From: Allorhizobium paknamense
GTDB lineage: Bacteria > Pseudomonadota > Alphaproteobacteria > Rhizobiales > Rhizobiaceae
Reading direction: 5' to 3'
DNA length: 64,000 nucleotides
Assembly (NCBI RefSeq): GCF_030815125.1
Contig: NZ_JAUSWH010000009.1
Location: 1-64,000, forward strand
Part shown: positions 1 to 64,000 of the stretch, in pieces
Layout: the number at the start of each line of letters is the position of its first letter
Numbering within the stretch: the first letter of the stretch is position 1
The notes under the pieces: generated by a model
Told to the model about the DNA's origin: nothing
Seen by the model: the letters and a program-made list of their open reading frames with translations, nothing else
Databases searched by the model: none
Made by a program: the position numbers and the translations under genes

Positions 1-126
1 ACCTCACCATCCATCGCCAACCTCCAAAAGTTAGCGTTGAATCTGATTTGCGCCTCAAAGGGAATCCCAAACCATTAATTTGTCACTACAGCCTAACTCG
101 GCACCTTGTAAATCGACAGATTATAA

Positions 127-165
127 AAAAGGCCTCCGGCGATTTTGTATCGCCGGAGGCCTTTT
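127..165 (-). terminator. Rho-independent terminator of the SH3-domain gene
   Basis: A perfect 17-bp stem (127-143 with 149-165) has a 5-nt loop. Read on the minus strand it is followed by a T-run (the A-run at 125-130 on the plus strand). It lies about 20 bp past the stop codon of the minus-strand gene that ends at 187. The stem itself ends in A/T pairs, so it could also act on the other strand. Confidence 0.85.
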
Positions 166-186
166 CGATTTTCGCAGACGGTTTCC

Positions 187-906
187 CTACTGATTGTCCA
201 CCGGCGGCTTCACCCAAGGCGGCGGCGGACGGCGATCGGCGCCGGGGGGCGGGCTGCCCGGCGGCGGAGGCGGCGGCCTGCGATCAGGGCGCTCTGCCTG
301 CGGCGGCGGACGACGATCCGGTCGATCCATATCCTGCGGCGGGCGGCGATCCGGACGGTTCATATCCGGTGGCGGACGCCGGTCGGGGCGATCCATGTCC
401 GGCCCACGCCGGGGATCGCGGCGATCCCAGTCGCCCGGACGGCGGCCATCCATGGGCGGAGGCGGAAGACGGTCATCGCCGCGATGCCAGACCGGCGGGG
501 CCGGGGGAGCGCGCCGCCAGCGGTCACGCTCACGATAAAAATCGCGGCCTCTATAATAACGGTCCCAATAATCGCCGACGCTGAAGGTAATGATCGGAAT
601 ACCGAGCGGACGATAGTAATCGGGGTCTACGTAGATGCGGCGTTCGGCATAGACGGTCTGGAGATAGCTTCCGGAAATCCAGCCACGATAACCGGCATAG
701 GCCACATCGCACCAATTCGCGGTGGCCAGACATCCATAGATATCCACCCGGTTCCCGGCGGGCACGACGAGGACCGGAGGATATTGCGTGCTGGGCCCAG
801 CCCTGAGATTAACATTGGCGGTGGCGACGGCCTGCGCGGCCTGCGCCGCGACCGGCAAGGCCACGGCCATCAGGCCGGCAAGCGCCGTGAGATAAACCGG
901 TTTCAT
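187..906 (-). CDS. Secreted SH3-domain (SH3_3-type) protein with Arg/Pro-rich tail
   Basis: Predicted exported protein of 239 aa. The start chosen is the ATG at 906 because a signal peptide follows directly (a positive residue, then a hydrophobic run ending in AQAAQA) and an AGGGAG stretch precedes it. Residues about 25-90 resemble a bacterial SH3 domain (VNLRAGPST, then CDVAYAGYRGWISGSYL), a fold often found in envelope proteins that bind peptidoglycan. The C-terminal half is very rich in Arg, Asp and Pro and holds several near-repeats of RPDRRPP with DM spacers. It stands alone, between a terminator and the region upstream of ubiG. The exact role is unknown; a cell-wall or periplasmic function is inferred from the domain. 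Confidence 0.8.
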   Translation of the reverse strand: MKPVYLTALAGLMAVALPVAAQAAQAVATANVNLRAGPSTQYPPVLVVPAGNRVDIYGCLATANWCDVAYAGYRGWISGSYLQTVYAERRIYVDPDYYRPLGIPIITFSVGDYWDRYYRGRDFYRERDRWRRAPPAPPVWHRGDDRLPPPPMDGRRPGDWDRRDPRRGPDMDRPDRRPPPDMNRPDRRPPQDMDRPDRRPPPQAERPDRRPPPPPPGSPPPGADRRPPPPWVKPPVDNQ

Positions 907-1267
907 GATGTTTTCATCTCCCTTGAAAGGCGGAATCGAAGACACGATCCCGGCCAGACCCCACTCGTGCCCGGGAAAACGGCAGTAATAAGACCCCGCT
1001 CCCCCCGTAATCGCATCGTTGCGAAAGTGCTTGTAAACGCGATGGATCGATGCTTGTTCCGCCCACCACCCCTGGCAGCGAGGTGGAACGGATGTCGCAC
1101 CCCTTGACTTTGGAGGGCGATCGTCCGACTTCACTGGATGAATTTCGAGGCAAACGGCTCATTCGATTTCGGTTCGAAGACGCAATGAGCAAGGCGATGG
1201 GATAGTCCGCTTGAACAGGGCAGGCACCCACCCCTGAAAGGCACGGTCTTTCAGGCATGAGGAGACG
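907..1267. other. Gene-free stretch between SH3-domain gene and ubiG
   Basis: Divergent intergenic region of about 360 bp that should hold both promoters. I see no convincing ORF, repeat element or strong sigma-70 boxes. A GAGGAGA ribosome binding site for ubiG lies at its right end (about 1258-1264). Confidence 0.6.
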
Positions 1268-2044
1268 ATGATGAGCGACATGGGCGCAAACTTGGGCGCA
1301 ACGGCAAAGAGCACCATCGACCAGACGGAAGTGGACCGTTTTTCCGCCATGGCGGCGGAATGGTGGGATCCGACCGGCAAGTTCAAGCCGCTGCACAAGA
1401 TCAATCCCGTGCGTCTCGCCTATATTCGCGACAAGGTCTCGGAGAATTACGGTCGCGATCCGCTCTCGCACAAGCCGCTTTCCGGCCTGCGGATCCTCGA
1501 TATCGGCTGCGGCGGCGGGCTGCTTTCCGAGCCGATTGCCAAGATGGGAGCCAATGTGCTGGGCGCGGATGCCTCGGCCAAGAATATCGGTATTGCCAGC
1601 ACCCATGCCGCCCAAAGTGGCGTCAGCGTGGATTACCGCGCCATCACCGCAGAAGCGCTGGCAGAGGCGGGTGAAACCTTCGACGTGGTGCTGAACATGG
1701 AAGTGGTGGAGCATGTGGCGGATGTGGAGTTCTTCATCTCCACCTGTGCCTCCATGGTGCGCCCCGGCGGCATGATGCTGATCTCCACCATCAACCGCAC
1801 CATGAAGGCAGCAGCACTTGCCATTGGCGCCTGCGAATATGTCCTGCGCTGGCTGCCACGCGGCACCCATCAATATGAAAAGCTGGTGCGCCCGGAAGAG
1901 CTGGAAAGACCGATTCTTGCCAGCGGCATGCAGGTGGTGGAAACCACCGGCGTCTTCTTCAATCCCTTCCAGAACCGCTGGAACCTCTCCAGCGATACGG
2001 ATGTGAATTACATGATGCTGACCAGGCGGCCTCAATCTGCATAA
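1268..2044 (+). CDS. ubiG: Ubiquinone biosynthesis O-methyltransferase UbiG
   Basis: 258 aa, the usual length. UbiG is the SAM-dependent methyltransferase that carries out both O-methylation steps of ubiquinone synthesis at the membrane face. The SAM-binding motif I is seen as [15 protein letters not shown] (about residues 77-91), followed by the motif NMEVVEHV and a post-II region with [10 protein letters not shown], all typical of UbiG. The N-terminal [19 protein letters not shown] is the family signature. The start is the first of two tandem ATGs, preceded by GAGGAGA. It is transcribed alone. The assignment is strong. Confidence 0.95.
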
Positions 2045-2065
2045 CTGCGCTACCCTGGCCAAACT

Positions 2066-2085
2066 GGGGGCTGCACTCCCTTTTT
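2066..2085 (+). terminator. Weak candidate terminator after ubiG
   Basis: A 5-bp G/C stem (2066-2070 with 2076-2080, one G-T pair) is followed by TTTTT, about 20 bp after the ubiG stop and before the convergent gene. The stem is short, so this is tentative. Confidence 0.4.
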
Positions 2086-2098
2086 AAAAACGCTTCTT

Positions 2099-2686
2099 TT
2101 ATACAGGCAGCGTAAGCACCGCTTCCAGAAGATCGGCCTGACGCTTCAGGTTCGAGGCTGAAATCGCCTTGACTCGCCCTCGATCAATGCTGGCGGGCAG
2201 CCCGAAGGGATCAAAAGCTGTCTTGAATGTGAAGGCAAAGGCGGACGGTCCGTGATCCGCCAGATGCTCCAGCCGCATCACCGCATCCCGCCAATCAGGC
2301 TTTGAACCTGCCTTAACCCACCAAAGCACCAGCGGTGGCCAGGACTGCTTCTGGTTCCAATGCCGCGCATTCTTCAGCGCATCCGCATGCACACCGGAGT
2401 AGGTAAACGCCATCAAGCTTTCCAGATCGTGCCAGAGAGAAAGCGACGATGGACCGGACTCGAAACCGCTCCCCTCAATGAAGCGGGGAAAAACCTGCAA
2501 ACCCCAGCTTTCCGGCCCGGGTTCCCCTTGATAGCCAGACCGCGCAACAAAACCTTCAGAGCGCAGAGCCGCTTGCCAGTTGAAAGGCTCCCGGTGCAAA
2601 AAGCCGTCGATACGCGGATCACCGGACGGGCCAACATGGAGGCCGAAATTATAGATGGCAAGGTGATGACCGGTCCCACCAGACAT
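2099..2686 (-). CDS. DUF3291 family protein
   Basis: 195 aa, no signal peptide. The pattern HLAIYNFGL near the N-terminus, LSLWHDLESLMAFTYSGVH in the middle and PPLVLWWVKAG after it matches the DUF3291 family (a ferredoxin-like alpha/beta barrel related to monooxygenase-type folds, function unknown). The start is the ATG at 2686, which overlaps the TGA of the preceding DUF1178 gene by one base (TGATG), so translation is probably coupled. It is the last gene of the comF-grxC-hydrolase-DUF1178 run. No catalytic role can be stated. Confidence 0.75.
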   Translation of the reverse strand: MSGGTGHHLAIYNFGLHVGPSGDPRIDGFLHREPFNWQAALRSEGFVARSGYQGEPGPESWGLQVFPRFIEGSGFESGPSSLSLWHDLESLMAFTYSGVHADALKNARHWNQKQSWPPLVLWWVKAGSKPDWRDAVMRLEHLADHGPSAFAFTFKTAFDPFGLPASIDRGRVKAISASNLKRQADLLEAVLTLPV

Positions 2687-3114
2687 CAATTCGCATCGTC
2701 CGGCAGGAATGGCAGGGGCGCAACCTCGATCCCCTCTTCGATCAGCGACCGCGCCTCATCGGGGCTGGCCTGGCCGATAATGCCGCGGGCGTCGGCTTCG
2801 CCATAATGGATCTTGCGGGCCTCCTCGGGAAAGCGCTCGCCCACATCCTCGCTATTGGCCTTGATGGCCGCCACCGCTTCCTTCAGCTTCAGATAGGCCT
2901 CGCGCTGCGCCTGGTCAAAGGCGACCATCTGGCGCTCTTCCTTCTTGCGCGCCGTGGCGACGGAAGGGGCCATCAGCATCTTGGAAATGGCTGTCGATGC
3001 ACACATCGGACAGGTGAGAAAACCGCTCTCCTTCTGGCGCTCGAAATCGGCGCTTTCGGAAAACCAGCCTTCAAATTCATGCCCCTGGTCGCAAATCAAC
3101 TGGTAGCGGATCAC
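2686..3114 (-). CDS. DUF1178 family protein
   Basis: 142 aa. The N-terminus reads IRYQLICDQGHEFEGWF and is followed by a CPMC pair, the signature of DUF1178, a small proteobacterial family with a probable zinc ribbon of unknown function. The start is a GTG at 3114 that overlaps the TGA of the upstream hydrolase (GTGA), which fixes the start and indicates coupling. The order grxC, carbon-nitrogen hydrolase, DUF1178 is common in Rhizobiales, so a shared role in thiol or nitrogen metabolism is possible but unproven. Confidence 0.85.
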   Translation of the reverse strand: MIRYQLICDQGHEFEGWFSESADFERQKESGFLTCPMCASTAISKMLMAPSVATARKKEERQMVAFDQAQREAYLKLKEAVAAIKANSEDVGERFPEEARKIHYGEADARGIIGQASPDEARSLIEEGIEVAPLPFLPDDAN

Positions 3115-3968
3115 GCGGTCAGGCCCCCTTTCGCCAGAGCCGGAAGTGTTTCGAGATTGAAATCACGCGCATTGCGCAAATTGGGAATCCGGGCTCGCGC
3201 CGCAGCGGATGCGGCAATATCGACCTCCGCCACCAGCACGGCCTCGCCCGCCTCCGGCCCCTCCGCCAGAATCCGGCCCCAGGGATCGATGATCAGCGAA
3301 TGCCCGTAGGTTTCGCGCCCATCCTCATGCTTGCCGCCCTGGGCGGCAGCAATGACGAAGGCGCCGTTTTCAATGGCCCGTGCCCTGAGCAGAATATGCC
3401 AATGCGCCTCGCCGGTCTGGCGGGTAAAGGCGGCAGGAACGGTGAGGATTTCCGCCCCCGCCACCGCCTCGGCGCGAAAAAGGGCGGGAAAGCGCACATC
3501 ATAGCAGATCGCGAAGCCAAGCCTTGCGAAATCGAGATCGATAACGCGGGCCTCCTTGCCCGGCGTATAGGCCGAGCTTTCCCGCCAGCTTTCCCCATTC
3601 TCCAGATCGACATCGAACATGTGGATCTTGTCATAAGTGCAGGCAAGCCGGCCCCGGGGATCGAACAGGAAACCACGATTGGCAATCTTGCCATCGCCCC
3701 GCGCAATGGCCGTGGAACCGACATGCACATGAATGCCGAGTTCAGCGGCAAGGCTTGCGGCGCTCCTCGCGATGATGTCGCTGTCCTGGTCCCGCAAAAT
3801 GGCGGCCAGCGCTGCCCGGTCGCGTTGCAAGGCGCCGGTCATTTCCGGCGTCTGCACATAGATCGCGCCTTTGGCTGCGGCCTCGCGCACCAGCCGCGCC
3901 ATGGTCTCGGCATTTCGCTCAGGATCCGTGCCCGAACACATCTGGATGGCCGCAAGCTTGACTGTCAT
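3111..3968 (-). CDS. Carbon-nitrogen hydrolase (Nit/omega-amidase-like)
   Basis: 285 aa, a full-length nitrilase-superfamily enzyme that cleaves amide bonds. The Glu-Lys-Cys catalytic triad is visible: Glu in TPEMTG, Lys in YDKIHMFDVD and Cys in GFAICYDVRFP. KIHMFD with CYDVRFP is typical of the Nit1/Nit2 branch, whose members deaminate off-pathway glutathione or omega-amide substrates. It sits just downstream of grxC (42 bp), which fits a glutathione-linked role. The substrate itself is inferred. It overlaps the next gene by 4 bp. Confidence 0.85.
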   Translation of the reverse strand: MTVKLAAIQMCSGTDPERNAETMARLVREAAAKGAIYVQTPEMTGALQRDRAALAAILRDQDSDIIARSAASLAAELGIHVHVGSTAIARGDGKIANRGFLFDPRGRLACTYDKIHMFDVDLENGESWRESSAYTPGKEARVIDLDFARLGFAICYDVRFPALFRAEAVAGAEILTVPAAFTRQTGEAHWHILLRARAIENGAFVIAAAQGGKHEDGRETYGHSLIIDPWGRILAEGPEAGEAVLVAEVDIAASAAARARIPNLRNARDFNLETLPALAKGGLTA

Positions 3969-4010
3969 CTCATCGTCCTTCCGGGATCAGCCGTCCGCCC
4001 CGCCTTCGGT

Positions 4011-4265
4011 TCAGGCCGCCAGCATGGGATCCAGCTTCCCATTCCGGTCCAGCGCATGCAGATCATCGCAACCGCCGATATGGGCACCACCGATGAAAAT
4101 CTGCGGGAAGGTGTTGCGGCCGGATTTTTCCACCATCTCGGCTCTCAGTTCAGCATTGCCCGTTGCGTCGATTTCCTGGAAATCGACGCCCTTGCCCTTC
4201 AACAGCGCCTTGGCGCGGGCACAGTAATCGCAATATTGCCGCGTATAGATCAAAACGGAAGCCAT
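4011..4265 (-). CDS. grxC: Glutaredoxin 3 (GrxC)
   Basis: 84 aa when started at the ATG at 4265; a start 21 bp upstream would add seven residues unlike the family. The protein reduces disulfides with glutathione in the cytoplasm. The redox pair is Cys12-Asp-Tyr-Cys15, a CDYC variant of the usual CPYC, inside YTRQYCDYCARAK. The glutathione-binding cis-Pro segment TFPQIFIGG and the GGCDDL motif are present. It lies between comF and the nitrilase-like hydrolase on the same strand and is probably cotranscribed with them. Confidence 0.93.
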   Translation of the reverse strand: MASVLIYTRQYCDYCARAKALLKGKGVDFQEIDATGNAELRAEMVEKSGRNTFPQIFIGGAHIGGCDDLHALDRNGKLDPMLAA

Positions 4266-4310
4266 GCGCATCTCCGGCTCAAACAAGAGGATTTCAGAAA
4301 AACAGACCTG

Positions 4311-5153
4311 TCATATAGGCGTGGATAGCGCCATTGCAAAGGTCAAAACCGAGACCTTTGCCGCCCCTGCCCGCTTCAGGGCGCGGGCTGCAGCATTGAC
4401 GGTGGCGCCGGTGGTATAGACATCATCGACCAGCAGCAGGTGACGGCCCGCCACCCCTTCCCGATCCCGCACCTGAAAAGCGCCGCGCACATTGTCAGCC
4501 CGGCCTTTCTTGGTCAGGCCCACCTGCTTCTCCGTCGCCTTTACCCGGCGCAGCAGCAGGGGCCGAAAGGGCAGCCCGGCTTCCCGCGCAAGCCAGCGGC
4601 CAAGCTCGGCGGACTGGTTATACTGGCGGGAAAACAGGCGCCAGCGATGCAAGGGCACCGGTATGATGACCTCGGCATCGGGCAGAAGGTCGCACCCCGC
4701 TCTCGCCATCCATGCCGCCATCAGCGGCGCGAGATCGGTGCGATCGGCATATTTCAGGCCATGCACCATGTCGCGCACCACGCCGTCATGCACGGCCACC
4801 GACCTCAGCCGGTCGAAGGCGGGCGGGTTGGCAATGGCTTCGGCGCTCACCATGCCTTCGCCGGGATCATAACTGAAAGGCAGGCCGAGCACGGCGCAAT
4901 AAGGCTGCTCAATGAAGCGCACCGAGGCCCAGCACGGCGGACAAAGACCGACACCTTCGGCCAGCGGCAGGCCGCATCCGGCACAACCCGGCGGATAGAT
5001 CAGGTCGCGGCACGCATGGCCGAGGCGCTCAAACCCGCGCAAGGACCGATGCGCCATCCGGCCCATGCCGGTCAGCACCGCATGTCCACTCCATCCGCCT
5101 GCCGTTTCCCGCATCAGCCCATTCCCGCAACCAAAGGGTGTTATACTCTCCAT
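4311..5153 (-). CDS. comF: ComF family phosphoribosyltransferase-like protein
   Basis: 280 aa from the ATG at 5153; a GTG 51 bp upstream is an alternative. ComF proteins take part in DNA uptake in competent bacteria, but their role in rhizobia is not established. An N-terminal double zinc finger (CAGCGLPL then CPPC) precedes a type I PRTase domain with the phosphoribosyl-pyrophosphate loop LLLVDDVYTTGATVNAA near residue 250. SRQYNQSAELGR and the KQVGLTKKGRADNVRGAF stretch are family hallmarks. It is the first gene of the comF-grxC run. Confidence 0.88.
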   Translation of the reverse strand: MESITPFGCGNGLMRETAGGWSGHAVLTGMGRMAHRSLRGFERLGHACRDLIYPPGCAGCGLPLAEGVGLCPPCWASVRFIEQPYCAVLGLPFSYDPGEGMVSAEAIANPPAFDRLRSVAVHDGVVRDMVHGLKYADRTDLAPLMAAWMARAGCDLLPDAEVIIPVPLHRWRLFSRQYNQSAELGRWLAREAGLPFRPLLLRRVKATEKQVGLTKKGRADNVRGAFQVRDREGVAGRHLLLVDDVYTTGATVNAAARALKRAGAAKVSVLTFAMALSTPI

Positions 5154-5223
5154 TCCCGCTGCTTGGAACAGGGGCAGCCAAAGCCGACGGAAAAAAAGCT
5201 TCACCCGCCTGCCCCAAATGCCT

Positions 5224-5283
5224 TAGAGAGTCTTCGTACTTCCGGACGGAAAACCGGTTCCCACTTTTCCTGAAAGTACTCTA
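5224..5283. repeat. Intergenic palindromic element, family A
   Basis: A TA-bounded element (TTAGAG... to ...CTCTAA) with the family A core: TTCCGGACGGAAAACCG followed by CCACTTTTCCTG. It lies between the divergent comF and the 5345 methyltransferase gene. Other copies are at 12880, 17717, 25306, 26819 and 44667. Confidence 0.75.
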
Positions 5284-5344
5284 AACAAAGTCGGGACAGG
5301 CCACCTCCGCCACAAAAGCCCGACAACCAGCGAAATAAAGCCCC

Positions 5345-6220
5345 ATGGAACAGATCTTTGACGCCAACCTGCTTGCCCGCAACCGGGAGCGCGCCTTTAT
5401 CCGGCATGGCGGCGAAGCGGGCTTCCTGCTCGACATCGTCGCCGAAGAACTGGCGGAACGGCTGGCCGTGGTGGAACGGCATTTCGAGGATGCGGCAGAA
5501 TTGCACGGGCTGGATGGCCGCGTGGCCGAAACCTGCAAACGCACCGGGCGGATCGGCCGATTGCAGCGGATCGAGACGAGTGACGTCTTTTCCAGCCCCG
5601 GCCTGCCGGTTACCGAGGCACCGCTGGAAACGCTGCCGCTTGTACCGCAATCGATCAATCTGGCACTGTCGCCGCTGTCGCTGCATCTGGCCAATGATCT
5701 GCCCGGCCTGCTCATCCAGATCCGCCGTGCCCTGAAACCGGACGGCCTGCTGCTGGCCGCCGTGGCAGGCGCGGGAACGCTTGGCGAACTGCGCGACGTG
5801 CTGCTGTCCACCGAGGCGGAATTGACCGGCGGCGCAAGCCCGCGCGTCATTCCCTTCGCCGATGTCCGCGATCTGGGCGGGCTCCTGCAACGGGCAGGTT
5901 TTGCACTGCCCGTGGTGGATGTCGAAGATTACACGGTGCGGTATGATTCGCTTTTTCCGCTGATGCAGGACCTGCGCGCCATGGGCATGGCCAATCCTCT
6001 GCTTGGCCGCAGCCGCAAACCGATCAGCCGCGCCTTTTTCCTGCGCGCCGCCGAGCTTTACGCCGAGCGCTACAGCGACCCCGATGGCCGCATCCGCGCC
6101 ACCTTCTCGATCATCTACGTCTCCGGCTGGGCACCGGATGCCAGCCAGCGCAAGCCACTGAAACCCGGCTCCGCCACCACGCGGCTGGCGGATGTGCTGC
6201 GCCGGGCGGAAGACCTATAA
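5345..6220 (+). CDS. SAM-dependent methyltransferase, NDUFAF5/BioC-like
   Basis: 291 aa. It begins IFDANLLARNRERAF and contains LSLHLANDLPGLL (about residue 112) followed by a LKPDGLLLAAVAG segment, a pattern shared with mitochondrial NDUFAF5, which is needed for complex I assembly, and with BioC-type methyltransferases. The canonical GxGxG motif I is weak here, as in many members. It is divergent from comF. The stop codon TAA at 6218-6220 directly abuts a family B element. A respiratory-chain assembly role is inferred from homology only. Confidence 0.8.
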   Translation: MEQIFDANLLARNRERAFIRHGGEAGFLLDIVAEELAERLAVVERHFEDAAELHGLDGRVAETCKRTGRIGRLQRIETSDVFSSPGLPVTEAPLETLPLVPQSINLALSPLSLHLANDLPGLLIQIRRALKPDGLLLAAVAGAGTLGELRDVLLSTEAELTGGASPRVIPFADVRDLGGLLQRAGFALPVVDVEDYTVRYDSLFPLMQDLRAMGMANPLLGRSRKPISRAFFLRAAELYAERYSDPDGRIRATFSIIYVSGWAPDASQRKPLKPGSATTRLADVLRRAEDL

Positions 6221-6345
6221 TACCAAGGCTCGAAGATGCTAACGCATCCTCGCCTTGAAAGAATTTCGAATATCTCAAATGCACCAATGGCTTGAGATAT
6301 TCGAAAGGGGAATACGATGAGTCATTTTCAATGACTCATCCTATA
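6221..6345. repeat. Family B triple-hairpin element, copy 1
   Basis: About 125 bp starting TACCAAGGCTCGAAGATGC and ending in TATA. Three inverted repeats follow one another: CAAGGC..GATGC/GCATC..GCCTTG, TCGAATATCTCAA/TTGAGATATTCGA, and ATGAGTCATT/AATGACTCAT. Closely similar copies are at 33897-34020 and 50900-51024. It begins right after the stop codon at 6220 and runs up to the T-tract of the secA terminator. Confidence 0.85.
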
Positions 6346-6368
6346 AAAAGGGCGGGTAAAAACCCGCC
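6344..6368 (-). terminator. Rho-independent terminator of secA
   Basis: On the minus strand a GGCGGGT/ACCCGCC stem with a T loop is followed by CTTTTTAT, 27 bp after the secA stop codon. It is a clean intrinsic terminator. Confidence 0.88.
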
Positions 6369-6394
6369 GCCTTTCATCAGATTTGTCAGGTCAA

Positions 6395-9094
<2,700 letters not shown>

Positions 9095-9306
9095 GTTCAT
9101 GGTCCTTTCTTATTCCGTCACAAGGTTCACGCATTTGCGTGCCGCTCCCGGAAACTGCTCTGGACGCGGAGTTGCGTGACAGATAAGAGGGGGGTCGAAT
9201 TATGTCAACGGGACAGCACGCACCAGAAGCGCCACATTCCAGTGCTTTTGAGTGTTTTCGAACCGATTGACGGTGTCGATTGGCCTATCAACCGAAGGGT
9301 TATTTC

Positions 9307-10170
9307 ATGCTTCGTTCCCATAAACTCGTGCTGACCGCCTGTGCGGCCCTGACGATGTTCGTTTCCGCTGCCTGCGCCGAGGATGCCGTGGTGGCCAAGG
9401 TCGGCAACCTCGAAATTCATCAGTCCGAGCTCGATCTGGCCATGGCCAATCTCGACCCGCAATTCGCCCAGATGCCCGATGAACAGAAGAAGGTGGCCGC
9501 CCTTTCCGGCGCCATCGACGTGAAGCTTCTGGCCGGCAACGCCATCACCGAAGGCATGAAGGACGATCCGGCCTACAAGCAGCGCATGGCCTTCATCGCC
9601 GACCGCGAACTGCACAATGCCTACTTCAAGAAACATGTGGTGGACACCACCACGGATGCCGAGGTAAAGGCCCGTTACGAAAAGGAAATCGCCGCCCTGC
9701 CGAAGGAGCAGGAGGTGCATGCCCGTCACATTCTGGTCAAGACCGAGGATGAGGCAAAGGACATCATCAAGCAGTTGGATGCCGGCAAGGATTTTGCCGA
9801 ACTCGCCAAGGAAAAGTCGACCGATTCCAACAAGGATGACGGCGGCGATCTCGGCTACTTCACCAAAGGCCGTATGGTTCCTGAATTCGAGGAAGCCGCT
9901 TTTGCGCTGAAGCCCGGCACCTACACCAAGACCCCGGTGAAGACGCAGTTCGGCTATCACGTCATCAAGGTCGAGGACCTGCGGGATGCACCGCCGCCCT
10001 CCTTCGACGACGTGCAGCAGCAGGTTCGCCAGCTTGTCATGCGCGACAAGTATCTTGCCCTTCTCGAAAAGGCGAAGAGCTCCGAAAAGGTGGATATCCT
10101 CGATCCGGCCCTGAAGAAGGGCTATGAGGACATCAACGCCCAGCAGCAGCAGACGCCGCCGCAGCAATAA
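9307..10170 (+). CDS. Periplasmic PpiC/parvulin-type peptidyl-prolyl isomerase
   Basis: 287 aa. The start is the ATG at 9307, which opens directly onto a signal peptide ([18 protein letters not shown], cleavage near SAACA-ED). A SurA-like N-terminal helical region (about 20-140) leads to a parvulin domain (about 140-240) with [24 protein letters not shown] and [19 protein letters not shown], the family signature. It should catalyse proline isomerisation while outer-membrane or periplasmic proteins fold. The Gln-rich tail ends in QQQQTPPQQ. Its position opposite secA fits a role in handling exported proteins. Confidence 0.9.
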
Positions 10171-10183
10171 GCCGATCGGCCTC

Positions 10184-10211
10184 AAGGCCGCCTTTGAGCA
10201 AAGGCGGCCTT
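10184..10211 (+). terminator. Hairpin terminator between the isomerase gene and argJ
   Basis: A perfect 12-bp stem AAGGCCGCCTTT/AAAGGCGGCCTT with a 4-nt loop, 14 bp past the isomerase stop codon. The following TTTCCC is only a weak U-tract, so termination may be partial and argJ may be partly read through. Confidence 0.7.
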
Positions 10212-10259
10212 TCCCTTCCTGAACAGTCTCAGAGTTTTCCAGCGAGCAGCGCCAGATCC

Positions 10260-11501
10260 ATGTCCGCGACCGTCTCTCCCCTTGCCCCGAAGCATTTTGC
10301 CGACATGCCCGCCATCCGTGGCGTGGCCATGGCCACCGCCGCCGCCGGCATCAAGTACAAGAACCGCACCGATGTGCTGCTGATGGCGTTTGACCGCCCG
10401 GCAAGCGTCGCAGGCGTCTTTACCCGGTCGAAATGCCCTTCGGCGCCGGTGGATTTCTGCCGCAAGAACCTGCCGCACGGCGTGGCGCGTGGCGTCGTGG
10501 TCAATTCCGGCAATGCCAATGCCTTTACCGGCGTCAAGGGCCGCGCCGCCACGGAACTGACGGCGCAATCCGCCGCTGCCGCGCTTGGCTGCGCGGAGCA
10601 TGAAATCTATCTCGCTTCCACCGGCGTGATCGGTGAGCCGCTGGACGCCACCAAGTTCGCAGGCGTGCTGGGCGAGATGGCCAGCACCGCCAAGGGCGAT
10701 TTCTGGCTGGAAGCCGCCAAGGCGATCATGACCACGGATACCTATCCGAAGGTCGCCACCCGCAGCGCCGAGATCGGCGGCATCACGGTGACGATCAACG
10801 GTATTGCCAAGGGTGCCGGCATGATCGCGCCCGATATGGCCACCATGCTCTCCTTCGTGGTCACGGATGCCGATATCGCGCCCGCCGCCTTGCAGCAACT
10901 GCTCTCCGAGGGCGTTGGCCCGAGCTTCAATTCCGTCACCGTCGACAGCGACACCTCCACCTCCGACACGCTGATGCTGTTTGCCACGGGCGCTGCCGCC
11001 GATGACGGCCAGGTGCGCGTCAACGCCGCTGACGATCCGCGCCTTGCCACGTTCCGTGCGGCCCTGAACGACCTTCTGAAAGATCTTGCCTTGCAGGTGG
11101 TGCGGGATGGCGAAGGTGCGCGCAAGATGGTGGCTGTCACCGTCAAGGGCGCCGAATCCCATGCCGCCGCCAAGCGCATTGGCCTGTCGATCGCCAATTC
11201 ACCGCTGGTCAAGACGGCCGTGGCCGGCGAGGACGCCAATTGGGGCCGTGTCGTCATGGCTGTCGGCAAGTCCGGCGAAGCGGCGGACCGCGATCGTCTC
11301 GCCATCTGGTTCGGCGATGTGCGCGTCGCCGTCCATGGCGAGCGCGATCCGGATTATTCCGAGGCCGCCGCAACAGCCGTGATGCAGCAGGAAGATATCA
11401 GCATTACCGTCGATATCGGCCTCGGCTCCGGCGAGGCCACGGTCTGGACCTGCGATCTGACCAAGGAGTATGTTGCCATCAACGGAGACTACCGGAGCTG
11501 A
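10260..11501 (+). CDS. argJ: Bifunctional ornithine/glutamate N-acetyltransferase ArgJ
   Basis: 413 aa from the ATG at 10260 (upstream in-frame codons run into the terminator hairpin). ArgJ moves the acetyl group from N-acetylornithine to glutamate in the cyclic arginine pathway and may also use acetyl-CoA. The autoprocessing region is visible as [20 protein letters not shown], with cleavage expected before the Thr of the ATMLS motif. The ending [15 protein letters not shown] is strictly typical. It overlaps the next gene by one base (TGATG) and so heads a three-gene coupled operon with a GNAT protein and MutT. argH of the same pathway is at 34765. Confidence 0.96.
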
Positions 11502-12286
11502 TGGTCTTGATCGAACGGATCTCACAGGACGCCAACCTGCCGCAGGTGCGCCGCCTGGAAGCGGTGAGCTTTCGCGCCTGGCCGGCAGCTTCGGTCCATT
11601 ATGACGGCAGCTGGCAGATCCGGCTGACGGGCGGATACCCGTCCAAGCGCGGCAATTGCGTCGTTGCGCTGGATCGCTCCGACATCAGCGATATTCGCCT
11701 GCGGCTGGAAAAGGCGGCGCGCAAGTTCGAATCCTACGGGCGGCCGATGATCTTCCGGGAAACGCCGCTGGCGGCGCCGCAAATCATCGAGAGTCTCAAG
11801 GAAGACGGCTGGCAGCGTTTCGAGGAAAGCCTGGTGATGACCCTCGATCTCGCCGCTCTGGACGGGCACGACGGCATGGACCATCTGCCGAGCCATGATA
11901 TCGGCCGCTTCGTGGATGCCAGCCTCACCCTGCATGGCGAAGATCCGGCGCTGAAGCCGGGCCTTGCCGAACTGATCGGCAATATCAAGCCGCCCTATGG
12001 CCTGTTTCTGAAGGAAGTGCCAGGCAATGGGCCTGTCGCTGCCGCGATCTGCGTGCAGGACAATGATCTTGCCGGCCTGCTGCAATTGGTGGTGGATGGC
12101 GCCCATCGCGGTCAGGGCGAAGGGTTCGAGATGACCTATGCGGCGCTCCGCTGGGCGCGGATGCGCGGCGCACGCCTTGCCTGGCTGCAGGTGGTGGCCA
12201 GCAACACGGCTGGCCTTGCCCTCTATCGCAAACTCGGTTTTCGGGAAGCCTATCGCTATTGCTACTGGCGGCCGGAGGCGCAGTGA
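11501..12286 (+). CDS. GNAT family N-acetyltransferase
   Basis: 261 aa. The C-terminal half holds a GNAT fold: the acetyl-CoA loop is seen as GAHRGQGEGFEM (a Q/RxxGxG/A variant), followed by RGARLAWLQVVASNTAGLALYRKLGFREAYRYCYW, the classic end of these domains. The N-terminal 110 residues are less conserved. The start ATG overlaps the argJ stop and its stop overlaps the mutT start, so all three are translationally coupled. The substrate is unknown; the link with argJ suggests, without proof, an amino-acid or peptide acceptor. Confidence 0.85.
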   Translation: MVLIERISQDANLPQVRRLEAVSFRAWPAASVHYDGSWQIRLTGGYPSKRGNCVVALDRSDISDIRLRLEKAARKFESYGRPMIFRETPLAAPQIIESLKEDGWQRFEESLVMTLDLAALDGHDGMDHLPSHDIGRFVDASLTLHGEDPALKPGLAELIGNIKPPYGLFLKEVPGNGPVAAAICVQDNDLAGLLQLVVDGAHRGQGEGFEMTYAALRWARMRGARLAWLQVVASNTAGLALYRKLGFREAYRYCYWRPEAQ

Positions 12287-12699
12287 TGGCGGATCGGCAG
12301 CGTTCCATTCTGCTGGTTGCCGCCTGCGCGCTGATCGATGCCGATGGCCGCATTCTCCTGGCTCAGCGCCCCGAGGGCAAGAACCTTGCCGGTCTCTGGG
12401 AATTTCCCGGCGGCAAGGTGGAACCCGGCGAAACGCCGGAAGAATGCCTGATCAGGGAGTTGCAGGAGGAACTGGGCATCAGCACCAAGATCCCCTGCCT
12501 TGCGCCGCTGACCTTCGCCAGCCACAGCTATGAAACCTTTCATCTGCTGATGCCGCTTTATGTGTGCCGCCGTTTCGAAGGCGTGGCGCAGGGCCGCGAG
12601 GGACAGGCCCTGAAATGGGTGCGGCCGCGGGATCTGCGGGACTATCCCATGCCACCGGCAGACGAGCCGCTGATTCCCTTCCTTCAGGACCTGCTTTAG
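12286..12699 (+). CDS. mutT: 8-oxo-dGTP diphosphatase MutT
   Basis: 137 aa from the ATG at 12286, which overlaps the TGA of the GNAT gene. MutT hydrolyses oxidised guanine nucleotides before they enter DNA. The Nudix box is complete: a GGKVEPGETPEE segment leads into RELQEELGI (about residues 38-60). WEFPGGK and the C-terminal PADEPLIPFL are family-typical. Its stop codon TAG (12697-12699) is also the first three bases of the family H element that follows. Confidence 0.94.
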   Translation: MADRQRSILLVAACALIDADGRILLAQRPEGKNLAGLWEFPGGKVEPGETPEECLIRELQEELGISTKIPCLAPLTFASHSYETFHLLMPLYVCRRFEGVAQGREGQALKWVRPRDLRDYPMPPADEPLIPFLQDLL

Positions 12700-12842
12700 G
12701 GTGTGTGGGGATTCAGTTTTGGGTGAGGCGAAAACGGTGATTTTCGAGAACCGGAGCGGAGTGTACTTGAGTACATGAGCCTAGGTAAGCACAGGAAATT
12801 GCCGTTTGCAGCCCGCCCAAAGCTGAATACCCACACACCCTA
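12697..12842. repeat. Family H inverted-repeat element (146 bp), copy 1
   Basis: Bounded by TAGGGTGTGTGGG and CCCACACACCCTA, with terminal inverted repeats of about 30 bp that continue as ATTCAG.TTTGGG. The inner part contains GATTTTCGAGAACC and a TACTTGAGTA palindrome. A diverged copy in the opposite orientation is at 60402-60542. The left TA is the TA of the mutT stop codon. The right TA is shared with the next palindrome. Confidence 0.8.
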
Positions 12843-12881
12843 GAGCGTTTCATTGTTTCACGGAAGCATTGAAACGCTCTA
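12841..12881. repeat. Palindrome TAGAGCGTTTCA...TGAAACGCTCTA
   Basis: A 41-bp element with a 12-bp stem. Both of its TA ends are shared with its neighbours (family H at left, family A at right), which makes a chain of three elements. Confidence 0.75.
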
Positions 12882-12944
12882 AGCCTTTGTTTTTACGCAT
12901 TTCCTGACGGAAAACCGCTACGCACTTTTCCTGGAGATGCTGTA
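12880..12944. repeat. Family A element, copy 2
   Basis: Reads TAAGCC, then TTTGTTTTTACGCATTTCC, GACGGAAAACCG and CACTTTTCCTGG, ending GATGCTGTA. It is the third member of the 12697-12944 chain. Between it and the small ORF at 13112 I see nothing else. Confidence 0.8.
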
Positions 12945-13111
12945 AATCCTTGCGGTTGGAGTAAGGCAACGGGCTTATCCGGACAAGATAAAGCGCAAAA
13001 AGAAGCATCCAACGGTGGGAAAGTCACCCTTTCTTATCTCCGATTAACATAAAGTTAATCTCCCAACCGGCATTATTCCGGCATCATGCAGATACGCATG
13101 TGAGGATCACG

Positions 13112-13435
13112 ATGATGGACGAGGATTTTCAGAAGATCCGCGAGCGCAAAAGGCGCGCGGCTTCCGGATCCGGCAGAATAGGCGTTTTGAATCTCGCGCT
13201 GCTGTTCGCAGTGGCGGCGATTGCGCTGTCGCTCGTCCTCACACCGATGCTCTCCGACGGCATCGGCAAGAAGCACATGGCCTTCCAGCCGCCAGAGGTT
13301 GACAGCATGAGCACCGGCTCCATTCCGGTCGAGCGCGATGCATCCGGCAAGCGTTACACCATCCGCCGCTCCATTCTGCAATCGACACCGGGTTCGGTGT
13401 GCATCATCGATCATGTCGGTGGCGATAGCTGCTGA
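13112..13435 (+). CDS. Small single-pass membrane protein, function unknown
   Basis: 107 aa. The start is at one of two tandem ATGs (13112 or 13115), with GAGG about 7 bases upstream. A charged N-terminus (IRERKRRAA) is followed by one hydrophobic helix (about residues 28-47, LNLALLFAVAAIALSLVL) and a polar C-terminal domain of about 60 residues with two Cys (CII and the final GDSC). I do not recognise a family. It lies 143 bp upstream of an Flp pilin on the same strand, which could mean a pilus- or envelope-related role, but this is only positional. Confidence 0.65.
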   Translation: MMDEDFQKIRERKRRAASGSGRIGVLNLALLFAVAAIALSLVLTPMLSDGIGKKHMAFQPPEVDSMSTGSIPVERDASGKRYTIRRSILQSTPGSVCIIDHVGGDSC

Positions 13436-13578
13436 TAGAAGAAACTTGCGCCCGCGCTATTACCCCCGGATTTGGGTAGATTCGCAGGCTATTTTTATGT
13501 CTTTACCACTTTATTGTGGATTTATGGGATTGTAGAACGACGAAACCGCCAATGTGGGGCATATGGCGAGGGGGCAAA

Positions 13579-13755
13579 ATGCGAAAATTGAAAACTTTCC
13601 TGGCGCATGACCAGGGCGCGACCGCGATTGAATATGGCCTTATCGCGGGCCTTATCGCCGTCAGCCTGATTATCGGGCTTGGCATCTATTACGATGCGAT
13701 GATCAAGATGTTCGAATACATCGTCACCACGGTCAACACGGCGCTCGGCTTGTAG
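13579..13755 (+). CDS. Flp/Fap family type IVb pilin subunit
   Basis: 58 aa. The start is the ATG at 13579 with a GAGGGGG site. Flp pilins are cleaved by a TadV-type prepilin peptidase and assembled by the Tad machinery for surface attachment. The core TAIEYGLIAGLIAVSLIIGLG is the family signature, with the conserved Glu at +5 and a Tyr next to it. The processing site lies at the Gly of DQGATAIEYG. No cpa/tad assembly genes are in the window, so this is an orphan copy here. Its TAG stop (13753-13755) is the left end of a family C element. Confidence 0.92.
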   Translation: MRKLKTFLAHDQGATAIEYGLIAGLIAVSLIIGLGIYYDAMIKMFEYIVTTVNTALGL

Positions 13756-13860
13756 AGCATAATCCGACCGGAGTGAAACGAGGACGAATAAGATTATGCT
13801 TCAAAAATAAAACGTTAGAGCGCTTTTCGATCTGATTGAATCAGATCGAAAAGCGCTCTA
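13753..13860. repeat. Family C element, copy 1
   Basis: 108 bp bounded by TAGAGCATAATC and AAAAGCGCTCTA. It contains a large palindrome GAGCGCTTTTCGATCTGATT with its complement, joined to an AAGATTATGCTTC / GAGCATAATC pair. Copies in the opposite orientation are at 29214 and 31021. The left TAG is the stop codon of the pilin gene. Confidence 0.82.
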
Positions 13861-13861
13861 A

Positions 13862-13893
13862 CACCAAGGATCATTGAAAATGACCCTTGGCGT
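13862..13893. repeat. Short hairpin related to the family B end
   Basis: ACCAAGGATCATTGAAAATGACCCTTGG forms an imperfect hairpin whose TCATTGAAAATGA centre also occurs at 63565-63577. It starts where family C ends and lies 16 bp before the hbd stop codon, so it may end both convergent transcripts. Confidence 0.55.
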
Positions 13894-13908
13894 CCCCCGC
13901 AAGTTGTT

Positions 13909-14781
13909 TCAGCGGGTCGGCACCGGCGTTTCGCCGCGATAATCATAGAAACCGCGGCCCGATTTGCGGCCAAGCCAGCCTGCTTCCACATATTTCACCA
14001 GCAGCGGACAAGGCCGGTATTTGCTGTCGGCAAGCCCGTCATGCAACACCTGCATGATGGAGAGGCAGGTATCGAGCCCGATGAAATCCGCCAGTTGCAG
14101 CGGCCCCATGGGATGGTTGGCGCCGAGCCGCATCGCGGTATCGATGGCTTCCACTGAGCCGACGCCCTCGTAGAGCGTGTAGATTGCCTCATTGATCATC
14201 GGCAGCAGGATACGGTTGACGATGAAGGCCGGAAAATCTTCGGCCACGGTAATCGTCTTGTCCAGCGAGCGCACGAAGGTCTTGGCGGCCTCGAAAGTCC
14301 CTTCTTCCGTGGCAATACCGCGGACCAGTTCCACCAGCTTCATCACCGGCACCGGGTTCATGAAATGAATGCCCATGAACCGCTCCGGGCGGTCGGTCGC
14401 GGCGGCAAGCCGGGTGATGGAAAGAGAAGATGTGTTGGTCGCCAGAATGGCTTCCGGTTTCAGGATCGGGCAGATCTGGCCGAAAATCTTGCGTTTAACG
14501 CTTTCGTCCTCCGTCGCGGCCTCGATGACAAGATCGCAGGACGCCAGATCCTGCACATCGTCGCTGCCGGAAATATGCGAAAGCGCGGCCTGACGTTCTT
14601 CTTCCGTCAATTTTCCGTGACTGACCTGCCGGGCCATATTGCCGTTGATGGTGGCGAGACCTGCCTCGATCCGGTCCTTGGACAGATCATAAATGGCCAC
14701 CTTGTAACCGGCAGCCGCGCAGACATGCGCAATACCGCACCCCATCTGTCCGGCGCCCACAATTCCAATAGATTTGATCAT
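13909..14781 (-). CDS. 3-hydroxybutyryl-CoA dehydrogenase
   Basis: 290 aa from the ATG at 14781; longer in-frame starts would add 69 residues with no family match. It oxidises (S)-3-hydroxyacyl-CoA with NAD(P) in short-chain fatty acid or butanoate metabolism. The Rossmann motif GIVGAGQMGCGIAHV is at residues 5-19. The segments NTSSLSIT, GIHFMNPVPVMKLVE and NRILLPMINEAI followed by GANHPMGPLQLADFIGLD carry the catalytic His-Glu pair and the substrate region. It is usually next to etfBA in rhizobia. Here a chemoreceptor gene on the other strand lies between them. Confidence 0.93.
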   Translation of the reverse strand: MIKSIGIVGAGQMGCGIAHVCAAAGYKVAIYDLSKDRIEAGLATINGNMARQVSHGKLTEEERQAALSHISGSDDVQDLASCDLVIEAATEDESVKRKIFGQICPILKPEAILATNTSSLSITRLAAATDRPERFMGIHFMNPVPVMKLVELVRGIATEEGTFEAAKTFVRSLDKTITVAEDFPAFIVNRILLPMINEAIYTLYEGVGSVEAIDTAMRLGANHPMGPLQLADFIGLDTCLSIMQVLHDGLADSKYRPCPLLVKYVEAGWLGRKSGRGFYDYRGETPVPTR

Positions 14782-15262
14782 CGCACTTCTTCCACCTTGC
14801 TGGCCGGCACCTTGGGAGGGGCTCGGTGCGCCGAGGTTTACCGGACTTATCCCGGCATCCCAAAGCAGTTTTCCGCTCCCATTCCCGGATGTAGTGCCCG
14901 GATATTGGGATAGTGTGCTGCACCGCGCTTTTCCAGTCCAGCCCCCGCGTGAAGGAACAGGACGAAAGCCTTGGACCTGTTTAGCCATATCTTAAAACCC
15001 TTGGATTATCGTGGGCGCAATTCGGTCGACCTGACGGAGGAGGGCTGTCGGAGCTTGATCCTTTCAAACCCATTCCGGCGGGATGACGGGATGGAACGAC
15101 TGGGTCGCAAACAGACGTGACAGCGCTGTGCTCAAGGGCCGAAGACTGACGTCTGCCAGGGACAGGAAGGGCCAGTTTCCCGGGCATACGGCAGCAAAGC
15201 ATCATTGACCCGGCCTTTCCAAACGAAACCGGCAGGGACTGGACGTTCGAGGGAGAACAGGA
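14782..15262. other. Gene-free divergent region between hbd and the chemoreceptor gene
   Basis: About 480 bp holding both promoters. I find no supported ORF and no copy of the intergenic element families. A GAGGGAGAACAGG stretch supplies the ribosome binding site of the chemoreceptor at its right end. Confidence 0.6.
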
Positions 15263-17719
15263 ATGCGGATTGCGCGGAAATTGCCGCTTTTCGTTTGTGC
15301 GGTGACGATCCTTTCAGTGGCAGCGGCCAGTTGGGCCGCCTTGCTGCAAAGCTCGGCGCTGGTCAGGCAGGAAGTGATGCAGAAGCTCGAGGCCACCGCC
15401 GATGGACGGCGCAACGAGGCCCAGCTTTATTTCGAGAATGTCATTACCAATCTGCGCGCCTTTGCGAGCATTTCCACCACCGGCGAGGCTCTTTACAAAT
15501 TCAAGGGCGACTGGCGCTATCTCGGCCAGACGCCCAAGGAAACGCTGGTCGACCGCTATATCACCAACAATCCCAACCCCGCCGGGCAGCGCCTGATGAT
15601 GGATACGGCGCGCGTCGACACCTATGACAGCAACCATACGAAATTCCATCCGCTGATGCGCACCGCGCTCCAGCAATATGGCTATTCCGATATCTTCCTG
15701 ATCGACCCCAAGGGCAACATTCTCTACACCGTGCAGAAAAACGGCGAATATGCCGCAAACCTTGCCGATCCCGCCCTGAAAGACGGGCCGATTGCCGCCG
15801 TCTACAACCAGGTGGCCAAGAGCGACGACAAGATGGCCTATGCCCTGTCGGATTTCACCACATCACAGCTGACCAAGCAGGTCGTGGCCTATCTGGCAAC
15901 GCCGCTCTTCATGGGCGACCTGAAGCAGGGCGTGCTGGTGGTGGCCATTCCGGCAGACCGGCTGAGCGCCATGTTCGCCAATCGCACCGGTCTGGGACAG
16001 ACGGGGGAAACCGTTCTTCTCGATTCCGCAAGCCGTATGGTCACCGAATCGGCGCTGACGCCGGACAACGACACGCTGAGCCGCAAGATCGACACACCCA
16101 TCGTGGCGGCAGCGCTCAAGGGCGACAAGGCCTCCGGGCAGATGGAAGGCTACCGCGACATGGAAAGCTATGCCGCTGCCGTGCCGCTCTCCTTTGCCGG
16201 TCATACCTTTGCCGTGGTCGCCTTGATGGATGAGCGGGAAGCCCTCGCCAGCATCGGCCAGTTGCGCAACACCGTGATGCTGATCGCGCTCGGTCTGCTG
16301 ATCATCGCCCTCACCGGCGCCATCCTGTTCTCCCGCAGCCTCACCAGCCCGATCCGCGATCTGGTGGAGCAGATGATGCGGCTGGCCGGTGGTGATACCG
16401 CCGTGACCTTCAAGGGTGAAAGCCGCAAGGACGAAATCGGCGACATGGTCCGCTCCGTGGCCGTCTTCCGCGATGCGGCCATCGAGAAAAATCGTCTCCA
16501 GCAGGAGGCGGAGCATGACCGCAAGGCAACCGAAATCGAACGTCAGGCCCGCGAAGCCGCCCGCAACGAGGAAACAGCCCGTCTGCAGCAGGCCGTCGAC
16601 ATTCTGGGCGCAGGGCTCCAGCGCCTGGCCGCCGGTGACCTGACCACCACCATCGACACGCCTTTCATGGAAGGGCTAGACCGGCTGCGCACCGACTTCA
16701 ACGATTCGATCCGCCGTCTGGCGGGCACGGTGCAGACGCTCGCCGGCAACGCCGCCTCGATCAACGGCACCGCCTCCAACATGGGTGCGGCCACCCATGA
16801 CCTCTCGCGCCGCTCGGAACAGCAGGCAGCCTCGATCGAGGAAACCTCCGCCGTGATCAGCCAGATCATGGAAGCGATCCGCGCCTCGACGGAACGGGCT
16901 GCCAATGCCCGCCGCATGGTGGCCGATGCCAAGCTCTCCACCGAAAAATCCGGTGAGATCGTCGGTTCGGCCGTGGATGCCATGGGCCGGATCGAGGAAG
17001 CCTCTGCGGCAATCTCGCAGATCATCAATGTGATCGACGAGATCGCCTTCCAGACCAACCTTCTGGCGCTGAATGCCGGTGTCGAGGCCGCCCGCGCCGG
17101 TGAGGCAGGCAAGGGTTTTGCCGTGGTGGCGCAAGAGGTGCGCGAGCTGGCGCAGCGTTCCGCCAAGGCTGCAAAGGAAATCAAGGATCTGATCAGCAAA
17201 TCCGGAGAAGCCGTCAAAACCGGCGTCAGCCTGGTGCGCAATACCGGTTCGGCCCTGGGCGACATCGCCACCAAGGTGGCCGACATCAACGAGGAGATCA
17301 GTTCCATCGCCGAAGCTGCCGGGGAGCAATCCGAGAGCGTGCGCGAAATTTCCACCGCCATCCGGCAGATGGAAGAGGTTACCCAGCAGAACTCGCAGAT
17401 GGCGGAACGCACCAATTCCGACATGGCACGGCTTTCCAAGGATGCCGAGGCCCTTTCGGCCCTGGTGGCGCAGTTCCGTCTGGATGCACAGCAGGCAGCG
17501 TCCCTCACCCCGCCGGTTGCTCCCGTCTCGAACCCGGCCCCGATGGCGCCCAATGGCGCCCAGCCGGTGAAAAAGCGCTCGCCCTTCGTCAAGCCCGCCA
17601 GCGAGACCAATCGCCCGAGAACCTCGCCCGCCCGAGCGCTGATGGACAAGCTGACCACCGGCTTCCAGAAGTCGAGCAATGGATCGGCGCAGGCCGAGGC
17701 GAATTGGGAAGAGTTCTAG
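15263..17719 (+). CDS. Methyl-accepting chemotaxis protein with Cache-type sensor and NWEEF tail
   Basis: 818 aa transmembrane chemoreceptor. TM1 is about residues 7-29, then a large periplasmic Cache-like sensor (about 35-325; [15 protein letters not shown] is the PAS-like core), TM2 about 334-354, and a HAMP domain starting at [14 protein letters not shown] second HAMP-like stretch leads to the signalling domain with the hairpin tip [24 protein letters not shown] in pieces around residue 600. The last five residues are NWEEF, like the CheR-tethering pentapeptide NWETF of enterobacterial receptors. The ligand is unknown. It sits between hbd and etfA on the opposite strand. Its TAG stop is the left end of a family A element. 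Confidence 0.95.
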
Positions 17720-17784
17720 AGCAATGTCCCGAGAAAAGTGTAGTCACGGTTTTCCGTCCGGAAATGCGTAAAAACAAAAGCTTA
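17717..17784. repeat. Family A element, copy 3
   Basis: TAGAGCAATGTCCCGAGAAAAG runs to the core ACGGTTTTCCGTCCGGAAATG and then CGTAAAAACAAAAGCTTA. It is inverted relative to the 12880 copy. Its left TAG is the stop codon of the chemoreceptor gene, and its right TA is shared with the next palindrome. Confidence 0.82.
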
Positions 17785-17824
17785 GAGGACATCCGGTGAA
17801 CCCGTGTTTACCGGACGTCCTCTA
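17783..17824. repeat. Palindrome TAGAGGACATCCGG...CCGGACGTCCTCTA (family G)
   Basis: 42 bp with a near-perfect stem around GTGAACCCGTGTTTAC. A partial copy of the core (ACATCCGGCGAACCC / CACCGGATGT) is at about 29064-29094. It shares a TA with family A on the left and with the 268-bp element on the right. Confidence 0.75.
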
Positions 17825-18090
17825 GGGTCAAAACTCAATCAGGATGGGTGTTCTGCAAGGCGTATTTTGTGTCTGAGTAGGAGGAAAGGTGCAGGAAATG
17901 CCGATCATTTTCAAACCTTTCCGACGCCCGCAGGCGCAAAATACGCCTTGCCCGAAGGGTTGAGCGGGATGGGCCGACTGATTGCGAACAATGCTCGACA
18001 AGGCCTCAGGGCCTTGCCTTGCGCTTGTTCGCGGCCATTCAATCCCATCCCGTTCAACAGAATACCCATCCTGATTGAGTTTTGACCCTA
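17823..18090. mobile_element. 268-bp MITE-like element (family D), copy 1
   Basis: Bounded by TAGGGTCAAAACTCAATCAG and its inverse complement, with a terminal inverted repeat of 33 bp (one G-T wobble in this copy). The interior is a set of nested inverted repeats: CAAGGCGTATTTTG/CAAAATACGCCTTG, TTGAGCGGGATGGG/CCCATCCCGTTCAA and CAAGGC..CCTTG. It has no protein-coding capacity. The second copy (25040-25307) has the same length and orientation and differs at two positions only. The TA ends suggest TA target duplication of the IS630/Tc1 kind. Confidence 0.85.
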
Positions 18091-18116
18091 AGCCGGAAGG
18101 TAACGCAAAACCAACA

Positions 18117-18146
18117 AAAAAGCCGCGCCCGGAAGCGCGGCTTTTT
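18117..18146 (-). terminator. Rho-independent terminator of etfBA
   Basis: A 12-bp stem AAAAAGCCGCGC/GCGCGGCTTTTT with a 6-nt loop, about 20 bp past the etfA stop codon. On the minus strand the stem ends in TTTTT. It is symmetrical enough to work in both directions. Confidence 0.9.
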
Positions 18147-18167
18147 GATTTCCGTAACGATGGCCGA

Positions 18168-19097
18168 TCAGAGCGCCTTTTCAAGCTCCGGCAGGGCTTC
18201 GAAGATATCCGCAACGAGACCGTAATCGGCAACCTGGAAGATCGGCGCTTCCTCATCCTTGTTGATGGCGACGATGACCTTGGAATCCTTCATGCCCGCC
18301 AGATGCTGGATAGCGCCGGAAATGCCGCAGGCAATGTAGAGTTCCGGGGCAACCACCTTGCCGGTCTGGCCAACCTGCCAGTCGTTCGGTGCATAACCGG
18401 CATCGACGGCAGCGCGCGAGGCACCCACCGCAGCCCCCAGCTTGTCGGCCAGCGGCAGGATCACTTCCTTGAACTTGTCCGAGGAACCAACGGCACGGCC
18501 ACCCGATACGATGATCTTGGCCGAGGTCAGTTCCGGACGCTCGGACGCCGACAGCGCATCCGATACGTGGCTGGAAAGACCCGGATTGGCCACAGCCGCA
18601 ACGGCTTCCACCGCTGCCGAACCACCCTCGCCCGCAGCGGCGAAGGAGGCCGTGCGCACGGTGATGACCTTCTTGGCATCGGTGGACTGCACCGTCTGAA
18701 TGGCATTGCCGGCATAGATCGGACGCTTGAAGGTATCGGCAGAGACGACCTCGATGATTTCCGAAACCTGCATGACATCGAGAAGGGCGGCAACACGCGG
18801 AGCCACATTCTTGCCAACCGTGGTGGCAGGCGCGATGATCACGTCATAGGCACCGGCCAGCGACACGATCAGGGCCGCCAGCGGCTCTGCCAGGCTGTGG
18901 GCGTAGTCGGCGCCATCGGCCAGCAGCACCTTGGAAACACCGGCAAGCTTTGCGGCGGCATCGGCAGCAGCCTGGGCGCCGGACCCGGCCACCAGCACAT
19001 GCACATCGCCACCGATCTCAGTGGCTGCCGTCAGCGCCTTGGCGGTCTGGTCGGAAACCGACGCGTTATCGTGTTCAGCGAGAAGAAGAATAGCCAT
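18168..19097 (-). CDS. etfA: Electron transfer flavoprotein subunit alpha (EtfA)
   Basis: 309 aa. EtfA carries the FAD of the ETF dimer, which passes electrons from acyl-CoA and other dehydrogenases to ETF-ubiquinone oxidoreductase. The C-terminal FAD domain shows [37 protein letters not shown] and [19 protein letters not shown], the conserved signature. The N-terminus ([12 protein letters not shown]) is typical. etfB ends 23 bp upstream on the same strand. A strong terminator follows, so etfBA ends here and hbd, normally next, is not in the same transcript. Confidence 0.96.
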
Positions 19098-19120
19098 TTT
19101 GAAACTCCCTGTTCCGCTGG

Positions 19121-19870
19121 TTAGAGGACGCCAGCTTCGGTCTTGAGCTTCTCAACCAGCTCGGCAACCGTCTTGACCTTGATACCGGCCTTGCGGCCAC
19201 CGGGCTCTTCGGTCTTCAGAACCTTGAGACGCGGCGCGATATCCACGCCGAGATCGGCGGGCGACTTCTTGTCCAGCGGCTTCTTCTTGGCCTTCATGAT
19301 GTTCGGCAGCGAAGCATAGCGCGGTTCGTTCAGGCGCAGGTCAGCGCTCACCACGGCCGGAAGCTTGACGGCAATGGTCTGGAGACCACCATCCACTTCG
19401 CGGGTGACGTTGGCGGAACCGTCGCCGAGCTCGATCTTCGAGGCAAAGGTTGCCTGGCTCCAGCCGAGAAGGGCGGCCAGCATCTGGGCCGTCTGGTTGC
19501 TGTCGTCATCGATGGCCTGCTTGCCCGCGATCACCAGACCCGGAGCTTCAGCTTCAACGATCGCCTTCAGCAGTTTGGCCACGGCCAGCGGTTCCACCAC
19601 ATCGTCGGTTTCCACCAGCACGGCGCGATCAGCTCCCATGGCAAGCCCGGTGCGCAGCGTCTCTTCGGCCTTGGCCGGGCCGATCGAGACCACGATCACC
19701 TCTTCCGCCTTGCCCGCTTCCTTCAGGCGCAGCGCCTCTTCCACGGCGATTTCGTCGAAGGGGTTCATCGACATCTTCACATTGGCAAGCTCGACGCCGG
19801 TGCCGTCCGGCTTCACGCGGATCTTGACGTTATAGTCAACAACCCGCTTCACGGGCACTACGATCTTCAT
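19121..19870 (-). CDS. etfB: Electron transfer flavoprotein subunit beta (EtfB)
   Basis: 249 aa, full length. EtfB binds AMP structurally and contacts the partner dehydrogenases. Recognised by [20 protein letters not shown] at the start, [16 protein letters not shown], the recognition-loop region [12 protein letters not shown] (here [12 protein letters not shown]) and [21 protein letters not shown]. The N-terminal stretch of hydrophobic beta strands and the lysine-rich C-terminus fit the family. It is first in the etfBA pair. An ACGT-type dyad lies 145-160 bp upstream, just behind the cobalamin adenosyltransferase gene. Confidence 0.96.
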
Positions 19871-20014
19871 GGGGTCCTTCCTTGCTTCAGTCGCGGTGCA
19901 AAATGCGGTAAATCTCTGCGGCGCGATGGTCGGTTGGCGACATCGATACGCATTTTTCCCACAAATACAATCTTGAGCTCACTCCTCCTGAGAGTGATCC
20001 CTGTCTAGATAACT

Positions 20015-20030
20015 TTTACGTTCACGTCAA
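20015..20030. promoter_or_regulatory. Candidate operator upstream of etfB (TTTACGTTCACGTCAA)
   Basis: An imperfect dyad TTTACGT-TC-ACGTCAA lies between the adenosyltransferase stop codon and etfB. As I recall, similar ACGT-N2-ACGT dyads are described for regulators of branched-chain amino acid and fatty acid breakdown (LiuR-type) in proteobacteria, whose regulons often include etfBA. The assignment is from pattern and context, not from a search. Confidence 0.45.
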
Positions 20031-20042
20031 TATTTACCCGCA

Positions 20043-20621
20043 TCAGCGGTTCTTGCCCGGCACCCAGAGCACGTCGGCCCTGCCGACATCATTGAGGTAG
20101 CGGGCGGCGACAAACAGGAAATCGGAAAGCCGATTGGCATATTTCAGCGCCGGAGCGCTGACTGTTTCCCCATCCACCTGCATGAGGTCGACCATGATCC
20201 GCTCGGCGCGGCGAATGATGGTGCGCGCGAGATGCAGATGCGCCGCCGCCGGTGTTCCACCGGGCAGCACGAAGGATTTCAGCGGTTCGAGATGCATGTT
20301 GAGACTGTCGATTTCCTGCTCCAGCCTGTCCACCTGCGACTGGACGATGCGAAGCGGCTCCCAGGAGAGCGCCGCCCCCGTCTCCGGGGTGGCCAGATCC
20401 GATCCCAGATCGAAAAGATCGTTCTGGATGCGCAGCAGCATGTCATCCACCGGCTCCAGCCCCTCCGTATAGAGACGCGCCATGCCAATGGCGCTATTGG
20501 CCTCGTCGATGGTGCCATAGGCTTCCACGCGCAGGTCGTGCTTGTAGCGGCGCGGGCCGCAGACGAGCGCCGTCGTGCCGTCATCGCCGGTACGGGTATA
20601 AATCTTGTTCAGTTTGACCAT
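20043..20621 (-). CDS. Cob(I)alamin adenosyltransferase, PduO type
   Basis: 192 aa. The enzyme transfers the adenosyl group of ATP to cob(I)alamin to make coenzyme B12. The N-terminal YTRTGDDGTTALVCGPRRYKHDLRVEAYGTIDE covers the ATP-binding loop and the family signature in pieces, and RRAERIMVDL with YANRLSDFLFVAARYLN is the C-terminal active-site region. It is on the same strand as etfBA and a HIG1-like gene. Nearby adenosylcobalamin supply fits methylmalonyl-CoA mutase, used with ETF-linked oxidation of odd-chain and branched substrates. cobS and cobT are at 52-55 kb. Confidence 0.93.
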   Translation of the reverse strand: MVKLNKIYTRTGDDGTTALVCGPRRYKHDLRVEAYGTIDEANSAIGMARLYTEGLEPVDDMLLRIQNDLFDLGSDLATPETGAALSWEPLRIVQSQVDRLEQEIDSLNMHLEPLKSFVLPGGTPAAAHLHLARTIIRRAERIMVDLMQVDGETVSAPALKYANRLSDFLFVAARYLNDVGRADVLWVPGKNR

Positions 20622-20646
20622 GGGAAGAGACTATCCAGAAATTGGC

Positions 20647-20844
20647 TCAGCGACCGCCGCCGGTGATCCACAGCGTCAGCATGATCAGCAAGACGGCGAT
20701 AGCCTGCAACAGCACGCGCGCCTGCATGAGCTTGTTGGAGCGGTTGGCGTCGCCCGCCCGCATCATGTTGATCAGGCCGCGCACGAGCACAAGAGCCACG
20801 AGGCCCATGACGATGACGGCAAGAACAGTGGTTACGGTGGACAT
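20647..20844 (-). CDS. Twin-transmembrane HIG1-domain protein
   Basis: 65 aa with two hydrophobic helices (about residues 4-28 and 44-62) separated by a polar loop GDANRSNKLMQARVLLQ, the mark of HIG1/RCF1-like proteins. In mitochondria these associate with respiratory supercomplexes; the bacterial role is less known. It ends 25 bp before the adenosyltransferase start on the same strand, and this neighbourhood with etfBA is common in Rhizobiaceae. Confidence 0.8.
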   Translation of the reverse strand: MSTVTTVLAVIVMGLVALVLVRGLINMMRAGDANRSNKLMQARVLLQAIAVLLIMLTLWITGGGR

Positions 20845-20857
20845 GAAAAATCCAGTC

Positions 20858-21751
20858 CTAATCGAGTGATCGCATGATCCGGTAAAAAAGGTCTGCCGGC
20901 AAAAGCCGCTTCAGAATTGCCCCCTGCTTTGCCGGTGTGGTGACCAGATAATGTGGGCGGGGGCGCGGTGCGGTCAAGGCGTGTTGCAGCACTTTATGCA
21001 CGGCATCCGGGCCAAGCTTGTGCCGGTTCGGCTTGCCTGTGCCCTCCAGCCGGGCCAGTTGCTTGCGGTAATCCTCGGCATGGACAGAATTTTCAAGATC
21101 GATATGGCGCTTGATCATCGTCAACGCATTGGCGGTAAAGCGGCTGGCGATCGGACCGGGCTCGATGAGGCTGACGAAGACGCCGCTGCCCTCCAGTTCC
21201 ATGCGCAGCGTCAGAGACAGGCCCTCCAGCGCATATTTCGAAGCCGTGTAGGCCCCGCGCCAGCGATAGGGCAGAAGCCCGAGAATGGAGGAGCATTGCA
21301 CGATACGGCCCGCCCCTTGCGCCCGCATCACCGGCACCACGCGCCGTGTCAGATCGTGCCAGCCGAAGAGATTGGTTTCGAACTGCTCGCGCAGCGCCGC
21401 AGTCGGCAAGTCTTCCACGGCACCGGCCTGACCATAGGCGCCGTTGTTGAACAGCGCATCCAGCCTGCCGCCGGTGCGCTCCAAAACGGTCTCTACCAGC
21501 GCGGCAATACTGGCGTCATCCCGGTAATCCATCACCAGCGCTTCCAGCCCGTCCTGTTCCAGAGCAGCAAGATCGTCAGGATTGCGTACCGTGGCGAAAA
21601 CCCGCCAGCCTTCCGCCTTCAGCGCCCGCGCACAATAAGCGCCGATGCCGGAGGAACAGCCGGTGACGATGATGGATTTTTGAGTGTTTTTTTGTGTTTC
21701 CGGAGGGAAAACCACTTTCCCCTTTTCCTGGGAAAACTCTCGATCCTGCAT
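20858..21751 (-). CDS. SDR family oxidoreductase with repeat-derived N-terminus
   Basis: 297 aa. A classical short-chain dehydrogenase: TGCSSGIGAYCARAL (about residues 30-44) binds NAD(P), NNGAYG follows, the catalytic Ser is in CSSILGLLPY and the YxxxK pair in YTASKYALEG, with PG-IASRF after it. The substrate is unknown. The first 25 residues before the Rossmann strand are not SDR-like. They are translated from a degenerate family A element, and the only ATG in frame is at 21751. GTG at codon 13 is an alternative start. It ends 14 bp upstream of the HIG1-like gene. Confidence 0.85.
   Translation of the reverse strand: MQDREFSQEKGKVVFPPETQKNTQKSIIVTGCSSGIGAYCARALKAEGWRVFATVRNPDDLAALEQDGLEALVMDYRDDASIAALVETVLERTGGRLDALFNNGAYGQAGAVEDLPTAALREQFETNLFGWHDLTRRVVPVMRAQGAGRIVQCSSILGLLPYRWRGAYTASKYALEGLSLTLRMELEGSGVFVSLIEPGPIASRFTANALTMIKRHIDLENSVHAEDYRKQLARLEGTGKPNRHKLGPDAVHKVLQHALTAPRPRPHYLVTTPAKQGAILKRLLPADLFYRIMRSLD
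21685..21742. repeat. Degenerate family A element inside the SDR coding start
   Basis: GTGTTTCCGGAGGGAAAACC followed by CCCCTTTTCCTGGGAAAACTCTC matches the family A core and right end with several changes. On the minus strand it encodes about residues 4-22 of the SDR (FSQEKGKVVFPPETQKN). Confidence 0.65.
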
Positions 21752-21838
21752 TTTTTACCCGCTCCCGCTGCCACGCTCTTTCAAACAATCTGGTCTTTCC
21801 CATATTCCTTGTGGAACAGGAAGGTAAGTGGAGATGAA

Positions 21839-22735
21839 ATGCGGGATTATCTTGGCAGACTATACAAGGTGGCCTGGGACGCGATCTGGCATTTCACCGA
21901 GGATGACGGCTGGGCCATGGCCAGCCATGTGGCGCTGTCCACGCTGCTTGCGGTCTTTCCCTTTCTGATCTTCGGTACGGCGCTGGCGGGATTTCTCGGC
22001 GCAAGTTCCTTTGCCGACACCGCCATTCATTTCATCTTCGATACCTGGCCGGAGGATATCGCCAAGCCGATCTCCGAACAGGTGATCCAGGTGCTGACCA
22101 TCCCGCGTGGCGGCCTGCTGACCATTTCCGTGCTGGCGGCGGCCTATTTCGCCTCCAACGGGGTGGAAGCGCTGCGCGCCTCGCTGAACCGCGCCTATCG
22201 CGTCACCGAAACCCGGCCCTGGTATTTGACCCGGCTGATCAGCATGGGCTTCGTGCTCATGGGGGTTCTGGCCTTCGCCATGATCAGCGTTCTGCTGATT
22301 GCGGTGCCGATTGCCCTGCGCTTTGCCGAGCAGAAATTCCCGCTCCTGAAGGAAGCGCTCTCGATCATCTCCAACTGGGGCGTGCTCGGCACGCTCATCA
22401 TGCTGGCGGTGGGGCTGACCATTTCGCATCTGTGGCTACCCGCCGGGAAAAGACGGCTGATCGACGTGCTGCCCGGCATCTGCCTGACGCTGCTGCTGTG
22501 GATCCTTGGGGCGCTTGCCTTTGCGGCCTATCTTTCCACCTTCGCCAATTACGCCGCCACCTATGCGGGCCTCGCCTCCATCATGGTGGTGCTGGTGTTT
22601 CTGTACATGCTCGGCGTGCTGTTCATTATCGGCGCGGAGTTCAATGCGGCGCTGATGAAATTCCAGGGCGTGCCCCGGGCGCGCCGGGGTCTGTCACGCG
22701 ACAAATCCGAGGATGCGGCGGAGATCGGCCGGTGA
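21839..22735 (+). CDS. YihY/BrkB family inner-membrane protein
   Basis: 298 aa with about six membrane helices. Family marks are DDGWAMASHVALSTLLAVFPFLIF near the N-terminus (in two parts), YFASNGVEALRASLNRAYRVTETRPW and the late FLYMLGVLFIIGAEFNAALMKF segment. The function of the family is unsettled; the old RNase BN label is wrong. The start ATG at 21839 is chosen because GTGGAGATGA precedes it and the protein begins MRDYLGRLYKVAWDA as expected. It is divergent from the SDR, and its last 42 bp overlap the convergent gluQ gene. Confidence 0.88.
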   Translation: MRDYLGRLYKVAWDAIWHFTEDDGWAMASHVALSTLLAVFPFLIFGTALAGFLGASSFADTAIHFIFDTWPEDIAKPISEQVIQVLTIPRGGLLTISVLAAAYFASNGVEALRASLNRAYRVTETRPWYLTRLISMGFVLMGVLAFAMISVLLIAVPIALRFAEQKFPLLKEALSIISNWGVLGTLIMLAVGLTISHLWLPAGKRRLIDVLPGICLTLLLWILGALAFAAYLSTFANYAATYAGLASIMVVLVFLYMLGVLFIIGAEFNAALMKFQGVPRARRGLSRDKSEDAAEIGR

Positions 22736-23581
22736 CCGCCCTTCTGCCCGCAACTGCCTGATGCCTGCCGACCCCTCGCTTTTCGAGAGCTTGCGGCCAT
22801 CCGCCCCCAGCACCAGCCGGTGATGATGATAGACGGGCGGCGCGATGCCGAGAAGCGCCTGCAGCAGGCGCTGTACCGAGGTGGCATGGTAAAGATCGCG
22901 CCCGCGCACCACCTCGGTTATGCCCTGCAGCGCATCGTCCACCACCACGGAGAGATGGTAGCTGGAGGGCGCATCCCAGCGCCAGAGAATGACATCGCCC
23001 CAGGCGGCGGGATCGGCGGCAATCCGTTCAACATTGCCGCTGCCGGTTTCTGTCCACAACAACGGGGCATCTATCCGTGAGAGAGCCCGCGCCATGTTCA
23101 GACGCAGGGCGTGACGTGCCCCGGCCTTGATCCGCCTTGCCGCCTCCGCCGGATCGAGACCGCGCTCCTGCAGCGGGTAATGCAAAGCACCATCGGGATC
23201 GCGCGGCCATCTGCCGCCTTGCGCCTCAAAAGCCTGCGCTTCCGCCTTGATGTCGCTGCGGCTGAGAAAGGCCGGATAGACGAGACCCATCGCCTGCAGA
23301 CGCGCCAGCGCATCCCGATAGCTATCAATATGCTCGGACTGGCGGCGAACGGGCATCTCCCAACTGAGCCCCAGCCACGCCAGATCCTCGTAAATGGCCG
23401 CTTCGAACTCAGGCGTCGAGCGCCCCGGATCGATATCCTCGATACGCAGCAGGAAACGGCCACCGCAGGCCTTGGCCCGCTCGGCATTCAAAAGAGCCGA
23501 AAGCGCATGACCCAGATGCAAAAAGCCGTTGGGACTGGGAGCAAAGCGAAAGCAGGGGTTTTGACGGGGCGGCGCGGTCAT
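22694..23581 (-). CDS. gluQ: Glutamyl-Q tRNA(Asp) synthetase
   Basis: 295 aa. It is a truncated GluRS paralogue that lacks the anticodon-binding domain and attaches glutamate to queuosine at position 34 of tRNA(Asp). The class I motifs are HLGH (in FAPSPNGFLHLGHALSAL) and KLSKS (in GRKLSKSEGS). RIEDIDPGR and WDAPSSYHLSVVVDDALQG are typical. The start is the ATG at 23581. Convergent overlap with the BrkB-like gene is 42 bp, and only 45 bp separate it from the divergent glycosylase start. A queuosine-precursor transporter gene is at 56193. Confidence 0.93.
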   Translation of the reverse strand: MTAPPRQNPCFRFAPSPNGFLHLGHALSALLNAERAKACGGRFLLRIEDIDPGRSTPEFEAAIYEDLAWLGLSWEMPVRRQSEHIDSYRDALARLQAMGLVYPAFLSRSDIKAEAQAFEAQGGRWPRDPDGALHYPLQERGLDPAEAARRIKAGARHALRLNMARALSRIDAPLLWTETGSGNVERIAADPAAWGDVILWRWDAPSSYHLSVVVDDALQGITEVVRGRDLYHATSVQRLLQALLGIAPPVYHHHRLVLGADGRKLSKSEGSAGIRQLRAEGRSPADLRRILGFVA

Positions 23582-23626
23582 GCTTTCTTCCTGCCCGATT
23601 TCAACGATCAGGAAAAGAGCGCCAGC

Positions 23627-24274
23627 GTGCAGCCCATTCAATCAGAAGCGGATATCGAGCGCGGGCTTTCGGCGCTTTTGGCCAGCGATCCACGGCTGGA
23701 AGCCATTGCCGCCGGGGCCGGGCCGCTGCCGCTCAGGCTTGCTGAGCCCGGCTTCGGCGGGCTGGCCTACATCATCGTTTCGCAAATGGTCTCGCGCGCC
23801 AGCGCCACGGCCATCTGGAGCAGGCTTGCCGCCGCCATGGGAACGCCCACGCCCGAAACCTATCTCGGCCTTGGCGAGGAGGCACTGGCCTGCGGCCTGT
23901 CCCGCGCCAAGTACCAGTGCCTGACAGCTCTCTGCGAGGCGATCATCGACGGCAGCCTCGATCCGCTCGGCGTGCTGACCCTGCCAGCGGAGGAAGCCAT
24001 CGCGACCCTTTGCCGCATTCGCGGCATCGGGCTCTGGACCTCGGAAGTCTATCTGATGTTCTGCGGCGGCCACCCCGACATCTTCCCGGCAGGCGATGTC
24101 GCACTGAGGATCGCACTTGGTCAGGGGCTTGGCTTCGAGGAGCGCCCCGATATCCGCAAAACGGCGGCAGAAGCACGCGCCTGGCAGCCCTGGCGATCGG
24201 TGGCGGCCCGGCTGTTCTGGGCCTATTATGCCAGCCTGACCCATCGGGATGCAGCCCCAACAACCAGTGTATAA
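23627..24274 (+). CDS. DNA-3-methyladenine glycosylase II family (AlkA-like)
   Basis: 215 aa from a GTG at 23627; no ATG exists in frame near this point, and AGGAAAAGAG lies upstream. The enzyme should excise alkylated bases. The helix-hairpin-helix motif is LCRIRGIGLWTSEVYLMF (about residues 130-147), and the catalytic Asp follows in FPAGDVALR. GFGGLAYIIVSQMVSRAS is the usual first helix pair. It lacks the N-terminal TATA-like domain of E. coli AlkA, as do many alphaproteobacterial members. It is divergent from gluQ. Confidence 0.88.
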   Translation: MQPIQSEADIERGLSALLASDPRLEAIAAGAGPLPLRLAEPGFGGLAYIIVSQMVSRASATAIWSRLAAAMGTPTPETYLGLGEEALACGLSRAKYQCLTALCEAIIDGSLDPLGVLTLPAEEAIATLCRIRGIGLWTSEVYLMFCGGHPDIFPAGDVALRIALGQGLGFEERPDIRKTAAEARAWQPWRSVAARLFWAYYASLTHRDAAPTTSV

Positions 24275-24380
24275 TGGCTTCGACAAAAGTGACCTGGGGC
24301 TATTCCGAGGGGGGCTTCACAATCCTGTAACAGCAGGCCTAATATAGGTAAGCAGATGCCGAATCGATCAGGAGAATGCC

Positions 24381-24938
24381 TTGACGATTGCAGTCTCACC
24401 ACAGTCCTTGCCGGCGCTCGTCCTGAACGCTGATTACAGGCCACTGAGTTATTATCCCTTGTCGTTATGGTCCTGGCAGGACACGATCAAGGCGGTGTTT
24501 CTTGACCGGGTCAACATCATTGCCGAATATGATTATTCGGTGTGTTCACCCAGTTTCTCCATGAGGTTGCCCAGCGTCGTCAGCCTCAAGACCTATGTGC
24601 AGCCGACGCGAAACCCCGCCTTCACCCGCTTCAACGTTTTTCTTCGCGACAAGTTCGAATGCCAGTATTGCGGCTCCCGCGATGATCTGACCTTCGATCA
24701 TGTCATCCCCCGGGCCCATGGCGGGGAAACCACCTGGGAGAATGTCGTGGCCGCCTGCTCGCCCTGCAATCTGCGCAAGGGCTCGAAGCTTCCCCGGGAA
24801 GCGGCCATGTTCCCGGCGCAGAAACCCTACCGCCCGACCGTTCAGGATCTCCACAACAACGGCCGCCTCTTCCCGCCCAACTATCTGCATGAAAGCTGGG
24901 TGGACTATCTCTACTGGGATTCGGAACTGCAGCCCTAA
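24381..24938 (+). CDS. HNH endonuclease
   Basis: 185 aa. The HNH domain is in the middle: two zinc pairs (CQYC about residue 94 and CSPCN about 132) flank FDHVIPRAHGG and the Asn of WENVVAACS. The N-terminal ALVLNADYRPLSYYPLSLWSW and C-terminal KPYRPTVQDLHNNGRLFPPNYLHESWVDYLYW match a conserved rhizobial housekeeping-type HNH protein rather than a phage enzyme. The start is a TTG: AGGAG lies 6 bp upstream of it, and the ATG 5 bp earlier opens only the two-codon frame ATGCCTTGA. The TAA stop is also the left end of an element. Confidence 0.87.
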   Translation: MTIAVSPQSLPALVLNADYRPLSYYPLSLWSWQDTIKAVFLDRVNIIAEYDYSVCSPSFSMRLPSVVSLKTYVQPTRNPAFTRFNVFLRDKFECQYCGSRDDLTFDHVIPRAHGGETTWENVVAACSPCNLRKGSKLPREAAMFPAQKPYRPTVQDLHNNGRLFPPNYLHESWVDYLYWDSELQP

Positions 24939-24977
24939 AGCACGTTGCGGCTTATCAGCCTCATGCAACGTGCTTTA
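24936..24977. repeat. Palindrome TAAAGCACGTTGC...GCAACGTGCTTTA (family E), copy 1
   Basis: 42 bp with a 13-bp stem and the loop sequence GGCTTATCAGCCTCAT. The copy at 29329-29370 has the loop inverted. The left TAA is the stop codon of the HNH gene. Confidence 0.78.
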
Positions 24978-25041
24978 TGTTCTTGTTTTAACGCATGTCG
25001 TTATCGCAAAACCGCTGCACACTTTTGCGCGACATGCTCTA
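24976..25041. repeat. Family A-prime element, copy 1
   Basis: TATGTTCTTGTTTTAACGCATG leads to TCGCAAAACCGCTGCACACT and TTTGCGCGACATGCTCTA. The layout is as in family A, but the stem is ATGTCG../CGACAT. The copy at 29163-29215 is inverted. It shares TA ends with both neighbours. Confidence 0.78.
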
Positions 25042-25307
25042 GGGTCAAAACTCAATCAGGATGGGTGTTCTGCAAGGCGTATTTTGTGTCTGAGTAGGAG
25101 GAAAGGTGCAGGAAATGCCGATCATTTTCAAACCTTTCCGACGCCCGCAGGCGCAAAATACGCCTTGCCCGAAGGGTTGAACGGGATGGGCCGACTGATT
25201 GCGAACAATGCTCGACAAGGCCTCAGGGCCTTGCCTTGCGCTTGTTCGCGGCCATTCAATCCCATCCCGTTCAACAGAACACCCATCCTGATTGAGTTTT
25301 GACCCTA
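25040..25307. mobile_element. 268-bp MITE-like element (family D), copy 2
   Basis: Same length and orientation as 17823-18090. I find two differences: A for G in the TTGAACGGGATGGG arm, and C for T in the CAGAACACCC arm. Both turn wobble pairs of copy 1 into Watson-Crick pairs, so this copy has perfect inverted repeats. It is flanked on both sides by other TA-bounded elements with shared TAs. Confidence 0.87.
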
Positions 25308-25370
25308 AAGCATTTTCAGGAAAAGTGGAATCCGGTTTTCCGTCCGGAAATGCGTAAAAACAGAGAGTTA
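25306..25370. repeat. Family A element, copy 4
   Basis: TAAAGCATTTTCAGGAAAAG, then CCGGTTTTCCGTCCGGAAATG and CGTAAAAACAGAGAGTTA in sequence. It shares TA with family D on the left and with the next palindrome on the right. Confidence 0.82.
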
Positions 25371-25409
25371 GAGCAGTTCAGTGTTTCCGCGAGACACTGA
25401 ACTGCTCTA
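25369..25409. repeat. Palindrome TAGAGCAGTTCAGTGT...ACACTGAACTGCTCTA
   Basis: 41 bp, stem of about 16 bp around TTCCGCGAG. It is chained with family A at left and family F at right through shared TAs. Confidence 0.75.
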
Positions 25410-25513
25410 CTGCATAATTCCTTAAATCGGAATCGATTTAAGGTGAAAATTATGCAGCAGCTTTAAAGTGCTACAGCGTCCTTTGTGCGTTTGATAAAAC
25501 GCACGGCGCTGTA
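25408..25513. repeat. Family F element, copy 1
   Basis: TACTGCATAATTCCTTAAAT with its complement ATTTAAGG..AATTATGCAG, then CTACAGCG..AACGCACGGCGCTGTA. The second copy is at 44730-44839, and a partial copy of the left half is at about 46598-46645. With it the chain 24936-25513 holds six elements. The remaining 55 bp to dsbB hold nothing I recognise. Confidence 0.78.
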
Positions 25514-25568
25514 GGATTTTTGACCCCAAAGAGCGGGAACCGATTTTCGGGCCGTGGCTCTCACGGGA

Positions 25569-26072
25569 TCAAGGCAGGCGTTTGGCGGAGAAAAAGGCAA
25601 AGCCGGCCAGGAAGAGCGAAACGATTGCATTCCATCCGGCGAAGGAAATGCCAAGCACCCTCAGTGCTGCATCCGTGCAGGAGGGGCCATGAATGGTGTT
25701 GAGTTGTTCGAGAATATTGCCCGTACCGGTGAAGCCCGCACCTGCGGTGGCCGAACAGGCCGAGGGTCCCTCCCAGAACTTCCATTCCACTCCGGCGTGA
25801 TAGACGCCTAGCCCCATGCTGACCAGCATGATGAGCCCGAGCAGCATCAGCACAAGCTTCAGCACCTTCGGCGGCAGCTTCGGTGCGGCCAACAGCGCCA
25901 CGAGGCCGATGGCAGCGCCGATATAGAAGGGTTTGCGCTCCAGCAGGCAAAGCTCGCAAGGGATATAGCCGCCCAGATATTCGAAGGCGAGCGCCGAGCC
26001 GACCACCACTGCCATGCCAAGGGTCATGGCGGCGAGCGGCAGAACGGGACGGGAAAGCGAAGGCGTGGACAT
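25569..26072 (-). CDS. dsbB: Disulfide bond formation protein B (DsbB)
   Basis: 167 aa, four membrane helices. DsbB reoxidises periplasmic DsbA and passes electrons to quinone. The first redox pair is Cys39-Glu-Leu-Cys42 in YIPCELCLLERKPFY. The second pair lies in the periplasmic loop (PSACSA and PSCTDAA). The start is the ATG at 26072; the upstream extension is not membrane-like. It follows the YqaA gene on the same strand with a 23-bp gap and is probably cotranscribed. Confidence 0.92.
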   Translation of the reverse strand: MSTPSLSRPVLPLAAMTLGMAVVVGSALAFEYLGGYIPCELCLLERKPFYIGAAIGLVALLAAPKLPPKVLKLVLMLLGLIMLVSMGLGVYHAGVEWKFWEGPSACSATAGAGFTGTGNILEQLNTIHGPSCTDAALRVLGISFAGWNAIVSLFLAGFAFFSAKRLP

Positions 26073-26095
26073 GATATAAACTCCCGACAAGCTTC

Positions 26096-26686
26096 TCAAT
26101 GGGCGAGAAGCCGGTAGGCGATATACAACAGGATCAGCAGGATGGCACCTGCCGCCGCGATCTGGCCCAGCCTCTTCTCGATAAAGTGACGGATCGGCTC
26201 GCCATAGCGGCGCAGCAGCCAGGCCAGCAGGAAGAAACGTCCGCCACGGGCCACGATGGCCGACACGATAAACAGCCAGAGATTGACATGCGCCACACCG
26301 GACAGGATCGTCACCACCTTGATCGGCGGCAGATGGGCAAGGCCTGAGGTGATCAGCAGCAGCACCACCGTCTCGTAGTCCACCGACAGCCGCAACTGGT
26401 CGAAGGCTTCCGCCTTGCCGTAGAATTCCAGAATGGGCCGGGCAATGCTTTCATAGGCATAATAGCCGAGGAACCAGCCGGCGACGCCCCCAAGAACCGA
26501 GGTAACGGTGGCCAGCAGCGCATAGCGCCAGGCCCGGTCTGGCCGCGCCAGCGCCATGGGCAGGAAGAGCACATCGGCGGGCACAAGAAAAATCGAGCTT
26601 TCCACGAAGGAGATGACACCAAGCCAGACCTCCGCCGATTTGCGGGCGGCCAGCGACATGGTCCAGTCATAAAGACGGCGCAGCAT
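26096..26686 (-). CDS. YqaA family (VTT/DedA-type) membrane protein
   Basis: 196 aa with about five hydrophobic segments. SFVESSIFLVPADVLFLPMALARPDRAWRYAL and VTSVLGGVAGWFLGYYAYE, then GLAHLPPIKVVTILSGVAHV, match the YqaA branch of the VTT (DedA) superfamily, some members of which move lipids across membranes. Substrate and role are not known. It is the first gene of the pair with dsbB. Confidence 0.87.
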   Translation of the reverse strand: MLRRLYDWTMSLAARKSAEVWLGVISFVESSIFLVPADVLFLPMALARPDRAWRYALLATVTSVLGGVAGWFLGYYAYESIARPILEFYGKAEAFDQLRLSVDYETVVLLLITSGLAHLPPIKVVTILSGVAHVNLWLFIVSAIVARGGRFFLLAWLLRRYGEPIRHFIEKRLGQIAAAGAILLILLYIAYRLLAH

Positions 26687-26818
26687 TCTCTCTCCTTCCT
26701 GTCGTCACCGAAAAGCCGCAGCATGCCAAAGCCCATGCTGCACTGCGGTGAGCCTTTATGCGAAAAGCCATGCGGGAAGGCAATGCCGGTTTTGTCAAAG
26801 CTTCCAAAAGAGGAAAGC

Positions 26819-26877
26819 TAGAGAACTTCCAGGACAAGTGTGCAGCGGTTTTCGGTGCGGAAATGCGCAAAAACAGT
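26819..26877. repeat. Degenerate family A element, copy 5
   Basis: TAGAGAACTTCCAGGACAAG, then CAGCGGTTTTCGGTGCGGAAATG and CGCAAAAACAG resembles family A with several changes. It lies in the 322-bp gap between the YqaA gene and tRNA-Leu. Confidence 0.65.
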
Positions 26878-26926
26878 GAACGAGGGTGCTTCCGTGTTTT
26901 AATGAAACACGGAAGCACCCTCGTTC
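26878..26926. repeat. Perfect 22-bp hairpin upstream of tRNA-Leu
   Basis: GAACGAGGGTGCTTCCGTGT continues to a 22-bp stem with the 5-nt loop TAATG and an exact complementary arm. It directly follows a family A copy. It lacks a U-tract on either strand, so it is more likely an element of the palindromic set than a terminator. Confidence 0.75.
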
Positions 26927-27008
26927 GGCAGGCCATGACGGCATCAGAGTGAAAAAATCGGGTTGACCAGAGGCCCCGTCTCCGTATAGTCCGGGCACAT
27001 CCTTAAGG

Positions 27009-27093
27009 GCCCCTTTGGCGGAATTGGTAGACGCGCCTGACTCAAAATCAGGTTCCGAAAGGAGTGCTGGTTCGATTCCGGCAAGGGGCACCA
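27009..27093 (+). tRNA. tRNA-Leu (anticodon CAA)
   Basis: 85 nt including an encoded CCA end. The acceptor stem is GCCCCTT/AAGGGGC. The anticodon stem CCTGA/TCAGG encloses the loop CTCAAAA, giving anticodon CAA for UUG codons. A short variable arm and the T arm GGTTCGATTCC follow. No integrase gene or repeated 3' end is seen next to it. Confidence 0.95.
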
Positions 27094-27124
27094 CTTTCCT
27101 GAAATCTTACCGTGACATCGGCGT

Positions 27125-28003
27125 TCAACCTTCATCCTTCACGTTGGATGCAAGGCATATGACCCTGTCCCTGCCAGCATTCTTGGCGGCGTAAAGCGCC
27201 TCATCCGCCTCGACGAGCAAATCCTTCAGCCCCGTGCGCCGCCCCAGACTATGCGCAACGCCGAAGCTTGCAGTGATTCGCCCCTGGTCGAGCGGAGGAA
27301 TTTCAAGGCCCCTCAGCTTCACCCGCAGGCGTTCGGCAATGGCGCTTGCCTGATCCGGGCTCGTTCGCGGCAAGGCGATGCAAAATTCCTCGCCCCCGAT
27401 CCGCGCCGCCATGTCAAAGGGCCGGACATTGGCGGTAATCGTGCGGGCGGTGGCCAGAAGCACCTGATCGCCAACCTCATGGCCGTAATCGTCATTGATC
27501 GATTTGAAATGATCGAGGTCGAAGAGGATGAGGCTTAACAGATCGCCACGCTTCAAGGCGCGCTCGGCATCATGAGCCCCGCCCTCGAACAGCGCGCGCC
27601 GGTTTGCAAGACCGGTCAGCGGGTCGCTATCGGCCAGTTGCCGCAATCGCTTCAAGGAGAGGTCGAGTTCTTCCGTCATGGCGGCAGTGGCTTGCCAGAC
27701 CAGGCCGATTTCATCCCGCGACAGCGCTGGCGGCGGCAGTACGACACCCTCCTGGCGATAGGCATCGATGGCAAGCGCCAGATCCCGCAGCGGACGGATG
27801 AACCACCAGAGCAGTCCCAGGCAGGCCAAAGTGCCGGCAAGGGTTGCGGCCAGAAGCAGCAACAGCATGGTTTCGCCGTCGCTGGTGCCGCCCGACAGGA
27901 TATGCAGGCCCGCCACGATCAATGGCAGATGGATGCAGAGAAAGCTCACCAGTGAAATCTTCAAAATCAACGATGAGCGCACAAAGTCGAAAAGGGCAGA
28001 CAC
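27125..28003 (-). CDS. Membrane-bound diguanylate cyclase (GGDEF domain)
   Basis: 292 aa from a GTG at 28003 with GGAAA 6 bp upstream; a TTG 24 bp further up is possible, and no ATG precedes the first helix. Two membrane helices (about residues 12-35 and 45-70) and a HAMP-like linker lead to a GGDEF domain from about 130. The active site is GGEEF in ARIGGEEFCIALPR. An RPFD sits five residues ahead, the inhibitory c-di-GMP site. DPLTGLANRRALFE and DLDHFKSINDDYGH are intact, so the enzyme should make c-di-GMP and be feedback-controlled. The input signal is unknown. Confidence 0.92.
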   Translation of the reverse strand: MSALFDFVRSSLILKISLVSFLCIHLPLIVAGLHILSGGTSDGETMLLLLLAATLAGTLACLGLLWWFIRPLRDLALAIDAYRQEGVVLPPPALSRDEIGLVWQATAAMTEELDLSLKRLRQLADSDPLTGLANRRALFEGGAHDAERALKRGDLLSLILFDLDHFKSINDDYGHEVGDQVLLATARTITANVRPFDMAARIGGEEFCIALPRTSPDQASAIAERLRVKLRGLEIPPLDQGRITASFGVAHSLGRRTGLKDLLVEADEALYAAKNAGRDRVICLASNVKDEG

Positions 28004-28406
28004 GTATGGTTTCCAAAACAAGATCAAGAACAGTCACGAATTGATGCAAAAGGCCCTCGACAGCCCCCGCACTCCATGTCCCGCTATCCTAAGCCATTGA
28101 AGGATTGATGATATTCAGAACTTTCTCAAATCCGAGGATATCGGAGTGTTTCCGCGTTTGCGGGAAACGATCCAAACTTTTGCTTCACATGACGCCATTA
28201 GATAGCGCCAATTTCCGCATGACAAGGCCAGCGTTTTCTGCAGCATTATCTTCTTCGTCCTCGTTCACTCCGTTCGGATCGTACTGTGATACCCGTGGCT
28301 CTGTGAAAGCATGCCGAACACTCTCCGTCTGGCGCGTCATGCTTGAAAGGCGCGAACCCTTGAAGGATTCGCGCCTTTCAACAATGCGTCGTCAGACCAT
28401 GAGGGC
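28004..28406. other. Gene-free stretch between the cyclase and the lipoprotein gene
   Basis: About 400 bp with no supported ORF. It holds a small hairpin GTTTCCGC/GCGGGAAAC near 28148 that resembles the palindromic elements, and the inverted repeat at 28343. Confidence 0.55.
28343..28381 (-). terminator. Inverted repeat downstream of the lipoprotein gene
   Basis: TTGAAAGGCGCGAA and its exact complement TTCGCGCCTTTCAA are separated by 11 nt, about 25 bp past the lipoprotein stop codon. The stem is strong but not followed by a T-run on the minus strand, so its role as terminator is uncertain. Confidence 0.5.
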
Positions 28407-28658
28407 TTACGGCGTACCTGTCGTTCCACCCGTGGTCCCCGGCGTAGACTGGGTGCCGGTGCCACCGCCCGTACCGGACTGCGGCGTCGGGCTGCTATTG
28501 GTCGAAGACGGCGGCGTTGCCGGGGTGGTGCTGGTGCCGCTGCTGGAACTCGGTGCAGTGGTGCCGGTGCTGCCACCGGATTTACCGCTACTGCTGTCAT
28601 CGCCGCAGGATGCGAGCAATCCCAGAACGGCAACCACGGGAATCATCTTCTTAAGCAT
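28407..28658 (-). CDS. Small Ser/Thr/Gly/Pro-rich lipoprotein
   Basis: 83 aa. The start is the ATG at 28658, preceded by a perfect AGGAGG site 4 bp upstream. A lipoprotein signal peptide ends in the lipobox LLASC (Cys18), after which the mature chain begins GDDSSSGKSGG. The rest is low-complexity Ser/Thr/Gly/Pro with no hydrophobic or catalytic part. Asp at +3 and +4 could affect sorting between membranes. It may act as a flexible spacer or surface polymer. No family is recognised. Confidence 0.75.
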   Translation of the reverse strand: MLKKMIPVVAVLGLLASCGDDSSSGKSGGSTGTTAPSSSSGTSTTPATPPSSTNSSPTPQSGTGGGTGTQSTPGTTGGTTGTP

Positions 28659-29112
28659 CGGTCCTCCTTTAAGCTCCGGCCCTTCCACCGAGGATCGGCA
28701 GAGAGCTGTGCCGGGCTTTTCATCGGCGCTGCATGGCCTGCGAGCCATGTGCCTTGTTTTGTGGGCTGAAGCTAAAACTAACCGGGCATCCAAAACGGTC
28801 CCGTTAGAAACTGTACACCCACGATCTTCTGCAGGACGCCACCTTGCGCGGCGCCTGCCATCCCACAACACCAGTAAAACCGCCAAATGGCGCGGTTTTC
28901 AGGTGTAAACGCGGCCCCACCGGGGCGATTCAACGGCATGCTCGGTGCAAATAAGTCGCAAAAAGACACATTGTTCCAAAAAACATGTCCATATGCGCCA
29001 TAAACGCACCCCCTTCCTCGCATTGTGCAGGTGCGAAAGGAATGATAATTTGCCGGGCTGGAGTACATCCGGCGAACCCAGGCTCACCGGATGTGCTGCA
29101 ACCGTTTATTGG
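28659..29112. other. Gene-free stretch upstream of the lipoprotein gene
   Basis: About 450 bp without a supported ORF. It contains the hairpin AAAACCGCC/GGCGCGGTTTT near 28878-28901 and a partial family G palindrome (ACATCCGGCGAACCC to CACCGGATGT) at about 29064-29094. The lipoprotein promoter should lie here, but no clear boxes are seen. Confidence 0.5.
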
Positions 29113-29164
29113 CACGCATTTACGGATGGGAAACCGCGAGGACACTTTTCCTCGAAATGCTTTA
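29113..29164. repeat. Family A-like element, copy 6
   Basis: CACGCATTTACGGATGGGAA, ACCGCGAGGACACTTTTCCT and CGAAATGCTTTA have the family A layout with changes. Its right TA is shared with the A-prime copy that follows. Confidence 0.6.
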
Positions 29165-29215
29165 GGGTGTGTCGCGCAAAAGTGTGCAGCGGTTTTGCGA
29201 TAACGAGATGCGTTA
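29163..29215. repeat. Family A-prime element, copy 2
   Basis: GTGTCGCGCAAAAGTGTGCA and GCGGTTTTGCGATAACGAGA are the inverse of the element at 24976-25041. It shares TAs with family A on the left and family C on the right. Confidence 0.72.
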
Positions 29216-29317
29216 GAGCGCTTTTCGATCCGATTGAATCAGATCGGCGCTCTAACCTTTTATTTTTGAAGCATAATTTTATCGATCCTCGTTTCACTCC
29301 GGTCGAATTATGCTCTA
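29214..29317. repeat. Family C element, copy 2
   Basis: TAGAGCGCTTTTCGATCCGA then TTGAATCAGATCGGCGCTCTA, an A/T-rich spacer, and AAGCATAATTTT with GAATTATGCTCTA at the far end. It has the same orientation as 31021-31124 and is inverted relative to 13753-13860. Confidence 0.82.
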
Positions 29318-29328
29318 AATCAAGAAGG

Positions 29329-29370
29329 TAAAGCACGTTGCATGAGGCTGATCAGCCGCAACGGGCTTTA
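29329..29370. repeat. Family E palindrome, copy 2
   Basis: TAAAGCACGTTGC and GCAACGGGCTTTA surround ATGAGGCTGATCAGCC, the inverted loop of the copy at 24936. It ends 15 bp before the acyl-CoA synthetase start, so it forms part of that gene's 5' leader. Confidence 0.75.
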
Positions 29371-29384
29371 GAAGAGGCCTCCGC

Positions 29385-31040
29385 ATGTTTCTGCCCCCCG
29401 GCGCTTCGTCCTACGCCACGCTCTGCGAGAGCTTTTCCTGGGATATTCCCTCCGATTTCAACATGGGCCGGTCGGTGGCCGATGCATGGGCGCGGCATGA
29501 GCCGGATCGCGTCTGTCTCAAGCATTTCTCACCCGATGGCAGGCATTGCAGCCTGACCTATGGCGAGTTGACCCGGGCTTCGAATGCGCTTGCCCATTCG
29601 CTCTCCAGGCTTGGCATCACCGCAGGTCAGCGTGTGGCCCTGCTGCTGCCGCAGGGGTTTGAGACGGCGATTGCCCATGTCGCCCTCTACAAGATGGGCG
29701 TCATTGCCTTGCCGCTGGCGCTGCTCTTCGGCATGGAGGCGCTGGAATACCGGCTGGCGGCGGCGGAAGCCTCGGCCATCATCACCAACGCCTTCGGCTT
29801 GCAGCGGCTTTCAGGCATTCGCGGCAGGCTGCCAGCGCTGGCCCATGTCGTCAGCACGGATGGCGCCGAGGATGACACCCTCTCCTTTCAGCGACTCGTG
29901 CAGGAGGGCGATCCGGCCTTCCCGGGCATTGAAACGGGGCCGGACGATCCGGCGCTGATGATTTTCACCTCCGGCACCACCGGTGCGCCGAAGGGGGCGC
30001 TGCATGGGCACCGGGTGCTGGCCGGGCATATTCCCGGCTTTCAACTGGCCCATGGCGGCGCACCGCAAGCCGGTGACTGTATCTGGACACCCTCCGACTG
30101 GGCCTGGGCCGGTGGCTTGCTGAACGTGCTGATGCCAGCGCTGCTGCTTGGCATTCCGGTCGTCTCCTCGCCCGGGCAGAAGTTTGATGCCGCGACCGCC
30201 TATCGCATTCTGGAAGAGATGCAGGTACGCAATGCCTTCATCCCCCCCACCGCGCTCAGGCTGATGAAAAGCGTGGAACGCCCGCTGGAGCGCTACCGGC
30301 TCTGCCTGCGCTCCATCACCTCGGCGGGCGAAGCCCTGGGCCGCGAGACCTATGAATGGGTCAAGGCAACCCTTGGCCTTACGCCCAATGAATTCTATGG
30401 CCAGACGGAATGCAATTTCGTGCTCTCCTCGGCAGCCGAGCTTGGCGTCAGCAAGGCGGGCGCCATCGGCAAGCCCGTGCCGGGGCACCGCGTCGCCGTC
30501 ATCAATGACAAGGGCGAGGAAGTGCCGCCCGGAGAGACGGGGCAGATTGCCATTGCCCGGCCAGACCCGGTGATGTTTCTCGGATATTGGCGCGACGAAG
30601 AGGCCACCCGGCGAAAATTCATTGGCGGCTGGCTGCTGACCGGCGATCTCGGCCGCGCCGACCGCCAAGGCTATATCGAATTCTTCGGCCGGGATGACGA
30701 CGTCATCACCTCCTCCGGCTACCGCATCGGCCCGACGGAAATCGAGGATTGCCTGGGCGGCCATCCCGCCGTGAAGCTGGCGGCGGTCATCGGCAAGCCG
30801 GACCCGCTTCGCACCGAGATCGTCAAGGCCTTCGTCATCCTGCGGGAGGGCTATCAGCCCGACCAGACGCTCGCCCTCCAGCTTTCGGACTGGGTGAAGA
30901 ACCGGCTGTCCATGCACGAATATCCGCGCGAGGTGGAATTCATCGACGAAATTCCCCTCACCACCAGCGGCAAGGTCATCCGCCGGCTGCTCCGGGACCG
31001 CCAATCTCAAGGTTTATGTTTAGAGCGCTTTTCGATCTGA
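29385..31040 (+). CDS. AMP-dependent acyl-CoA synthetase
   Basis: 551 aa. It activates a carboxylic acid as acyl-AMP and then acyl-CoA. The AMP-binding loop is MIFTSGTTGAPKGALHGH (about residue 191), followed by SAGEALGRETYEW, YGQTECNF and LLTGDLGRAD. The catalytic Lys of the C-terminal domain is in TTSGKVIRRLLR (about 529). The sequence resembles the short/medium-chain group, but the substrate is not known. The last six or so residues (LERFSI) and the TGA stop come from a family C element that begins at 31021, so the natural C-terminus has been replaced. AGAGG precedes the start. Confidence 0.9.
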   Translation: MFLPPGASSYATLCESFSWDIPSDFNMGRSVADAWARHEPDRVCLKHFSPDGRHCSLTYGELTRASNALAHSLSRLGITAGQRVALLLPQGFETAIAHVALYKMGVIALPLALLFGMEALEYRLAAAEASAIITNAFGLQRLSGIRGRLPALAHVVSTDGAEDDTLSFQRLVQEGDPAFPGIETGPDDPALMIFTSGTTGAPKGALHGHRVLAGHIPGFQLAHGGAPQAGDCIWTPSDWAWAGGLLNVLMPALLLGIPVVSSPGQKFDAATAYRILEEMQVRNAFIPPTALRLMKSVERPLERYRLCLRSITSAGEALGRETYEWVKATLGLTPNEFYGQTECNFVLSSAAELGVSKAGAIGKPVPGHRVAVINDKGEEVPPGETGQIAIARPDPVMFLGYWRDEEATRRKFIGGWLLTGDLGRADRQGYIEFFGRDDDVITSSGYRIGPTEIEDCLGGHPAVKLAAVIGKPDPLRTEIVKAFVILREGYQPDQTLALQLSDWVKNRLSMHEYPREVEFIDEIPLTTSGKVIRRLLRDRQSQGLCLERFSI

Positions 31041-31124
31041 TTGAATCAGATCGGCGCTCTAACATTTTATTTTTGAAGCATAATCTTGTCGATCCTCGTT
31101 TCACTCCGGTCAGATTATGCTCTA
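31021..31124. repeat. Family C element, copy 3
   Basis: TAGAGCGCTTTTCGATCTGA to AGATTATGCTCTA. Its left part supplies the last codons and the stop of the acyl-CoA synthetase. Its right end, read on the minus strand, is TAGAGC, whose TAG is the stop codon of the CelD-like gene. It therefore fills the whole space between two convergent genes. Confidence 0.85.
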
Positions 31125-32399
31125 ACCACTGCGTGAAAATTTGCTCATCACCTTGTCGCGCAGAATCCGGGCCAGATTGCGGGTATTGCGGTAAAGATGC
31201 AATTTCACCGAGGCTTGGCGCACCTCCCGGTCGGCATTTGGCCTGAGGCCGATCACCAGCGTCCCCATATCCTCGCGCTCCTGCCAGAAGCGGCTCATGA
31301 TCGGGTGGTCCGGCACGGCACAGCTATCGGTGCGCAGAATGTTGGCGTCATCCAGATGCCAGCGGGTCAGTTCCGCCACGAGAAGCTTGCCGGGAGAATA
31401 GCGTGCAAGGCTCTCGTCATAGGCCGTCTTCCACGTATAGGCTTCCGCGCCCATCAGGAAGACCACCATGGAGGCAATGGTGCGTCCATCGAGGTGGAGG
31501 GAATGAATACGCACCGCGTCGCGCTCGGCCAGATTGGTGATTGCCTCGCGGGCAAAAGCGGCGCGCAGCCGGTCGCTGATCAGGGCGCTGCGCTTGCGGC
31601 CTTTCCAGCCGCTCGCCTCCAGCGCCAGGAAATCCTCCATGCCGAGCCGCACCTCTTCCGGCTGGCGGGCAACGTGATAGCCCAGAGGCCCAAGCTTCTC
31701 CAACTGCCGGTATTGCCGGCGCATTTCCCGCACATGCGCCTTGGAAATCGAGGCCGCCAGATAGGTATCGCCTTCCTCCAGGCTTTCCAGCATGGGGCGC
31801 TGCTGCCGGTTGGTAACCAGAACCGGCAGATCGCGGCTGATGACGAGCGCCTTGATCAGCCGGGCCACGGGGCCGTTCAGGCGCAGATCCGGCAGCACCA
31901 GCACCGGCGGCAGGGCGGCTTCGGGCGCCGCCAAGCCGTTCAGCAGGTTATCGATCGTCTCGGCTGCATCCTCGGCATCCACCAGCGGCGTGCCCAGCGG
32001 TCCGAACGGGTTGGACCAGGCGCGGATAATGGACGGGCCAACCGCAAAGCCCGGCTTTTCCACTGAAAACGGCAGGAGCAGGCGGATACGGCTGCGATTG
32101 TCGCCATCGTCGCGGATCAGCGCCATGCGCACCTGCCGCTCTTCCAGACGCGGAATGGCAGGCGCCAGAAAGCGCGCGGAAAAGAAGACGTTCGGCTCCA
32201 GCGCCCGGTTGGTCAGGAAATCCATTTCCCGCTCGAGATCGTAGCTTGCCTGCCGCGGATAAAGCCAGAGATGCCGCCCGGGACGGCCCACGGCAATCTG
32301 GATATCGGCCGCCGGACGGTCAGGACCCACGGCGTCTCCCAGGGCAGCCACCCTGCCTGCCTGCCGGTCCGGAAAACTGACGTTCTCGCTTTGGCTCAT
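31122..32399 (-). CDS. CelD/BcsL-like GNAT acyltransferase
   Basis: 425 aa, cytoplasmic. It matches the Acetyltransf_6 (CelD) family linked to cellulose and other exopolysaccharides. HVREMRRQYRQLEKLGPLGY then FLALEASGWKGRKRSAL is the signature, followed by the acetyl-CoA fold with MVVFLMGAEAYTWKTAYDESLARYSPGKLL in parts. It is one base downstream of a flippase gene on the same strand, so the pair is probably one transcript serving a surface polysaccharide. The polymer is unknown. The TAG stop is the end of a family C element. Confidence 0.85.
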   Translation of the reverse strand: MSQSENVSFPDRQAGRVAALGDAVGPDRPAADIQIAVGRPGRHLWLYPRQASYDLEREMDFLTNRALEPNVFFSARFLAPAIPRLEERQVRMALIRDDGDNRSRIRLLLPFSVEKPGFAVGPSIIRAWSNPFGPLGTPLVDAEDAAETIDNLLNGLAAPEAALPPVLVLPDLRLNGPVARLIKALVISRDLPVLVTNRQQRPMLESLEEGDTYLAASISKAHVREMRRQYRQLEKLGPLGYHVARQPEEVRLGMEDFLALEASGWKGRKRSALISDRLRAAFAREAITNLAERDAVRIHSLHLDGRTIASMVVFLMGAEAYTWKTAYDESLARYSPGKLLVAELTRWHLDDANILRTDSCAVPDHPIMSRFWQEREDMGTLVIGLRPNADREVRQASVKLHLYRNTRNLARILRDKVMSKFSRSG

Positions 32400-32400
32400 C

Positions 32401-33813
32401 TCAGGCCATCCTGCTCTGGTTGAGACGGGTCAGGGGATCGGCAAAGGCAAACAGCACGATGCCAAGGGTTTTTCTCACGGCGACATGCAGCAGCACCGCC
32501 TCCACCAGAAGCGCCCCTGCCGCCGCCGACGCCGCCCCCATCAGACCGAAATGCGGAATGAGCGTGACGTTCAGCGTGATATTGGCCGAAAGGGCGATGA
32601 CATACAACAGCATGCACAGCTTCTGCCGCCCGGTCATCATCAGCAGCACCTCGCCCGGCCCGACCAGCGCCTTGAACAAGGCGCCGAGAAACAGCACCGC
32701 CATCAGCGGATAGCCCGCCGTGAAATTCGGCCCGAACAGCGACAGCAGCACCTCCCCCGCCGCCAGCACCAGAAGCCCGATGGCAAGCGAGGGCCAGAAA
32801 CACCAGCGCACCGTCTTTCCCGCAAAAGCGGCAACCGGTTTCAGATCCGCCTCGTTCATCAATGCCGAAAAGCGCGGGCCTGCCGCTGCCTTGACCGCGA
32901 AATAGACGAATTGCACCAGCGCCATGGTCTTGGCCGCCGCAAAATAGATCGCCACCTGATCCGGCGGCAGATAAAGCCCCACCACCATCACGTCGGAATT
33001 GGTGAGCAGGAAGAGAAAACCTTCGATGAAGAAGATCGGCACCGCCACCTGAAACCAGGTGCGGAAATCGATGCGGCGTGGCCCCTTGGAAAACTTGCGC
33101 CCAAGCCGCCAGGTGATGGCGATGAACTGGCTGACGGACGTGACATAGGTGGCCGCAAGCGCCGCCTGCATGGCGGTGGTGGCCGTATGCGGCGCGCCGA
33201 GCGCCACGGCCGCCAGCATGAAGACGAGAATGAGGATGGGGCGAATGATGTAAGTGGGGCTGAGAGCCGCCACCGGCCAGCTATTGGCCCGCGCCGTCCC
33301 GTCCAGCACATCGCCGAGCGCGATCATCGGCAGGGCAAACAGGCCGAGAAACAGCGGCAGCAGATAATAGGCCTCGATATGGCTGCCGAAAACATGGAGC
33401 AGACCCAACCCCACCACAGCCAGCAGGCTGGCAAGCCCCATGGCGAACAGGCGGATGCTCAGCGTCAGGCCGCGAATGGCATCGATCTCCTCCCGCGCGT
33501 GATATTGCGGCAGGAACCGGATGACGGTGGAATGAAAGCCAAGGCAGGAGAGATTGCCGAACAACACCACCAGCACCCAGACGAAAACAAAGATGCCGTA
33601 TTCGAAATCGCCCATCAGCCGCGCCTGAACGATCTGCGAGAAAAAAGCGATGCCTGCGCTCACCACGCGGATGATGAAAGCCGTCAGCGCCATGCGCTGG
33701 GCGCGGGCCACGTCGTCACCGGCAAGAAGCATGGAAACGAGGCGTCCGAACGGGCCTTTCAGGCCGGGCGGCAGCAACTTTTCCGCTGACTGGACAACCG
33801 CCATGATGGACAC
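32401..33813 (-). CDS. Polysaccharide biosynthesis flippase (Wzx/MATE-like)
   Basis: 470 aa with 12-14 predicted helices. The order of segments (GIAFFSQIVQARLMGDFEYGIFVFVW at about residue 55, in part; ALGDVLDGTARANSWP; TNSDVMVVGLYLPPDQVAIYFAAAKT) is that of polysaccharide exporters of the PST/oligosaccharide-flippase family, which turn lipid-linked sugars to the periplasmic side. It is followed after one base by the CelD-like gene. No glycosyltransferases are adjacent, so this pair is an isolated part of some pathway encoded elsewhere. Confidence 0.87.
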   Translation of the reverse strand: MSIMAVVQSAEKLLPPGLKGPFGRLVSMLLAGDDVARAQRMALTAFIIRVVSAGIAFFSQIVQARLMGDFEYGIFVFVWVLVVLFGNLSCLGFHSTVIRFLPQYHAREEIDAIRGLTLSIRLFAMGLASLLAVVGLGLLHVFGSHIEAYYLLPLFLGLFALPMIALGDVLDGTARANSWPVAALSPTYIIRPILILVFMLAAVALGAPHTATTAMQAALAATYVTSVSQFIAITWRLGRKFSKGPRRIDFRTWFQVAVPIFFIEGFLFLLTNSDVMVVGLYLPPDQVAIYFAAAKTMALVQFVYFAVKAAAGPRFSALMNEADLKPVAAFAGKTVRWCFWPSLAIGLLVLAAGEVLLSLFGPNFTAGYPLMAVLFLGALFKALVGPGEVLLMMTGRQKLCMLLYVIALSANITLNVTLIPHFGLMGAASAAAGALLVEAVLLHVAVRKTLGIVLFAFADPLTRLNQSRMA

Positions 33814-33896
33814 GCAATTTCACCGGATGATTTCAAGGATCAACGGCCAGTCTTGCCACCATAGGGTTAACAAAAGCTGATTATATAAGCCTCTTA

Positions 33897-34020
33897 TACC
33901 AAGGCTCGAAGATGCTAACGCATCCTCGCCTTGAAGGGATTTCGAATATCTCAAATGCATCAGGGGCTTGAGATATTCGAAAATGGAATACGAACTGCCA
34001 TCTTCGATGACTCTTCGTAT
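33897..34020. repeat. Family B triple-hairpin element, copy 2
   Basis: TACCAAGGCTCGAAGATGCT to CTCTTCGTAT. The first two hairpins are as in the 6221 copy. The third reads ACGAACTGCCATCTTCGATG as in the 50900 copy. It separates the flippase gene's 5' side from the end of tlpA. Confidence 0.83.
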
Positions 34021-34077
34021 CAAGGCTCCGTTTCGTCCCGTCGTCCAACATCACCCGGAAAAGGACCGGTGATGGCT

Positions 34078-34740
34078 TCAAAGCGCCGTCAGCCGGTCGA
34101 TCAAGGCCTTGGCATCGTTACTGTCCCAGGCTGCCGGTCCGTTCATGGAACCGATGAGGCAGCCCTTGCGGTCGAGGATCAGCGTGACCGGCAGGCCGAA
34201 GGCCAGGCCCTGTTTTTTCAGGGCGTTGAAGACACCCATGGAACTGTCACGGTAGAACCCCAGATGGTCGATGCCGTTATCGGCCAGGAAGGCTTTCGGC
34301 TTTTCATCGCCGCCGCTGTCGATGTTGATGGCAACGATGCCGAAGGCGTCATTGCCCTTGGCGGCCTGCAGGCGGTTGAGCGCCGGCATTTCTTCCCGGC
34401 AGGGCACGCACCAGGTGGCCCAGAGATTGACCAGCAGGATCCGGCCTTTCAGATCATCGAGACCGCGATCGGCGCCAGCGGCGTCCTTGAAGGCAAGGCC
34501 GGTGATGGGGCGTGGCGGATTGGCGGCCACCAGCGCGGCAATCTCGCCCTTCGCCAGCGGCTGCAGCGCATCCGCCATGACCTTCGCCGCCTCGCAGCCT
34601 TTTGCGGCGGCGGTTTCTGCGCCATTGCCAGACCCCGTCTCCTTCACGTATACCGCAACCGCGCCGGCGATGAGGCCGGCGATCGCCGCAATCGCAATCA
34701 GCTTGACGGAAGGAAGTCCGGCGGGTCTTTTTTTCGTCAT
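34078..34740 (-). CDS. tlpA: TlpA/ResA-type thiol:disulfide oxidoreductase
   Basis: 220 aa. An N-terminal membrane anchor (about residues 12-32, [19 protein letters not shown]) holds a periplasmic thioredoxin domain with the redox pair Cys111-Val-Pro-Cys114 in [37 protein letters not shown] contains the cis-Pro. It should keep periplasmic thiols reduced, for example in cytochrome c or oxidase maturation. The ATG at 34740 is only 24 bp from the divergent argH start, an arrangement conserved in rhizobia. Confidence 0.9.
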
Positions 34741-34764
34741 CGACGTCTCCAGGAACCTATCTCC

Positions 34765-36168
34765 ATGGCCGAGGGCAATCAGGACACACAATCCTCCAAC
34801 CAGATGTGGGGCGGTCGCTTCGCCTCCGGCCCGGCGGCCATTATGGAGGAGATAAACGCCTCCATCGGTTTCGACAAGAAGCTCTATGCCCAGGATATTC
34901 GCGGTTCCATTGCCCATGCCACCATGCTGGCCAAGCAAGGCATTATTTCCGCCGAAGACAAAGACAAGATCGTTCACGGGCTGAACACGATCCGGGGAGA
35001 GATCGAAAGCGGCCAGTTCCAGTTTTCCCGCAAGCTGGAAGACATTCACATGAATATCGAGGCGCGGCTGGCCGAGTTGATCGGCCCTGCCGCAGGCCGC
35101 CTGCACACCGCCCGCTCCCGCAATGACCAGGTGGCGCTGGATTTCCGACTCTGGGTCAAGGAAGAGCTGCAAAAGACCGACAGCCTGCTGTCCGACCTGA
35201 TCAAGGCTTTCCTCGACCGCGCCGAAGAACATGCCGACACCGTCATGCCGGGCTTTACCCATCTGCAGACCGCCCAGCCGGTAACCTTCGGCCATCACTG
35301 CATGGCCTATGTGGAAATGTTTGGCCGTGACCGCCAGCGTGTGCGCCACGCCATCGAGCATCTGGATGAATGCCCCATCGGTTCGGCGGCCTTGGCCGGC
35401 ACCGGCTATGCCATCGACCGCCACATGACGGCGCAGGCGCTCGGCTTCCGGGAACCCACCCGCAATTCCATCGATACCGTGTCCGACCGCGATTTCGCGC
35501 TGGAATTCCTGTCCATCGCCGCCATTGCCGCCACGCATCTGTCGCGGCTGGCGGAAGAAATCGTCATCTGGTCCACGCCGCAATTCGGCTTCATCCGCCT
35601 GTCGGATGCCTTCTCTACAGGCTCCTCGATCATGCCGCAGAAGAAGAACCCAGACGCCGCCGAACTGGTGCGCGCCAAGACGGGCCGCATCAACGGCTCG
35701 CTGATTGCGCTGCTGACCGTGATGAAGGGCCTGCCGCTTGCCTATTCCAAGGACATGCAGGAAGACAAGGAACAGGTCTTCGACGCCGCCGAAAGCCTGG
35801 AACTGGCGCTGGCCGCCATGACCGGCATGATCCGCGACCTCACCGTGCGCGCCGACCGCATGAAGGCGGCCGCCGGGTCCGGCTTCTCCACTGCCACCGA
35901 TCTCGCCGACTGGCTGGTGCGCGAGGCAGGCCTTCCCTTCCGCGATGCCCATCACGTGACGGGCCGGGCCGTGGCGCTGGCCGAGCAGAAGGGCTGCGAT
36001 CTCTCCGAGCTTTCGCTGGAGGATTTGCAGGCGATCCATGCCAGCATCACCGCCGACATCTATAATGTGCTGACGGTGGAGGCCTCGGTCGCCAGCCGCA
36101 AGAGCTATGGCGGCACCGCACCTGCCGAAGTGCGCCGCCAGATTGCCTGGTGGCGGGCACGCAACTGA
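34765..36168 (+). CDS. argH: Argininosuccinate lyase
   Basis: 467 aa from the ATG at 34765. It cleaves argininosuccinate to arginine and fumarate. The fumarase-superfamily signature [16 protein letters not shown] (about residue 290) carries the catalytic Ser. [34 protein letters not shown] and the early [21 protein letters not shown] pieces are typical. It is followed by a terminator, then lptM and lysA. argJ of the same pathway is at 10260. Confidence 0.97.
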
Positions 36169-36193
36169 TCAGGCCGGTGAATTGACCGATCAA

Positions 36194-36224
36194 AAAAATC
36201 GGGGTGCACAAGGCCCCGGTTTTT
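36194..36224 (+). terminator. Terminator after argH
   Basis: An A-run joined to ATCGGGG pairs with CCCCGGTTTTT, a stem of about 11 bp with a 9-nt loop and five T residues, 25 bp past the argH stop. It is upstream of lptM, so lptM-lysA should have their own promoter or rely on readthrough. Confidence 0.75.
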
Positions 36225-36265
36225 CTGTAGATGCTGTACTTGATATTGATGCCGGACAGGATGCC

Positions 36266-36457
36266 ATGGGCGCTTCGTTTTTGAGAGTGATGATTTCTGC
36301 CGCTTTGATCGGCACCGTGAGCCTGACGGTCACGGGCTGCGGCCGCAAGGGCGACCTCGACAAACCGAGCACGCCGGTGGCCCAGCAGAACAAGGCCGAT
36401 GCGCCTGCCCAGACCAAGGCGCCAGACCGCAAGTTCTTCCTCGATCCGCTGCTCTGA
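36266..36457 (+). CDS. lptM: LptM-type small lipoprotein
   Basis: 63 aa. The lipobox is TVTGC (Cys24), followed directly by GRKGDLDKP, the mark of the LptM (YifL) family, which assists oxidative maturation of the LptD-LptE translocon for lipopolysaccharide. The start is the ATG at 36266, which gives a normal signal peptide. The place between argH and lysA is conserved in alphaproteobacteria. It ends 12 bp before lysA and is probably cotranscribed with it. Confidence 0.88.
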   Translation: MGASFLRVMISAALIGTVSLTVTGCGRKGDLDKPSTPVAQQNKADAPAQTKAPDRKFFLDPLL

Positions 36458-36469
36458 CAGGGTAAAGCC

Positions 36470-37738
36470 GTGAACCATTTTCACTACCGCGACGGCGTGC
36501 TCTACGCCGAGGACGTGCCCGTGACCGAAATCGCCAAGGCGGTCGGCACGCCCTTCTACTGCTATTCCACGGCAACGCTGGAGCGGCATTTCAAGGTGTT
36601 TTCCAAAGCCTTCGAAGGCGTGGATGCTCTCGTCTGCTATGCGCTCAAGGCCAATTCCAACCAGGCGGTGCTGAAAACGCTGGGACGGCTGGGGGCTGGC
36701 GTCGATGTCGTGTCCGAGGGCGAGCTGCGCCGGGCGCTGGCGGCGGGCATTCCGGCCAGCCGCATCATGTTTTCCGGCGTCGGCAAGACGCCGTCGGAAA
36801 TGGATCTGGCACTGGAAGCAGGCATTTACTGCTTCAACGTCGAATCCGAGCCGGAGCTGGAAATCCTCAACCAGCGGGCGCTGAAGGCGGGCAAGAAGGC
36901 GCATGTCTCCTTCCGCATCAATCCCGATGTGGATGCGCGCACACATGCCAAGATTTCTACCGGCAAGAAAGAAAACAAGTTCGGCATTTCCTATGAGCGC
37001 GCCCGCGCCGTCTATGCCCGCGCCGCCAGCCTGGAGGGCATTCAGGTCACCGGCATCGACATGCATATCGGCAGCCAGATCACCGAATTGCAGCCCTTTT
37101 CCGATGCTTTCAAGCTGCTGAAGGAACTGGTGGCGACCTTGCGCTGCGATGGCCACACCATCGATCATGTCGATGTGGGCGGCGGCCTTGGCATTCCCTA
37201 CCGTGATGACAACAATCCGCCGCCGGAACCGGCAGCCTATGCGGAAATCGTCAAGGAACAGCTTTCCGGCCTCGATTGCCGTATCGTCACCGAACCGGGC
37301 CGGCTGATCGTCGGCAATGCCGGGATCCTGGTGACGGAAGTGATCTATGTGAAGGATGGCGGCGACAAGACCTTTGTGATCGTTGACGCCGCGATGAACG
37401 ACCTGATCCGCCCGACGCTCTACGAGGCCTATCACGAAATCCGTCCGGTGGTGATTTCCGCCGCCAACGCCCCGCGCATCAAGGCCGATGTGGTGGGCCC
37501 CGTCTGCGAAACCGGCGACTATCTGGCGCTGGACCGGGAAATGGCGATGCCCCGGCCCGGCGATTTCTTCGCCATTGGCTCGGCAGGCGCCTATGGCGCG
37601 GTGCAGGCCGGCACCTACAATACCAGACGGCTGGTGCCGGAAGTGCTGGTCAAGGGTGACCAGTTCCATGTCATCCGCAAACGCCCGAGCTATGATGAAT
37701 TGATCGGGCTGGACAGCGTGCCCGGCTGGCTCGGCTGA
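36470..37738 (+). CDS. lysA: Diaminopimelate decarboxylase
   Basis: 422 aa from a GTG at 36470. It is PLP-dependent and makes L-lysine from meso-diaminopimelate. PLP Lys is in VCYALKANSNQAVL (about residue 62). HIGSQITEL, VGGGLGIPYRDD and GPVCETGDYLALDREM with the second active-site Cys are intact. The start codon choice is supported by the FHYRDGVLYAEDVPV opening, normal for the family. It follows lptM by 12 bp. Confidence 0.96.
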   Translation: MNHFHYRDGVLYAEDVPVTEIAKAVGTPFYCYSTATLERHFKVFSKAFEGVDALVCYALKANSNQAVLKTLGRLGAGVDVVSEGELRRALAAGIPASRIMFSGVGKTPSEMDLALEAGIYCFNVESEPELEILNQRALKAGKKAHVSFRINPDVDARTHAKISTGKKENKFGISYERARAVYARAASLEGIQVTGIDMHIGSQITELQPFSDAFKLLKELVATLRCDGHTIDHVDVGGGLGIPYRDDNNPPPEPAAYAEIVKEQLSGLDCRIVTEPGRLIVGNAGILVTEVIYVKDGGDKTFVIVDAAMNDLIRPTLYEAYHEIRPVVISAANAPRIKADVVGPVCETGDYLALDREMAMPRPGDFFAIGSAGAYGAVQAGTYNTRRLVPEVLVKGDQFHVIRKRPSYDELIGLDSVPGWLG

Positions 37739-37775
37739 TCCCCGGCGTTCACATTTACGTCCAGAGCGCGAAAAA

Positions 37776-37796
37776 TGGCGGGTCCAAGACCCGCCA
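37776..37796 (-). terminator. Hairpin with a U-tract on the minus strand
   Basis: TGGCGGGTC/GACCCGCCA with a 3-nt loop, 38 bp past lysA. On the plus strand no T-run follows. On the minus strand the stem is followed by TTTTT. As a terminator for lysA it would be imperfect, since its best direction is opposite. Confidence 0.5.
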
Positions 37797-37962
37797 GCCC
37801 TCGTCTTCGCCACAAAGAATGTTATCCTTGAAGTGTGTGGGCAAGGATTCTCTTTGCGGCTGATGCAGGAATGCGCCCCGAAACCGGCAAGGGAGCAAAG
37901 CGCTGGACAATGACCTTCGGCTGAGACGGCAGATCGCCATCAAGCGCGCAGTCGCGCAGGCA

Positions 37963-40512
37963 GTGCTCCTTGCGGAACGCATCCTGCCTCGGCTGCTTGC
38001 GCCGATCGGGCTGTTTGCACTGCTGCTGGCCCTGAGTTGGTTCGGCCTGTTCCGCATTCTGCCGGATCTCGTGCGCTGGCCGCTGGTCTTCATCCTGGTG
38101 TTTTCGATCCTGGCCTCCCTGCTGCCGCTTCTCAGGCTGCGCTGGCCAAGCCGGGCCGAGGCAGACCGGCTCCTGGAGGAGCGCAACCATCTGTCGCACC
38201 AGCCGGTCAGCGTGCAGCAGGATGAACCGGCCTTCGACACGCCCTTTGCCAAGGCCCTCTGGGAAGAACACCAGCGGCGCATGGCCGCCCGGATCGCCTC
38301 TCTCGAGGCAGGCCTGCCGCGCCCGGATATTGCAAGCTTCGACCGTTATGCCCTACGCGCCGTGCCCGCGCTGCTGCTTGCCGTGGCCTTCGCCTATTCC
38401 GGCTCGAATGGCGCCGGTCGGCTGGCCGATGCCTTCAGGCTGCAGGCGAACGGGTCTGACGCGCCCGATCTGCGCATCGATGCCTGGATCACGCCGCCAC
38501 CCTATACGGGCCGCGCGCCGGTTTTTCTCACCAGCCGCAACGGCACGGGGGAGGCCAATGCGCCGACGCAGATTACCGTGCCGGAAAAATCCATGCTGAC
38601 GGTGCGGCTTTCCGGCAGCACCTCGGTGACGGCGGACTATCAGCCTGAAAATGGCGCGGCGATGGCTCTGCCGGATGCCGCGGATGGCGAGCCTGCACCC
38701 GGGTCCAAAGCCCCTGCGCCAGCAGCCGCGGCCATACCGGCCCGGGCACTGGCCCTGACCTTGACGGAAAGCGGCAAGCTCAATGTCGGCGACCGCCATT
38801 GGCCGATTGCCGTGACGCCGGACCAGAGCCCGACCATTGCCTTTGACGGCTTGCCGAAGCGGGCGGTGAACGGGGCGCTGGAAATCGGCTTCGTTGCCAA
38901 GGATGACTACGGCTTGCAGGAAGCCCATGCCGAAATCGTGCCGCTGGAAAACGATCCTGCCGCCAAGCCGCTTTATCCGCTGCCGGAGTTCAAGCTGGAC
39001 CTGCCGCGCCGCAATGCCAAGGAGGTCAAGGGCCTTTCCAGCCGCAACCTCACCGAACATCCGCTGGCGGGCAAAAAGGTCCGCATCACGCTGGTGGTAA
39101 AGGATGGGGCCGGGCATGAGGGGCGCAGCCCGCCGCATGACATGGTGCTGCCGGGCCGCAATTTCTCCGAACCGCTGGCGGCGGCCGTGGCGGAAGAACG
39201 GCAGGTTTTCGCGCTGGACACGCGCCAGATGCCCCGCGCCATCGAGCTCAACGAAGCGCTGACGCTACGGGCCGATGAGACCATTCCCAACCTCACCCAT
39301 TATCTGCTGATCGAGGCGGCGCGCAGCCGCATGCAGATGGCGAATAATGATGAGAAGATGAAGGATACCGCCGATTACCTCTGGGAGATCGCGCTCGGGA
39401 TCGATGACGGCGATGTCTCGCTGGCGGAACGCAAGCTGTCGGAAGCCCAGAAAAAGCTCTCCGACGCGCTTGAGCGCAACGCCCCGGACAGCGAGATCCA
39501 GAAACTGATGGCCGAACTGCGTCAGGCCATGCAGGACTATCTGAAGGCGCTGGCGGAGCGCCAACAGCCGCAAAATGGCCGCCCGCAGCAGAACGCCCAG
39601 AAGATGCTGAGCCAGCGCGATCTGGAAAACATGATGAACCAGATCGAAAACCTCGCCCGCTCCGGCAACAAGGATGCGGCGCGCGAAATGTTGCAGCAAT
39701 TGCAGCAGATGATGAACAATCTGCAGGCTGGCAGGCCGCAGCGGGGCAATCCCGAGCAGCAGCAACAGTCCAACCGCGCCCGCGAGCAGATCGACAAACT
39801 GGGCAAGCTGATGCAGGACCAGCAAAAGCTGATGGACGAGACCTTCAAGCTGGATCAGGCGCTGAAGGACCGCATGCAGCGGGGAGATCCGAACCAGCCC
39901 GGCAGCGATGAAGACCTGATGGAGCAGATGCCGCAAATGGGCCAGCAGGGTCAACAGGGCCAGCAAGGCGATCAGGGCCAGCCGCAGGACCAGCGCACCA
40001 CCGAACAGCTGAAGCAGGCGCTGAAGGAATTGCGTGAGCGCCAGGAGGGGCTGGGCAAGCAGTTGAAGGACGTTCAGGAGGGGCTGAAAGGCCTTGGAAT
40101 CAAGCCCGGCGAAGGCTTTGGCCGTGCCGACCGTGAAATGAAGGGTGCAGGCGAAGCGCTTGGCCGCAGCCAGGGCAGCCGCGCCGTCGAAGGCCAGGGC
40201 CGGGCACTGGAAGCCCTGCGCCAGGGCGCCCGCGACATGATGAACCAGATGATGCAGGCCATGCAGCGCGGCCAGCAGGGTCCGGGCCAGCAGGGCCAGG
40301 GCATGGCCGAGGGCAATCAGAATGGCCGCGATCCGCTGGGCCGCCCGCGTCCGAATTCAGGTCCGGACTTCGGTGAGCGGGTGAAGGTGCCGGACGAGAT
40401 CGACGTGCAGCGCGCCCGCGAAATTCTCGACGCCATCCGCGAAAAGCTGGGCGACAATGCCAGCCCCGAAGTGGAACGGCGCTATCTGGAACGGCTGCTG
40501 GACATCCAGTAA
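37963..40512 (+). CDS. TIGR02302 family protein (DUF4175)
   Basis: 849 aa from the GTG at 37963. Three N-terminal hydrophobic helices (about residues 10-58 and 127-145) are followed by a long periplasmic-type region and a Gln/Glu/Met-rich coiled-coil C-terminus (about 480-790; QQLQQMMNNLQ, QGQQGQQGDQGQPQDQ). This is the layout of TIGR02302, an alphaproteobacterial family of unknown function. The open frame continues upstream without an ATG/GTG/TTG, and the segment LRLRRQIAIKRAVAQA looks coding. A CTG at 37903 with GGGAG 8-9 bp ahead could be the true start, adding 20 residues. Confidence 0.85.
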   Translation: MLLAERILPRLLAPIGLFALLLALSWFGLFRILPDLVRWPLVFILVFSILASLLPLLRLRWPSRAEADRLLEERNHLSHQPVSVQQDEPAFDTPFAKALWEEHQRRMAARIASLEAGLPRPDIASFDRYALRAVPALLLAVAFAYSGSNGAGRLADAFRLQANGSDAPDLRIDAWITPPPYTGRAPVFLTSRNGTGEANAPTQITVPEKSMLTVRLSGSTSVTADYQPENGAAMALPDAADGEPAPGSKAPAPAAAAIPARALALTLTESGKLNVGDRHWPIAVTPDQSPTIAFDGLPKRAVNGALEIGFVAKDDYGLQEAHAEIVPLENDPAAKPLYPLPEFKLDLPRRNAKEVKGLSSRNLTEHPLAGKKVRITLVVKDGAGHEGRSPPHDMVLPGRNFSEPLAAAVAEERQVFALDTRQMPRAIELNEALTLRADETIPNLTHYLLIEAARSRMQMANNDEKMKDTADYLWEIALGIDDGDVSLAERKLSEAQKKLSDALERNAPDSEIQKLMAELRQAMQDYLKALAERQQPQNGRPQQNAQKMLSQRDLENMMNQIENLARSGNKDAAREMLQQLQQMMNNLQAGRPQRGNPEQQQQSNRAREQIDKLGKLMQDQQKLMDETFKLDQALKDRMQRGDPNQPGSDEDLMEQMPQMGQQGQQGQQGDQGQPQDQRTTEQLKQALKELRERQEGLGKQLKDVQEGLKGLGIKPGEGFGRADREMKGAGEALGRSQGSRAVEGQGRALEALRQGARDMMNQMMQAMQRGQQGPGQQGQGMAEGNQNGRDPLGRPRPNSGPDFGERVKVPDEIDVQRAREILDAIREKLGDNASPEVERRYLERLLDIQ

Positions 40513-40535
40513 CCCCCCGTCGGGACAAACGGATT

Positions 40536-40880
40536 TTATGGTGCGCAAAGGCTCGACAGGAAGGGCCGCATCAGATGCGTTTCGCGCAGAGCTTTGGCGT
40601 AGGCGGCATCCTCACAGGACGCCCTGCTGCTCTCCACCGCGTCACAGCTGGCAACGCCGCCCTGGGACGAACGGGGCATGGCTCTGTCCAGCCGGTTGCG
40701 ATCCTGCGGTGAAAGAGTGTCCCGGAACTGATCCAGACGATCGAGCCTGTCGGCGGGCGTGAGCGCTGTAAAGTTGCGTTTTCCGCATGTCACCGCCCCG
40801 GTTGATGCTCCCGCAGGCTGAAACAGGCAAGGAAGCAGAACCGCCGTCAGCACGGCGACTTGAAGGCATTTTCCACTCAT
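40536..40880 (-). CDS. Small secreted hypothetical protein
   Basis: 114 aa from the ATG at 40880. A signal peptide (MSGKCLQVAVLTAVLLPCLF, cleavage near PAGAS-TG) is followed by a polar domain with five Cys and the stretch ALTPADRLDRLDQFRDTLSPQDRNRLDRA, which looks helical. Paired Cys in the mature part may form disulfides. I recognise no family. It is convergent with TIGR02302, whose stop is 24 bp away. Codon use is like the neighbours. Confidence 0.65.
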   Translation of the reverse strand: MSGKCLQVAVLTAVLLPCLFQPAGASTGAVTCGKRNFTALTPADRLDRLDQFRDTLSPQDRNRLDRAMPRSSQGGVASCDAVESSRASCEDAAYAKALRETHLMRPFLSSLCAP

Positions 40881-40932
40881 CTGAAGGCCCTCTTCCAGGA
40901 CATGACAGCACATGCGGCGATTGGGGCTACGA

Positions 40933-41009
40933 TGGTGATCCCGACGCGATTCGAACGCGTGACCCTCAGATTAGGAATCTGATGCTCTATCCTGCTGAGC
41001 TACGGGACC
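40933..41009 (-). tRNA. tRNA-Arg (anticodon CCT)
   Basis: 77 nt on the minus strand with an encoded CCA. The acceptor stem is GGTCCCG/CGGGATC. The anticodon stem TCAGA/TCTGA encloses TTCCTAA, giving CCT for AGG codons. The D arm GCTCAGCAGGATAGAGC and T arm GCGTTCGAATCGC are normal. Confidence 0.95.
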
Positions 41010-41058
41010 ACTGATGTCCTCCATACAAAACCCTTGGCGTGAAGCCAAGCCCCTTCGA

Positions 41059-42222
41059 TCAATCGGCCAGCCGCTGCTCGCAGAGCTTCACCCAGTAGGA
41101 AACCCCGTAGGCAATGGCGTCGTCGTTGAAATCATAGGCCGGATTATGCAGGCCTGCCGTATCGCCATTGCCGATCATGATATAAGCGCCGGGGCGCGCT
41201 TTCAGCATGAAGGCGAAGTCCTCGCCCGCCATGGAGGGGTCGACATCGCTGTTGACGTTGGAGGGGCCGACGATGTCGATGGCGGCGCGGGCGGCATGCT
41301 CGGTTTCGGTCGCATGGTTGACCGTGACGGGACAGGGGCGCTCGTAAGTGACCTCGGCGCGTGCACCATGGGTGGCGGCAATGCCGGTCGCGATCTCGCG
41401 CAGGCGCTGTTCGGCAAGGTCCTGCACCGCCTCGTCATGGGTACGCACCGTTCCCGTCAGCACGGCTTCTTCCGGAATGATATTGTGGGTCGTTCCGGCA
41501 TGGAACTGCGTCACCGACACAACGACCGAACGCACAGGATCGGCATTGCGGGCGGCAATCAATTGCAGCGCCGAGACGATCTGAGCGCCGATGGCGATGG
41601 GATCGATGGACTTGTGCGGTTCGGCGGCATGGCTGCCGCGACCCTTGATGGTGATGACGAATTTGTCGGGCGCGGCCATGATGCCGCCCTTGCGGATGGC
41701 GAAGGTGCCAAGCGCCATGCCCGGCATATTGTGCATGCCATAGACTTCCTGAATGCCGAAGCGCTCCATCAGCCCGTCTTCCACCATGGCAAGCGCGCCC
41801 TGCCCGCCCTCCTCGGCAGGTTGGAAGATCACGGCGACCGTACCGTTGAAATTGCGGGTTTCGGCAAGATATTGGGCGGCACCGAGCAGCATGGCCGTAT
41901 GGCCATCATGACCACAGGCATGCATCTTTCCGGCATGGCGCGAGGCCCAGGGCTTGTTGGTGATTTCGGTGAGCGGCAGGGCATCCATATCGGCGCGCAG
42001 GCCGATGACGCGACCACCCTCCCCGCGTCCGCGAATGAGGCCGACCACGCCGGTACGGCCAAGGCCCTCGACCACCTCATCGACACCGAAGGACTTCAGC
42101 TTGTCACGGACAAAGGCGGCGGTCTCGTGCACGTCGTAGAGAATTTCAGGATTCTGGTGCAGGTGGCGGCGCCATTCACGAACGTCATCGGCAAGTTCGG
42201 CGGCGCGATTGAGAATGGGCAT
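41059..42222 (-). CDS. M20 family metallo-amidohydrolase (hippurate hydrolase/N-acyl amino acid type)
   Basis: 387 aa. It should release amino acids from N-acyl derivatives. The metal-binding segments GLRADMDALPL and MHACGHDGHTAMLLGAA and the catalytic Glu pair in FQPAEEGGQGA are intact. The dimerisation domain shows GRGSHAAEPHKSIDPI, and the last ligand lies near DPSMAGEDFAFML. The family covers hippuricase, auxin-conjugate hydrolases and others, so the substrate is open. It stands alone, divergent from the carboxypeptidase gene. Confidence 0.9.
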   Translation of the reverse strand: MPILNRAAELADDVREWRRHLHQNPEILYDVHETAAFVRDKLKSFGVDEVVEGLGRTGVVGLIRGRGEGGRVIGLRADMDALPLTEITNKPWASRHAGKMHACGHDGHTAMLLGAAQYLAETRNFNGTVAVIFQPAEEGGQGALAMVEDGLMERFGIQEVYGMHNMPGMALGTFAIRKGGIMAAPDKFVITIKGRGSHAAEPHKSIDPIAIGAQIVSALQLIAARNADPVRSVVVSVTQFHAGTTHNIIPEEAVLTGTVRTHDEAVQDLAEQRLREIATGIAATHGARAEVTYERPCPVTVNHATETEHAARAAIDIVGPSNVNSDVDPSMAGEDFAFMLKARPGAYIMIGNGDTAGLHNPAYDFNDDAIAYGVSYWVKLCEQRLAD

Positions 42223-42375
42223 GGGTATTCCTGATCACATGCGTTTGACCGGCGGGGCTGCCGGCGCTTAAATTGGACAGTGCGATTGACTGGACTTCCA
42301 GCCTTTGCCATTGCTTCGACATATAAGCCATATGGCCTTCCGTTGCGAGGCCTATCGTTTCCGAAGGAGAAATCC

Positions 42376-43476
42376 GTGGTCGTTCTGTCGAGCCGTTTGC
42401 GGCGCGCCATTACCCTTTTGTCGCTGCTGTCGCTGGCCCTGCCGTCGGTCGCTGCCGCCAATCCCGTGCTGGTGGTGGATGTCAACACCATGACCGTGCT
42501 GGAGCACAAGGAAAGCTTCAAGAAGTGGTATCCCGCCTCGCTCACCAAGCTGATGACGGCCTATGTCACCTTCCGGGCGCTGAAGGCCGGACAGGTAAAG
42601 CTGGATACGGTAGTGACGCTGAGCCAGCTTGCCGCATCGCAGCCGCCCAGCAAGATGTTCTTCAAGCCCGGTTCGAAGATCGTTCTCGATGATGCCTTGA
42701 AAATGATGCTCGTCAAATCCGCCAACGACATTGCCATGGCGGTGGCCGAAACGGTGGGCGGCAGCCAGGCTGCCTTTGTCGAACGCATGAACGCCGAAGC
42801 AGCGCGTCTGGGGCTTGCCTCCACGCATTTCGTCAATCCCAACGGCCTGCCGGCGCAGGGGCAATATTCCACGGCGCGGGATCTGGCCGTGCTGGCGGTG
42901 ACGCTGCGGCGGGAATTTCCGGAATATTCCAATTATTTCAAGATCGAGGCCATCGACACCGGCAAAAAGATTTATCCCAACGTCAATATGCTGATCGGCC
43001 GCTTTGACGGGGCGGACGGCATGAAGACCGGCTATATCTGCGCCTCCGGCTTCAACCAGATCACCTCCGCCACCCGCAATGGCCGCACGCTGCTTTCCGT
43101 GGTGCTGGGCGCGGACAGCCTGGCCGAGCGGGCGGATATTTCGGCAAACCTTCTGGAAAAATATTTCGCCTCCGGGCAGCAGCTGCGCGGCGAACCGCTG
43201 AGTGCTCTCAGGCCCGACACCGCCGACGGGCTCGATCAGGTCAATGATGTCAGCGCTCAGATGTGCTCGACGGAGGCGCGCAAGGCCCGCAGCGAAACCC
43301 GTGACGAAGCAGGCCGCATGCGGCTGACCTCGCCCTATATCCATGAAATGGCCGCGCCACCCAATGCGGTCTTTGCCGGGATCATTCCCGGAACCGAGCC
43401 GCCGGACCCACCCAAGCCGCCGGACCAGAGCGCACTGTCGAATATTCCGGTACCCGTACCGCGCCCGCAGTTGTAA
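42376..43476 (+). CDS. D-alanyl-D-alanine carboxypeptidase (PBP5/6, DacF-like)
   Basis: 366 aa from a GTG at 42376, preceded by AAGGAGA; longer ATG starts spoil the signal peptide. The exported enzyme trims the last D-Ala of peptidoglycan stems. The penicillin-binding motifs are SLTK (about residue 57), SAND (about 115) and KTGY (about 217). The signal peptide is LLSLLSLALPSVAAA. The C-terminus is Pro-rich (PPDPPKPPDQ) and lacks an obvious amphipathic membrane anchor. A COG0523 GTPase gene starts 32 bp downstream on the same strand. Confidence 0.92.
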   Translation: MVVLSSRLRRAITLLSLLSLALPSVAAANPVLVVDVNTMTVLEHKESFKKWYPASLTKLMTAYVTFRALKAGQVKLDTVVTLSQLAASQPPSKMFFKPGSKIVLDDALKMMLVKSANDIAMAVAETVGGSQAAFVERMNAEAARLGLASTHFVNPNGLPAQGQYSTARDLAVLAVTLRREFPEYSNYFKIEAIDTGKKIYPNVNMLIGRFDGADGMKTGYICASGFNQITSATRNGRTLLSVVLGADSLAERADISANLLEKYFASGQQLRGEPLSALRPDTADGLDQVNDVSAQMCSTEARKARSETRDEAGRMRLTSPYIHEMAAPPNAVFAGIIPGTEPPDPPKPPDQSALSNIPVPVPRPQL

Positions 43477-43508
43477 GGGCCAAAATTTTTTTGCGAAGGA
43501 TAAAGCCC

Positions 43509-44669
43509 ATGGCCAAGGCCGCAGACCGCGTTCGCGTTTCCATCCTCACCGGCTTTCTGGGGGCTGGAAAATCCACCCTGCTTAACCGCCTGCTCAAGGA
43601 CCCGGCCATGCGGGATGCGGCGGTGATCATTAATGAATTCGGCGAGGTTGGCATCGATCATCTGCTGGTGGAAAGCGCCAACGAGTCCATCGTCGAACTC
43701 TCCGATGGCTGCCTGTGCTGCACGGTGCGCGGCGAACTGGTGGATACGCTGGCCGAGCTGATGGACCGCATGCAGACCGGCAAGATCAAGCCGCTCTCAC
43801 GGGTGGTGATCGAGACCACCGGGCTTGCCGATCCGGCACCGGTGATGCAGTCCGTCATCGGCCATCCGGTTCTGTCTCAATCCTTCCAGCTTGAAGGCGT
43901 GGTGACGGTGGTGGATGCCGTCAACGGACTTGCAACGCTGGACAGCTATCAGGAGGCGATGAAGCAGGCGGCAGTGGCCGACCGGCTGGTGCTGACCAAG
44001 CTTTCGCTCGCCGATGAAACCACGATCAAGACGCTGAAACAGCGGCTGACGGCGCTGAACCCGCGCGCCCCGATGCTCGACGGCGACGATCCCACCACCG
44101 GGGCCGCCAGCCTGCTGGACAATGGGCTCTACGATCCGGAAACAAAACTGCCGGATGTGGCGCGCTGGCTTCTGGAAGAAGACGATCACGATCATCATCA
44201 CCACGATCATGATCATCACGACCACCACGCACATGATCATCACCATGGGCACCACCACGGACACCATCATCATCACGATGTGACGCGGCATGGAGACAGT
44301 ATTCGCTCCTTCTCCATTTTGCAGGATGCGCCGGTCGATCCGGTGGCGCTGGATCTGTTCATCGATCTGATGCGCTCGGCCCATGGCGAAAAAATGCTGC
44401 GTATGAAGGCGGTGGTTTGCCTGAAGGATGATCCCGAGAGACCGCTGGTGCTGCATGGGGTGCAGACGGTGTTTCATCCGCCGGTCCGGCTGGCGGCCTG
44501 GCCGGACGGCGCGGACCGGCGCACGCGCCTGGTGATGATCGTCGATGGGCTGGAAGAGGCCTATGTGCGCGATCTGTTCGATACCTTCACCGGCAAGATC
44601 GCCATCGACAGGCCGGATCGCGCCGCCTTGCAGGATAATCCGCTAGCCGTGCCCGGGGTCAGGTTCTAA
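43509..44669 (+). CDS. COG0523 (CobW/ZNG-type) GTPase with histidine-rich loop
   Basis: 386 aa. A G3E-family metal-handling GTPase. Walker A is LTGFLGAGKSTLLNRLL (about residues 13-29), the metal motif is CLCC in SDGCLCCTVRGEL, and Walker B is ETTGLADPAP. A hinge at about residues 225-258 has 22 His in 30 residues broken by Asp and Gly, expected to hold zinc or another divalent metal. The CobW C-terminal domain follows. Its context is not the cob cluster, so zinc transfer is more likely than a cobaltochelatase role. Its TAA stop is the left end of a family A element. Confidence 0.9.
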   Translation: MAKAADRVRVSILTGFLGAGKSTLLNRLLKDPAMRDAAVIINEFGEVGIDHLLVESANESIVELSDGCLCCTVRGELVDTLAELMDRMQTGKIKPLSRVVIETTGLADPAPVMQSVIGHPVLSQSFQLEGVVTVVDAVNGLATLDSYQEAMKQAAVADRLVLTKLSLADETTIKTLKQRLTALNPRAPMLDGDDPTTGAASLLDNGLYDPETKLPDVARWLLEEDDHDHHHHDHDHHDHHAHDHHHGHHHGHHHHHDVTRHGDSIRSFSILQDAPVDPVALDLFIDLMRSAHGEKMLRMKAVVCLKDDPERPLVLHGVQTVFHPPVRLAAWPDGADRRTRLVMIVDGLEEAYVRDLFDTFTGKIAIDRPDRAALQDNPLAVPGVRF

Positions 44670-44731
44670 ATCCTTGTTTTTACGCATTTCCGCACGGAAA
44701 ACCGGACTCCACTTTTCCTGGAAATGCTCTA
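44667..44731. repeat. Family A element, copy 7
   Basis: TAAATCCTTGTTTTTACGCA, TTTCCGCACGGAAAACCGG and CTTTTCCTGGAAATGCTCTA. The left TAA is the stop codon of the COG0523 gene. The right TA is shared with family F. Confidence 0.83.
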
Positions 44732-44839
44732 CTACATAATTTTATCCTTAAATCGGAAGCGATTTAAGGATAAAATTATGTAGTAGATTTAAAGTGTTAC
44801 AGCGTCCTTTGTGCGTTTGATAAAACGCACGGCGCTGTA
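44730..44839. repeat. Family F element, copy 2
   Basis: TACATAATTTTATCCTTAAA with the complement TTTAAGGATAAAATTATGTA, then TTACAGCGTCCTTTGTGCGT and AAAACGCACGGCGCTGTA. The second half is nearly identical to that of 25408-25513. It ends 4 bp before the tusA stop codon. Confidence 0.8.
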
Positions 44840-44843
44840 AACG

Positions 44844-45074
44844 TCACCGCTTCTCGATCAAAAAGCGGTGACCGTTTTCCGTGACATCGGTACTGATCAG
44901 CCGATGCCCGTCCTCGCGGCACATATGCGGCAGGTCTATCACCGCGAGCGGATCGGTGGTTTCTACCAGCAAATGGTCGCCGCTGGCCATGGTCGTCAGC
45001 CGCTTGCGGGTTTTCAGCACTGGCAGAGGGCATTTCAAGCCCCTGAGATCGAAGCGCGTCGGCGCGACGGTCAT
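44844..45074 (-). CDS. TusA-family sulfur carrier protein
   Basis: 76 aa. The active-site motif CPLPVLKTRK follows LDLRGLKC-type sequence (here FDLRGLKCPLP), as in TusA, which relays persulfide sulfur for tRNA thiolation and other routes. It overlaps the L,D-transpeptidase stop by 4 bp and is translationally coupled to it. Whether it serves tRNA modification here cannot be told, as no tusBCDE genes are present. Confidence 0.9.
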   Translation of the reverse strand: MTVAPTRFDLRGLKCPLPVLKTRKRLTTMASGDHLLVETTDPLAVIDLPHMCREDGHRLISTDVTENGHRFLIEKR

Positions 45075-46414
45075 CGCGTCGCCCAGAATTTCCAGAAGGG
45101 CTTGGCGGCCGGTTCCGCCGGTGCATCCATGGCCACCATGCTGGACTGCGGCGGCGTCAGCGGATTGGCAAGCGGCATCGGCCCGGTTGCCGGCAGGGCC
45201 ACCGTCGCGCTGGCAATACCGGCTTCCGCCGTCTGAGCGGTTTCAGCCGCAGGGGCAACGCCGGCAGCCTGCGGCGTGCTGGCCGTAACCTCGCCGCCGA
45301 CACGGCCTGTCTTGGCGGGATTGTCGAGTGAGGCAAACATCGGCTGGCTGGTCACAGCCGCCTTGCTTTTCGGCACCGGATTGGACGGATCGGCCACTTC
45401 CGACAGCTTCAGGAGCTTGCCGGCCTTCAGCGCCGAACCGGTGGGCGCAAAGGCAAGATCATGCCCCTTGAGCTGGCTGGCCACCAGCGCCTTGCGCTCG
45501 GCCTCGGTCGGATCGTACCAGACCTTGTCCTCGTATTTCTTCATCGCCTTGGCGTAATCACGCTCATAGGCGACCTTATAGGAGGCCATGGCGGTCGCAA
45601 GCTGCGGCGGTGTGGACATGGGCGGGCAGGCGCCTGTCGGGTTCAGCCCCTTGCCGCCATCCACCTGCTGATTGAAAACATATTTGCGGTCGCAGACCCC
45701 GACATCCGGCGGACGCTTGGTGATCTCGAACTGGTCATACCCGTCCTTCAGCATCTGCCAGAAGCTGTAATTGGGGCTGAACCGGTGACGCGCCATATTG
45801 TCTGCCGTCATGCGGAAGGGAAAAGCCTGCAATTGCACCGTCTGCTGGCCACCGCGAAAGGCATCACGGGCAAAAGCGTAGATTTCCAGGATCTGCGCAT
45901 CCGTCATCGAATAGCAGCCGGAGGAAGAGCAGGCACCATGGATCATCAGATTGGTGCCGGTGCGGCCATTGGCGGCATCGAAGCGGTTGGGAAAGCCGGT
46001 ATTGATGGCGAGATAGTATTTCGAATAGGGATTGAGGTTGGCCGGGGTCAGATTATAGAAGCCCTCGGGCGCCTGACGGTCCCCTTCCTTCACCTTGGGG
46101 CCGAGACGGCCAGACCAGGCGCAGATCTGATATTCGGCAATCTTGTCGAACCGGCCATCGGTCTTGGCCTTCCAGATTTCCAGAACGCCTTCTTCCTTGA
46201 AAATGCGGATGGCGATGGGCGAATTGCGCTCCATGCCCTTCGCCTTCATCGCCGTCAGGATGGAATCCGGCAGCGGCTGCTCCACCTTGTTGGAGACATT
46301 GTCAGGCAGCTTCTTTTCGGTAACGGTGTCCAGCGTATCGTTACAGCCGCTGACAAGGGCGGCAACGGCAATCAGCAAGGCAGCCTTATGCAGGGGTATT
46401 CTAAACGCTGACAT
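45071..46414 (-). CDS. L,D-transpeptidase family lipoprotein (YafK-like)
   Basis: 447 aa from the ATG at 46414. The lipobox is LVSGC (Cys about 24). The YkuD catalytic motif appears as LMIHGACSSSGCYSM with the nucleophile Cys, after SGRLGPKVKEGDRQAPEGFY. This branch is like murein L,D-transpeptidase YafK, acting on peptidoglycan cross-links. A long C-terminal part (about 270-447) rich in Ala and Pro has no known fold. The last residues KPFWKFWATR are odd in being aromatic and basic. It is upstream of and coupled to tusA. Confidence 0.88.
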   Translation of the reverse strand: MSAFRIPLHKAALLIAVAALVSGCNDTLDTVTEKKLPDNVSNKVEQPLPDSILTAMKAKGMERNSPIAIRIFKEEGVLEIWKAKTDGRFDKIAEYQICAWSGRLGPKVKEGDRQAPEGFYNLTPANLNPYSKYYLAINTGFPNRFDAANGRTGTNLMIHGACSSSGCYSMTDAQILEIYAFARDAFRGGQQTVQLQAFPFRMTADNMARHRFSPNYSFWQMLKDGYDQFEITKRPPDVGVCDRKYVFNQQVDGGKGLNPTGACPPMSTPPQLATAMASYKVAYERDYAKAMKKYEDKVWYDPTEAERKALVASQLKGHDLAFAPTGSALKAGKLLKLSEVADPSNPVPKSKAAVTSQPMFASLDNPAKTGRVGGEVTASTPQAAGVAPAAETAQTAEAGIASATVALPATGPMPLANPLTPPQSSMVAMDAPAEPAAKPFWKFWATR

Positions 46415-46748
46415 GTTCAAGCTCGACGGTTCGCTCCGGCCTGGATTTCATCCATGGCTTTTCCGCATAATGCCCGATGATGGTCATGGCGCGGCAGGAC
46501 ATCACCTTGGCAGTATATGGTTTACGAAATCTGAATGATTTGGCTTCCCGCGCCAACCTATCGGAAAGCGCGGGAGATTTGAACCGCCTTTTTACGGCAT
46601 AATTCCTTGAACCGGAATCGATTCGAGGGGAAAATTATGCACCAGATATGGAGTATGACAGTGCCGTGTCTGTGGGCAATCCGCCAAAACGTTGGGAATG
46701 TGAAAAATACGTGCAGCCGCACCTGTCTCGGCTGGCTGCAGCGCATGA
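46415..46748. other. Gene-free region between the L,D-transpeptidase gene and accA
   Basis: About 330 bp. A partial family F palindrome, GGCATAATTCCTTGAACCGG to GAGGGGAAAATTATGCACC, lies at 46598-46645. No ORF is supported. The promoter of the L,D-transpeptidase must lie in the left part. Confidence 0.6.
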
Positions 46749-47702
46749 TCAGAGATGACGGCCGATATCCAGGAACTTCTGCCGCCGGGCGCTGCGCAGT
46801 TGCTCGCCTGTCTGGCCCGACATGTCCTGCAGAGCCGAGGCGATCAGCTCTCCGGCCTTGCCGATGACGGCGTCCGGGTTGCGATGCGCGCCGCCCACCG
46901 GCTCGGGAATGATGCCGTCGATAATGCCGAGCGCCTTCAGGTCTTCGGCCGTGATCTTCATATTGGCGGCGGCCTCCTTGGCGCGGGTGGAATCGCGCCA
47001 GAGAATGGAGGCAGCGCCTTCCGGCGAGATCACCGAATAGATGGCATGCTCCAGCATGTAGACCCGGTTGCCCGTAGCAATGGCGATCGCCCCGCCAGAC
47101 CCGCCCTCGCCGATGACGATGGAGACGAGCGGCACCTTGATGTTCAGGCACATCTCCGTGGACCGCGCGATGGCTTCGGCCTGGCCGCGCTCTTCCGCGC
47201 CGACGCCGGGATAGGCGCCCGCCGTATCCACCAGCGAAATCACCGGCAGACCGAAACGGTCGGCCAGTTCCATGATGCGCACGGCCTTGCGATAGCCTTC
47301 CGGGCGCGGGCTGCCGAAATTATGCTTCAGGCGGCTCTTGGTGTCATTGCCCTTTTCCTGGCCGATCACCGCCACCGGCTGACCCTTGAAACGGGCAAGA
47401 CCGGCCTGGATGGCGGCATCCTCGGAAAATTTGCGGTCACCGGCCAGCGGCGTGAATTCGGTGAACAGCGCCGAGGCGTAATCGACGAAATGCGGGCGCT
47501 GCGGATGGCGCGCGACCTGCGTCTTCTGCCAGGGGGTCAGCTTGGAATAGATCTCTTCCATCGCCTCGCGGACGCGGGTTTCCAGACGACCGATCTCTTC
47601 CGAGGTGTCGATGCTTTCATCCTCGCTCTTCAGCTTCTTCAACTCGTGAATCTTGCCTTCGAGGTCGGAGATGGGCTTTTCGAAGTCCAGGTAGTTGATC
47701 AT
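46749..47702 (-). CDS. accA: Acetyl-CoA carboxylase carboxyltransferase subunit alpha
   Basis: 317 aa from the ATG at 47702, the standard length; upstream in-frame residues do not match. With AccD it transfers CO2 from biotin to acetyl-CoA in the first step of fatty acid synthesis. [19 protein letters not shown] at the start, [17 protein letters not shown]-type sequence, [10 protein letters not shown] (here [11 protein letters not shown]), [11 protein letters not shown] and [16 protein letters not shown] are all present. It is downstream of xerD on the same strand with a 173-bp gap. Confidence 0.97.
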
Positions 47703-47875
47703 CAGGTCCGTTCCGATCGTTATTCCAGGGGCGTCGGGATCGTGCAGTTCAGGATGGGCAGGCTGTCCCGGCGCGTCTTTCCGCCGTGTCACGCTTGCCG
47801 TCCAGGTCCCTATCATTCTTTCCCGACGGACGCCAATCTTGGCTTCCGCCTTTATAATCCGGCTTTGCCGGGCTT

Positions 47876-48817
47876 CTAATCGTGGTTTTTCCCATATTTT
47901 GCAAGAGGGTGATGCGTGTGAACCAGGCTCTGCAGCCTTTCCTGCAGCACATGGGTATAGATTTGCGTGGTGGAAATGTCGCTGTGACCTAATAATTCCT
48001 GCAGCACGCGCAGGTCCGCGCCGTTCTCCAGCAGGTGGCTGGCAAAGGCATGGCGCAGCACATGCGGAGAGACGGCATCGACGTTCAGCCCCGCCCGCGC
48101 GGCCAGATCCTTCAGCTCCCGTGCAAAGACCTGACGCGGCAGATAGCCTTCCGCACTGGCGGCTGGAAAAAGAAAGCCGGTGCCGGTCCTTTCCGCATCC
48201 GCGCGCCACAGCGCCTCGCCATAGAGCTTGAGCGCGGCAATAGCCGGAGGCGAGAGCGGCACAAGCCGCTCCTTGTTGCCCTTGCCCTTGATCATCAGAA
48301 AGCGGCCTTCCTGCTTCAGCACATGGGCAGGCAGGGAAACGAGTTCGCTGACACGCATGCCGGTGGCATAGATCAGCTCCATCAGCGCATGCATGCGCAG
48401 GCGTTTCAGCCGGTCCGGCCCCTCCAGCATGGCTTCGTCATGGGCAAGCGTCAGAAGCTTTTCCACCTCGGCAATCGACAAGGTCTTCGGCAGGCTGCGG
48501 GCCTTTTTCGGACGATCGATAATGGCGGTGGGATCGTCTTCCCTCAGCCCCTCCGCATAGAGAAAGCGATAGAACTGCCGCGCCGCCGAAAGCCGCCGCG
48601 CCTGCGAGGAGCTTTCATAGCCCTTGGCGGTGAGGTGGGCGAGATAGGCGGAAATATCGCCCGCCGCAGCCGTCATGACGCTGACGCCGCGCTCTTTCAG
48701 GAAGGCAGCGAGATCGTCCAGATCGCGCTGATAGGAGGAAAGGGTGTTGGCAGCGGCGCCGCGCTCGGCGCTCATCATCTCCAGAAAGGCCTCGATCCGG
48801 GCTGCACTCAGGTCCAT
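47876..48817 (-). CDS. xerD: Site-specific tyrosine recombinase XerD
   Basis: 313 aa. XerD, with XerC, resolves chromosome dimers at dif. The catalytic residues are visible: Arg in [13 protein letters not shown], Lys in [13 protein letters not shown], HxxR in [14 protein letters not shown], His in [11 protein letters not shown] and the nucleophile Tyr in TQIYTHV. The N-terminal SAM-like DNA-binding domain starts [23 protein letters not shown]. The context with accA and aroKB is the fixed rhizobial location, so this is the housekeeping enzyme and not a phage integrase. Confidence 0.95.
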
Positions 48818-48842
48818 CGGCTCATCCTTGTGCGTTGCTGCC

Positions 48843-49010
48843 TCACGGCTTGCTGGCCTCCACCGGTTTCGCCTCTATCCGGCTGGCGGGGATCTTCACC
48901 GTGATATCCCGCTGTTTCGGCTCCACGAAGATCACCAGGCACCACATCGCCACATAGACGAAGCCGGCAATCACACCCACAATGAACAGGAGACGAAAAA
49001 GGCTTGGCAT
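48843..49010 (-). CDS. Small single-pass membrane protein
   Basis: 55 aa from the ATG at 49010. One hydrophobic helix (about residues 4-28, [19 protein letters not shown]) is followed by the short basic tail [21 protein letters not shown]. It lies between aroK (divergent) and xerD (same strand, 25 bp gap). A short ORF at this position is, as I recall, usual in related genomes. The function is unknown. Confidence 0.7.
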
Positions 49011-49170
49011 GGTGGAACCGGCGCTTGGAGTTGGGCAACAGACGGCTTTCTCAGGAAAACCCACGCTTTTCCGGGGCTTCGGCCTGTCTTTCTCGTTGGC
49101 ATTTGCGGCGATGACTTGACGCCGCACCAGCATTTGTCAATAGGGTTGCAAAACAGTTACGAAAAAGCGG

Positions 49171-49767
49171 ATGACCGATACAAGCTCTCTCCTTGCTCCG
49201 ACGCTTGCCGAACGGACCCGCGCCATTCTCGGGCGGCGCAATCTCATTCTGGTCGGCTTGATGGGAGCGGGCAAATCGGTGATTGGCCGTCTGGTGGCCC
49301 AGCAGCTCGGCCTGCCCTTCATCGATACCGATACCGAAATCGAGCGCGTTTCCCGTATGACGATCAGCGAGCTTTTCACCGCCTATGGCGAAACGGAGTT
49401 CCGCGCGCTGGAAACCCGGGTGGTCAAGCGCATCCTGCGCTCCGGCCCCAAGGTCGTCTCCACCGGCGGCGGCGCCTTCATCAATGACAAGACCCGCCGC
49501 CAGATCGAGCGCGGCGGCATTTCCATCTGGCTGCATGCCGATCTGGAGGTGCTGTGGGAACGGGTCAACAAGCGCGATCATCGCCCGCTCCTGAAAACGG
49601 AAAACCCGAAGCAGACGCTGGAAAAGCTGATGCAGGATCGCTACCCTGTCTATGCCCGCGCCGATATCACCATCAATTCCCGCGATGTGCGCAAGGAAGT
49701 GATCTGCGCCGAGGTGCTGGAGGCGGTGATCACCCATCTCACGGATAACAGGAAAAGCCATGGCTGA
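49171..49767 (+). CDS. aroK: Shikimate kinase
   Basis: 198 aa. It phosphorylates shikimate at the 3-OH. The P-loop is VGLMGAGKSVIGRLVA (about residues 28-43), the substrate-binding FIDTDTEIE and GETEFRALE follow, and VVSTGGGAF is the third motif. The lid region holds RPLL. It overlaps aroB by 8 bp, so the two are cotranslated. Confidence 0.95.
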   Translation: MTDTSSLLAPTLAERTRAILGRRNLILVGLMGAGKSVIGRLVAQQLGLPFIDTDTEIERVSRMTISELFTAYGETEFRALETRVVKRILRSGPKVVSTGGGAFINDKTRRQIERGGISIWLHADLEVLWERVNKRDHRPLLKTENPKQTLEKLMQDRYPVYARADITINSRDVRKEVICAEVLEAVITHLTDNRKSHG

Positions 49768-50899
49768 CGACAGGGAGAACGGCGAGCGCGTGATTCACGT
49801 GCCGCTTGGTGAGCGTGCCTATGACATTCTGATCGGCGAAGGGCTGATCGCCCGCGCAGGCGGCGAGATTTCCACCCGCATCAAGGGGCGCAAGGCCGCC
49901 ATCATCACCGACGAGCATGTCGGCGCGCTCTATCTCGAACCCTTAATGGACAGTCTGCAGGCCGATGGCATCGAGACGGTGTCGCTTTCGCTCCCCGCAG
50001 GCGAAAAGACCAAGAGCTTCGATCACCTGCAAAAGGTCTGCGATGTACTTCTGGAAGCCCGCATCGAGCGCAATGATACGGTGATTGCGCTGGGCGGCGG
50101 CGTGATCGGCGACCTGACCGGCTTTGCCGCGGGCATCGTTCGGCGTGGCGTGCGCTTCGTACAGATGCCGACCTCGCTGCTCTCGCAGGTGGATTCCTCC
50201 GTGGGCGGCAAGACGGGCATCAACACCCGTCACGGCAAGAACCTTGTCGGCATTTTCAATCAGCCCGATCTCGTGCTGGCCGATACCGGCGTGCTGAACT
50301 CGCTGAGCCCCCGCGAATTCCGCGCCGGCTATGCGGAAGTGGCGAAATATGGCCTGATCGACCAGCCGGATTTCTTCGCATGGCTGGAAAAGAACTGGCG
50401 CGAGGTGTTTTCCGGCGGCGCGGCCAGAACCGAGGCCATTGCCCGCTCCTGCCAGGCCAAGGCCGATGTGGTGGTGGCGGACGAGCGGGAAAACGGCCGT
50501 CGCGCCCTGCTCAATCTCGGCCACACCTTCGGCCATGCGCTGGAGGCCGCAACACAGTATGACAGCGCCCGCCTCGTGCACGGCGAAGGGGTCGCCATCG
50601 GCATGGTGCTGGCGCATGAATTTTCCGCCCGCCTCAATCTCGCAAGCCCGGATGACGGCAAGCGGGTGGAAGCGCATCTGCGGGCGGTGGGCCTGCCCAC
50701 CCGCCTATCGGATATTGAAGGCGAGCTTCCGCCACCCCACATCCTGCTGGACGCCATGGCACAGGACAAGAAGGTCAAGGCCGGCAAGCTTACCTTCATT
50801 CTCACCCACGGCATCGGCCAGTCCTTCGTTGCGGATGATGTGCCGCCCTCCGAAGTCCTGTCTTTCCTCACCGACAAGATGGCCTCAGCGAACATATAA
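49760..50899 (+). CDS. aroB: 3-dehydroquinate synthase
   Basis: 379 aa. It converts DAHP to 3-dehydroquinate with NAD and a metal ion. The NAD site is ALGGGVIGDLTGFAAGIV (about residues 109-126), followed by QMPTSLLSQVDSSVGGKTGIN. The metal ligands lie in GYAEVAKYG, the LLNLGHTFGHALE stretch and LVHGEGVAIGM. It is coupled to aroK upstream. Its TAA stop at 50897-50899 directly abuts a family B element. Confidence 0.96.
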   Translation: MADDRENGERVIHVPLGERAYDILIGEGLIARAGGEISTRIKGRKAAIITDEHVGALYLEPLMDSLQADGIETVSLSLPAGEKTKSFDHLQKVCDVLLEARIERNDTVIALGGGVIGDLTGFAAGIVRRGVRFVQMPTSLLSQVDSSVGGKTGINTRHGKNLVGIFNQPDLVLADTGVLNSLSPREFRAGYAEVAKYGLIDQPDFFAWLEKNWREVFSGGAARTEAIARSCQAKADVVVADERENGRRALLNLGHTFGHALEAATQYDSARLVHGEGVAIGMVLAHEFSARLNLASPDDGKRVEAHLRAVGLPTRLSDIEGELPPPHILLDAMAQDKKVKAGKLTFILTHGIGQSFVADDVPPSEVLSFLTDKMASANI

Positions 50900-51024
50900 T
50901 ACCAAGGCTCGAAGATGCTAACGCATCCTCGCCTTGAAGAAATTTCGAATATCTCAATTGCGTCAGGGGCTTGAGATATTCGAAAAGGGAATACGAACTG
51001 CCATCTTCGATGACCCTTCGTATA
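50900..51024. repeat. Family B triple-hairpin element, copy 3
   Basis: TACCAAGGCTCGAAGATGCT to CGATGACCCTTCGTATA. It is closest to the 33897 copy in its third hairpin. It fills the space between the convergent aroB and bolA ends. Confidence 0.85.
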
Positions 51025-51030
51025 GGCGGA

Positions 51031-51312
51031 TTACCAGCGCACCGGTTCGTCCGTTGCCGCAGGTTCCAGTGCCAGCGCATGCAGCCCGGCATCAAGCTCC
51101 GGCTGCAAGAGTTCCGTAATGGCGCGGTGACGGGCAAGCCGCGCCATGCCCTTGAAGGCGGGGGACACGATGCGGACCCGCATATGGGTTTCGCCGGTGC
51201 CGGTCATGTCCGGCTGATGGCCCGCATGCAGATGACTTTCATCGATGACCTGCAGGCGTTCCGGCTGAAAAGCGGCGGACAGCTTGTCTTCAATGGTCTG
51301 GCGGAGCGACAT
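51031..51312 (-). CDS. BolA family protein
   Basis: 93 aa. BolA proteins partner monothiol glutaredoxins in Fe-S cluster handling and iron sensing. LQVIDESHLHAGH and RHRAITELLQPEL...GLHALALEP match the family, with the conserved His in the helix-turn-helix-like part. It is divergent from a J-domain protein gene, an arrangement I know from rhizobia. The C-terminus is slightly longer than in E. coli IbaG. Confidence 0.92.
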   Translation of the reverse strand: MSLRQTIEDKLSAAFQPERLQVIDESHLHAGHQPDMTGTGETHMRVRIVSPAFKGMARLARHRAITELLQPELDAGLHALALEPAATDEPVRW

Positions 51313-51414
51313 GAGGGGCCTTTTTTGTGATCGCGGAAAAAGCCTTCACAAAGGCAAGAACATTCCGATTTGTCAATTCTTGTTGTGGGAGGGGCAGCGC
51401 CCCATAATTGCGGC

Positions 51415-52035
51415 ATGAAACTCGACTCAAAATATTTCGACAAGATCCGCACGCGCCGCAAGCGCGCCGAGGAGCAGGCCAAGCCCGTGGCGACCTGCCA
51501 GTGGGACGGCTGCGACAAGCCCGGCGTGCACCGCGCGCCCGTGGGCCGCAATGCCGAAGGCCAATTCTTTCTGTTCTGCTTCGAGCATGTGAAGGAATAT
51601 AACAAGGGTTATAATTATTTTTCCGGCCTGTCGGATACCGAGATTGCCCGCTACCAGAAGGAAGCGATCACCGGTCACCGTCCCACCTGGACGGTGGGCG
51701 TGAACCGGGACGCCAAGAACGCGCCGCTGCATTCCACGCTGCGCTCCGGCTCCGCGGCTGGCCATGCCCGCGTCAAGGACCCCTTCGGCTTCGTCAACCA
51801 GGGCGGTGGCAGGGCGCGGGCCGAACCGCAACGCAAGCTGAAGACGCTGGAGGCCAAGGCTTTCGACACGCTGGGCCTGACCGGGGCCGCCACCGCCCAG
51901 GACATCAAGAGCCGCTACAAGGAACTTGTGAAAAAGCACCATCCGGACGCCAATGGCGGCGACCGGGGATCGGAAGAACGTTTTCGTGCCGTTGTGCAAG
52001 CCTATCAGTTGTTAAAGCAATCCGGTTTTTGCTAA
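51415..52035 (+). CDS. J-domain (DnaJ-like) protein
   Basis: 206 aa from the ATG at 51415. A C-terminal J domain (about residues 145-206) has the HPD motif in LVKKHHPDANGGDRGSEERF and starts AFDTLGLTGAATAQDIKSRYKE. The N-terminal 60 residues hold a possible zinc site (CQWDGCDKPG, then FCFEHVKEYNKGYNYF). It lacks the Gly/Phe and Cys-rich regions of DnaJ itself, so it is a specialised Hsp70 co-chaperone. The client is unknown. cobS follows 198 bp downstream on the same strand. Confidence 0.88.
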   Translation: MKLDSKYFDKIRTRRKRAEEQAKPVATCQWDGCDKPGVHRAPVGRNAEGQFFLFCFEHVKEYNKGYNYFSGLSDTEIARYQKEAITGHRPTWTVGVNRDAKNAPLHSTLRSGSAAGHARVKDPFGFVNQGGGRARAEPQRKLKTLEAKAFDTLGLTGAATAQDIKSRYKELVKKHHPDANGGDRGSEERFRAVVQAYQLLKQSGFC

Positions 52036-52233
52036 GGCTGAAAGGTGAATTCCCGCCACGCACCCGGCTTTGCTTCCTTGATTTCGAACCTGTTTGCGTT
52101 GCAAGATCACCGGAGATTTTCACTGTAGCGCACGAAGTTCGCTTTTGTGCGTTTGATGATGTGGATGACCGAGGGCTGTCGCGCTCGGAAATTGCAAGAT
52201 GTGCCGGTCTTCGCCGTCCGGCTTGGAGATATG

Positions 52234-53226
52234 ATGAGCAAGATTGACCTGGATATCGCCAATTTGCCGGATACGACCGTTTCGGTTCGTGAGGTTTTTG
52301 GCATCGACACCGACCTTCGCGTTCCGGCCTATTCCAAGGCCGACCCCTATGTGCCCGATCTCGACCCGGACTATCTGTTCGACCGGGAAACGACGCTCGC
52401 CATTCTGGCGGGCTTTGCGCATAACCGTCGTGTCATGGTCTCCGGCTTTCACGGCACCGGGAAATCCACCCATATCGAGCAGGTCGCTGCCCGGCTGAAC
52501 TGGCCCTGCGTGCGCGTCAACCTCGACAGCCATGTCAGCCGTATCGATCTCGTCGGCAAGGACGCGATCGTTCTGAAGGACGGCAAGCAGATCACCGAGT
52601 TCAAGGACGGCATCCTGCCCTGGGCCTATCAGCACAATGTCGCGCTGGTGTTCGACGAATATGACGCGGGCCGTCCGGACGTGATGTTCGTCATCCAGCG
52701 CGTGCTGGAAAGCTCCGGCCGCCTGACCCTGCTCGACCAGAGCCGCGTCATCCGCCCGCACCCGGCCTTCCGCCTGTTTGCCACCGCCAACACGGTCGGC
52801 CTTGGCGACACCACCGGGCTTTATCACGGCACCCAGCAGATCAACCAGGCGCAGATGGACCGCTGGTCGATCGTCACCACGCTGAACTACCTGCCACACG
52901 AGAAGGAAGTGGATATCGTTCTCGCCAAGGTGAAGAGCTTCAACGCCACGCCGGAGGGCCGCGACACCGTCAACAAGATGGTGCGGCTGGCGGATCTGAC
53001 GCGCTCGGCCTTCATCAATGGCGATCTTTCCACCGTCATGAGCCCGCGGACCGTCATTACCTGGGCGGAAAACGCCGAAATCTTCGGCGATGTCGCCTTC
53101 TCCTTCCGCACCACCTTCCTCAACAAATGCGATGAGCTGGAACGGACGCTGGTGGCCGAGCAATATCAGCGCGCCTTCGGCGTGGAGCTCAAGGAAAGCG
53201 CCGCCAATATCGTGCTCGGCGCCTGA
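52234..53226 (+). CDS. cobS: Cobaltochelatase subunit CobS
   Basis: 330 aa. CobS is the AAA+ ATPase of the aerobic cobaltochelatase CobNST, which inserts cobalt into hydrogenobyrinic acid diamide. Walker A is [15 protein letters not shown] (about residue 70), Walker [13 protein letters not shown] (about 138), and the sensor region is LFATANTVG. Of tandem ATGs (52231, 52234) the second is chosen for spacing to GGAG and the family opening MSKIDLDI. cobT follows after 17 bp. CobN is not in the window. Confidence 0.96.
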
Positions 53227-53243
53227 TCGGGGGCGGTTTCATC

Positions 53244-55142
53244 ATGGCAGGTCGCGGCGATAATTCCCAAGCAAGACCCGGCACGGCGGTGGATACCGAA
53301 CCGATGCGCCGGGCCATTACCGGCTGTGTGCGGTCCATTGCCGGCAATGCCAATGTCGAAGTGGCCTTTGCCAATGAGCGGCCGGGGCTGGCGGGCGAGC
53401 GTGTCCGCCTGCCAGAGATTTCCAAACGTCCGACGGCGCAGGAAATTGCCGTGACGCGCGGCATCGGCGATTCAATTGCGCTGCGTCTTGCCTGTCATGA
53501 TCAGAAGATCCACGCCTCCATGGCCCCCGAAGGCCAGGATGCGCGGGCGGTGTTCGATGCGGTGGAGCAGGCGCGGGTGGAATCCATCGGGGCGCTGCGC
53601 ATGCAGGGCGTGGCCAACAATCTGCACTCGATGAACACCGAAAAATACGCCAAGGCCAATTTCTCCGGCATTGAGCGGCGCGAGGATGCGCCGCTGCCGG
53701 AAGCGGTGGCCATGATGGTGCGACAGGCGCTGACCGGTCAGAAACCGCCGGAAAGTGCCGGAAAGGTGCTGGATCTGTGGCGGCCCTTCATCGAGGAAAA
53801 GGCAGGCCGGGATTTTGCCGATCTATCGTCCCTGATCGAAGACCAGCAGGCCTTTGCCCGCGTGGTGCGCCACATGCTCTCCTCCATGGAAATGGCTGAG
53901 GACATGGGCGAAGACCCGGAAGAGGGCCAGGAAGAGGAAACCGCCGAGGAAGACCAGCAGCGCAGCGGCGAGGAGGAACAGGAAAATTCCGAGGAGGAAG
54001 CCGGTTCCGAAAGCGCGCCTGCCGATGAAAGCGAATCTGCCGAAGAGCAGATGGAAGACGGCGAGATGGATGGCGCTGAAATTTCCGACGACGACATGTC
54101 GGAAGAAGGCGACGAGGACAGCGAGACCCCTGGCGAAATGCGCCGCCCGGCCAGCCCCTTCGACGATTTCAACGAAAAGGTCGATTACAAGGTCTTTACC
54201 GAGGCCTTCGATGAAGAAATCACGGCGGAAGAACTCTGCGACGATGCCGAACTGGACCGGCTGCGCGCCTTTCTCGACAAGCAGCTTGCGCATTTGCAGG
54301 GTGCCGTGGGGCGGCTTGCCAACCGGCTGCAACGCCGCCTTATGGCCCAGCAGAACCGCTCCTGGGAATTCGATCTGGAAGAGGGTTATCTCGATCCGGC
54401 GCGCCTGACGCGCATGATCATCGACCCCATGCAACCGCTGTCCTTCAAGCGGGAAAAGGATACGCAGTTCCGCGATACGGTGGTGACGCTGGTGATCGAC
54501 AATTCCGGCTCGATGCGTGGACGCCCGATCACCGTGGCCGCCACCTGCGCCGACATTCTGGCCCGGACGCTGGAGCGCTGCGGCGTGAAGGTGGAAATCC
54601 TGGGCTTCACCACCAAGGCCTGGAAGGGTGGCCAGAGCCGGGAGCAATGGCTGGCCAGCGGCAAGCCCGCAACGCCGGGCCGCCTCAACGATCTGCGCCA
54701 TATCGTCTACAAGGCGGCGGATGCGCCGTGGCGGCGCGCCCGCCGCAATCTCGGCCTGATGATGCGCGAGGGCCTGCTCAAGGAAAATATCGACGGGGAA
54801 GCGCTGATGTGGGCGCATAACCGCCTGATCGGGCGGCGCGAGCAGCGCAAGATCCTGATGATGATTTCCGATGGCGCACCCGTCGATGACTCGACGCTTT
54901 CGGTCAATCCGGGCAATTATCTGGAGCGGCATTTGCGGGCAGTGATCGAGCAGATCGAAACCCGCTCACCGGTCGAGCTTCTCGCCATCGGGATCGGCCA
55001 TGACGTCACCCGCTATTATCGCCGCGCCGTGACAATCGTCGATGCCGACGAACTGGCGGGCGCGATGACCGAGCAATTGGCGGCACTGTTCGAGGATAAG
55101 CCGGTGCGGGGTCCGCTCGGTGCCTTCCGCAGGACGGGATGA
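53244..55142 (+). CDS. cobT: Cobaltochelatase subunit CobT
   Basis: 632 aa. CobT forms the chaperone-like complex with CobS. The N-terminal part is followed by a very acidic linker (about residues 220-300, with long Glu/Asp runs) and a C-terminal von Willebrand A domain whose MIDAS motif is DNSGSM (about residue 419) with later parts near [11 protein letters not shown]. It is in an operon with cobS. Its TGA overlaps the ATG of the next gene (ATGA), so the esterase-like protein is coupled. Confidence 0.95.
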
Positions 55143-56209
55143 TGAAGGCCGGAAAGTATTTCCACGAAAGGGAAAAACCGGTTTTCCCTCCGGAAATACG
55201 CAGACACAAAGCGTTGCTCCGACGCCTGCTTCGCATGATGACAGTCCTGCTGCTGGCACTGGTGGTGGGGGGCCTTCGGGCGTCCGCCGAACCGATGATC
55301 GTGACCGGCCGGGTGATCACCGCCTTCCGGCCGGGCTCAAGCCAGAAGGTGTTCGGCAAGCTGGAATTCCTGGGAGGTCTGGTGATGACCTCCCCCAACA
55401 GCCGCTTTGGCGGCTGGTCCTCCATCCGTTTTCGGGACGATGGGCGGCATTTCATCGGCGTGCTGGACACGGGCCACTGGCTTTCCGGAGAGATCGAGCG
55501 CGATGCGGCAGGCCGCCTTTCCGGCCTCACAGGGCTCTCCATCGCCGCCATGCGCGACAGGGCAGGCAAGACCAATGCCGCGAAGGCTGAGATGGATGCC
55601 GAAAGCCTGGCGATCCGGGGCGACAAGATTTATGTCGGCTTCGAGCGCCGCCATCGCATCGACCAATATCCGCTGGAAGGTTTTGAGACGGCGCGGCCCG
55701 AACGCAGCCTGCCGCTGCCTTTCCCCCGATCGGTGCTCGCCAGCAATCAGAGCCTGGAAACGCTGACAGCGTCCCCACCCGCAGGCCCGCTGGGCGGCGG
55801 GCTGGTGACCGTGACGGAGCGCAGTCTGGATGAGAACGGCCAGCTTTGGGCAGGCATCGTCGATGGACCTAAAACCGGTTCCTTCAAGGTGGCGCATCCC
55901 GACGATTTCGACGTCACCGATGGCGCATGGCTACCGAATGGCGATCTGCTGCTGCTGGAGCGCCGCTTTCATCTTTTGACCGGCCTTGCCATACGCATCG
56001 TCCGTCTTCGCGGCAAGGACATCGCCGCGGGTGCCGAGGTCAAGGGCGAGACCCTGATGCAGGCGGATGCCGGGTTCGAGATCGACAACATGGAAGGGCT
56101 CGATGTCATCGACAAAGGACAGGGCGACCTGCGCCTCATCCTCGTCTCCGATGATAACAATTCCCCCCTGCAACGCAGCCTGATGCTGGAATTCAGGTTG
56201 CTGCCGTAA
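55139..56209 (+). CDS. Secreted esterase-like (phytase-esterase family) protein
   Basis: 356 aa if started at the ATG that overlaps the cobT stop. The chain has a signal peptide (about residues 34-48, [12 protein letters not shown] then ASA) and a beta-propeller-like body: [61 protein letters not shown]. This is the esterase-like phytase family; the activity is not proven. Residues about 5-22 are translated from a degenerate family A element. The ATG at 55235 would give a clean signal peptide and is an alternative start. It overlaps the next, convergent gene by 17 bp. Confidence 0.82.
55150..55205. repeat. Degenerate family A element in the 5' coding region
   Basis: AAGTATTTCCACGAAAGGGA then ACCGGTTTTCCCTCCGGAAAT and ACGCAGACACAAAG keeps the A core and both arms, inverted as in the 17717 copy. 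It encodes part of the N-terminus of the esterase-like protein. Confidence 0.68.
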
Positions 56210-56828
56210 CACGATAGGGCTTCAAGACATTCATCAGCGCGCCGTAAGGCAGCAGCATGACGAGCCCCACCGTCATCTTGACAGTGAAATCACCCAGCGC
56301 CCAGGAGATCCAGCGCGGCGCCTCGGTAGAAAACACGCCGAGCAGCGGCGCCCAGCCAATGGCGAAATCGTCATTGGCGCCGATGAAGGCAAAGGCGGGC
56401 GCAAAGGAAATCGAAAAGAACAGCAGCGTATCCAGCACCGAGCCGAACAGCGATCCTGCCAGCGGCGCTTTCCACCAACTCTGCTGGCGCAGGCGGTTGA
56501 ACACGCTGATATCCAGCAATTGCCCGACCAGATAGGCCGTGCCGGACGCCATGGCGATGCGCGGCTGCGAGGTGATGAAGGAGATCGTTACGCCGACCAG
56601 AAAACCGATAAACACCACCCGGCGGGCCATGGACGGGCCGAATTGCCGGTTGGTCAGATCCGTCACCAGAAAGGCCACCGGATAGGTGAAGGCTCCATAG
56701 GTCAGGAGATCGCCCAACTGGATGCCGGCCAGATCGCCGGTCAGCGGATATTGAACGAGAATATTGGACGCCACGACGACCAAAGTCATCAGCGCGCCAT
56801 AGACGAGCATATGCTTGAGAGAGAGCAT
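56193..56828 (-). CDS. Queuosine precursor transporter (YhhQ/VUT family)
   Basis: 211 aa with six membrane helices. The family takes up preQ0/preQ1 or related bases for queuosine synthesis. Signature parts are YGAFTYPVAFLVTDLTNRQFGP, RIAMASGTAYLVGQLLDISVFNRLR, LAGSLFGSVLDTLLFFSISF and the final helix before the basic tail. Together with gluQ (22694) it shows that queuosine is used. It overlaps the convergent esterase-like gene by 17 bp. rpmB lies upstream on the same strand. Confidence 0.92.
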   Translation of the reverse strand: MLSLKHMLVYGALMTLVVVASNILVQYPLTGDLAGIQLGDLLTYGAFTYPVAFLVTDLTNRQFGPSMARRVVFIGFLVGVTISFITSQPRIAMASGTAYLVGQLLDISVFNRLRQQSWWKAPLAGSLFGSVLDTLLFFSISFAPAFAFIGANDDFAIGWAPLLGVFSTEAPRWISWALGDFTVKMTVGLVMLLPYGALMNVLKPYRVTAAT

Positions 56829-56925
56829 TTTTTTATCCTGGGTTATGCCACCAGCCTGTTTTGACGCGCTCTCGGGATTTCCGATGCAAGGACTTTCTGA
56901 TCCTTGAAAGCCCCCCCAAATGAAA

Positions 56926-56953
56926 AGGCTTGAACGGTGACCCGTCCAAGCCT
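56926..56953 (-). terminator. Terminator of rpmB
   Basis: AGGCTTG..ACGG / CCGT..CAAGCCT forms an interrupted 11-bp stem, followed by TTTT on the minus strand, about 45 bp after the rpmB stop. It is a likely intrinsic terminator. Confidence 0.75.
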
Positions 56954-56998
56954 CCCAATTGCAAAAGAGCGCTTATCCCTCCGAGAAGGGGCCGAAAA

Positions 56999-57289
56999 TC
57001 AGGCAGCTTCAGCGGTCTTCTTGACGATCTGGCGACGCAGCAGACGGGCGCGCATCGACAGTTCGTTTTCATGAGCCTTGATGAGGAAAGCGTCCAGACC
57101 ACCGCGGTGCTCGACAGAGCGCAGAGCGGCAGCGGAAACGCGCAGACGGTAACGCTGGCCGAGAACGTCGGAGATCAGCGTGACATCGCACAGGTTCGGC
57201 AGGAACCGGCGCTTGGTCTTGTTGTTGGCGTGGCTGACATTGTTGCCCGACTGGACGCCCTTGCCGGTCAATTCACATACACGGGACAT
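56999..57289 (-). CDS. rpmB: 50S ribosomal protein L28
   Basis: 96 aa. [20 protein letters not shown] and [11 protein letters not shown] are the L28 signature, and the C-terminus [21 protein letters not shown] is typical of alphaproteobacteria. It is a large-subunit protein. It is transcribed alone, divergent from a DUF3108 gene, and the gap of 216 bp between them must hold both promoters. Confidence 0.97.
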
Positions 57290-57505
57290 GTTGCACCTAT
57301 ATTCTTCTTGGCAATCGGAGAACGTCCCGGCAAAACTCGGGCGCGCAATCCAACGCGGTCTGATTGGAAAGTTGCGGTTCTATAGTCAGCTTGGCCGCGC
57401 CCGTCAAGCCAAACTTCGCCCATCACGGCATTTCTCTGGCCTTCGGCTATCGTCTTGCCACAGTGAAAGCCCTAGATAAGACAAATCACATTTTCAGGAT
57501 GGCGC

Positions 57506-58297
57506 ATGGCGATGATGTTTTCTCAAGGTCTTGGCAGATCTTTTCTGGCGGCAATGGCGGGCGTTCTGGCTCTTGGCGGCGCAGCACTTGCCGATGAAAG
57601 CTATCACACCGATTACCGGGTGACGCTGGCTGGCCTGCCCGTGGCGCGGGCCTCCTTCACCACCAATATCAGCGATTCCGATTACAAGATCGCCGGTGAC
57701 ATTTCCTCGGCGGGGCTGGTCAATGTTTTCACCAGTCTGACGGCCAAAACCAGCGTGGCAGGTCAGGTGGTCGGCACGGAAAGACTTGAGCCGCAGAGCT
57801 ATGAACTGATCTACACGCGCGGTAAACGCACCCGCACCTATGATGTGCGCTTTTCCGGCGGCTCGGTCGTCAAGACCAGCATTACGCCGGAACCCAAGCG
57901 CAATGCCGATCGCTGGATTCCCGTCTCGCCGGGAGACCTGCGCGCCGTCTTCGATCCGCTGGGCGGGCTGGTGCTTTCAGAAAGAGGCGGGCTCTGCAAC
58001 CGCACCATTCCGATCTATGATGGCGAGAGCCGCATGGATCTGGTGCTTTCTCCCAAGGGCAAGGCGAAGTTCACCGCCGGCGATGTCTCGGGCGAGGCCA
58101 CCGTTTGCAGTGTGCGCTATGTGCCGAAATCCGGGTTCAACAAGGGTCGCAGCGATATCGAATATCTGCGGCAGGCCAATGACATGGAAATCTGGTTTGC
58201 CAAGGCTGGCGGCATGAAGCTATATGCTCCTGTCTATGCCAAAGTGCCGACCCGGGTTGGCCCTCTCTATATCACGGCAACCCGTTTCGGCGCATGA
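57506..58297 (+). CDS. Exported DUF3108 protein
   Basis: 263 aa. A signal peptide (AAMAGVLALGGAALA-DE) leads to a beta-rich body. YRVTLAGLPVARASFT, SAGLVNVFTSLTAKTSVAG, KRTRTYDVRFSGGSV and DGESRMDLVLS match DUF3108, a periplasmic family probably related to envelope lipid or sugar handling. The role is not established. The ATG at 57506 is used; a second ATG three codons on is possible. It is followed after 33 bp by an EamA transporter gene on the same strand. Confidence 0.87.
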   Translation: MAMMFSQGLGRSFLAAMAGVLALGGAALADESYHTDYRVTLAGLPVARASFTTNISDSDYKIAGDISSAGLVNVFTSLTAKTSVAGQVVGTERLEPQSYELIYTRGKRTRTYDVRFSGGSVVKTSITPEPKRNADRWIPVSPGDLRAVFDPLGGLVLSERGGLCNRTIPIYDGESRMDLVLSPKGKAKFTAGDVSGEATVCSVRYVPKSGFNKGRSDIEYLRQANDMEIWFAKAGGMKLYAPVYAKVPTRVGPLYITATRFGA

Positions 58298-58330
58298 GAA
58301 AAGCCCCGGCGGGTCGCCGCCGGAGCGCTT

Positions 58331-59236
58331 ATGAAGATCAAGGCAACGCTGATCGGTTTCAGCGCCATTCTGATGTGGTCCTTTCTGGCCCTGATGACGG
58401 CGGCATCGGGTAAGATGCCGCCTTTCCAGCTTTCAGCCGTCTGCTTTGCCATCGGCGCGCTTCCCGGCATCGTCACCTTCATCCTCAAACCGCAGCGCCT
58501 TCAGCTGCTGCGCCAGCCCGCGAAAGTCTGGATTGTCGGCATTGCCGGTCTGTTCGGCTATCATTTTCTCTATTTCACGGCTCTTCGAAATGCGCCTGCC
58601 GTGGAAGCGGGGCTGATCGCCTATCTCTGGCCGCTGCTGATCGTCTTCGGCTCGGCGCTTTTGCCGGGGGAAAGGCTGCGCTGGTATCATTGCGCAGGCG
58701 CGGTGGCAGGGCTGTGCGGCACGGTGCTGATCGTCGGCAAGAATGGCTTTCATTTCGATCCGGCCTATGCCTTCGGCTATGGTGCGGCCTTTCTCTGCGC
58801 CTTTACCTGGTCCGGTTATTCGCTGATCACCCGCCGCTTCGAAGCGGCGTCCACCGATGTCGTCACCGGCTTTTGCCTCGCCACCTCGCTCCTGTCGCTG
58901 CTCTGCCATCTCGGGCTGGAGGAGACAATCTGGCCGGAAAGCCTATCGCAATGGCTGGCGGTGATCGGGCTCGGGCTGCTGCCGGTGGGGGCCGCCTTTT
59001 ACGCCTGGGATTTCGGCGTCAAGAACGGCGACATCCAGATCCTTGGCGCGGCCAGCTATGCCGCGCCGCTGCTCTCGACGCTCATTCTCATCCTCTTCGG
59101 TTTTGCCGAGCCTGACCTGCGCATTGCGCTGGCCTGCGCGCTGATCACCGGCGGTGCAGTGCTGGCGGCCAGCGACATGTTCAGGAGGCGGAAGGGGACC
59201 AGCCCGGCGGCGCCATCTCAAAGGCCTCAAAACTGA
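58331..59236 (+). CDS. EamA/DMT family transporter (YddG-like)
   Basis: 301 aa with ten helices in two EamA repeats (about residues 5-135 and 145-285). LYFTALRNAPAVEAGLIAYLWPLLIV and GYSLITRRFEAASTDVVTGF fit the DMT superfamily; the order resembles YddG, an exporter of aromatic amino acids, but the substrate is uncertain. The start has GGAG about 8 bp upstream. The last 56 bp overlap the convergent cupin gene. Confidence 0.87.
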   Translation: MKIKATLIGFSAILMWSFLALMTAASGKMPPFQLSAVCFAIGALPGIVTFILKPQRLQLLRQPAKVWIVGIAGLFGYHFLYFTALRNAPAVEAGLIAYLWPLLIVFGSALLPGERLRWYHCAGAVAGLCGTVLIVGKNGFHFDPAYAFGYGAAFLCAFTWSGYSLITRRFEAASTDVVTGFCLATSLLSLLCHLGLEETIWPESLSQWLAVIGLGLLPVGAAFYAWDFGVKNGDIQILGAASYAAPLLSTLILILFGFAEPDLRIALACALITGGAVLAASDMFRRRKGTSPAAPSQRPQN

Positions 59237-59606
59237 AACCGGGCGCAACCGTACAGCCGACAAGGGTGAAATCGCCGGCGCTTTCCGCCGCCTGCCAGCT
59301 GTTGGCCGGAATGACGGCCTGGGGCCGTTCGCCTTTCAGCACATCCGGACCGAGGCTGATGGTCTGCACGGTCTTGCCGTCATCGCAGCGGTAAAGCGAA
59401 AGCGGCGCGCCCGCGTAATAATGCCAGACTTCGGCGGCATCGCGCACCCGGTGCCAATGCGAGCGCTGCCCCTTCTCCAGCAGGTAGTAGATCGCAGTGG
59501 AGTGACCGCGCCCGCCCTCCGGCGCATCGCGAAAGGTTTCCGTATACCACCCGCCTTCGGGATGCGGCTGCATGGCAAGGGCCGCGATGATGTCTTGAGC
59601 CTGCAT
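59181..59606 (-). CDS. Cupin-fold protein (DUF985)
   Basis: 141 aa from the ATG at 59606. MQPHPEGGWYTETFR, STAIYYLLEKGQRSHWHRVRDAAEVWHYYAG and VGCTVAPGFSFEAFEMAPP are the DUF985 signature, a cupin barrel with His residues that may bind metal. It lies one base after gloB on the same strand, which suggests cotranscription; no enzyme activity is known for most members. Confidence 0.88.
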   Translation of the reverse strand: MQAQDIIAALAMQPHPEGGWYTETFRDAPEGGRGHSTAIYYLLEKGQRSHWHRVRDAAEVWHYYAGAPLSLYRCDDGKTVQTISLGPDVLKGERPQAVIPANSWQAAESAGDFTLVGCTVAPGFSFEAFEMAPPGWSPSAS

Positions 59607-59607
59607 C

Positions 59608-60378
59608 TTAAAAATTGTCCTTGCGCTTGCGGATTTCGGCAAACACCTCTTCATTGCTGCGGCTTTCCATCAGCAGATTGCGGCGAATGCCGGGATCGCC
59701 CGCGCGCAGGAAGGGATTGGTTTCCTTTTCCAGATAAAGCGTCGTCGGAATGGTGAAGCGGCCTTCGGCCCTCAGTGCCTCAATTTCCTGGACCCGCGCT
59801 TTCAGCCGCTCATTGTCGGGATCGATGGTCAGCGCGAAACGGGCATTGGAAAGCGTGTATTCATGGCCGAAATAAACCGCCGTCTCATCCGGCAGCACCG
59901 AAAGCTTCTGCAGCGAATGCCACATGTCGCTGGCCGAGCGCTCGAACAGCCGCCCGCAGCCCAGCGCAAACAACGTATCGGCAGCAAACAGCAGCTTGCT
60001 GTCGACGAAATGGTAGCAGACATGACCGGCCGTATGGCCGGGAGTCTCGATCACCTGCACACGATGCTCACCAAACAGCAATTCATCGCCATCGGCAGCG
60101 GTGCGGTCGAGCCCCGGAATGGCCACGGCCTCATTGACCGGCCCGATGATGGTGCAGCCGTATTTTTCCTTGAGCGCCAGATTGGCCTCGACATGATCGG
60201 TATGGTGGTGGGTGGTGAAAATATGCGAAATCGTCCAGCCGCGCAGTTCCGCTGCGGCGATGATCGGCCCGGCTTCCGGCGCATCGATCGAGGCCGTCAA
60301 GCCGGATTCGGGACAATGCACGAGTACGCCGTAATTATCGCTTCGGCAGAGAAAGACATCCAGTTCAAGGCTTTTCAT
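59608..60378 (-). CDS. gloB: Hydroxyacylglutathione hydrolase (glyoxalase II)
   Basis: 256 aa. It hydrolyses S-lactoylglutathione in methylglyoxal detoxification. The metal motif [14 protein letters not shown] (about residues 56-69) and the later [28 protein letters not shown] and [13 protein letters not shown] hold the binuclear centre ligands. The C-terminus [18 protein letters not shown] is typical. A family H element lies 23 bp upstream of the start codon. A cupin gene follows in the same transcript. Confidence 0.95.
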
Positions 60379-60401
60379 CGGACAATTCCTTGGGTTTCCT
60401 C

Positions 60402-60542
60402 AAAGTCTGTCCATAATTGCCGCTGGCGGGCTGCAAATGGCAATTTCTGCGCCTCCAGTGCTCACATACTTGAGTATGCTCCGCCCTGGTTCTCGAAATC
60501 ACCATTTTCGCCACACCAACGACAATTCTTGAACAGACTTTT
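60402..60542. repeat. Family H inverted-repeat element, copy 2
   Basis: AAAGTCTGTCCATAATTGCC and its partner GACAATTCTTGAACAGACTT form the outer repeat. The interior (GGCGGGCTGCAAATGGCAAT, TACTTGAGTA, GGTTCTCGAAATCACC) is the reverse complement of that at 12697-12842, with many changes. It sits in the divergent promoter region of gloB and the 60659 gene. Confidence 0.75.
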
Positions 60543-60658
60543 GCTTTCAATGTAGGTCTGACCGACACTTGCGTCAAAAGCCAAACGCAGATTTTCCCAA
60601 CCTTTGAAGGCCAGTCTTGTGCCTTGAAATGATCGGCTGCTGCTGTCAAAGTCCCGGC

Positions 60659-61438
60659 ATGTACGTGGATATTGTCGATCTTCGCCAGTTTTATCATTCG
60701 CAGCTTGGCCGGGTTGCGGAACAGTCGATTTCCATGGCGCTCGCCTCGCTCTGGGCGCGCCTGCCGGAAGAGCGGCTGGTGGGGCTGGGCTATGCCATTC
60801 CCTATCTCGACCGGTTTCGCGCCGATACCGAACGCGCCTTCGCCTTCATGCCCGCAGGCCAGGGTGCGGTAAACTGGCCGCCGGGGGAACGGTCCTCAAC
60901 CGCGCTGGTCTTCGAAGAGGAATTGCCGCTGCCGGACAGCTCCATCGACCGGGTGCTGATGGTGCATTCGCTGGAATTTGCCGAAAGCCCGCGGGAAACG
61001 CTCAAGGAAATCTGGCGGGTGCTGGCGCCTGGCGGGCGGCTGGTGATCGTGGTGCCCAACCGGCGCGGCGTGTGGGCCCGCATGGAACACACTCCCTTCG
61101 GCTCGGGCCGACCCTATTCTCGCCGCCAGTTGACGGCTCTGTTTCGGGAAACCAATTTTACGCCGGGCGCCACGGCGGAAGCGCTGTTCTTCCCGCCGTC
61201 GCAGTTGAAAACCGTGCTGGGCCTGCGCAGCGCCTTCGAGCGCTTCGGGCGGATATTCTCGCCCGCCTTCAGCGGCGTGATCGTGGTTGAGGCGCAGAAG
61301 CGGCTTTATCAGGGCTTGCCGGTGGCCGTGCGGGCCTCGCGTCGCGTCTTCGCGCCAGTGCTTGCCCCGCAGGGCGTACCCACCACGAGAGAGGCGCTGA
61401 ACCGGCTTTCCCCCTGCCCGCCGCCCTCGACAAAATAA
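60659..61438 (+). CDS. Class I SAM-dependent methyltransferase
   Basis: 259 aa from the ATG at 60659. The fold is seen in its later parts: [49 protein letters not shown] covers motifs II-III in pieces. Motif I is degenerate ([16 protein letters not shown]), as in a subgroup of rhizobial methyltransferases. It is divergent from gloB, an association common in alphaproteobacteria. The substrate is unknown. The following hisC gene begins 58 bp downstream. Confidence 0.82.
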
Positions 61439-61496
61439 CGATGAGCGGATAAGGCAAAGCCTTCAGTCAAACGCCATTTCATCAGGATCTGTTGCC

Positions 61497-62600
61497 ATGA
61501 GTGCCAAGCTTGAGCCCGCTCCGCGTCCGGGAATTCTCGATATCGCAGCCTATGTTCCGGGCAAGGAGCATGCGCCGGGCGTGGCCAAGGTCTACAAGCT
61601 CTCCTCCAATGAAACGCCGCTCGGCCCGAGCCCCAAGGCCATCGAGGCTTTCAAGGCCGCCGCCAGCCAGCTGGAAATCTATCCGGACGGACAGGCCGTC
61701 AAGCTGCGGCAGGCCATTGCCAGCGCCCACGGCCTGAACCCCGCCAATATTCTCTGCGGCAATGGCTCGGATGAGCTGCTCGGTCTGCTTTGCCATGTCT
61801 ATCTCGGCACGGGCGATGAGGCGATCATCACCGAACACGGTTTTCTGGTTTACAAGATCCAGATCACCGCAGCCGGGGCAACGCCGGTTACCGTCAAGGA
61901 AAATAACGGCCAGGTGGATGTCGATGCCATTCTTGCCGCCGTCACCGACAAGACGAAAATGGTCTTCATCGCCAATCCCGGCAATCCCACCGGCACCTAT
62001 GTGCCAGGCGCGGAGATCCGCCGTCTCGTAGCAGGTCTGCCCAAGCATGTGCTGCTGGTGCTGGACGCCGCCTATGCCGAATATGTGCGCCGCAATGATT
62101 ACGAAGCAGGCATCGAGATCGTCTCGGAAAACCGCAATGTGGTGATGACGCGCACCTTCTCGAAGATCTACGGGCTGGCCGCACTTCGGATCGGCTGGAT
62201 CTATGCGCCCGCCGCCATCATCGACGCCATGAACCGCGTGCGTGGCCCCTTCAACCTGAACAGTGCCGCGATTGCCGCCGGGGCCGAAGCCATTCTGGAT
62301 CGGGAGTTCACCGACAAGGTGGTGGATTTCAATCTGGGCTGGCTCACCCGGCTGACACAGGAGTTCGAGGCCATGGGGCTGAAGGTAACGCCTTCGGTCA
62401 CCAACTTCCTGCTCATTCATTTCCCGGATGAGGATGGCAAGCGCGCGCCGGAGGCCGATGAATTCCTGACCTCGCGCGGCTATATCCTGCGCGCCGTCAA
62501 GGCCTATGGCTTCCCCAATTCGCTGCGCATGTCGATTGGCACGGAAGAGGCCAATCTCGGCGTGATCGCCGCGCTCAAAGACTTTCTGGGACGGAGTTGA
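61497..62600 (+). CDS. hisC: Histidinol-phosphate/aromatic aminotransferase HisC
   Basis: 367 aa. A class I/II PLP aminotransferase. Recognised by [52 protein letters not shown] and the PLP Lys in [17 protein letters not shown]. It can act on histidinol phosphate. Being coupled to a prephenate/arogenate dehydrogenase gene (TGATG overlap), it probably also transaminates prephenate or 4-hydroxyphenylpyruvate in tyrosine and phenylalanine synthesis. Confidence 0.92.
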
Positions 62601-63526
62601 TGGAGCCGCTTTTTAATCGGATTGCGCTGATCGGCATCGGCCTGATCGGCTCGTCCATCGCACGCGATGTCCGCAAGCTCGGCCTTGCGCAGGAGATCGT
62701 CATTTCCACCCGCTCGGCGGCGACGCTTGCCCAGGCGGAAGCGTTGAAGCTGGGTGATCGTTACACCACCTCCGCCGCAAGTGCTGCCGATGGTGCCGAT
62801 CTCATCATCGTATCGGTCCCGGTCGGCGCCTCGGAAAGCGTGGCGGTGCAGATCGCTCCGGCGCTGAAGCCGGGCGCAATCATCACCGATGTCGGCTCCA
62901 CCAAGGCCTCCGTCATCGCCCAGATGGCGCCGCATATGCCGCAGGATGTGCATTTCATTCCGGGCCACCCGCTGGCGGGTACGGAAAAATCCGGCCCCGA
63001 GGCCGGTTTTTCCGGTCTGTTCAAGGGGCGCTGGTGCATCTTCACACCACTACCGGACACGAATGCCGAGGCCCTTGCCAAGCTTCGCCAGTTCTGGGAA
63101 GCACTGGGGTCCAAAGTGGATGAAATGGACCCGCAGCATCATGACAAGGTGCTGGCCATCGTCTCCCACCTGCCGCATATCATCGCCTACAACATCGTCG
63201 GCACGGCGGACGATCTGGAAACGGTGACCGAATCCGAAGTCATCAAATATTCCGCCTCCGGTTTCCGCGACTTTACCCGCCTTGCCGCATCCGATCCGAC
63301 CATGTGGCGGGACGTATGCCTGCACAACAAGGACGCGATCCTGGAAATGCTGGCCCGCTTTTCCGAGGATCTTGCCTCGCTGCAACGCGCCATCCGCTGG
63401 GGCGAAGGCGACAAGCTGTTCGAGCTTTTCACCCGCACCCGCACCATTCGCCGCTCCATCGTCGAAGCCGGTCAAGATGTGGATGTGCCGGACTTTGGCC
63501 GCCATGCGCTGGACGACAAACGGTAA
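62600..63526 (+). CDS. tyrC: Prephenate/arogenate dehydrogenase family protein
   Basis: 308 aa from the ATG at 62600, which overlaps the hisC stop. It oxidises arogenate or prephenate with NAD(P) to give tyrosine or its keto acid. The Rossmann motif IALIGIGLIGSSIARDV is at the start. TDVGSTKASVI, FIPGHPLAGTEKSGPEAG with the catalytic His, and VLAIVSHLPHIIAY are intact. Which substrate is preferred is not clear. The stop codon lies inside the stem of a terminator. Confidence 0.92.
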   Translation: MEPLFNRIALIGIGLIGSSIARDVRKLGLAQEIVISTRSAATLAQAEALKLGDRYTTSAASAADGADLIIVSVPVGASESVAVQIAPALKPGAIITDVGSTKASVIAQMAPHMPQDVHFIPGHPLAGTEKSGPEAGFSGLFKGRWCIFTPLPDTNAEALAKLRQFWEALGSKVDEMDPQHHDKVLAIVSHLPHIIAYNIVGTADDLETVTESEVIKYSASGFRDFTRLAASDPTMWRDVCLHNKDAILEMLARFSEDLASLQRAIRWGEGDKLFELFTRTRTIRRSIVEAGQDVDVPDFGRHALDDKR

Positions 63527-63544
63527 GAAAACACTTACCGTTTT
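63518..63544 (+). terminator. Terminator that overlaps the tyrC stop codon
   Basis: AAACGGTAAG/CTTACCGTTT is a perfect 10-bp stem with a 6-nt loop, ending in TTTT. The stop codon TAA (63524-63526) lies in the left arm, so a translating ribosome would melt the stem until release. Confidence 0.85.
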
Positions 63545-63554
63545 AATCCCGTCT

Positions 63555-63590
63555 TATACGAGGAGTCATTGAAAATGACTCCTCGTATTA
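63555..63590. repeat. Hairpin element related to the family B end
   Basis: TATACGAGGAGTCATTGAAA and the complement ATGACTCCTCGTATTA form a 14-bp stem. The centre matches the third hairpin of the 6221 element and the hairpin at 13862. It ends in the TAA stop codon of the minus-strand DUF2125 gene and may also end transcription from both sides. Confidence 0.75.
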
Positions 63591-64000
63591 CAGCGGCGGA
63601 ATATTCCCGAGCGGAATGAAGCCGAGCACGATGACACCATTGGTGATTTGCAGGGTCACACTGCCCTGGTTCTGGCCCATGAACAGGGCCTTGAGCCCCT
63701 TTGCGGCCATGCGCGCAACGTCCTTCGTCTGCGGATAGGCGGCGATGACCATGTCACGCCAGCTATCGACCTTCTCCACTTCCAGCTTCAGCGTGCCGGA
63801 GACAAGGCCGTTATTGTCAACGGTGAGCGGGCCGCTGGCGGTCAGCTTGCGCCCCTCGCCCATATCCACCACCAGCCCGTTGAGCTGGCCCTGAAGTCCG
63901 CGCACCTGCAGGGGCTCGGGATGATCGATATCAAGGACGCCCGCCTGCCCGAGCAAGATCAGATCACCGTGAAGATTGGCATTCGGCAATTTCGGACCGT
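63588..64000 (-). CDS. DUF2125 family protein (C-terminal part)
   Basis: The gene runs off the window, so only about 137 C-terminal residues are seen and the true start is not. GQAGVLDIDHPEPLQVRGLQGQLNGLVVDM and the ending NGVIVLGFIPLGNIPPL match the C-terminus of DUF2125, alphaproteobacterial proteins with an N-terminal membrane helix and an AsmA/YdgA-like beta-rich body. The role is unknown. It is convergent with tyrC, a usual rhizobial arrangement. The TAA stop abuts a palindromic element. Confidence 0.85.
   Translation of the reverse strand, partial: GPKLPNANLHGDLILLGQAGVLDIDHPEPLQVRGLQGQLNGLVVDMGEGRKLTASGPLTVDNNGLVSGTLKLEVEKVDSWRDMVIAAYPQTKDVARMAAKGLKALFMGQNQGSVTLQITNGVIVLGFIPLGNIPPL

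Follow-up and report, generated by a model that had tools for sequence, protein, structure and literature searches.

Two copies of a 268-bp element lie in the stretch of DNA that we analyzed, the first 64,000 nucleotides of contig NZ_JAUSWH010000009.1 of Allorhizobium paknamense (hereafter the window), and each is flanked by protein-coding genes on both sides (Table 1). The original prediction had described these copies as MITE-like, equal in length and orientation, different at two positions, bounded by 33-bp inverted repeats and accompanied by TA, and all of this was borne out. Both copies are 268 bp long and read in the same orientation, the differences lie at positions 142 (G/A) and 241 (T/C) of the element, TA is present at the left and right end of each, and the 33-bp terminal inverted repeats pair at 32 of 33 positions in copy 1, where T241 mispairs, and at 33 of 33 in copy 2. 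The interior had been read as four nested inverted repeats. The predicted arrangement is instead a terminal stem (positions 1-33 with 236-268) around two imperfect arms that stand side by side (34-128 and 138-235) and a mini-hairpin (129-137), and this interior, earlier treated as featureless, proved to be the most interesting part of the element. Among relatives the outer pair of the mini-hairpin is C-G or T-A, and the conserved loop blocks of arm B are located around AATGCTCGA and TTGCGC. The element was also said to lack coding capacity; ORFs do cross it at some sites, but no reading frame is kept among the members because their lengths vary by single bases, so that short length and absence of a preserved frame agree with a MITE.

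Table 1. Features of the two window copies, their neighboring genes (named from the translation only) and loci of a related type in other genomes
Feature	Position	Strand	Remarks
MCP-like gene, left of copy 1	15263-17719	+	
MITE copy 1	17823-18090	+	268 bp, full length, TA-bounded, CTAA (YTAR) site
Left terminal inverted repeat, copy 1	17823-17855	+	Outer 19 bp are TAGGGTCAAAACTCAATCA
Hairpin arm A, copy 1	17856-17950	+	Element positions 34-128; conserved internal loops
Mini-hairpin CCCGAAGGG, copy 1	17951-17959	+	9 nt; element positions 129-137
Hairpin arm B, copy 1	17960-18057	+	Element positions 138-235
Right terminal inverted repeat, copy 1	18058-18090	+	T241 mispairs
etfA-like gene, right of copy 1	18168-19097	-	
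HNH-nuclease-like gene, left of copy 2	24381-24938	+	
MITE copy 2	25040-25307	+	268 bp; differs from copy 1 at two positions
Terminal inverted repeats, copy 2	25040-25072 and 25275-25307		
Hairpin arms, copy 2	25073-25167 and 25177-25274		
Mini-hairpin, copy 2	25168-25176		
DsbB-like gene, right of copy 2	25569-26099	-	
Third-type loci	L133:2895-3168; L237-L239, L241-L243		273-275 nt

The genome of A. paknamense contains 23 full copies at 97-100% identity, 15 half copies and a lone additional MITE end at C1:393593, and the repetition is thereby far in excess of chance. All 15 half copies sit at contig ends, and therefore the assembly breaks inside the repeat. Among the copies of exactly 268 bp (n = 21; the pairwise counts omit two copies of 267 nt) the mean pairwise difference is 4.2 with a range of 1 to 11, and 12 of the 21 variable sites are private to one copy; several copies are changed at the conserved loop positions 70 and 104. 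The near identity of the window copies had been taken to point to recent movement or gene conversion. The first half of this view stands, in that the element is a TA-bounded, MITE-like unit that was recently amplified. Gene conversion between the window copies was rejected: each of them is also two differences away from other genomic copies, and as the distance between the pair is no smaller than that to several further copies there is no sign of local conversion.

Copy number varies strongly among the relatives, as the original prediction had expected of a mobile element. Of the 63 species in the genus, 8 have a clear match (E <= 1e-35), and the number of forward matches at this level ranges from 1 to 23 in a matching genome; at 1e-20, 50 of the 63 genomes gave no match and the 23 full copies were the sole matches in A. 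paknamense itself. These counts are lower bounds, as 31 candidates were scored per genome under strict filters. A DNA search of 60 genomes (A. paknamense included) returned 13 with a match, and the copies in G026 are 91-94% identical. Shortened derivatives were also seen, in Allorhizobium undicola (L050/L122) and at L052, L053, L056 and L105, the smallest of which has 37 bp and little beyond the two ends. In Allorhizobium sonneratiae the apparent 492-bp and tandem forms (L063, L057) are on scaffolds, include N and resemble joins made in scaffolding within the repeat; the 492-bp version was accordingly set aside as two copies that the assembly had probably joined.

TA is found at both ends of all 23 full copies of the genome and always in a YTAR context, with a pyrimidine before the left TA and a purine after the right TA, while 77 of the 1081 TA sites in the window have this context. 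YTAR flanks recur in the members from the named genomes (left 26/26, right 25/26) and in those from the order and class (left 31/32, right 30/32), and 27 of the latter 32 start and end with TA. A second feature is the presence of GCTC on the left or RAGC on the right, a motif found at the edges of the genome's palindromic repeats, at 20 of the 23 copies as compared to 14 of the 77 other YTAR sites in the window (binomial p 1.6e-12); the element thus prefers sites where an older palindromic repeat has a TA at its edge. The original prediction had proposed to look for presence and absence between strains, and absence was observed in relatives: at C1:705500 (L022) the element is missing from eleven of them, which have a short, variable spacer where the flanks meet and no exact junction. 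This site is the one that aligned across the junction, among the matches listed, when the joined flank pairs of 5 of the 23 sites were compared with 63 genus genomes.

The window holds other palindromic repeats of 41-125 nt (29213-29318, 31020-31125, 6220-6344, 33896-34020, 50899-51023, 25419-25513 and 44745-44839), which may belong to RIME or ABC mosaics. They had been called clearly diverged, and this was right in part, with 88-95% similarity among copies of the 106-nt and of the 125-nt repeats. The edge motifs GCTCTA and TAGAGC are frequent in the window and resemble the ends of an IS630 of the same genome, TAGAGCGCGTCC, and the palindromic repeats may be IS630-type MITEs themselves as well as landing sites. 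The element shares with the REP/RIME/Bru-RS-type repeats of Rhizobiales a palindromic, intergenic and TA-edged character and often abuts such repeats, but is longer, with 268 bp. IS711/IS6501 of Brucella is described as duplicating the TA of YTAR and preferring palindromic repeats (Bru-RS) (PMC2266754), and the placement of our copies in YTAR and at repeat-edge motifs is similar to it by target; IS711 differs in being autonomous.

The TA ends had led to the suggestion of an IS630/Tc1-type transposase encoded elsewhere. That the enzyme would be encoded elsewhere was a fair suggestion, but the elements that carry the MITE ends belong to the IS5 family. A search for PF13358 (IS630-type) in the A. 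paknamense genome gave four matches; in a single case the two ends could be read, and they are TAGAGCGCGTCC, while one match is cut by a contig end and two are weak. An IS630/Tc1 driver was rejected on the grounds that this readable copy does not carry the ends of the MITE. TA duplication alone does not separate IS630 from IS5, because IS711 has been reported to duplicate TA in YTAR (PMC2266754). In the A. paknamense genome, a search for the end of the MITE yielded C10:17278-18123, an 846-bp IS5-family element with the left end TAGGGTCAAAACCCAATCA, identical to that of the MITE at 18 of 19 positions, and with a right end identical at 14 of 17. One end of an 842-bp element in G019 agrees at 18 of 19 positions, and one end of an 853-bp element in G072 agrees at 19 of 19 with the outer 19 bp of copy 1. 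Further IS5-family elements were found on contig C34 of A. paknamense (851 bp) and in G009 (845 bp), and all five are flanked by TA and YTAR. The original prediction had proposed to look for an IS whose ends start with the same 30 bp. The IS5-family elements match over the outer ~19 bp at one end, and none was found in the A. paknamense genome with both ends matching the MITE.

The transposase of the C10 element matches NF033580 (transpos_IS5_3), a model named for the IS5 family and not for the IS427 group, with 130.7 bits for the first frame (cut-off 110) and 89 for the second frame alone, and also PF13340, PF13586 and PF01609 (DUF4096/DDE). Its frame is split at AAAAGGGGGG, which may be a programmed frameshift or damage, and two overlapping frames are present in the C34 and G072 elements. 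In a description of the IS427 group of Paracoccus (IS1248, ISPaes1 and others), these IS have 832-865 bp, inverted repeats of 13-21 bp, 2-bp duplications (one with 4) and in some cases a frameshift motif (PMC3281130). Our five elements (C10, C34, G019, G009 and G072) resemble this group in their length of 842-853 bp, their TA ends, their IS5 transposase and, in C10, C34 and G072 where the frames were read, in their split or overlapping frames. The MITE itself has no transposase frame, and what it has in common with the four IS compared is the outer ~19 bp. Blastn against these four found the ends alone above chance, so that the interior as a piece of an IS was rejected; by this comparison the MITE is not a deletion derivative of them.

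A search with NF033580 of 23 MITE-bearing genomes found a match in 13 and no match in 10. We inspected 30 loci from these 13 genomes, at most three per genome, and compared the IS end with the MITE end of the same genome. The two are within 3 of 20 positions in G100 (TAGGTCAT...) and G318 (TAGGCTCA...), where MITE and IS share unusual ends (17/20), and within 4 in G049 and G141, while nine genomes are at least 6 away. Taken by their ends, targets and transposase matches, the IS5 family and its IS427 group are well supported as the candidate driver.

The fold of the interior was analyzed in an alignment of 18 elements (A1) that were selected manually, with the R. alvei/lemnae type and most near-duplicates omitted. 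Its consensus of 97 pairs comprises the terminal stem, the two arms and the mini-hairpin. Covariation of the kind expected for a structured RNA was obtained, with 53 of the 97 pairs altered on both sides as compared to a mean of 28.8 in shuffles, and 96.0% of the cells are paired against a shuffle mean of 83.9%; neither value was reached by any of 500 shuffles. Sliding the partner by one base lowers the pairing to 44-48%. The alignment was made without structure, yet the structure was predicted from the alignment itself. For a wider set we used the first 40 of the 93 rows of a second alignment (A3; forward, at least 133 bits), which was fitted to the covariance model, and in it 18 of 74 unpaired and 54 of 194 paired positions are at least 85% conserved, which puts loops and pairs at a similar level. 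Length varies little as well: the best matches measure 266-272 nt in 31 of the 32 order and class members of at least 133 bits, and 286 in the remaining one, in a count of best-scoring model matches that favors full-length ones. Other lengths occur, namely elements of 37 and 205 bp and model matches of 174-193 and 276-328 nt. The alignments show a predicted fold that is kept by pair changes on both sides while the sequence drifts, and together with the length of ~268 nt it is conserved, over many bacterial families, far beyond what would be expected for a MITE. The bacterial MITEs Chunjie and QMITE2 are, by their description, also short, gene-less, bounded by terminal inverted repeats and stable in predicted folding (PMC10969869), as the A. 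paknamense MITE is. Chunjie copies span 178 to 235 bp within one genome according to the same source (PMC10969869), whereas our family combines its narrow length range with both-sided pair changes and with exchanged ends.

This exchange became apparent when ends and interiors were compared separately. In the other families of the order, DNA matches cover the interior alone and the ends differ. The elements of R. alvei and R. lemnae have ends of the A. paknamense family at 95-98% identity and an interior that is only 43-48% alike. The clearest case of exchange is the pair of R. alvei and G085, whose elements are identical at 185 of 237 inner columns but at either end agree in no more than 10 of 17 positions. 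An IS5-family fragment in G020 has an end that differs from the G085 end, TAGGGCCGATCGACATTCAGG, at 2 of 21 positions. In six of eight order-level elements compared, the ends are 41-68% and the interiors 61-68% alike; L176 and L178 show the opposite trend (ends/interior 73/55% and 84/49%). A third type, which is 273-275 nt long and whose ends are TAGAGCCGTTCATTT or a close variant, is present in G005, G061, G064 and G090, and the element of Neorhizobium sp. JUb45 is also of this type, with the end TAGAGCGGTTCATTG. The third type has the same plan and fold and has blocks in common with the MITE family, such as GGGCCGCCTGATCGC and CAACAGAAC. By these pairwise identities, ends and interior evolve separately and the ends can be exchanged.

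The covariance model (R1) was also used to determine how widely the family is distributed. At an E of 1e-5 it matched 61 of 297 genomes in the order (A. paknamense included), and at E <= 1e-35, above the reverse-strand background, it matched 29 of the 297; four of these 29 (A. paknamense, G037, G055 and G058) had supplied sequences to the model. The class sample gave 11 of 289 genomes and the phylum sample 15 of 398 (A. paknamense included, with some genomes shared). All of these are lower bounds, because few candidates were scored per genome (6 for order and class, 4 for phylum) and the filters were strict. Scored on the wrong strand, true full-length members reached 62.8-123 bits (order and class loci, leaving out L188 with 190 nt and L199 with 164 nt), and therefore matches below ~125 bits show geometry and not homology by themselves; as matches of ~60-123 bits are indistinguishable from geometry alone, our conservative counts use E <= 1e-35. 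Outside the class, G705 (L245) and G965 (L244) contain possibly homologous elements, 271-273 nt in length, that follow the plan of the MITE family and have the ends TAAGAAC (TAAGAACCTGTTC / TAAGAACGTGTTT).

The reading that we favor, and consider probable, is that of an IS427-type MITE with an old folded interior of ~268 bp, which carries the ends of different IS and whose fold aids its transposition. The outer ~19 bp would be the ends used by an IS5-family transposase of the IS427 group, and the common ends and targets suggest that the transposase of separate ~850-bp elements moves the MITE in trans, with insertion presumably into the TA within YTAR and with a preference for the TA at the edge of an older palindromic repeat. 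By comparison of the members, the interior is an old ~268-bp unit whose fold is retained by changes on both sides of its pairs and that is found with the ends of different IS. Most likely the folded DNA, either as a cruciform or as a one-strand hairpin at the replication fork, would bring the two ends together, and the element would thereby be well suited to the transposase that recognizes these ends. The copies, their target, the ends in common with IS, the fold with its both-sided changes, the length, the distribution and the end exchange were all observed; movement in trans, DNA as the selected form and the service of the fold to transposition are what we infer from these data.

A wider version of the same idea can be put forward tentatively, as a possibility that we consider less likely than not. 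It supposes a long-lived mobile lineage of the Pseudomonadota in which the selected unit is a folded DNA shape of ~270 nt rather than a gene. Such a lineage would persist by replacing its outermost 17-20 bp with the ends of whichever IS is active in its host (the IS427-type, a second IS5-type and the third, TAGAGCCGTTCATTT), and would transpose via a folded single strand or a cruciform that pairs its ends.

The same IS427-driven MITE could also have a fold without function, if the arms corrected each other at replication (template switching in a quasi-palindrome) so that a single event would alter both partners of a pair. Among 48 comparisons with 84-90% identity, the number of pairs changed on both sides is 5-13 as compared to 0.7-2.8 expected from independent change, and both-sided changes are at least as numerous as one-sided ones in 36 of these 48, which share ancestry; this excess fits selection on the fold as well as mutual correction of the arms, and the rough balance of G-U and A-C in the 18-sequence set described below would also suit correction. 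Correction should, on the other hand, erase internal loops, and the loops stay, with the conserved unpaired positions of the 40 model-fitted members given above. Moreover, 7 of the 14 comparisons at 90% identity or above show one-sided changes only, and therefore a double change in one step is not the rule in recent divergence. We regard a fold explained in this manner as unlikely.

An additional step down in probability, and in our judgment rather improbable, is a mobile structured RNA gene or a regulatory RNA on the strand shown, which has in its favor the strong covariation, the very stable fold and the conserved loops. Selection on one RNA strand should give more G-U than A-C mismatches on that strand. 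In the 18 sequences, which were aligned without the model, 91 pairs are shared by the predictions for the two strands, and on these the ratio of G-U to A-C is 25:24, which speaks against RNA. In the same set the pairs predicted from the forward strand only give 77:25 and those from the reverse strand only 26:98, skews that are as expected because the pairs were chosen by one strand. The 40 model-fitted sequences give 117:75 on 90 shared pairs, which would favor RNA, 132:106 on 100 pairs with a Watson-Crick majority and 185:68 on the pairs of the model; the counts in this wider set lean to the forward strand, though model fitting itself favors that strand. Similarly, 22 of 23 copies of A. paknamense fold more stably in the forward direction, but over 60 sequences (one of which carried an added base) the energy difference between forward and reverse has no constant sign. 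The orientation relative to genes reading into the element, determined with a crude ORF caller, is 12:12 and so without preference, and Rfam at the gathering score returned no family for the element or for 15 further loci, with sub-threshold matches only. Because the ratio of 25:24 becomes 117:75 in the wider model-fitted set, we grade selection at the level of DNA rather than RNA as likely and not as proven. A sub-threshold Rfam match to the Brucella sRNA CI27 (21.8 bits, gathering 59.8) at 17709-17871 covers the palindromic repeat that lies beside copy 1.

Palindromes useful to the host (terminators, or supercoiling or nucleoid sites) that spread by gene conversion and not by transposition would be in keeping with the position of both window copies between convergent genes, but we hold this to be very unlikely, as the 23 copies of the genome are convergent in 7 cases, divergent in 6 and tandem in 10 by the crude ORF caller, are located at unrelated YTAR sites and include one locus at which the eleven relatives lack the element. 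Least credible of all is a MITE driven by IS630/Tc1, for which the TA at both ends and the IS630-family matches in the genome could be cited, given that the readable IS630 has TAGAGCGCGTCC and it is the IS5-type elements that have the ends of the MITE.

We found no description of the family among the titles and abstract beginnings listed for open-license PMC, and the six end sequences, searched there as letters, occurred in unrelated work only. MITEs are usually viewed as short-lived scraps of IS that are defined by their ends and whose interior is immaterial. The A. paknamense family would reverse this view, as its interior appears to last and its ends to change. If this is true, a classification of MITEs by terminal repeat lumps unrelated elements together and separates related ones, and selection of a DNA fold for mobility becomes directly testable. 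The covariance model can be used to annotate a repeat family that it matches in 39 of the 123 sampled genera of the order at an E of 1e-5, and in 23 of the 123 at 1e-35.
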